Shown: positions 1 to 32,827 of the stretch, piece after piece
How positions within the stretch are numbered: the stretch's first letter is position 1
Layout of the letters: every line of letters begins with the position of its first letter
Program-made: the position numbers and the translations under genes
DNA from: Alphaproteobacteria bacterium
GTDB lineage: Bacteria > Pseudomonadota > Alphaproteobacteria > Caulobacterales > Maricaulaceae
Assembly (NCBI GenBank): GCA_021776705.1
Contig: JAJFFL010000258.1
Span: 1-32,827 of the forward strand
Direction of reading: 5' to 3'
DNA: 32,827 nt
The notes under the pieces: generated by a model
Databases searched by the model: none
Told to the model about the DNA's origin: nothing
Seen by the model: only the letters and a program-made list of their open reading frames with translations

Positions 1-953
1 GTCTGCTCGGCCGGGTGGAGGAGTGGTTCATCGAACATCTGTTGCCGGGCGACACCTTCCTGTTTTCGGGCCAAGTCTTGAGGCTCGAGGGCGTGGTCGA
101 GGTCTCGGCCTTGGTGTCGCGCACCGCCGACGAGGCGCCGAAAGTGCCATCCTGGGGCGGCGGAAAGTTTCCGCTGTCGACGTTCCTCGCCAAGGGCGTG
201 CGGGCGATGATCGACAGCCCGGAGAGCTGGTCGCGGCTGCCCGGGCAAGCGCGCGAATGGCTGGAGCTGCAGCGCGAAAAATCCGCGATTCCGAAGCCCG
301 ACGAGCTGCTCGTCGAAACGTTTCCGCGGGCGCGCAAGTTCTACCTCGCCGCGTACCCCTTCGAAGGCCGGCTCGCGCATCAAACGCTGTGCATGCTGCT
401 GACCCGCCGCCTCGAACGCCTCGGCCGCAAGCCCATGGGCTTCGTCGCCACCGACTATGCGCTGCTGATCTGGGCGCTCGACCCCTTGGACACGCTCGAC
501 CTCGACGCCCTGTTCGACGAGGACATGCTCGGCGACGATCTCGACGCCTGGCTGCAGGAATCGGTGATGATGAAGCGCACGTTCCGCGACTGCGCGACGA
601 TCTCAGGCCTGATCGAACGCCGCAATCCGGGGGCCCAGAAGACCGGCCGCCAAGTGACGTTCTCGACCGACCTGATCTACGACGTCCTGCGCCGTCACCA
701 GCCCGACCACATCCTTCTCGAAGCCGCCTGGCGCGACGCTGAGACGGGCCTGCTCGACCTCGGGCGGCTGGCGGAGATGCTGCGCCGGATCAAGGGCCGG
801 ATCCTGCATGCGGCGCGCGATCACGTAACGCCGCTCGCGGTGCCGCTGCTGCTCGAGATCGGCAAGGTCCCGATCCACGGCGACGCCAGCGAGGCGCTGC
901 TCGCCGAAGTCGCCGGCGAGGACGATCTCGTCGCGGAGGCGAGGGGGGCCTAG
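1..953 (+). CDS. lhr: Ligase-associated Lhr-type DEXH helicase, C-terminal part (5' truncated by window)
   Basis: This is the C-terminal roughly 315 residues of an Lhr-like superfamily 2 DNA helicase of the kind found with an ATP-dependent ligase, an exonuclease and the PdeM nuclease in a DNA damage response cluster. The frame is open to the first base of the window, and the residues before the first ATG (LLGRVEEWF) continue naturally, so the helicase core lies outside. The visible part is the DEAD/H-associated region (PF08494 type): GGGKFPLSTFLA, then LPGQAREWLELQ, AYPFEGRLAHQTL, GFVATDYALLIWA and the late RRHQPDHILLEAAW block. The stop overlaps the tail of the convergent SUMF1 gene by four bases. 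PdeM, its usual neighbour, is about 4.7 kb downstream. The family call is confident; the missing ATPase motifs cannot be checked here. Confidence 0.9.
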   Translation, partial: LLGRVEEWFIEHLLPGDTFLFSGQVLRLEGVVEVSALVSRTADEAPKVPSWGGGKFPLSTFLAKGVRAMIDSPESWSRLPGQAREWLELQREKSAIPKPDELLVETFPRARKFYLAAYPFEGRLAHQTLCMLLTRRLERLGRKPMGFVATDYALLIWALDPLDTLDLDALFDEDMLGDDLDAWLQESVMMKRTFRDCATISGLIERRNPGAQKTGRQVTFSTDLIYDVLRRHQPDHILLEAAWRDAETGLLDLGRLAEMLRRIKGRILHAARDHVTPLAVPLLLEIGKVPIHGDASEALLAEVAGEDDLVAEARGA

Positions 954-2416
954 TCCGCCGAGCGGCCGCCGCGGCCGCCGTAGCCGATCGACCGGTCGCC
1001 GCCGCCCCAGCCGCCGTAGGGGCGAAGACTGATCGGGCTGTGCGGGTTGTATTCATTGTAGAGCCGGGGATTGGATCCGTACTGCCCGCCGCCGCGGTAG
1101 CCGTAGCCGCCGGCTTCCGGGTCGAGCCGCGCCGGCCAGTCGGCGTTGGTCGCGCGGCCGTTTTCGTCGACGTGTCCGTCGCCGTGGCTGCCTTCGAAGG
1201 CGCGACCGTCGGCGTGGGACAGGGTCACGACCCGCTCCCACAGGCCGCCGGCGAGATCCATCACCCAGTAGTAGGACGCGCCGAGTTCCTCTTTGGTCGC
1301 GTCCGACAGCGCGATGTCGCCGGCGCCGGCGGTCCAGGCGCCGTCGGCGTCGCGGTGACGCAGGAGGCGAGTCTTCGAACCGGACCCCCACGGGTAGTCG
1401 AAGCCGGCCGGAATCTGCGGTCCGCGGGCGGCCTTGGTGAATTCGAGGTCGGTGATCGGCCGCAACGCCGCCCAGTCGAGAAACCCGAGCATGTCGGTGA
1501 AGGTCATGTAGTTCATCGGCTGCTTCGGTTCGCCGGCGACGAAGCCGTCGCCGTCGGCGCGGATCGAGCCGTAGTTTTCCGGCGCCAGCCAGTCGTCGTC
1601 GGGCTCCCACGGCCGCGCGCCCTGGTCGGCGATGTGGTTGAGGAACGCGGCGAAGTCGCCCTGCGTCACCTCGTGTTTCATGACGTAGAAGGCGTCGAAA
1701 CCCTTCGGAAACGCGTCCGGAACCGGGCCCGCCTGGTCGCCGCGGTATTCGGATCCGCCGATGTCATAATAAAGCGCGCCCGCCGCCGGGCCGACCTCGA
1801 AGCCGACTTCGGAGCCGATCTCGAAAGCGCCGCGCCAGCCGCCGTCGGCGTCGGAGGTGTAGTAGGCGGCGTAGGCCTTGGCGTTCTCGTCCGCGTCGCC
1901 GGTCGAGAAGGGACCTTCGGGAACATAGACCATTTCGAGCGCGTGCGCGGTCGCCGCCGAAGGTCGAAACGCGTTGAGAACCGCGCCGTCAAGCTCGACC
2001 TCGACGATCCAGGCGGCGTCCCCCTGGTGCGCGGCGGCGGCCGAGACGAAGACGCCGGTTCCGTCGGCCGCGATGGTCGCGGTCCCCGGCGGGCCGTCGG
2101 GATCGACCGGTTCGACCGCCAGCACGCTTTTGATCCGGGCGTGGCGCGACACGACGCCGTCGTCGCCCGGGATTCGTCCGGAAAGCTTGTAGAACAGCCA
2201 GGCGGCGTCGTGGTTGCGGTCGTTGCGCCAAGAGCCGGACCATTCCACCCGGGCGACGGCGATCAAGCGCACGGCGTCGGGATTTTCCGACAGCGTGGCG
2301 AACGTCGGCGCGCCGTCGGCCCGCACTTCGTGATGGACGATCCGAAGGTCGTCGGCGAACCCGGCTCCCGTCGACGCGGCGGCGAACAGGGCGGCGGCGA
2401 GCAGGCGGCGCGGCAT
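950..2416 (-). CDS. Secreted SUMF1-fold (formylglycine-generating-enzyme-like) protein lacking cysteine
   Basis: The chosen start (2416) gives MPRRLLAAALFAAASTGAGFADD, a clear Sec signal peptide, with a GGAG ribosome site just upstream; the longer ORF start adds an Arg-rich leader that fits less well. The mature protein is about 465 residues. An N-terminal beta-rich part (about 25-160) precedes a SUMF1/C-type-lectin-like domain with MVYVPEGPF, FYVMKHEVTQGDFAAFLN, PMNYMTFTDMLGFLDW, ITDLEFTKAARG and DLAGGLWERV. The tail is rich in Gly, Tyr and Arg. I find no cysteine anywhere, so the copper/cysteine chemistry of true formylglycine-generating enzyme is absent and catalysis of that type is unlikely. 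A structural, binding or surface role is inference. It reads convergently into the helicase and lies about 125 bases downstream of the phasin gene on the same strand. Confidence 0.8.
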   Translation of the reverse strand: MPRRLLAAALFAAASTGAGFADDLRIVHHEVRADGAPTFATLSENPDAVRLIAVARVEWSGSWRNDRNHDAAWLFYKLSGRIPGDDGVVSRHARIKSVLAVEPVDPDGPPGTATIAADGTGVFVSAAAAHQGDAAWIVEVELDGAVLNAFRPSAATAHALEMVYVPEGPFSTGDADENAKAYAAYYTSDADGGWRGAFEIGSEVGFEVGPAAGALYYDIGGSEYRGDQAGPVPDAFPKGFDAFYVMKHEVTQGDFAAFLNHIADQGARPWEPDDDWLAPENYGSIRADGDGFVAGEPKQPMNYMTFTDMLGFLDWAALRPITDLEFTKAARGPQIPAGFDYPWGSGSKTRLLRHRDADGAWTAGAGDIALSDATKEELGASYYWVMDLAGGLWERVVTLSHADGRAFEGSHGDGHVDENGRATNADWPARLDPEAGGYGYRGGGQYGSNPRLYNEYNPHSPISLRPYGGWGGGDRSIGYGGRGGRSAD

Positions 2417-2541
2417 GGCGGTGGCTCCGAAGGTCCGTGACAGAGCGCGATAGGACCACAGGCGCACCACCGCCGCACGCCGTCGCGGCGGCGAATACGG
2501 CCGATTCACTCAGGTTTTCGACGAGCGGAGGGAAAACTCGC

Positions 2542-2892
2542 TCAGGGGTTCGAGACCGCGTCCTCGATCGTCTCCTTCACCCGCTCGATTTCGACGGTGT
2601 AGTCGTCGGAGGCGGTTTGCAGGGCTTCGGTGCACACTTCCATGACCTCGGTCGGCGAACCGCAGCCGGCGAGACGGTGAAACATTTTCATGTTGTGCTC
2701 GGCCCGCGCCATGGCGAAACGCGCCATTTCCTCGCTCATCGCCATCGACCTGCGCCACGTGTCCATCCAGGTCTGCGCCACGGCTTCGCCGCCGGCGGCC
2801 GCCGTCTCAATCACGGCGGCGCCGTTGCCGGGGGCCTCGGTTTTCGACGCGGTCTTGGGAGCGGAGCGGGATTTTGGGTTTGACGTGGTCAT
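2542..2892 (-). CDS. Phasin family protein
   Basis: This encodes a 116-residue protein that looks like a phasin (phasin_2 type), a small helical protein that coats polyhydroxyalkanoate granules or acts in stress. The start at 2892 is chosen because a strong GGAGGA lies just upstream and the N-terminus MTTSNPKSRSAPK is a typical basic, low-complexity phasin leader; the longer ORF start at 3198 would overlap the divergent ATPase. The core from about residue 40 is amphipathic helix: WMDTWRRSMAMSEEMARFAMARAEHNMKMF, then a second helix ending VERVKE-like in VEIERVKETIEDA. It is divergent from the P-type ATPase across about 120 bases that contain a short inverted repeat, so the two may share control. 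No polymer synthase gene is in the window. Confidence 0.75.
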   Translation of the reverse strand: MTTSNPKSRSAPKTASKTEAPGNGAAVIETAAAGGEAVAQTWMDTWRRSMAMSEEMARFAMARAEHNMKMFHRLAGCGSPTEVMEVCTEALQTASDDYTVEIERVKETIEDAVSNP

Positions 2893-2964
2893 ATGTCTCC
2901 TCCGGCGAAACCCGGCCTGCGTCGAAACGGCGGAAGGCCGCCGGCGCGCCGGATCACTATGATA

Positions 2965-2977
2965 CCACTTGTAGTGG
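2965..2977. promoter_or_regulatory. Short inverted repeat between divergent phasin and ATPase genes
   Basis: CCACT-TGT-AGTGG is a perfect 5-base inverted repeat in the relatively AT-rich intergenic region; flanking bases (GATA on the left, TCTATC on the right) extend it imperfectly. Its position suits an operator or overlapping promoter for one or both genes. I cannot assign a regulator. Confidence 0.3.
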
Positions 2978-3015
2978 GGTCTATCACGCCGCGCATCGTG
3001 GTGAGTCGTCGCATA

Positions 3016-5631
<2,616 letters not shown>

Positions 5632-5698
5632 GCGGCGGTCTGTGGACGCCGCGCGCCGCCGGCTTGGCCTTCGCCCGCCGCCGGGCTTTGATGCCGGC

Positions 5699-6397
5699 AT
5701 GGATCCAACCGTTCTCGACGCCGCGCGGTGCGCCGCCGACGTCGCCGGGGCCGAAGTCGTGTTCGACCGGTCCGGCGCCGCATGGCTGCCGGCGCACCGC
5801 GCGCTGCTGGTCGCCGACCTGCACTTCGAGAAGGGCTCGGCTTTCGCAGCGCGGGGCGTGCCGTTGCCGCCCTACGACACGCGCGCGACCTTGGCGCGCT
5901 TGGCCGCCGCGATCGCCGCCTACGCCCCGGCGACGGTGGTCGCGCTCGGCGACAGTTTTCACGACCTCGGCGCCGGCGCGCGGATGAGTGCGGCGGACCG
6001 CGACGACCTCGCGCGGCTGGCGGCGTCGACGCCCGAGTGGGTTTGGATCGAAGGCAATCACGACCCGTCCCCGCCGCCCGGGCTGGCGGGGACCTGCGCC
6101 GCCGAGCTTGCGCTCGGGCCCCTGACCCTGCGCCACGCCCCGACCGGCGCGCGCGGCGAGGCGGCCGGCCATCTGCATCCCTGCGCCAAGATCGCGCGGC
6201 GCGGCCGCAGCCTGCGCCGGCGCTGCTTCGCGGTCGATGGGACGCGTCTGATCCTGCCGTCGTTCGGGGCCTTCACCGGCGGCCTCAACGTTTGCGACGC
6301 GGCGTTCGACGGGCTCTTGTCGCCCGACGCGCGGGCGTATCTGCTTGGTCGCGACGCGGTGTGGCCGGCGGCGCGGCGGACGTGGCGGCCCGATTGA
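5699..6397 (+). CDS. pdeM: Ligase-associated DNA damage response endonuclease PdeM (metallophosphoesterase)
   Basis: This 232-residue protein belongs to the calcineurin-like metallophosphoesterases of the ligase-associated repair cluster. Metal-binding motifs appear in order: VADLHFEKGS near residue 38, ALGDSFHD near 83, EGNHD near 118, LRHAP near 142 and GHLHPCAK near 158; the late LPSFGAFTGGLNV is also typical of the group. The ATG at 5699 places the first motif at the expected distance from the N-terminus, whereas the longer ORF start runs through the end of the ATPase gene in another frame. Members process DNA in repair together with an Lhr-type helicase, an exonuclease and a ligase. Here the helicase is about 4.7 kb upstream, and ligase and exonuclease are not in the window. 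Confidence 0.9.
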   Translation: MDPTVLDAARCAADVAGAEVVFDRSGAAWLPAHRALLVADLHFEKGSAFAARGVPLPPYDTRATLARLAAAIAAYAPATVVALGDSFHDLGAGARMSAADRDDLARLAASTPEWVWIEGNHDPSPPPGLAGTCAAELALGPLTLRHAPTGARGEAAGHLHPCAKIARRGRSLRRRCFAVDGTRLILPSFGAFTGGLNVCDAAFDGLLSPDARAYLLGRDAVWPAARRTWRPD

Positions 6398-6411
6398 GGA
6401 GATCGGCGACG

Positions 6412-7197
6412 TCAGCGGCGGCGGAAGACCTGCGCCGCGCCCCAGCCCATGACGACGGCGAAGCACACCGCCGCGAAGCCGTACAAGATCGGCCGGTCGT
6501 GGGCGATGGAATGGATGGCGCGTTCGACGCCGACCTTGACCACCCGCAGCTCGGTCGACTTGTGGGCCAGAGCGCTGCCGTCGCGAAACAGATAGGCGTC
6601 GGCCGTGTAGCGGCCGGTGAGGGAGCCCGGCGGAACGTTCACGGCGGCGCGGAACAGGCCGCCTTCGAGGATGTCGACGCCGCCCGGTTCGTCGCGATAC
6701 AGGCCGCCGCTTTCCTTCACCCGGACGATGGCGCGACGGTATTCCGCGATCTGAGCGGCGAATTCGGCGGCGCGCGGGCCGACCGCGCGCAGCGGCGCGT
6801 GATCGGCGCCGATCGACAGGCGCTGCAAATTGTTGGGCGGCGCGATCAGGTCCAGCGGCCGCGTCGACGCCGTGGCGTAATACGACGGCGCGCCTTCGAA
6901 CCGCGCCGGCCGGCCGTTGAGCCAGATCCCGAACGTGCGGCTCTTGCGCATCACCTGCAACGGCCGAACCGGGCCGCGCACCACCACGACCACGTCGTCG
7001 CCCTCCTCAAGCCCTTTGGCGACGCCGTACAGAACGATTTTCGCGCCGGTGAAATTTGAGCTGATGCGCACTTCTTCTTCGGTCAACGCGGTGACGATCG
7101 ACGGTGCGTCCACGGCCGGTTCGGCGTCTTGAGCGGCCGCGGCGGCGGCGTGCGCCAGCCCGGCGAACGCGAGCAGGAGGCCGGCCCGGCGGGTCAC
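6412..7197 (-). CDS. TIGR02186 family alphaproteobacterial transmembrane protein
   Basis: A 261-residue protein starts at a GTG that overlaps the stop of the TauE/SafE gene (GTGA), so translation is probably coupled. It has a signal peptide (LLLAFAGLAHAAAAAA), a long extracytoplasmic domain and one C-terminal membrane helix (ILYGFAAVCFAVVMGWG) ending in a basic FRRR tail. Recognisable blocks are ITALTEEEV-like VTALTEEEVRISSNFTGAKIVLYG, VVVVVRGPVRPLQVMRKSR and FGIWLNG. This architecture matches TIGR02186/PF09608, a family of unknown function that in alphaproteobacteria is usually encoded next to a TauE/SafE permease, as here. A role as a partner of that exporter is inference. It ends 14 bases from the convergent pdeM stop. 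Confidence 0.85.
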   Translation of the reverse strand: MTRRAGLLLAFAGLAHAAAAAAQDAEPAVDAPSIVTALTEEEVRISSNFTGAKIVLYGVAKGLEEGDDVVVVVRGPVRPLQVMRKSRTFGIWLNGRPARFEGAPSYYATASTRPLDLIAPPNNLQRLSIGADHAPLRAVGPRAAEFAAQIAEYRRAIVRVKESGGLYRDEPGGVDILEGGLFRAAVNVPPGSLTGRYTADAYLFRDGSALAHKSTELRVVKVGVERAIHSIAHDRPILYGFAAVCFAVVMGWGAAQVFRRR

Positions 7198-8105
7198 GTC
7201 GGGCTCATCATGGTGAACATTTCGCCCGGCGTCCGCACCAGTTCGAACACCAGCACGGCGGCGACCAGCAGCACCAGGATCGCCAGGCCGGCGCGCAGCT
7301 GCTCGCCTTTGATCTTCTGGCCGAAGCGCGCGCCAAGCTGCGCCCCGATCACGCCGCCGACGATCAGCAAGGCGGCGAGCAGCACGTCGACGGTTTGGTT
7401 CTGGGCCGCCTGCAGCACCGTCGTGAAGGCGGTGACGAAGACGATCTGAAACAGCGACGTGCCGACGACGACGTTGGTCGGCATGCGCAAGATGTAGATC
7501 ATCGCCGGCACCATGATGAAGCCGCCGCCGACGCCCATCAAGGCCGCCAGAAGACCGACGAGAAAACCGATGGCGACCGGCGGAATGGCGCTTTCGTAAA
7601 GGCCGGAACGGGGAAACTTGGTCTTCAGCGGCAAGGCGTCGAGGATCCGCGTGCGCTGCGGCCGCGGCGGCGCCTGGCCGCTGTCGCGTTGCCGCATGGC
7701 GCGCAGGCTCTCCATCAGCATGAGGCCGCCGATCGCCGACAGAAACACCACGTAGGCGACCGAGACGAAGACGTCGATCTGGCCGGAATCCTTGAGCGCG
7801 CCGAAGATCTGAACGCCCAGCACCGACCCGAACACGCCGCCCGTGACAAGCAGGCTGCCCATCTTCATGTCGACGCCGCCGCGCCGCAGATGCGCCAGCG
7901 CCCCGGAGACCGACGAGGCGGTGATCTGGTTGGCTTCCGTGGACACCGCGACGGCCGGGGGGATGCCGGTAAAGATCAGCAACGGAGTCATCAAGAATCC
8001 GCCGCCGACGCCGAACATGCCGGAAAGAAAACCAACCCCGCCGCCGAGCAACAGCAACCACAAGAGGTTGACCGAGACTTCGGCGATGGGGAGGTAAATT
8101 TCCAT
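7194..8105 (-). CDS. TauE/SafE family sulfite/anion exporter
   Basis: A 303-residue polytopic membrane permease of the TauE/SafE superfamily, proposed to export sulfite, sulfoacetate or related anions. Two related halves each carry the family's glycine-rich motif: GVGFLSGMFGVGGGFLMTPLL near residue 25 and LLAALMGVGGGFIMVPAMIY near 190. Between them are several hydrophobic helices and a short basic loop with PPRPQRTRILDALP. The start at 8105 follows the PodJ-like gene stop by 12 bases and its stop overlaps the TIGR02186 start, so the three genes look like one transcription unit. The substrate cannot be read from sequence; this subgroup is the one linked to TIGR02186 proteins. Confidence 0.88.
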   Translation of the reverse strand: MEIYLPIAEVSVNLLWLLLLGGGVGFLSGMFGVGGGFLMTPLLIFTGIPPAVAVSTEANQITASSVSGALAHLRRGGVDMKMGSLLVTGGVFGSVLGVQIFGALKDSGQIDVFVSVAYVVFLSAIGGLMLMESLRAMRQRDSGQAPPRPQRTRILDALPLKTKFPRSGLYESAIPPVAIGFLVGLLAALMGVGGGFIMVPAMIYILRMPTNVVVGTSLFQIVFVTAFTTVLQAAQNQTVDVLLAALLIVGGVIGAQLGARFGQKIKGEQLRAGLAILVLLVAAVLVFELVRTPGEMFTMMSPT

Positions 8106-8117
8106 CCGACGCCCGCG

Positions 8118-11100
8118 CTAACGCGCGGCGTCGGTGTCGAGCTGTTCGAGCAAAGTCGCGTCGATCACGCCGGTCACGGCCAGTCCGGCCGCCGCTTGAT
8201 AGGCTTCGACCGCGTCGCGCGTGCGCGGGCCCACGGCCCCGTCGGCCGGCCCGATGTCGTAGCCGAGCTTGGCCAAAAGCGTCTGGGCGCGGGCGATCGC
8301 CGCTTCGTCGTCGAGCGACGGCGCGTCCCACGGGGTGTCGGCGAAGACGCCGTTGGCGGCCGGATCCGGCGTGCCGGGGGTGAAACGCTCGACGGCCTCG
8401 TCGGCGCGGTCGAGGGCTTCCGTGTCGAGGCGGCCGCCGACCGAGTCGGCGCGCAACGCCGCGTCGCCGTCGCCGGAGCGTCCGGCGATGGCGTACCACG
8501 CGTAGGCGTCCGGCAGGGAGAGCGGGACGCCGAGACCTTGTTCGTACAGCACCGCGAGATTGTACTGCGAATCCGTCGCCCCGAGGAGCGCCGCCTCCTC
8601 GAACCAGCGCGCCGCTTGTTCAAAATCTTGCGAGGCGCCGCGGCCTTCGGCGTAGTAGATGCCGAGATTGTGCATCGCCTTGCGGTGTCCGGCGTTGGCG
8701 GCGCGCTCGGTCCAGCGCCGCGCCTCGGCGAGGTCTTTGCTGCCGACGCCGCGGCCGTTTTCGTACAGTTTCGCCAGCCGGTATTGGGCCGACGGCAAAC
8801 CATTTTCGGCCGCCTGGCGGATGTAGCGAACGCCTTCGTCGACAAGTCCCGCCTGAAGTTTCACCGCGCCGAGTTGATACTGGGCGATCGGATCGCCGGC
8901 TTCGGCGGCGGATTCGATGTCCGAGGACGGCGCGACGACGGCCGCCGGAGCGGGAGCGTCGACGTCGGCGATCTCGACGGGAATCGTCGGAACGGCGTCG
9001 ATTTCGAGGCCGGCGTCCACGCCTTCGTCCGGCGCGGCGACGGTCGCGGCTGCGGCCGCGCCGGAGTCCTCTTCGGCGATGAACGCCGCGTCGCCCTCGC
9101 CGGTCGGCGGCGTGAACGTGGCGGTCTCTTCGTCGAGGCCGACGGGCGTTTCCGGCGTGTCGGCGACCTCGTCCAATTCCACGGCCGCGTCGCGCCGGCC
9201 GAGCACGGCGGAGGCCGGAGCTCGGTTTTCGACGTCGCGGCGCGACACGGCGTCGCCGACGACGCCGTTCAGGGGATCGGCGCCAGCGTCGATGTCCGCG
9301 CCGTCCTGGGCCCCGTCGGACAGGATCATGTAGGCGGCCGCGGCGACCGACACGAAGGCCAGCACGCTGGCGGCGGCGAGGAGTCGCCGGCCGCGCCGCG
9401 GTTTGGCGGTTTGGCCGCTTACGGGACCGAATCCGGGCGACGACGCCTCAGCGTCGCGCGCGCGCCGCGCCGACCCGGGATCGGTCAGGAACCCTGGCGG
9501 CGGGGCCGTGTCGTCTTCGGAATCGGCGAACAGATCCGCGTCCTCGTCGAAGGCCGTCTCCGGCGCGTCTTCGTCGAAATCGTCGCCGCTCTCCGGACGC
9601 AACTCGAAGGAGCTTGAAATCTCAAAATCCGGACCCGCGTCGTCGGCGAACCCGTCGGCGTCTGGGTCGGGATGGTCGAACGCCGCGGTGGCGTCGTCGT
9701 CGTAGCCGCCTTCGGCCTCGGCCGGGTCGTCCTCGGACACGAACATCTCAAGATCTTCGCCGTCGGTCTCCCCGTCGTCCGCGGCGACAGGCTCGCCGGA
9801 TGTGTCGGCCTCGAATTCTTCGAACGCGGCGGCGGAGTCCTCGTCGTCGCCCCGCTCATCGTAGGCCGGGTCGGAAAAATCCATGTCCGCGTCAAATTCA
9901 AAACCGCGTTCGTCGTCGCCGCCGCGGTCTTCCGCGGCCGCCGGCCGCCGTTCGAGCGTCTCCAGCCGCGAGGTCAAGTTGGAGAGGGCGCGCTGCACCG
10001 GGCTTAGAGCCGCGGCGGTCTCGTCCTGGCCGGCGTCGAGGCGCTTGTAAACGTTCGACATCGCCTCTTCGACCATCCGCGACGTGCGCTCTTCGCTGGC
10101 CTGAATGCGCTCCACCAGATCGTCGGGGGCGCCGCCGCCGGCGGCGATGCGGCCGCCGAGGTCGTCGACGCGCGTCGACACGCCTTCCAGCGCGTCCGCG
10201 GAACGCCGCTCCGCGTCCGCAATCTTGTCTTGCAGTCTTTCCGCCACACGCGCGATCTCGTCGCCCATACGATCTACCGCGGCGACGCCGTTGTTCTCGA
10301 TTTCACGCAGCCGCGCCTCGATAGCATGGTCGATGTCGCCAGCGCCTTCAACGGCCTTGAGCGCCAAGGTTTCGGCCCGCGCTTCCATGCGCTTTTCCGA
10401 CTCCTTGATGCGGCCTTCCATCGCGCCGGCCAGCTTGCCGACTTCCGTCGCGATGCGTTCAAGCTGCTTGGATTGCCGGCTTTCTGATTGCGCCACTTTT
10501 TCCGCGATTTCGGCGATCCGCGCTTCGACGGCCCCGTCGATCGAGTCGCCGGACGCCGCCGCTTCCAGTTGGCCGGCGATGTCGACGCGGGTTTCGGCGA
10601 TCATCTCGCCGAGTTCCTTGCTGAGCGCGTCGAAGCGCGCGTCGATCGCCGCCGGGTCCGCGCCGACGGAATTTTCGACGCCGTTGAGGCGCGTTTCAAG
10701 ATCGGCGAGCGAGGCGCCGAGCGACTTCATGGCCTTGTCGGTGATGTTTTCCGCGTCGCCGAGGCGGTTGTTGATTTTGGCGACGGCGTCCTGCAAGGCG
10801 CCGGCGTCGCTGGTCTTTTTCAGTTGTTTTTCAACGAACTTCTCGATGTCCGCCCGCGCTTTTTGGATCTGCGCGTCGGCCACGTCCGCGGCCTTGTCGA
10901 CCTTGGTTGAAACTTCGCCGAGACCGGTTTCCAGCTCCGCCAGGCGGTCTTGGGCCAGCGTTTCGGTCGCCGTGACCCGGTCGGCCATCTGGTCGAGCGC
11001 CGCTTCAAGCGACTTCAGCTTGGCGAGGTCCTTGCCGCCGCCGTCGCTTTCCTCAAGCTTCTTGATCCGCTTTTGCAGCGCGTCCTGGGTGTCGCGAATG

Positions 11101-11426
11101 TTGGCGAGAGTGGCGTCGTACTTTTTCTGAAAATCGACGGTGGTTTCTTCTGAGTTTTGAAGTCGTGAAATGACTCCCAGCACCGATTGGTCGATGCCGG
11201 TGATCGCGAGCGTCGAGCGGTGTTCGGCGGCTTCGATTTTCCGCGACAGGCGCTCCAAGGCTCCCGGCAGACCGTCGGGATCGTCGTCGTCGTCGCCGCG
11301 ATCGTCGAGCAGGCGTCGGTTGAGCCATTCACCGATCGTGATGCCCTCTTTGCGGGCCTGCGCGCGCGCAATTTCTCGGGCGCGGGGATCGATCCCTCTC
11401 AAGCTCCATGAGCTCTCGGCGGCCAT
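8118..11426 (-). CDS. podJ: PodJ-like polar localization factor (coiled coil, TM, SEL1 repeats, peptidoglycan-binding domain)
   Basis: This 1102-residue protein has the architecture of PodJ, the scaffold that marks a cell pole in Caulobacter and relatives. The N-terminus has the characteristic SWSLRGIDPRAREIARAQARKEG...GEWLNRRL block. Residues about 45-480 are long coiled coil, about 490-660 a very acidic linker, and 682-702 a single membrane helix preceded by KPRRGRR, which places the N-terminus in the cytoplasm. The periplasmic part has about four SEL1 repeats (about 840-995: AQYQLG, AQYRLAKLYENGRGV, AMHNLGIYYAEGRGA, SQYNLAVLYEQGLGV) and a C-terminal PG_binding_1-like domain (about 1035-1100, AQTLLAKLGYDIGPADG). 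An AGGAG site precedes the start. Upstream DNA carries a CtrA-type site and GANTC sites. The gene name rests on architecture, so orthology should be confirmed. Confidence 0.8.
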   Translation of the reverse strand: MAAESSWSLRGIDPRAREIARAQARKEGITIGEWLNRRLLDDRGDDDDDPDGLPGALERLSRKIEAAEHRSTLAITGIDQSVLGVISRLQNSEETTVDFQKKYDATLANIRDTQDALQKRIKKLEESDGGGKDLAKLKSLEAALDQMADRVTATETLAQDRLAELETGLGEVSTKVDKAADVADAQIQKARADIEKFVEKQLKKTSDAGALQDAVAKINNRLGDAENITDKAMKSLGASLADLETRLNGVENSVGADPAAIDARFDALSKELGEMIAETRVDIAGQLEAAASGDSIDGAVEARIAEIAEKVAQSESRQSKQLERIATEVGKLAGAMEGRIKESEKRMEARAETLALKAVEGAGDIDHAIEARLREIENNGVAAVDRMGDEIARVAERLQDKIADAERRSADALEGVSTRVDDLGGRIAAGGGAPDDLVERIQASEERTSRMVEEAMSNVYKRLDAGQDETAAALSPVQRALSNLTSRLETLERRPAAAEDRGGDDERGFEFDADMDFSDPAYDERGDDEDSAAAFEEFEADTSGEPVAADDGETDGEDLEMFVSEDDPAEAEGGYDDDATAAFDHPDPDADGFADDAGPDFEISSSFELRPESGDDFDEDAPETAFDEDADLFADSEDDTAPPPGFLTDPGSARRARDAEASSPGFGPVSGQTAKPRRGRRLLAAASVLAFVSVAAAAYMILSDGAQDGADIDAGADPLNGVVGDAVSRRDVENRAPASAVLGRRDAAVELDEVADTPETPVGLDEETATFTPPTGEGDAAFIAEEDSGAAAAATVAAPDEGVDAGLEIDAVPTIPVEIADVDAPAPAAVVAPSSDIESAAEAGDPIAQYQLGAVKLQAGLVDEGVRYIRQAAENGLPSAQYRLAKLYENGRGVGSKDLAEARRWTERAANAGHRKAMHNLGIYYAEGRGASQDFEQAARWFEEAALLGATDSQYNLAVLYEQGLGVPLSLPDAYAWYAIAGRSGDGDAALRADSVGGRLDTEALDRADEAVERFTPGTPDPAANGVFADTPWDAPSLDDEAAIARAQTLLAKLGYDIGPADGAVGPRTRDAVEAYQAAAGLAVTGVIDATLLEQLDTDAAR

Positions 11427-11510
11427 CGCAACTGCTCCTCATCGCGGCGCGCCTTGGATGACCGACATCGGCCGAGCGCCAAACTCGTTGCTGTGCCGCT
11501 GTGATCCGCC

Positions 11511-11548
11511 GATTCCGTTGCGAATCACAATGCGCGCACGGGTGACTC
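11511..11548. promoter_or_regulatory. Cluster of three GANTC (CcrM-type) sites upstream of podJ-like gene
   Basis: GATTC (11511-11515), GAATC (11522-11526) and GACTC (11544-11548) fall within 38 bases of the podJ/merR intergenic region. GANTC is the CcrM methylation target that, with GcrA, controls cell-cycle genes in alphaproteobacteria. GANTC also occurs inside coding sequence elsewhere in the window, so the clustering and position, not mere presence, are the evidence. Confidence 0.45.
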
Positions 11549-11566
11549 GACCCTTCGCTGCTGCTG

Positions 11567-11581
11567 TTAACAGCGCGTTAA
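11567..11581. promoter_or_regulatory. CtrA-type binding site TTAA-N7-TTAA
   Basis: TTAACAGCGCGTTAA matches the CtrA full-site consensus TTAA-N7-TTAA exactly. Its left half is inside a perfect 12-base palindrome (GCTGTTAACAGC, 11563-11574). It lies about 140 bases upstream of the podJ-like start and 70 bases upstream of the MerR gene. In Caulobacter, podJ is a cell-cycle-controlled gene, which supports a real site. Confidence 0.6.
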
Positions 11582-11616
11582 GCGTGATCTCTGTGGGAGA
11601 ATTCGAACGAATGATC

Positions 11617-11632
11617 TTGACGTTTACGTCAA
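11617..11632. promoter_or_regulatory. Perfect 16-base palindrome, likely MerR/LiuR-type operator
   Basis: TTGACGT-TT-ACGTCAA is a perfect inverted repeat with 7-base arms, ending 19 bases before the MerR start codon; another ACGTCA follows it directly. ACGT-centred dyads are typical of LiuR-type MerR regulators of acyl-CoA catabolism as I recall them, and the TTGACG could also serve as a -35 element. It most likely provides autoregulation of the downstream operon. Confidence 0.55.
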
Positions 11633-11651
11633 CGTCAGGCAAGACACGGCC

Positions 11652-12137
11652 ATGATCAAGCCCGCCCCGTCCAACGCCGAATTTTCAATCCGCGATCTGA
11701 CGGCGGAGTTCGGCGTCACCGCCCGCGCTTTGCGCTTTTATGAGTCGAAAGGCCTGTTGAAGCCGGACCGGCGCGGCCAGGCGCGGGTTTACTCCGCCAA
11801 CGACCGAGCGCGGCTCGCCTTGGTGCTGCGCGGCAAGCGCGTCGGCTTTTCGCTCGATGACATTAAGGAAATGCTCGACCTCGACGACATCAGCCAAGGC
11901 GGTCGCGCCGCCATGGCCTCGGCGATCACCCGGTTCGACGAGCGCATTGAGGCGCTGAAGCGTCAACGCGCCGACATCGATCACGCGGTCGAAGAGCTCG
12001 AAGCCGGACGCGCATGGCTGAAGACGCGGCTCGCCGACGAGGAGCCGTCGCCGGAGTTGAAAACCCGCGCCGCCGCATTCGAAGAGCTTGCAAAATCTTG
12101 GCTTTACGGAGGCGAATCCCCCGCCGCCGCTGACTGA
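11652..12137 (+). CDS. MerR family transcriptional regulator (LiuR-like) of the acyl-CoA catabolic operon
   Basis: A 161-residue MerR-type regulator. The N-terminal winged helix-turn-helix is clear: [38 protein letters not shown] (about 11-48), followed by [27 protein letters not shown] and a coiled-coil dimerisation helix (about 95-135: [17 protein letters not shown]). There is no cysteine, so this is not a metal or redox sensor; an acyl-CoA ligand is plausible by comparison with LiuR-type regulators that sit with acyl-CoA dehydrogenases. It is the first gene of a plus-strand run of nine catabolic genes and has a perfect palindrome 19 bases upstream. The 68-base gap to the next gene has no obvious terminator, so co-transcription is likely. 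Confidence 0.85.
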
Positions 12138-12205
12138 TCCGTGGTACTTCAATTGTGAGGCGAGGGCGGCGCTCGAGGCTCGCCCCGCAAGGGAGACGAA
12201 ACCCG

Positions 12206-13999
12206 ATGCCGATCTATTCCGCCCCCGTTCGCGAGATGCAGTTCTTGTTCGACGACGTGCTGCAGGTCGACAAGTACTCGAACCTGCCCGGGTTCGCCGA
12301 CGCGCCGAAGGATCTGCGCGACGCGATCCTCGCCGAGGGCGCCAAATTCGCTGAAGAGGTCCTGCAGCCTCTCAATCGGGTTGGCGACCTCGAAGGCTGC
12401 GTGCGCAACGCCGACGCGTCGGTGACGACGCCGAAAGGCTTCAAGGACGCCTACAAGCAATTCGTCGACAACGGCTGGGGACTTTTGGCGGCGGACCCCG
12501 AATACGGCGGCCAAGGCCTTCCGCACGTGCTCAATCTTTCGTTCATGGAGATGGTGTCGTCGGCGAACCAAGCCTGGGGCATGTACCCGGGCCTGACCCA
12601 CGGCGCCTATTCCGCCATTCACGCCGGCGGCTCGGACGAGCAAAAGCGGACCTATCTGCCCAAGCTCGCCACCGGCGAATGGGGCGGCACCATGAATCTC
12701 ACCGAACCCCAATGCGGCACCGACCTCGGCCTGATCCGCACCAAGGCCGTGCCGCAGGGCGACGGGACCTACAAGATCACCGGCCAGAAGATCTGGATAT
12801 CCTCCGGCGAGCACGACATGGCCGACAACATCATCCACCTCGTGCTGGCGCGTCTCGAAGGCGCGCCGGAGGGGGTGAAAGGCATTTCGCTGTTCATCGC
12901 GCCCAAGTTTCTGGTCAAGGACGACGGCTCGCTCGGCGACCGCAACGGAGTCGAGTGCGGCGGCCTGGAAGAGAAAATGGGCATCCACGGCAATTCGACC
13001 TGCGTCATGAACTACGACGCCGCGACCGGCTATCTCGTCGGCGAAGAGAACAAGGGTCTGCGGACCATGTTCGTGATGATGAACGAGGCGAGGCTCGGCG
13101 TCGGCCTGCAAGGGTTGGCGATCTCCGAAGTCGCCTACCAGAACGCCGTCGCCTTTGCGAAAGACCGGGTGCAGTCGCGCTCGATCTCCGGCGACAAGCG
13201 GCCCGACCTGCCGGCCGACCCGATCATCGTGCACCCGGACGTGCGCCGCATGCTGATGGACACCAAGGCCTTCAACGAAGCCGCGCGCGCCTTCGCCTAC
13301 TGGACGGCGCTGCACGGCGATCTTGAGCACAAGTCGCCCGACGAAGACGTTCGCACCAAGTCCGGCGACTACATGGCCTTGCTGACGCCGATCATCAAAG
13401 CCTTCCTCACCGACCGCGGATTGAAGGGATGCAATGACAGCCTCCAGGTCTTCGGCGGATCGGGCTACGTCGAAGAGTGGGGCATGTCGCAATTCCTTCG
13501 CGACGTGCGCATCGCCTTGATCTACGAGGGCACCAACGGCGTCCAGGCGCTCGACCTCGTCGGCCGCAAGCTGGCGCTGCACGGCATGCGCCCGATCACG
13601 ACGTTCAACGCCGAACTCGACGACTTCATCGCCGAGAACCAAGACGACGCGGACCTCAAGCCGTTCATCGACGGCCTTAAGACGTCCAAAGATCGGCTCG
13701 GCGTGGCCACCAATTGGCTGGTGGAGAACGGCCTCGCCGATCCGGACAACGCCGGCGCCGCGTCGACCGATTACTTGATGATCTTCGGCTACACGGCGCT
13801 CGCCTACATGTGGGCGCTGATGGCCAAGTCGGCCTACGCCAAGAAGGCCGACGGCGGCGCCGGGGACGCCTTCTACGACACCAAGATCACCACCGGTCAC
13901 TACTTCGTCGAACGGCTGCTGCCGGAAACGGCGGCGCATCTAGAGAAGGTGCAAGCCGGCGCCGCGTCGATGATGGCCCTCGAGGCGGAGGCGTTCTGA
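12206..13999 (+). CDS. Acyl-CoA dehydrogenase with C-terminal extension (FadE/DmdC type)
   Basis: A 597-residue flavoprotein of the large acyl-CoA dehydrogenase group with the extra C-terminal domain (PF12806 type), the class that includes DmdC and several FadE enzymes. It would oxidise an acyl-CoA to the 2-enoyl-CoA. Visible motifs are [13 protein letters not shown] (substrate/FAD loop), [30 protein letters not shown] and the C-terminal [41 protein letters not shown]. The probable catalytic base is Glu441 in IYEGTNG, the MCAD-type position. The start at 12206 follows AAGGGAG by a good spacing; the ORF track start at 12155 is too long. Its stop and the next start overlap in TGATG. Exact chain length or substrate is unknown. 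Confidence 0.9.
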
Positions 14000-15165
14000 T
14001 GCCGCGCGACGTTCTCGACATCCCGGTTCCGGAGTGGCGTCAGGTCGACGACGTCGCGCTTTACGGCGATTCCGTCGCCGCCTTTGTTGAGAAGGAATGC
14101 GCGCCGCATCAGGACCGCTGGGAGAAGCAGGGCGAGGTCGACCGCATGCTCTGGAACAAGGCCGGCGAGGCGGGTCTGCTCGTGCCGGCGTGCCCGGAAG
14201 AGTACGGCGGCGCCGGCGGCGACTTCCGGCACGACGTGGCCTTCATCGAAGAGGTGCACGGCCGCGGCGTCGACGCCTGGGGCGCGTCGCTGCACAACGC
14301 CATCGTCGCGCCCTACATCTGGGCCTACGCCACGGAAGAACAAAAGCAGCGCTGGCTGCCGAAGTTGGTGTCGGGCGAATACGTCGGCGCGATCGCCATG
14401 ACCGAACCGTCCGGCGGCTCCGATCTGCAGTCGATGAAAACGACGGCGCTGAAGGACGGCAACGGCTACCGAGTCAACGGCGCCAAGACCTTCATCACCA
14501 ACGGCGGCCAAGCCAACTTCATCATCGTCGCCGCCAAGACCGACCCCAGCGAAGGCGCCAAAGGCGTGTCGCTGGTGGTGCTCGAAACTGACGGACTTGA
14601 CGGCTTCCGCCGCGGCACGCCTTTGGACAAGGTCGGCCTCAAGGGTCAGGACACTTCGGAGCTGTTCTTCGACGACGTCCACATCCCGGCCGAAAATCTG
14701 CTCGGCACGGAAGAGGGCAAGGGCTTCTACCAGCTGATGGAGAAGCTGCCGCAGGAGCGCCTCGAGATCGCGGTTCAGGGCATCGCCATGATCGAACGGG
14801 CGCTGAAGGAGACCATCGCCTACGTCAAGGAGCGCAAGGCGTTCGGCAAGCCGGTGATGGCGTTCCAGAACACCCAATTCAAGCTCGCCGAGTGCAAGAC
14901 CGAAGCGACCGTCGCGCGCGTTTTCGTCGACCGCTGCGTCGAACTCCTGGTCGAGGGCAAGCTCGACGCGGCGACGGCGTCGATGGCGAAATACTGGGTC
15001 ACCGACTTGCAGAACAAGATCGTCGACGAGTGCGTGCAGCTGCACGGCGGCTACGGCTACATGAACGAATATCCGATCGCCCGCATGTGGCGCGACGCTC
15101 GGGTGCAGCGCATCTACGGCGGCACCAACGAAATCATGAAGCTGCTGATTTCGAGGACGCTGTGA
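13999..15165 (+). CDS. Acyl-CoA dehydrogenase, long-chain (LCAD) type
   Basis: A 388-residue acyl-CoA dehydrogenase whose ATG overlaps the stop of the previous dehydrogenase (TGATG). The three-domain fold is evident: AFVEKECAPHQDRWEKQGEVDR, AIAMTEPSGGSDLQSMKTTA, YRVNGAKTFITNGGQANFIIVAAKT, KVGLKGQDTSELFFDDVHIP, YVKERKAFGKPVMAFQNTQFKLAE and VQLHGGYGYMNEYPIARMWRDARVQRIYGGTNEIMK. At the MCAD catalytic position it has Gly (YGGTNE); the base is instead expected to be Glu253 in LPQERLEIA, as in LCAD and isovaleryl-CoA dehydrogenase. It therefore probably handles longer or branched acyl-CoAs than its neighbour. The ORF track start at 13714 runs through the previous gene and is rejected. Confidence 0.92.
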   Translation: MPRDVLDIPVPEWRQVDDVALYGDSVAAFVEKECAPHQDRWEKQGEVDRMLWNKAGEAGLLVPACPEEYGGAGGDFRHDVAFIEEVHGRGVDAWGASLHNAIVAPYIWAYATEEQKQRWLPKLVSGEYVGAIAMTEPSGGSDLQSMKTTALKDGNGYRVNGAKTFITNGGQANFIIVAAKTDPSEGAKGVSLVVLETDGLDGFRRGTPLDKVGLKGQDTSELFFDDVHIPAENLLGTEEGKGFYQLMEKLPQERLEIAVQGIAMIERALKETIAYVKERKAFGKPVMAFQNTQFKLAECKTEATVARVFVDRCVELLVEGKLDAATASMAKYWVTDLQNKIVDECVQLHGGYGYMNEYPIARMWRDARVQRIYGGTNEIMKLLISRTL

Positions 15166-15593
15166 GCGACGCGGCCGAACTTCCCGCCTATTTCAAGCTG
15201 GCGGACCCGACCGGCACGGCCAAGTTGCTGGGCTGGACGCTTGACCGCGCCGACGAGGACGCGGGAACGGTTGAAGTCTCGTTCCTCGCGACGACCGACT
15301 TCACCAACCCGGTCGGCAACGTTCAGGGCGGCATTCTCGCGGCGATGCTCGACGACACGCTCGGACCGGCGGTGGTGGTGAAGTCGCGCGGGACCGTGTT
15401 CGCGCCGACGATCCAGATGAATCTGCATTTTCTCAGGCCCGTGACGCCAGGCCGCATCCGCGCCGAAGCGCGCTGCATTCAACTCGGCAAGACGATCGCT
15501 TACATCGAAGGAACCCTGTTCGACGCCAAAGGCGAGGTCGCCGTGCGCGCGACCTCGACCGCCCGCGTCGTTCGCGTCGAAGATTTGAGGTAA
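15162..15593 (+). CDS. PaaI-type hotdog thioesterase
   Basis: A 143-residue single-hotdog protein that would hydrolyse an acyl-CoA thioester. The GTG start overlaps the stop of the preceding gene (GTGA), which is the reason for choosing it over the longer ORF. Core signature is TNPVGNVQGGILAAMLDDTLGPAVV, the PaaI-like helix region, although Gln replaces the more usual His before GG; it is followed by the beta strands QMNLHFLRPVTPGRIRAEARCIQLGKTIAYIEGTLFD. Its position in a beta-oxidation operon suggests release of stalled or unwanted CoA intermediates to regenerate free CoA. Substrate is not predictable. Confidence 0.85.
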   Translation: MSDAAELPAYFKLADPTGTAKLLGWTLDRADEDAGTVEVSFLATTDFTNPVGNVQGGILAAMLDDTLGPAVVVKSRGTVFAPTIQMNLHFLRPVTPGRIRAEARCIQLGKTIAYIEGTLFDAKGEVAVRATSTARVVRVEDLR

Positions 15594-15598
15594 CCGAC

Positions 15599-16069
15599 AT
15601 GGCCGCCCACACCGCAACCGTGGCTTGGACCCTGAAAGACGGCGACGACTTCGCCTCCGGTAAATATTCCCGCGCCCACGAATGGCGCTTCGACGGCGGC
15701 GCCGTGGTGCCGGCGTCCCCGGCGCCGAGCGTCGTTCCGGCGCCGATGTCGGAACCTGCGAACGTCGACCCGGAGGAGGCCTTCGTCGCCTCCCTGTCGT
15801 CCTGCCACATGCTGTTTTTCCTGTTCTTCGCCCAGAAGGCCGGTTTCGCGGTGACGTCCTACGTCGACGACGCCGTCGGCACGCTCGGGGTCATGAGCGG
15901 CAAAAAGGCGATGACGAAAGTCGAACTGCGCCCGGCGATTTCATACGCCGGAAAATCGCCGACGGCGGACGAGCTCAAAAAGCTCCATCATGACGCGCAC
16001 GAAGCCTGCTTCATCGCCAATTCGGTCACCACCGAGGTCGTCATCGGACAAACGGAGACCGCGTCGTGA
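15599..16069 (+). CDS. OsmC family protein (thiol peroxidase-like)
   Basis: A 156-residue OsmC/Ohr superfamily protein. The two redox cysteines of the family are present: Cys69 in SLSSCHMLFFL and Cys137 in HEACFIANSV, with the intervening KVELRPAISY strand. Members reduce organic or fatty acid hydroperoxides. It starts five bases after the thioesterase stop and its own stop overlaps the GST start (GTGA), so it is firmly inside the catabolic operon. A role in removing lipid peroxides or reactive products during acyl-CoA oxidation is inference. The N-terminal half has a Pro-rich insert (VPASPAPSVVPAPMSEP) before the catalytic helix. Confidence 0.87.
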   Translation: MAAHTATVAWTLKDGDDFASGKYSRAHEWRFDGGAVVPASPAPSVVPAPMSEPANVDPEEAFVASLSSCHMLFFLFFAQKAGFAVTSYVDDAVGTLGVMSGKKAMTKVELRPAISYAGKSPTADELKKLHHDAHEACFIANSVTTEVVIGQTETAS

Positions 16070-16704
16070 GCGAATATCGTCTGACCGGCTTCGCGGAGTC
16101 CGGCAATTGCTACAAGGCGGCGCTCGGGCTTGAACTCGCCGGCGCCGACTGGGAGGCGGTGGTCGAAACGAAGTTCATGGAAGGCGTGTCGCGGACGCCC
16201 GACTGGCGCGCCGCCAACAATGCGATGGGCGAAGTGCCGATCCTTGAACACGGAACCCGCAAGCTGTCCCAGTCCGGCGTGATCCTCGACTACATCGCGC
16301 AGACGACAGGCAAATTCGGCTGGTCGAATGACGACGAGCGTCGCGAAATTCTTCGGTGGATCTTGTTCGACAACCACAAGTTCACCGGCGTCCTTTCGCT
16401 GATCCGCTGGCGACGCGCCTTCATGAACGCGCACGACGAGATCACCGCCTATCTCGCCGAACGGTTCGAGTCGGCGATCGGCGTCGTCGAAGATCATGTC
16501 TCCAAGAACGATTGGATCGCGCTCGGCAAGCCGACGATCGCCGACGTTTCACTCGCCGGCTACGTCTACTTCGACGGCGAGCACGGGCTCGACTGGAGCA
16601 AGTATCCGGCGACCGACGCTTGGCGCGGCCGTGTCGCCGCGTTGGACAAGTGGCGCGCCCCCTACGACCTGCTGCCGCGGCTTCGCGAACCCGCGAGCGC
16701 CTGA
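16066..16704 (+). CDS. Glutathione S-transferase family protein
   Basis: A 212-residue GST-fold protein starting at GTG within the OsmC stop (GTGA). The thioredoxin-like N-terminal domain has FAESGNCYKAAL (active-site Ser/Cys region), GEVPILEHG with the cis-proline and LSQSGVILDYIA, the glutathione-contact Gln-Ser. The helical C-terminal domain has GKPTIADVSLAGYVYF, the folding N-capping box. With OsmC and the later VOC protein it forms a set of thiol or electrophile-handling enzymes embedded in the beta-oxidation operon; conjugation of reactive enoyl or aldehyde products is a guess. The next gene, thiolase, starts 18 bases later with its own AAGGAG site. Confidence 0.87.
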   Translation: MSEYRLTGFAESGNCYKAALGLELAGADWEAVVETKFMEGVSRTPDWRAANNAMGEVPILEHGTRKLSQSGVILDYIAQTTGKFGWSNDDERREILRWILFDNHKFTGVLSLIRWRRAFMNAHDEITAYLAERFESAIGVVEDHVSKNDWIALGKPTIADVSLAGYVYFDGEHGLDWSKYPATDAWRGRVAALDKWRAPYDLLPRLREPASA

Positions 16705-16722
16705 GATTTTAAGGAGTCACCC

Positions 16723-17927
<1,205 letters not shown>

Positions 17928-17928
<1 letters not shown>

Positions 17929-18302
17929 TGATGAGCGGCGTGCCGCTTCGCAGCGTCGCACCGGTCCTGTGCGTGACCGACATGGCGGCGACGGTCGACT
18001 GCTTGGTGAACCGCCTCGGTTTCACGCTGCAGGGCCAAGCCGGCGATCCGCCGAGCTGGGCGTCGCTTGTCCGCGACCGGGTCGAGCTGATGGCGGTGTG
18101 CGGCGACCACCCGAAGCCGGCACAGGACTGGGCGGCCTACATTTACGTCGCCGACGCCGATGCGCTTTTTGACGAGTTCACGTCCCGCGGCGCGGACCTC
18201 AAGGGGCCGCCATCCAACAAGCCTTACGACAACCGCGAATTCGAGGTGCGCCTGCCCGACGGCCGCGTCCTTGCCTTCGGCGGTCCAATTTCAGAGAAAT
18301 GA
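17928..18302 (+). CDS. VOC (glyoxalase/bleomycin-resistance fold) family protein
   Basis: A 124-residue vicinal-oxygen-chelate fold protein. The start at 17928 overlaps the thiolase stop as TGATG; a second ATG at 17931 is equally possible. Features are [26 protein letters not shown] near the N-terminus, [23 protein letters not shown] in the middle and [16 protein letters not shown] at the end. The fold includes glyoxalases, dioxygenases, methylmalonyl-CoA epimerases and resistance proteins; metal ligands are not obvious enough to choose among them. Its location between thiolase and FadJ-like genes suggests an accessory role on a CoA intermediate or reactive by-product. The stop is adjacent to the ribosome site of the next gene. 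Confidence 0.8.
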
Positions 18303-18313
18303 GGAGTGACCCG

Positions 18314-20602
18314 ATGAACCTCACCAACTTCCGTTTCGAGGTCGACGGCGACGGCGTCGCTTTGGTGACCTACGACATGCCCGACCGGTCGATGAACGTG
18401 ATCTCGGCTTCGGTCTTGAAGGAGCTCACGCAGATCGCCGACGCGATTTCGTCCGACGACAAGATCAAGGGCGCGGTGATCACCTCGGCGAAGGACACGT
18501 TCTGCGCCGGCGCCGACTTGTCGGAACTTGGCGGCGTCCTCGGCGGCGTCGGCGATCTGACCGGCGACGCGGCCAAGCAGCGCGTCTTCGACGAAGCCTT
18601 CAAGCTCAATCAGGCGCTGCGCAAGCTCGAGACCTGCGGCAAGCCGGTCGCGGCGGCGATCAACGGCCTGGCGCTCGGCGGCGGTTTTGAAATCACGCTG
18701 GCGTGCCACTACCGCATCGCCGCCAACGACAACCCGAAGCTCAAGCTCGGCCTGCCCGAGTCCATGGTCGGCGTCTTGCCCGGCGGCGGCGGCACGCAGC
18801 GGCTGCCGCGGCTGATCGGCGCCATGGGGGCGCTGGATCTAATCCTGCAAGGCAAGCAGATCGACGCCGGCACGGCGCATCTGCAAGGCATCCTGCACGA
18901 TACCGCGCCGGGCGCGGAGATCGTCGCCAAGGCCAAGGCCTGGGTGCGCGAGCCGGACATGGTCGAGCCGACCGATCCACGCGCCGCCGAGTTCGGCCTC
19001 AAGCCGGGCAAGTCGTCGGCGATCAACGCCAAGGCGGTGGCGCCGTGGGACAAGGCGAAATTCAAGTACCCGGGCGGCGGGCCCTACCACCCCGCCGGCA
19101 TCCAGATCTTCGGCGGCGCGCCGGCGATGGTGCGCAAGAACACCTGGGGCAACTACCCGGCCCAGCGCTACATCCTGTCGTGCGTCTACGAAGGCGCCCA
19201 GGTCGACATCGATGCCGCGCTGCGGATCGAGTCGCGCTACTTCGCCAAGCTGCTGATGCGGCCGGAAAGCCGCAACATGATCCGCTCGCTGTTCTTGTCG
19301 AAGCAGGACCTGGACAAGGGCGGGCGGCGTCCGTCCGGCCAGACCAAGGGCGAGATCAAGAAGATCGCCGTCATCGGCGCCGGCTTCATGGGCGCGGGCG
19401 TGGCCACGGTCTCGGCCCAGGCCGGGATCGAGGTCGTCCTGATCGACGTCAATCAGGAAGGGGCCGACAAAGGCAAGCAGCACGCCGTCGACCACTTCGC
19501 CAAGCGCGTCGCCAAGGGCCGCATGCCGCAGGGCAAGGCCGACGAGATCACCGGCCGCATCACCGCGACGTCCGACTACGCGGCGATGAAGGACGTCGAC
19601 CTCGTCGTCGAGGCGGTGTTCGAAAACTCCGAACTCAAAGCCAAGATCACCAAGATGGCCGAGGAACAGATGCGCGAGGACGCGGTCTTCGGCACCAACA
19701 CCTCGACCATCCCGATCACCAGCCTGGCGACGGCGTCGACGCGGCCGGCGAATTTCATCGGCGTGCATTTCTTCTCGCCGGTGGAGAAAATGATGCTCGT
19801 CGAGCTGATCGTCGGCGAGCAAACGAGCGACTACGCGGTCAGCCGCGCGCTCGACTTCGTCACCAAGATCAAGAAGACGCCGATCGTCGTGAAGGACACG
19901 CGCGGCTTCTACGCCAACCGCTGCGTCATGCGTTACATCGAGCAGGGCATGTCGATGCTCGCCGACGGCTATCTGCCGGCGCTGATCGAAAACGGCGCCA
20001 AGATCGCCGGCATGCCGGTGGGGCCGCTGTCGTTGCAGGACGAAGTGGCGATCGACCTCGCCCACAAGATCCTGTCGCAGACCAAGAAGGACCTCGGCGC
20101 CGATTACGTCGAGGGCCCGACCGATAGGATCATCTCGACGATGTTCGACGCCGAACGCTACGGCCGCAAGAACGGCAAGGGCTTCTACGTCTATCCCGAC
20201 GGCGGCAAGAAGCGGCTGTGGGATCAGCTCGGCCAATTCGCGCTCAAGGGCGTGCTGCCCGAAGACAAGCAGCCGACCGTCGACCTCATCCGCGACCGCA
20301 TCCTCTACGCCCAGGCCCTCGAGGCCGCGCGCACCATGGAGGAGGGCATCGTCGAGGACCCGCGCGAGGCGGATCTCGGTTCGATTCTCGGCTGGGGCTT
20401 CGCGCCCTTCACCGGCGGCGTCTTGAGCTTCATCGACACCGTCGGGGCCAAGGCGTTCGTCGCCCGCGCCGACGAGCTGGCGAAACAACACGGGAGCCCG
20501 TTCGAAGTTCCGGCGTTGCTGCGCGAGATGGCGAAAAACGGCGAGACCTTCTACGGGCGGTTCGGAGCCAAGGCGCCGAGCCCGGAGCCGGTGGCGGCGT
20601 AG
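18314..20602 (+). CDS. Multifunctional enoyl-CoA hydratase / 3-hydroxyacyl-CoA dehydrogenase (FadJ/FadB-like)
   Basis: A 762-residue fusion enzyme of beta-oxidation. The hydratase (crotonase) part, about 1-200, has FCAGADLSEL (oxyanion region), GLALGGGFEITLACHYRIA with Glu126 and LPESMVGVLPGGGGTQRLPRLIG with Glu149, the two catalytic glutamates. The dehydrogenase part starts near 350 with KIAVIGAGFMGAGVA (NAD motif 355-360), then TNTSTIPITSLA, FIGVHFFSPVEKMMLVELI with the catalytic His, and DTRGFYANR. The C-terminal helices have GPLSLQDEVAIDLA and FGSILGWGFAPFTGG-like LGSILGWGFAPFTGG. Start 18314 follows GAGGAG; the upstream ATG at 18299 has no such site. It is the last gene before a strong terminator. 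Confidence 0.93.
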   Translation: MNLTNFRFEVDGDGVALVTYDMPDRSMNVISASVLKELTQIADAISSDDKIKGAVITSAKDTFCAGADLSELGGVLGGVGDLTGDAAKQRVFDEAFKLNQALRKLETCGKPVAAAINGLALGGGFEITLACHYRIAANDNPKLKLGLPESMVGVLPGGGGTQRLPRLIGAMGALDLILQGKQIDAGTAHLQGILHDTAPGAEIVAKAKAWVREPDMVEPTDPRAAEFGLKPGKSSAINAKAVAPWDKAKFKYPGGGPYHPAGIQIFGGAPAMVRKNTWGNYPAQRYILSCVYEGAQVDIDAALRIESRYFAKLLMRPESRNMIRSLFLSKQDLDKGGRRPSGQTKGEIKKIAVIGAGFMGAGVATVSAQAGIEVVLIDVNQEGADKGKQHAVDHFAKRVAKGRMPQGKADEITGRITATSDYAAMKDVDLVVEAVFENSELKAKITKMAEEQMREDAVFGTNTSTIPITSLATASTRPANFIGVHFFSPVEKMMLVELIVGEQTSDYAVSRALDFVTKIKKTPIVVKDTRGFYANRCVMRYIEQGMSMLADGYLPALIENGAKIAGMPVGPLSLQDEVAIDLAHKILSQTKKDLGADYVEGPTDRIISTMFDAERYGRKNGKGFYVYPDGGKKRLWDQLGQFALKGVLPEDKQPTVDLIRDRILYAQALEAARTMEEGIVEDPREADLGSILGWGFAPFTGGVLSFIDTVGAKAFVARADELAKQHGSPFEVPALLREMAKNGETFYGRFGAKAPSPEPVAA

Positions 20603-20625
20603 GCGCCCTGATCCGCACACGCAAG

Positions 20626-20651
20626 CGGGGCCGGTTCGCCGGCCCCGTTTT
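20626..20651 (+). terminator. Rho-independent terminator after the beta-oxidation operon
   Basis: GGGGCCGG-TTCG-CCGGCCCC is a perfect 8-base-pair stem (9 with the outer C/G) with a stable TTCG tetraloop, followed by GTTTTC. It lies 24 bases after the FadJ-like stop. The opposite strand lacks a T run, so it acts mainly on the plus strand, protecting the convergent feoB. Confidence 0.88.
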
Positions 20652-20656
20652 CGTAT

Positions 20657-22480
20657 CTAAAGCCCGGCCCAGGTCGCGACCCAATACGTCGCGCCGGCCG
20701 CCACATAGGCCAGGGCCACCAGGTAGCCGAACATGAATCCGGTCCACGCCCACGAGTTCATCTCGCGGCGCGCCGTGGCGAGGGTGGCGAGGCACTGCGG
20801 CGCGAAGACGTACCAGGCGAGGAAGGCGAGGGCGGTCGGCAGCGACCAGGCCGACTGCAGGGTCGCGGCGAGTCCGGCGGTGTTTTCTTCGCTCGCCTGC
20901 ACCGCGTAGACGGTGCCGAGAGCGCCGATGGCGACCTCGCGCGCCGCCATGCCTGGCACCAGGGCGATGGAGATCTCAAGGTTGAATCCGATCGGCGCGA
21001 GGACGAACTCCAGCACCGCGCCGATGCGGCCGGCGAAGCTCTCGCGCAAGGTCGTCGCGGACGCCGGGTAGCTGGCGAGGAACCACAACACGACCGAGGC
21101 CCCGAGAATGATCGTGCCGGCGCGTTTCAGGAACGCCGCCGCGCGACGCCACAGCTCGATCGCGAAGTCCTTGACCGCCGGCAGCTTGTAGGTCGGCAGC
21201 TCCATGATCAGCGGCTGCGCCTGCCCCTTGGTGACGGTGCGCTTGAGCACGAAGGCGACCGTGACCGCGCTGACGACGCCGGTCAGATAGAGGCCGAACA
21301 TCACGATTCCCTGCAAATTGAAGACGCCGACCTGGTCGCGCGGAATGAACGCGCCGACGATCAAGGTGTAGACCGGCAGCCGCGCCGAACACGTCATCAA
21401 GGGGGCGATGAGAATCGTCGTCAGCCGGTCGCGTTCGCTTTCGATGGTGCGCGCCGACATCATGCCGGGAATGGCGCAGGCGAAGCTCGACAAAAGCGGA
21501 ATGAAGGCGCGGCCGTTTAGCCCGACGCGCAACATCAGATCATCCATCAGGAACGCCGCCCGCGCCATGTATCCGGAGGCCTCCAGCATCAGGATGAAGG
21601 TGAACAAGATCACGATCTGCGGCAGGAAAATCACCACCGAGCCGACGCCGGCGATGATCCCGTCGGCGACCAGACTGGCGAGCCAGTCGACGCCGATCGT
21701 GGAGCGCGCGAAATCGCCGAGAGCGGCGGCGCCGGCGTCGATCAGGTCCATCGGCGCATTGGCCCAGGCGTAAACCGCCTGAAACATCAAGAACAGGATC
21801 GCCGCCAGCACGAACGGCCCGGCGAGCGGGTTCAGGACCACGCCGTCGACGGCGCGCGTGATCCGATTCATCGGCGGTTCGAACAGGATCACGTCGCTCG
21901 CCATGTCGCGCGACTCGGCCTGCAACGCCTTGAGGTCGAGGCTGCCGGACGACCGCGCCGGGGCGGTCAGGTTCGGCAGTTCGGCGTCGAGCCGGGCGAG
22001 CAGGGCTTCGCGGCCCGGCGCCCGGGTGGCGCGCGAGGTCACGACCGGGACGCCGAGGCGGGTCTCGAGCGCGGCGACGTCGAGTTTCACCCCGTCGCGG
22101 TCGGCGAGGTCGATCATGTTGAGGATCACCAGCATCGGCCGTCCGAGGGCGCGGATCTGCAAGACGGTGTGCAAGTGAGTGCGCAGTTGAGCGGCGTCGA
22201 TCACGACCAGCAGCGCGTCCGGCGGCGCTTCGGCGTCGAGCTTGCCGGCGATGACGTCGAGGGCGACGCGTTGGTCCATCGAGCGCGCCGACAGGCCGTA
22301 GACGCCCGGCAGGTCGATGAGTTCGACCTCGGCGCCGGCGGGCGTGCGGAAGCGCCCGGCGCGCGTCTCGACGGTCACGCCGGGGTAGTTGGCGACCTTG
22401 GCGCGGCCGCCCGTGAGGCCGTTAAAGAGAGTGGACTTGCCGGCGTTCGGCGCGCCGACAAGGGCGAGGCGAACGGTCAT
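20657..22480 (-). CDS. feoB: Ferrous iron transporter FeoB
   Basis: A 607-residue inner-membrane Fe2+ transporter with a cytoplasmic G domain. G motifs are GAPNAGKST (G1, residues about 8-16), YPGVTVE (G2), DLPG (G3) and NMID (G4). The membrane part has the two gate signatures, FACAIPGMMSARTI and APLMTCSARLPVYTL, and ELPTYKLP. It is shorter than E. coli FeoB (773 residues), a common size in alphaproteobacteria. G1 has Ala in place of the usual Cys of NPNCGKT. The ATG overlaps the feoA stop (ATGA), so the pair is coupled. The C-terminus reaches the terminator region shared with the convergent operon. Confidence 0.95.
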   Translation of the reverse strand: MTVRLALVGAPNAGKSTLFNGLTGGRAKVANYPGVTVETRAGRFRTPAGAEVELIDLPGVYGLSARSMDQRVALDVIAGKLDAEAPPDALLVVIDAAQLRTHLHTVLQIRALGRPMLVILNMIDLADRDGVKLDVAALETRLGVPVVTSRATRAPGREALLARLDAELPNLTAPARSSGSLDLKALQAESRDMASDVILFEPPMNRITRAVDGVVLNPLAGPFVLAAILFLMFQAVYAWANAPMDLIDAGAAALGDFARSTIGVDWLASLVADGIIAGVGSVVIFLPQIVILFTFILMLEASGYMARAAFLMDDLMLRVGLNGRAFIPLLSSFACAIPGMMSARTIESERDRLTTILIAPLMTCSARLPVYTLIVGAFIPRDQVGVFNLQGIVMFGLYLTGVVSAVTVAFVLKRTVTKGQAQPLIMELPTYKLPAVKDFAIELWRRAAAFLKRAGTIILGASVVLWFLASYPASATTLRESFAGRIGAVLEFVLAPIGFNLEISIALVPGMAAREVAIGALGTVYAVQASEENTAGLAATLQSAWSLPTALAFLAWYVFAPQCLATLATARREMNSWAWTGFMFGYLVALAYVAAGATYWVATWAGL

Positions 22481-22719
22481 CCGGAGGCGCGCGCGCCGCG
22501 GACGCGGATGGCGGCGGCTTCGCCGGCGCGCAAGGCGATGAGCGTGCGGTTGAGACGCACGCAGACGCCGGTCGCCCCCAAGGGGCCGGCGTGCATCACT
22601 TCGACTTCGTCGTTCTCCGCGAAGCCGATTTCGCGCAGCTTCGCGGCCAGGTCCGGGTCGTCCTCGGCGATGGCGGCGACCCAGGCCGCGCGGCCGATTT
22701 CAAGCTCGTGAAGCGTCAT
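22477..22719 (-). CDS. feoA: FeoA family SH3-like protein
   Basis: An 80-residue FeoA-domain protein, the small cytoplasmic partner of FeoB. The fold signature is present: MTLHELEIGRAAWVAAI, then LAAKLREIGFAENDEVEVMHAGPLGATGVCVRLNRTLIALRAGEAAAIRV. The start at 22719 is chosen for the canonical MTLHEL N-terminus and a GAGG site six bases upstream; earlier ATGs in the ORF would add 4 or 13 residues. It overlaps feoB by four bases. A possible Fur-type dyad lies about 40 bases upstream. Confidence 0.9.
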   Translation of the reverse strand: MTLHELEIGRAAWVAAIAEDDPDLAAKLREIGFAENDEVEVMHAGPLGATGVCVRLNRTLIALRAGEAAAIRVRGARASG

Positions 22720-22758
22720 GCTTCGCCTCATTCCAAGGAGAGCCGGACGCTGCAGCAT

Positions 22759-22775
22759 TTGCGAATGCGTTGCAA
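22759..22775. promoter_or_regulatory. Possible Fur/Mur-type dyad upstream of feoAB
   Basis: TTGCGA-ATGCG-TTGCAA is a near-perfect inverted repeat (5 of 6 arm bases) 40 bases upstream of feoA. It resembles the TGCAA-containing dyads of alphaproteobacterial Fur/Mur sites and sits where an iron-responsive operator would be expected, but the match is from memory and the element is imperfect. Confidence 0.3.
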
Positions 22776-22817
22776 GTTCAAATGTAACGCCGCGGCGTCA
22801 GGTCGCGTTTGGCGGGC

Positions 22818-23510
22818 TCAGTAGGGCGCTCCCACGGCCTGGCAGAGGAACTTCATCACCGGACTTGCGTCCTTGAACGCCTTGGCGACGTCGTCGACGA
22901 AACCGGGCGTGGCGGCGGCTTTTTGCGGAGCTTCGGCCATGATGAAGAAGGAGCGCTTCTTGAGGTCGTCGATCGCCGGGTGGTCAGGGTCGAAGCCTTT
23001 CGGCGGCCGCGACAGGGGGTCGCCCTCGCGCAGGTCGCCGAACGTCTTCTTCACCGACGCCGCGCCTTTGGCTTTCGACCATTCCGACGTCTTGCCGGCG
23101 ATGCGCTCCCGGATCGCCTTGAGCTTGTCGGACGGCGGCATCCACAGACCGCCGCCGTAGAACACGCGTCCGGGCTCGAGATGCAGATAGAACCCTGGCG
23201 CGTGCGCGTCCTTGCCGGCGTCGTGGCGGAATTGCGCCGCCGCGTGGGTCTTGTACGGGGTCTTGTCCTTGGAGAAGCGCACGTCGCGGTGGATGCGAAA
23301 CATCGAGCCGCCGTTGACCTTCGGGATCGCCATGAAGTGCGGCGACACCTTCGCCAGCTTCGGCGCGATGGCGGTGATGAAGTCGAGCAGCGGGGCTTCG
23401 ATCTCGGCCTTGTAGCGGGCCTTGTTCGCTTCGAACCACGGCTTGTCGTTGTTCGCTTTTAGGTCCTTCAAGAACTTGAAGAAGCTCGGCTTGAATCCCT
23501 CAAACGTCAT
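22818..23510 (-). CDS. DUF2461 domain-containing protein (TIGR02453)
   Basis: A 230-residue protein of the widespread but uncharacterised DUF2461/TIGR02453 family. Typical blocks are FEGFKPSFFKFLKDLKANNDKPWFEANKARYK, IHRDVRFSKDKTPYKTHAAAQFRH, GFYLHLEPGRVFYGGGLWMPP and the late RSFFIMAE segment. The start at 23510 gives the conserved MTFEGF N-terminus with GAGGGCG upstream; the ORF start seven residues earlier is less likely. No function is known. It lies on the same strand upstream of feoA but with a 98-base gap holding the putative feo control region, so it is probably independent. Confidence 0.88.
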   Translation of the reverse strand: MTFEGFKPSFFKFLKDLKANNDKPWFEANKARYKAEIEAPLLDFITAIAPKLAKVSPHFMAIPKVNGGSMFRIHRDVRFSKDKTPYKTHAAAQFRHDAGKDAHAPGFYLHLEPGRVFYGGGLWMPPSDKLKAIRERIAGKTSEWSKAKGAASVKKTFGDLREGDPLSRPPKGFDPDHPAIDDLKKRSFFIMAEAPQKAAATPGFVDDVAKAFKDASPVMKFLCQAVGAPY

Positions 23511-23585
23511 GTTCGCCGCCCTCAGTTGCATATTGCAAGTGACTGACGATGTGACGGCAGAGGCGCGGCGCCGTCAAGCGCCGAC

Positions 23586-24428
23586 TCACTCGCCGGGCGG
23601 ATAGAGCTTGCGCAGGCCCGTCGACAGGGCGGTGGGGAAGATCGAGGCGTGTGTCTCGTTGTCGAAAATGTCGGCGCCGGCGACCGTCAGCCGCGGGTCG
23701 TCGCGCGCGTCGAGGGCGTCGGCGAAGCGGCGCATCTCGGACACCATCAGGTGCACGCCCTGTTGTTCCTCGAACGAGCCGACGGCGAAATAGATCCGCG
23801 TGTCGTCGCCGAGGGCGTCGCCGCGCGTCTCCGCTTCGAGAGCAAAGGCGTAGCCGTCGTCGTACCACAGCGACGGGCTGACGGAGATGATGCGGTCGAA
23901 CAGGTCCGGGCGCGACAGCAGCGTGGTCGCGGCGAACACGCCGCCGTAGGAGTGCCCCACCAGGCCGCGCGTGTTCGCGACAACCCTGTAGCGCTCTTCG
24001 ACGAAGGGAATGATGGCGTCGGCGAAGGCGTCGCGAAACGCCGCGGCGCCGCCGGACTCGGCCTGGAACTCCGGCCCGTAGCCGCCGTCGGGCACGTGCG
24101 TGGGGGTGTAGTCGCGGCTGCGGTTGGCGCGATAGCCGCGCACCGTCTTGTCGGGGTAGGCGACGCCCACGAGCACCGCCGGGGTCATCTGGCCTCGCGC
24201 CGTTAGGTGATCGGCGATCGCGACGGCGAGCGGAAAGCTGTATTCGGCGTCGAGCAGGTAGATCGCCGGGTAGTCGCGGATGGATTCGGCGTAGCCCGGC
24301 GGCGTGTGCACGTAGAGCTGATAGGCGACGCCGTTGGCCGCCGGCGCCAGGTCGATCACGGCGCTGTCGGGCAGGGCGACCGGATCCTGCGCGGCCAGCG
24401 CCGCGGCCAGCATCAACACATTGGGCAT
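23586..24428 (-). CDS. Alpha/beta-hydrolase, esterase family (PF00756 type), probably exported
   Basis: A 280-residue serine hydrolase of the putative esterase (esterase D/Fes-like) family. The nucleophile elbow is GHSYGGVFAATTLL, preceded by the usual strand RGLVGHS; the catalytic acid and histidine probably lie in the late FDNETHASIFPTAL region (His in ETHAS). Early strands YQLYVHTPPGYAES and YPAIYLLDAEY fit the family. The start at 24428 gives a short hydrophobic N-terminus (MPNVLMLAAALAAQDP) that may be a signal peptide; an upstream ATG would add 22 residues including Cys and destroy it. Similar enzymes act on siderophore or acyl esters; the substrate is unknown. Confidence 0.82.
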   Translation of the reverse strand: MPNVLMLAAALAAQDPVALPDSAVIDLAPAANGVAYQLYVHTPPGYAESIRDYPAIYLLDAEYSFPLAVAIADHLTARGQMTPAVLVGVAYPDKTVRGYRANRSRDYTPTHVPDGGYGPEFQAESGGAAAFRDAFADAIIPFVEERYRVVANTRGLVGHSYGGVFAATTLLSRPDLFDRIISVSPSLWYDDGYAFALEAETRGDALGDDTRIYFAVGSFEEQQGVHLMVSEMRRFADALDARDDPRLTVAGADIFDNETHASIFPTALSTGLRKLYPPGE

Positions 24429-24512
24429 GGGCGGTTCATCTAGTTCTAGCGGTCCTATGCGACACATATAGCGATCAAACGGCACACGTCGCAACGGCGG
24501 CCGCCGAAGCGC

Positions 24513-25283
24513 CTAGAACGCCCACACGTCCATCGCCAGGGCGCCGTGGGTGAAGCTGGCGTGGCGGCGCTCGGCTTGGCGCAGATCGCCGGCGGAAAGC
24601 GCGGCGATCAGCGGCGTAAAGTGCTCCGGAGTCGGATGGTTGCGCGCCGCCTGCGGAGCCGAACGCCAGTCGAGCAGAGCGTCGAGGTCGCCGGCGGCGA
24701 GACGCGCCGCCGCCCAGTCGGCGAAGTCGCGCGCGAAGTTCGCGACCGGCGCGTCTTCGGGCGTGCGCAGGCTGTCGCGCAGGGAATGGGTGAGCGAGCC
24801 GGAGCCGACGATTTGAACGCCGTGATCCGCCAGCGGCGCAAGCGCGCGGCCAAGGCGCGCGGCGTCGGCCGCGTCGCCGCCGGCCGGCAGAGCGATCTGA
24901 ACCACAGGCGTGTCGGCGTTCGGCCGCATCAGGCTCAGAGGAATCCAAACGCCGTGGTCGAGTCCGCGACGCGCGTCGGCGACCGCATCAATGCCGGCCG
25001 CGGCGAGTTGACGGACGATTTCGCCGGCCAGCTCCGGGTCGCCGGGCGCCGGATAGGTCATGGCTTCAAGCTCTGGGCCGAACCCCCAAAAGTCGTGGAC
25101 CGTTTCCGGCGTCGGGCTCGCCGTGACGCCGACCGGCGTGGCCTCCCAATGCGCCGACACAACCGCGTAGGCGCGGGGCGAAGTGTCGGCGGCCAAGCTT
25201 TCAAGATGCGCGCGCGCCGCGCTGGCGCCTGTGGCCAAGGTTGGAGCCCCATGGCCGAGAAAAAGAGGACGAAGCTGAGACAT
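24513..25283 (-). CDS. ygiD: YgiD-type class III extradiol ring-cleavage dioxygenase (4,5-DOPA dioxygenase family)
   Basis: A 256-residue metal-dependent dioxygenase of the LigB/DODA superfamily. Likely metal ligands are visible: His11 in FLGHGAPT, His45 in VVSAHWEA and the late NHPTPEHFTPL histidine, with His110 in GLDHGVWIPL as second-shell acid/base. GSGSLTHSL is also conserved. Family members open catechol rings such as DOPA in vitro. The start at 25283 is an ATG; a GTG three codons upstream is possible. It is divergent from a LysR regulator gene 104 bases away, a common arrangement that suggests LysR control. Confidence 0.9.
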   Translation of the reverse strand: MSQLRPLFLGHGAPTLATGASAARAHLESLAADTSPRAYAVVSAHWEATPVGVTASPTPETVHDFWGFGPELEAMTYPAPGDPELAGEIVRQLAAAGIDAVADARRGLDHGVWIPLSLMRPNADTPVVQIALPAGGDAADAARLGRALAPLADHGVQIVGSGSLTHSLRDSLRTPEDAPVANFARDFADWAAARLAAGDLDALLDWRSAPQAARNHPTPEHFTPLIAALSAGDLRQAERRHASFTHGALAMDVWAF

Positions 25284-25294
25284 GGCGGACACTC

Positions 25295-25345
25295 TTTAAG
25301 TTGCGTGCTGTCGTCCTATTTGAGCAATTCCAAATTCGACTTAAA
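25295..25345. promoter_or_regulatory. AT-rich divergent control region with dispersed inverted repeat (ygiD/lysR)
   Basis: TTTAAGT (25295-25301) and ACTTAAA (25339-25345) form a perfect 7-base inverted repeat separated by 37 bases in the AT-rich gap between ygiD and the LysR gene. LysR regulators usually bind dyads in such gaps, but the wide spacing makes this tentative. Confidence 0.3.
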
Positions 25346-25387
25346 GTGGGAAATCGGCAACTACTGTTTCCAGATGGGAATGAAACA

Positions 25388-26290
25388 ATGGACCGCATCG
25401 AGGCTATGCGTCTGTTCGCCGCCGTCGCCGAACACGGCGGCTTCACCCAGGCGGCGCGGCGCGAGGGCGTGTCGCCGGCGCAAGTGTCGAAGAAGGTCGC
25501 CGCGCTCGAATCCTTGCTCGGCGCGCGGCTCCTCGACCGCACCACGCGTTCCGTATCGCTGACCGCCGCGGGCGCGGCCTACCTCGAAGGCGCGCGGCCG
25601 CTGCTCGCCGACCTCGACGCGCTGGAGGACGGGGTGCGCGCTGAACACTCCGAGCCCGCCGGCGCCCTGCGAATTTCCGCCCCGCTGACGTTCGGGACGC
25701 GGCGCTTGATGCCGGTCGTTCTGGCGTTCTTGAAGGCGCACCCAAACGTTGAGGCGCGCCTGTCGCTGTCCGACCGCATGGTCGATCTCGTACTGGAAGG
25801 CTTCGACGTCGCGGTGCGCATCGGCCGGCTCGACGATTCAAGCCTGATCGCGCGCCGCCTGGCGCCCGCCAAGGTGGCGCTGGTGGTCAAGGCGGGGCAT
25901 CCGGCCGAATCGATCGTGTCGCCCTCCGACCTCGAAAAGTACACCTGCGTCATCGACACCAATGTGCCGTCGCCGCGCCGATGGACGTTTGAAAAGAACG
26001 GGTCGGTGGAGGAAGCGCACGTGTCCGGCGGGCTGCACGTCAATTCGGCGGACGCGGCGCGGTGCGCCGCGCTGGAGGGCTACGGCGTAATCCTGGTCCC
26101 AACGTTCGTAATCGGCGAGGACGTGGCCGCCGGGCGGCTGACGCGGCTGTTGTGCGACTGGACGCCGGAGCACCGCGACATCTGGGCGGTGTTTCCGCAA
26201 AACCGCTTCTTGTCAGGGCGCGTGCGCTTGTTCGTCGATCACCTCGCCGAGGCGTTCGGCCCGGAACCGGAGTGGGACGAGGGGCTTTAG
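25388..26290 (+). CDS. LysR family transcriptional regulator
   Basis: A 300-residue LysR-type regulator. The N-terminal winged helix-turn-helix is standard: MDRIEAMRLFAAVAEHGGFTQAARREGVSPAQVSKKVAALESLLGARLLDRTTRSVSLTAAG (1-62). The effector domain has PAGALRISAPLTFGTRRLMPVVLAFLKAHPNVEARLSLSDRMVDLVLEGFDVAVRIGRL, typical of the CrgA/DmlR-like subgroup. The ATG at 25388 gives the canonical start; the ORF track start at 25241 runs through the divergent control region. It probably regulates the divergent ygiD gene and itself. The ligand is unknown. Confidence 0.9.
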   Translation: MDRIEAMRLFAAVAEHGGFTQAARREGVSPAQVSKKVAALESLLGARLLDRTTRSVSLTAAGAAYLEGARPLLADLDALEDGVRAEHSEPAGALRISAPLTFGTRRLMPVVLAFLKAHPNVEARLSLSDRMVDLVLEGFDVAVRIGRLDDSSLIARRLAPAKVALVVKAGHPAESIVSPSDLEKYTCVIDTNVPSPRRWTFEKNGSVEEAHVSGGLHVNSADAARCAALEGYGVILVPTFVIGEDVAAGRLTRLLCDWTPEHRDIWAVFPQNRFLSGRVRLFVDHLAEAFGPEPEWDEGL

Positions 26291-26293
26291 CAC

Positions 26294-26716
26294 CTAACCC
26301 TCATCCGGCGTTGCGATGTAGAACTTGTTCACGATTCGCCACTCGCCGTTGACCTTGGCGAGTTGGAACATGTCGAAATAATCGCCATCAAAGTCGAAGG
26401 TCGCGTGCGCGGCGACGCCGTGGAAAATCTCGATCGACAAGATCTCGCCCTGCATGGCGGGCGCAGGGTCGCCGCTGGTCCAATGTTCGAATGCCGCAGT
26501 GATCGGATGCGACGCAATCTCGCCAGTCGCGGTGTGGCCTTTCATGTGCGCCTTGTCGACGACGAAGGCCTTCTCGAGTTTTTCGAGGTTTCCTTCCTTG
26601 ACGCCCTCGAAGTAGCTGAAGATCGCGGCTTCGACGGCCGCCTTGTCCTCGGCGTCGTCGGCGAACGCCGCGCCGGTCAGCGCCAGAGCGGCGCACAAGC
26701 TGATCAAAACGCGCAT
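26294..26716 (-). CDS. Secreted NTF2-like (putative lumazine-binding type) protein
   Basis: A 140-residue exported protein: MRVLISLCAALALTGAAFADD is a clear signal peptide, preceded by a GGGAGGA ribosome site, which decides the start over the ATG seven codons upstream. The mature part resembles the SnoaL/NTF2-like 'putative lumazine-binding' family: DKAAVEAAIFSYFEGVKEGNLEKLEKAF, then SIEIFHGVAAHATFDFDGDYFDMFQLAKVNGEWRIVNKFY. The family usually forms a small cone-shaped pocket; the ligand is unknown. It ends three bases after the convergent LysR stop. The 90-base gap to the next upstream gene suggests its own promoter. Confidence 0.8.
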   Translation of the reverse strand: MRVLISLCAALALTGAAFADDAEDKAAVEAAIFSYFEGVKEGNLEKLEKAFVVDKAHMKGHTATGEIASHPITAAFEHWTSGDPAPAMQGEILSIEIFHGVAAHATFDFDGDYFDMFQLAKVNGEWRIVNKFYIATPDEG

Positions 26717-26806
26717 CACGTCCTCCCGGTTTTTCAAGTGTACGAAACCACGTCGGAGGACGAACGCCGAATGACGGATTTGTAAGGCCGGCGGGCGGCG
26801 TCGCGA

Positions 26807-27184
26807 TCAGCGCCAGCCGCGCCGCTCTTCGCCGCCGCCGCCCTTGCCGTCGAGCGCGCCGAGAATTTTCTCGATCGCGTTGTCGGTGCCGAGCGCGGAG
26901 CGGCGGGCGTGCGAGTGGACTTCGCGCACCACCTGCTCGTAATCGAGGCCCTGACCGTTGGAGGCTTGGGCGAGTTCTTCCTCGGTGAGGTTCTCCAACT
27001 CGCGGCCTTCGGTGTCGGAGATCACCAGATTGGCGGTCGAGGCGGTGGCGTCGACGACGACGTTGAAAGCGTCGGCTTCAAAGGCGTACGCGTGCTTGCC
27101 CGGACCCTCGGTCCATTCGACGGACCCGGACAAGGTCTGCGCATGGATCTTGTCGATCAGCTTTTTGGTCAGATCGTGAATCAT
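26807..27184 (-). CDS. Conserved-looking hypothetical protein coupled to vsr
   Basis: A 125-residue soluble protein of no family I recognise. The start at 27184 overlaps the vsr stop (ATGA); the longer ORF start lies in vsr. It begins MIHDLTKKLIDKIHAQTLSG, continues with an alternating beta pattern (AYAFEADAFNVVVDATASTANLVISDTEGRELENL), then acidic and helical segments (TEEELAQASNGQGLDYEQVVREVHSHARRSAL) and ends in a flexible GKGGGGEERRGW tail. There is no signal peptide, membrane helix or cysteine. It is the last gene of the methyltransferase, monooxygenase, vsr unit. A link to DNA methylation or repair is suggested only by this position. Confidence 0.7.
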   Translation of the reverse strand: MIHDLTKKLIDKIHAQTLSGSVEWTEGPGKHAYAFEADAFNVVVDATASTANLVISDTEGRELENLTEEELAQASNGQGLDYEQVVREVHSHARRSALGTDNAIEKILGALDGKGGGGEERRGWR

Positions 27185-27666
27185 CGCGCGGTTCTCCCGG
27201 GTCGCGGTTTCTTCTGGCTTAACCCGACCTGTCGTTTGGATAAAGCCGTCTCGCCAGTGCGGCCGAGGAATGCGCCGATTCGCCCCGCGAAATCCTCGCG
27301 CTTGAGCTCGCACTCCCACAGCGTCAGGGCGCGCCAGCCCTGGGATTCAAGCGCCGCGAGGGCGTGCGCGTCGCGCGCCTTGTTGCGGGCGATCTTGTCG
27401 CGCCAATAGGCGGCGGTGGTTTTGGGGGCGCGGGCGCCGCGCCGACAGTCGTGGCCATGCCAAAAGCAGCCGTGGACGAAAATCACCGCCCGGCGGCCCG
27501 GAAACACCAGATCCGGCGAGCCCGGCAAGTCCCTGCGGTGCAGCCGGAATCGGTACCCCAGGGCGTGCGCGAGCTTGCGCACCTGGATTTCCGGCTTGGT
27601 GTTCTTGCCCTTCACCGCGGCCATCACCGCCGAGCGCTTGTCGGGCGTAAAGACGTCGTGGCTCAT
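27181..27666 (-). CDS. vsr: Very-short-patch mismatch repair endonuclease Vsr
   Basis: A 161-residue Vsr endonuclease, which nicks next to the T of T:G mismatches arising from 5-methylcytosine deamination. Visible hallmarks are the N-terminal DKRSAVMAAVKGKNTKPEIQVRKLAHALGYRFRLH, catalytic Asp52 in LPGSPDLVF, and the FVHGCFWHGHDC motif with His65, Cys67, His70, His72 and Cys74 for catalysis and zinc; a further Cys follows in LTLWECEL. The Thr found before the first His in E. coli Vsr is Val here, a common variant. The ATG overlaps the monooxygenase stop (ATGA) and its stop overlaps the next gene (ATGA). The C-terminus has a basic tail (SQKKPRPGRTAR). Its methyltransferase partner is two genes upstream, not adjacent. 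Confidence 0.93.
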   Translation of the reverse strand: MSHDVFTPDKRSAVMAAVKGKNTKPEIQVRKLAHALGYRFRLHRRDLPGSPDLVFPGRRAVIFVHGCFWHGHDCRRGARAPKTTAAYWRDKIARNKARDAHALAALESQGWRALTLWECELKREDFAGRIGAFLGRTGETALSKRQVGLSQKKPRPGRTAR

Positions 27667-28859
27667 GGCTCCCAGGTACCGCGCCAGGCGCGGAAACCCA
27701 AGGTCGCGCGTCCGGCGAGCGTCGCGCGCATCACGCCGCCGATCAGCGGCAGCTTGCAGGCGAGGCCGAGAAACGCGTCGCGCATGAGGCCGACGGCGCG
27801 GCTGTTCGACTGGAACACCGGCGTCAGGATCCAGGACATGAATTGATAGAACCGGGTGTGGGCCGAGCGCGCGCGCGCGTAGGCGCGAAGCGCGGCGGGC
27901 AAGGCGTGGACCGTCGCGCCCGGGCCGACGGCGCGCGCCAGCTCCAGCGCGTCGAGCAGGGCGAGGTTGGCGCCTTGGCCGAGTTGCGGACTCATGCCGT
28001 GCGCCGCGTCGCCGATCAGCACCACCCGTCCCCGGCGCCACGGCCGCGCCGCGACGTTGCGGTATTCCGCCTCGGCAAGAGTGCGCATGTCGGTCAGGCC
28101 GTTGAGCAGGGCGGCGGCGTCCGGCCACAAGGCGGCGACGTCGGCGCGCAGCGCCTCGATCCCGGCGGCGCGCGCGGCGGCGAAGTTTTCGCGGCGCACG
28201 GACCAGAAGAAGGAGACGTGCCTGGCGTCCTCCGCGCCCGGCGCGGCGCCGACCGGGAGGACGCCGATCATGATCGCGGCGCCGTCGTAGACTTGCGCCA
28301 AGGTTCCGTCCCAGCGCCCGGCGGTGTCCGGACGGATCGTCCACAAGGCGCCCCAGGGGTAGAGCGGCGCGCGGGCGTTCGGGACGACGCGGTCGCGCAA
28401 CGTCGACGCCGCGCCGTCCGCGACCACGATCAGATCGGCGGGCGCGCGGTCGCCGTCGGCGAAGACGCAGGCGGGGGCCTCGGGATCGCCGACATCGACC
28501 ACCTTGCGGCCGCACGCGACGCTCACGCCGGCGCCGCGCACGGCGTCGTGGAGGGCGTCAAACAGGATCGCGCGATGGACCCCAACGCCGTGCGCGCCTT
28601 CGTAGCCGAGGTCGAGCACGGCGCGGCCCGCCGGCGTGCGGCCGAGGAGCCGGCGCACCGGCGCGCCGCGCGCCGCGACCTGATCGCGCAGGCCGAGGGC
28701 GTCGAGCGCCGCAAGTCCGGTCGGCTGCATCAAGAGACCGGCGCCGAGCGGGCGCGCCGCGGCGAATTCTTCGTGGATGACGACGTCGTGGCCGCCGCGT
28801 CGCAGCGCCAGGGCCGCGGCCATGCCGCCGATCCCGCACCCGACGACGGCGATCTTCAC
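27663..28859 (-). CDS. FAD-dependent aromatic-type monooxygenase (PHBH fold, class A)
   Basis: A 398-residue class A flavoprotein monooxygenase. The Rossmann motif is VVGCGIGGMAAALALRRGG (residues about 5-23), the mid-domain DG motif is LIVVADGAASTLRDRV, and the second FAD motif is VVLIGDAAHGMSPQLGQGANLALLDALEL, all typical of salicylate-hydroxylase/UbiH-like enzymes. The start is GTG at 28859, four bases after the methyltransferase stop, and the stop overlaps the vsr ATG. The substrate is unknown; such enzymes hydroxylate small aromatic molecules using NAD(P)H. Its location inside a dcm-vsr unit is unusual and could mean either a chance operon partner or a link to base modification. The C-terminal 60 residues contain hydrophobic stretches (LACKLPLIGGVM). 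Confidence 0.9.
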   Translation of the reverse strand: MKIAVVGCGIGGMAAALALRRGGHDVVIHEEFAAARPLGAGLLMQPTGLAALDALGLRDQVAARGAPVRRLLGRTPAGRAVLDLGYEGAHGVGVHRAILFDALHDAVRGAGVSVACGRKVVDVGDPEAPACVFADGDRAPADLIVVADGAASTLRDRVVPNARAPLYPWGALWTIRPDTAGRWDGTLAQVYDGAAIMIGVLPVGAAPGAEDARHVSFFWSVRRENFAAARAAGIEALRADVAALWPDAAALLNGLTDMRTLAEAEYRNVAARPWRRGRVVLIGDAAHGMSPQLGQGANLALLDALELARAVGPGATVHALPAALRAYARARSAHTRFYQFMSWILTPVFQSNSRAVGLMRDAFLGLACKLPLIGGVMRATLAGRATLGFRAWRGTWEP

Positions 28860-28863
28860 CGCG

Positions 28864-30030
28864 TCACGCCGCGGCTTCGGCCGGCGCCTCGGCGAGCAGG
28901 GGCTCGATCAGGGTGGCGGCGAGCCAGCGCACGACCGGGGCCGCCAGGCCGTCGCCGGTGACCGACAGGGCGGCGGTCGCGCCGTCGGGCAGCGCATAGT
29001 CGTCCGGCAGGCCCATCAGGCGCGCGGTCTCGCGCGGCGTCAGGACCCGGGAACGGATATCGCCGTCGTCGCACACGAACAGAAATTGCCGGCTCGAGCC
29101 GCCGGCCGGGGTGCGCAGGCAGCCGGCGAGGCCGTCGAAGCGCGCCTCGACCCGCTGCACCCGTTCGCCGTTTTCGACCCGCATGCGCCGGAACGCGGCG
29201 CCGACCCGGCGTTCGCCGGCGGCGCGCGCCGCCTCGAGGCGTTCGCGGTGCAAGGGCGCCATCAGCGAGATCAGGCGCCGGGTATCTTTCTTGGCGTGCC
29301 AGAGACTGTCGGGCACGTCGTCGTCGAGCACGTCGATCAAGGCCGTGTTGCGCGCCGGCGGTTCCGGCGTCCGCCACCACACCCAGCCGGCGCGGAGATT
29401 TTTCGGCAGGCGCTTGACCGCCGCCGCGACCGCGGAGGTGCGCCCGAACGCCGGCGGCGCGTCGCGATCCAAAAGGTCGCCGCCGACGCCGAGATCGGCG
29501 GGCGCCGAGCCGCGCACGGCGACGAAGAACAGGCGCGGGCGCGACTGCGGCAGGAAGCGCGCGGCGTCGAGTTCCAGCGCGCCGTAGGTCCAGCCGGCGT
29601 CGTGCAGGCAGGAGACGATTTCGCGGAAGTCGTGGCCGCCGTTCGACGTCAGCACGCCGGAGACGTTCTCCAGCACCACGACGCGCGGGCAGCGGCCTTC
29701 GGCGCGCAGATCCTCCATCAGGCGCCAGAACCCGTAGAAGGTCCCGGAGCGCTCGCCGCCGAGGCCTTCGCGGCGGCCGGCGAGCGACAGGTCCTGACAG
29801 GGAAACGACGCCCAAGCGAGGTCGGCGGTCCCGGGCAACTGGTCAGCCTGGACGTCCCACACGTCGCCTTGGTGGAAGTCTTCGCCGCCGAAGTTCAATC
29901 GGTAGACGGCCGCCTTTTTCGGGTCGAGATCGTTGGCGAACAGGCACGCCCACCGCGGCCCGAGACCGAGCCGCGCCATCCCGCCCCCGGCGAAGAATTC
30001 GTAGAAGGTGTGACGTGATCGGCCGCGCAT
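28864..30030 (-). CDS. dcm: DNA (cytosine-5-)-methyltransferase
   Basis: A 388-residue C5-cytosine DNA methyltransferase. Conserved motifs in order: I FYEFFAGGGMARLGLG, IV SFPCQDLSLAGR with catalytic Cys78, VI VVLENVSGVL, VIII FLPQSRPRLFFVAV, a target-recognition region of about 130 residues, IX RTPAGGSSRQFLFV and X LSVTGDGLAAPVVRWLA. The PCQDLSLAGRR region and overall length fit Dcm-like enzymes. The recognition sequence cannot be read. No restriction endonuclease gene is adjacent, so with vsr downstream it looks like a solitary methylation and mismatch-repair pair. It is divergent from the EF-G-like gene across 80 bases and heads a four-gene minus-strand unit. Confidence 0.92.
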   Translation of the reverse strand: MRGRSRHTFYEFFAGGGMARLGLGPRWACLFANDLDPKKAAVYRLNFGGEDFHQGDVWDVQADQLPGTADLAWASFPCQDLSLAGRREGLGGERSGTFYGFWRLMEDLRAEGRCPRVVVLENVSGVLTSNGGHDFREIVSCLHDAGWTYGALELDAARFLPQSRPRLFFVAVRGSAPADLGVGGDLLDRDAPPAFGRTSAVAAAVKRLPKNLRAGWVWWRTPEPPARNTALIDVLDDDVPDSLWHAKKDTRRLISLMAPLHRERLEAARAAGERRVGAAFRRMRVENGERVQRVEARFDGLAGCLRTPAGGSSRQFLFVCDDGDIRSRVLTPRETARLMGLPDDYALPDGATAALSVTGDGLAAPVVRWLAATLIEPLLAEAPAEAAA

Positions 30031-30110
30031 CGCGCCACTCTACAGGCGATTCGCGTTGCCGGGGCGTTTCTGCGACGCGACGTGGTCGAGCAGATGTGCA
30101 GAATGCGGGC

Positions 30111-31016
<906 letters not shown>

Positions 31017-31110
31017 GTTGAGGTCGTCCGCCTCGTGCGCGGCATTCGCCGCGTCGTGCTATGAATCGGCGCGCAATTGGGCGGACAGCACTGCGAACGG
31101 GGTGGCTCTC

Positions 31111-31605
31111 ATGAGGCGCGTATTCTTGGCGGCCGTCATACTCGTGTCCGCCGCTTGCGGCCCCGCCGCCGACACCGGCCCGGCCGTGCCGGTGGTGACC
31201 GACGCCTGGGCGACGCCGACGCGGGAGCCGACCATGCCATGGGCGCAGCGCGTGCCTGAGGGCGCGCTCGGAAGCGACGGCTACGCGGTGATCCGCAATC
31301 CGGGCGGCGTCGACGACAAGTTGGTGTCGGCGTCGAGCCCGCGCGCGGCGCGCGTGGACATCGATCTGATCGTCGTCTCCGGCGGCGCCATGCACCTGGG
31401 CGACGTCGGCGACGGCGTCGTCATCCCGGCGCGCGGCGAAGTGGTGTTCGAACCGGCCGGCCACATGCTGGCGCTGCTCGACACCGACGGCGCCTTCGCG
31501 ATCGGCGATGAGATTCCCGTGACCCTGACGTTCGAACACGGCGGCGACGTCGACGCCGTGTTCGAGGTGCGTCAGCTTCCCTGGCTCGAAGGGGCCGACG
31601 AATGA
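31111..31605 (+). CDS. PCuAC/DUF461-like copper chaperone family lipoprotein with altered metal ligands
   Basis: A 164-residue probable lipoprotein: MRRVFLAAVILVSAACGPAAD gives a lipobox-like SAAC. The mature domain resembles PCuAC: VTDAWATP, YAVIRNPGGVDDKLVSASSPRAARVDIDLI, VIPARGEVVFEPAGHMLALLD and IPVTLTFEHGGDVDAVFEV. The copper motif H(M)x10M...HxM is incomplete: Asp replaces the first His (VDID), Met remains in GAMHL, and HxM appears as GHML. Copper delivery is therefore uncertain. The stop overlaps the downstream methyltransferase (ATGA). The start at 31111 is required for the signal peptide; the longer ORF start is rejected. Confidence 0.75.
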   Translation: MRRVFLAAVILVSAACGPAADTGPAVPVVTDAWATPTREPTMPWAQRVPEGALGSDGYAVIRNPGGVDDKLVSASSPRAARVDIDLIVVSGGAMHLGDVGDGVVIPARGEVVFEPAGHMLALLDTDGAFAIGDEIPVTLTFEHGGDVDAVFEVRQLPWLEGADE

Positions 31606-32255
31606 CGGCCGACAAGCCCATCGCCCTCGAAGACCGCGAGACCCGCGGCGACGCGCGCCTGTTCTCGCCGTCGGCGGCGCGCAACGGCGGTCCCATCGCC
31701 GACGTGCTGGCGCGGTTCCTGGCGAAGAACGCCAAGGTGTTGGAGATCGGCTCGGGCACCGGCGAGCACGCCGTGGCGTTCGTGACCGCGCGGCCGGACC
31801 TGACCTGGTTCCCGTCGGAACTCGATCCGGCCTCGCGCGCCAGCGTCGCGGCCTGGACGGCGCACGCGGCGCTCGCGCAAATTCGGCCGCCGTCGGTGAT
31901 CGACGCCAGCGCCGAGACGTGGGGGGTCGAAGACGAGGCGCCGTTCGACGCCGTCGTCTCGATCAATATGATCCACATTGCGCCGTGGGCGGCGGGTCGC
32001 GGTCTGATCGCCGGCGCCGGCAGGTTGTTGCGGTCGGGCGGGATCTTGTTCCTCTACGGCGCCTATTCCCGAGGCGGCGCCCACACGTCGCCGTCGAACG
32101 CCGAGTTTGACGCGTCGCTCAAGTCCCGCGATCCGGATTGGGGCGTGCGCGACCTCGACGACGTGGAGGCGGAGGCGCGCGCCCGAGGTTTGGAGCTTCG
32201 CGACGTCGTCGAGATGCCGGCGAACAATCTCTCGGTGGTGTTCGAGAAGGCGTAG
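31602..32255 (+). CDS. DUF938 family SAM-dependent methyltransferase
   Basis: A 217-residue class I methyltransferase-like protein of the DUF938 family (related to eukaryotic METTL26). The N-terminal FSPSAARNGGPIADVLARFL precedes the SAM motif VLEIGSGTGEHAVAFV, the acidic FPSELDP motif II, AVVSINMIHIAPW, and LLRSGGILFLYGAYSRGG. The end LRDVVEMPANNLSVVFEK is the family's conserved tail. Its ATG overlaps the lipoprotein stop, so the pair is co-translated. The methyl acceptor is unknown. It is the last plus-strand gene before the repeat pair. Confidence 0.9.
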   Translation: MTADKPIALEDRETRGDARLFSPSAARNGGPIADVLARFLAKNAKVLEIGSGTGEHAVAFVTARPDLTWFPSELDPASRASVAAWTAHAALAQIRPPSVIDASAETWGVEDEAPFDAVVSINMIHIAPWAAGRGLIAGAGRLLRSGGILFLYGAYSRGGAHTSPSNAEFDASLKSRDPDWGVRDLDDVEAEARARGLELRDVVEMPANNLSVVFEKA

Positions 32256-32284
32256 AGCCCCGGCCGGGCTGAACGGCGCCAGCG

Positions 32285-32321
32285 CTTCGAGACGCCGCTT
32301 CGCGGCGCTTCAGCCTGAGGG
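32285..32321 (-). repeat. Palindromic repeat element, copy 1 (REP-like)
   Basis: The reverse strand reads CCTCAGGCTGAAGCGCCG then GAAGCGGCGTCTCGAAG, a stem-loop with the CCTCA...TGAAG and CTCGAAG ends of a palindromic repeat common in alphaproteobacterial intergenic regions. It lies 30 bases after the DUF938 stop, in the 174-base gap. Confidence 0.65.
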
Positions 32322-32370
32322 TCCGAGCTTGGCTCCTCGACCAGCGGTTGGTCGGTGCATTTCTTAGCGT

Positions 32371-32417
32371 CCCTCATTTTGAGGAGCGGACCGAAGGTCC
32401 GCGCCTGGAACGACAGG
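32371..32417 (+). repeat. Palindromic repeat element, copy 2, inverted relative to copy 1
   Basis: CCCTCATTTTGAGGAGCG then GACCGAAGGTCCGC and CCTGGAACGACAGG match the same repeat layout in the opposite orientation, including the inner hairpin GCGGACC-GAA-GGTCCGC. The two copies are 49 bases apart and form an inverted pair between the convergent genes. Confidence 0.65.
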
Positions 32418-32429
32418 CGCCGGCTCCGC

Positions 32430-32827
32430 CTAGCCCGGCGCCGGCGCGGCGATCGCCCGTGACAGCAGCTGGCCGGCGAACGTCGGCGGATCGCTGAAGG
32501 CGCGCTCGACCCAGGTCGGGTCGAGGCGGTCAATCAACAAGAACACCGCCAAGCCTTCATCCTGACTCCACTTGCGGCCGCCGCGGCGCCAGGCGTCCAG
32601 CGCCTCCTCGTATTCCAATCCGCCGCCTCGCGGGTGGACGAGCCAGGCGAACCCCGCCCATTGGCCGACCCCCTCCATCGTCAGGAAGGCGCTTTCGATT
32701 TCCTTGAACTCGGCGTCGAGGCCGACGAACCACTGCAGCCGGCGCGACTCCATCATCCCCCAGGCCGAGCGCGCCGCGCCGCGTTGCAAGGTCGGGTCGG
32801 CGGCGGCGAGCGCTTCGTACAGGCGGT
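32430..32827 (-). CDS. Unknown protein, C-terminal part (runs off the window)
   Basis: The last 132 or so codons of a minus-strand gene whose 5' end is beyond the window: the frame stays open from the stop at 32430 to the edge, and residues before the listed TTG start (LYEALAAADPTLQRGAARSAW) continue the same helical pattern. Recognisable segments are LQWFVGLDAEFKEIESAF, GVGQWAGFAWLVHPRGGGLEYEEALDAWRRGGRKWSQDEGLAVFLLIDRLDPTWVERAFSDPPTF. I do not recognise a family. It is soluble, rich in Trp, and lacks a visible membrane helix. It is convergent with DUF938 across the repeat pair. Confidence 0.65.
   Translation of the reverse strand, partial: RLYEALAAADPTLQRGAARSAWGMMESRRLQWFVGLDAEFKEIESAFLTMEGVGQWAGFAWLVHPRGGGLEYEEALDAWRRGGRKWSQDEGLAVFLLIDRLDPTWVERAFSDPPTFAGQLLSRAIAAPAPG

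Follow-up and report, generated by a model that had tools for sequence, protein, structure and literature searches.

The region upstream of the podJ orthologue in the analysed stretch of DNA (the window, 32,827 nucleotides) contains a conserved CtrA-type box, which was probably inherited from the common ancestor of Caulobacterales and is best explained as the CtrA box of an upstream, P1-type podJ promoter. The probability of this explanation as a whole, including regulation, is estimated to be about 0.8. The box lies in a 225-bp intergenic gap between podJ and the divergent merR gene. The motifs that a sequence-only reading of this DNA had pointed out there, one TTAA-N7-TTAA and three GANTC, were all found in place (Table 1).

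Table 1. Coordinates of the podJ–merR gap features and of the flanking genes (positions in the window)
Feature	Position	Strand	Remarks
podJ orthologue	8118-11426	-	1102 aa, PodJ architecture
Place of the P2-like promoter (TTTACA-N16-18-TAnnnT in 24 relatives)	11453-11487	-	No such promoter in the window
GANTC, GGAATCG on the podJ strand	11511-11515	.	CcrM-type site without full YGAKTCG context
GANTC in TGATTCG (extended GcrA context YGAKTCG)	GANTC 11522-11526, context 11521-11527	-	-101 to -95 from podJ
GANTC, CGAGTCA on the podJ strand	11544-11548	.	CcrM-type site without full YGAKTCG context
CtrA full box TTAA-N7-TTAA, TTAACAGCGCGTTAA	11567-11581	.	-155 to -141 from the podJ start codon; equivalent in 54/54 regions
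Palindrome TTGACGTTTACGTCAA, probable MerR operator	11617-11632	.	Palindrome core kept upstream of merR in 33/33 relatives
MerR-family regulator	11652-12137	+	Divergent from podJ
Acyl-CoA dehydrogenase (ACAD)	12155-13999	+	Next after merR; merR-ACAD-podJ synteny conserved

The CtrA box and its podJ orthologues

The product of the minus-strand gene has a WSLRGID N-terminus, a long acidic and coiled region, Sel1 repeats, and a C-terminal peptidoglycan-binding domain. Judging by this architecture, which is also that of relatives at the family and order level, and by the promoter geometry of order-level relatives, we assign the product to PodJ. Matches to it were found in all 60 relatives searched, some of them covering the repeat region only. 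Several PodJ orthologues (L042, L046, L049, and others, one Maricaulaceae subgroup) have no conserved WSVKGID N-terminus; their genes are still located near merR and preceded by a CtrA box.

TTAA-N7-TTAA occurred once in the whole window (0.01 expected in shuffles) and reads TTAACGCGCTGTTAA on the podJ strand. Its conservation, a comparison proposed by the sequence-only reading, was examined in a set of 54 upstream regions comprising the window and 53 orthologous podJ upstream regions from Caulobacterales relatives. TT[AT]A-N7-TTAA or TTAA-N7-TT[AT]A within 300 bp of podJ was counted as a CtrA-type box. Such a box was present in every region, vs. 1.6 in shuffles, and was perfect in 26 of them, vs. 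0.55 in shuffles. The first half-site was TTTA in many relatives, an imperfect fit to the textbook CtrA motif. In orthologues with the standard N-terminus, the box was mostly located at -155 to -180 from the start codon. It recurred upstream of podJ in named Maricaulaceae (the family of the window, with orthologues from Maricaulis, Oceanicaulis, Robiginitomaculum, Hyphobacterium, Woodsholea, and Euryhalocaulis), and several more distant Alphaproteobacteria had a CtrA-type box at -135 to -164. It is very improbable that all the motifs arose by chance in a gap richer in AT than the genome (68% GC): the motifs are short, and chance could account for the GANTC cluster by itself, but the box is conserved at a similar position across the relatives, which refutes the chance reading for the CtrA box.

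Genome-wide, the perfect CtrA motif was barely commoner than its backwards pattern (12 vs. 10 places). This control was discarded, since the dinucleotide content of AATT is not that of TTAA. Several other perfect boxes in the genome precede flgI, a flagellar rod gene, a cpa-type pilus locus, and a GGDEF-EAL gene; these intergenic boxes look as expected of a CtrA regulon and its typical targets.

The sequence-only reading had named a genome without ctrA or ccrM as evidence against cell-cycle control; both genes, and gcrA as well, are encoded. CtrA (C246) was 86% identical to the Caulobacter CtrA query and CcrM was 70% identical to its query; the ccrM gene is split at a contig end. Immediately upstream of ccrM in the same genome, four GANTC sites occur in approximately 35 bp (L106:1612-1647).

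The podJ promoter P1 of Caulobacter starts 120 bp upstream of the gene, with the CtrA full motif at -49 of P1, i.e., at approximately -169 (Zhou et al. 2015, PMC4287350). The window box at -155 matches this motif in position, and the three regulators are encoded as in Caulobacter. Brilli et al. 2010 (PMC2877005) do not mention podJ.

GANTC sites and the P2-like promoter

The sequence-only reading had attributed the three GANTC sites to control by CcrM and GcrA. Expected at the window's own rate are 0.54 sites in the gap, and across the window GANTC is depleted (79 sites vs. 176 in dinucleotide shuffles). However, when the 79 sites of the window are placed at random, three of them fall this close together somewhere in 19% of cases; taken by itself, the cluster is thus only slightly unusual. 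The sites lie at -122, -100, and -89 from the podJ start. TGATTCG alone among them fits the GcrA motif YGAKTCG, as cited in PMC7987155. Its context near -100 recurs in Euryhalocaulis (G003) and in three other relatives (G009, G010, and G020); GANTC near -100 was not significantly enriched overall in the 54 regions.

The site conserved in the relatives is a different one. Pooled over the 54 regions, GANTC occurred 92 times vs. 53 in shuffles and YGAKTCG 43 times vs. 9, an excess due mainly to a site 6–20 bp before the podJ start codon (about -7), which was present in 29 of the regions. A GANTC at about -7 from podJ was also observed in several distant Alphaproteobacteria; the podJ upstream loci that carry it include L044, L048, L050, and L160-L183. 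In the window, no start-proximal GANTC was found upstream of podJ. Conservation of GANTC is seen for the site approximately 7 bp before the start; the window's three appear to be mostly lineage-specific.

The start-proximal site accompanies a P2-like promoter, which in the relatives ends 26–39 bp before the podJ start. All 24 regions with this promoter carried the site vs. 5 of the 30 without it, a difference whose significance is inflated by kinship. The position of the promoter fits that of Caulobacter P2, which starts 22 bp upstream of podJ and has a GANTC at -24 of P2 (PMC4287350); the place of the GANTC disagrees, being approximately 7 bp before the start codon in the relatives. A TTTACAC-N4-TTAA-type sequence at about -60 in the relatives was considered as a second CtrA site, but it more probably represents the P2 -35 element, with which a CtrA half-site may overlap. 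DnaA-box-like sequences (TGTGGATA or TCCACA) were observed between -130 and -60 in 20 relatives, at approximately -95 in podJ upstream loci that have P2 (e.g., L045, L050, and L051).

The window has neither the P2-like promoter nor a DnaA-box-like sequence upstream of podJ, unlike the order-level relatives of family f3 and about half of the Maricaulaceae relatives, which have these elements and the start-proximal GANTC. G002, the nearest relative by the PodJ N-terminus, likewise has no P2-like promoter and no start-proximal GANTC. The GcrA/CcrM-linked P2 promoter was apparently lost in this lineage. Scanning the gap for consensus promoters and terminators gave no match, and since no sigma-70-like promoter was recognized between the CtrA box and podJ, the start position of P1 is a guess.

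The three GANTC sites may tentatively be regarded as a functional GcrA/CcrM module replacing the lost start-proximal GANTC and P2, at rather less than even odds. Their number in the gap against the overall depletion of GANTC and the recurrence of the TGATTCG context speak for such a module; the frequency of chance triples, the single fit to YGAKTCG, positions that are not common to G002, and the negative sigma-70 scan argue against it. By its upstream GANTC, one of them within YGAKTCG, the window resembles GcrA/CcrM-controlled podJ promoters (Fioravanti et al. 2013, PMC3667746; PMC7987155), and it differs from them in that its GANTC positions are not the one conserved in relatives. In Brevundimonas subvibrioides, too, GcrA is found at podJ, but its binding there does not activate the gene (Adhikari et al. 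2021, PMC7987155). The CcrM/GcrA claim thus stands in part: one site agrees with the GcrA motif and is also seen in a few relatives, whereas the start-proximal GANTC is absent.

The probable MerR operator in the shared gap

A TTGACGTTNACGTCAA-type palindrome was found approximately 20–90 bp before merR in all relatives having merR as the neighbour, and the palindrome of the window is the probable operator for control of merR and the acyl-CoA dehydrogenase gene. In this respect, the window resembles MerR regulators with a divergent palindromic operator beside an acyl-CoA dehydrogenase gene. No NCBIfam equivalog reached its cut-off, so no subfamily name was assigned to this MerR, and a literature search on the operator returned nothing specific.

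The CtrA box precedes the merR start by 70 bp and is farther from podJ. One could thus suppose that it acts mainly on the merR operon, or on merR and podJ together, and so couples catabolism to the cell cycle. We consider this improbable from the comparison of genomes in which the two genes are apart. In 18 genomes, merR lies 0.8–2.5 kb from podJ; the palindrome is found there with merR and the CtrA box with podJ. Of these 18 genomes, 3 had a CtrA-like box in the 200 bp upstream of merR, vs. 14 of the 15 in which merR adjoins podJ. Every podJ retains a CtrA-type box, and the palindrome always stays with merR. Because the separated sites follow their own genes, the CtrA box and the palindrome belong to different genes. 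The sequence-only reading had placed signals of cell-cycle control next to catabolic ones, which is true of this gap as a matter of synteny and not of joint control.

Proposed regulation of podJ

Most likely, CtrA~P binds the predicted box and, by analogy with Caulobacter, would activate a promoter starting roughly 100–110 bp before the podJ start codon. Activation would occur late in the cell cycle and supply the new pole of the predivisional cell with PodJ. The main rival is that CtrA acts at the box mainly as a repressor, keeping podJ off in swarmer cells. We consider repression less likely than activation: CtrA has been reported as a podJ repressor in Caulobacter (PMC3751295, PMC4432633), but the equivalent Caulobacter motif at -49 of P1 occupies an upstream position, and the activity of P1 is highest in predivisional cells (PMC4287350). 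Repression would also fit better with the second CtrA-like site over the P2 -35 element of the relatives, a site that the window does not have.

Besides activation by CtrA~P, CcrM could methylate all three GANTC sites, and TGATTCG is the sole good candidate for GcrA binding. MerR probably acts through its own palindrome on merR itself and on the acyl-CoA dehydrogenase gene. As for the cell-cycle control proposed by the sequence-only reading, its CtrA part is well supported at the level of sequence by the conservation of the box, the geometry of Caulobacter P1, and the presence of the three regulator genes, and its CcrM/GcrA part only partly.

The region upstream of podJ is thus best described as a cell-cycle promoter of an ordinary, known type, with predicted binding and timing and a lineage-specific placement of GANTC. 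It is possible, though we would not favour it, that podJ was rewired in this lineage, with P2 and the start-proximal GANTC lost, the CtrA-dependent P1 left, and possibly a new upstream GANTC module in place. The CtrA box of podJ P1 appears to be deeply conserved in Caulobacterales, whereas the part of the promoter that is linked to methylation changes from one lineage to another, and podJ may therefore serve as a concrete case of cell-cycle promoter rewiring at a polarity gene.
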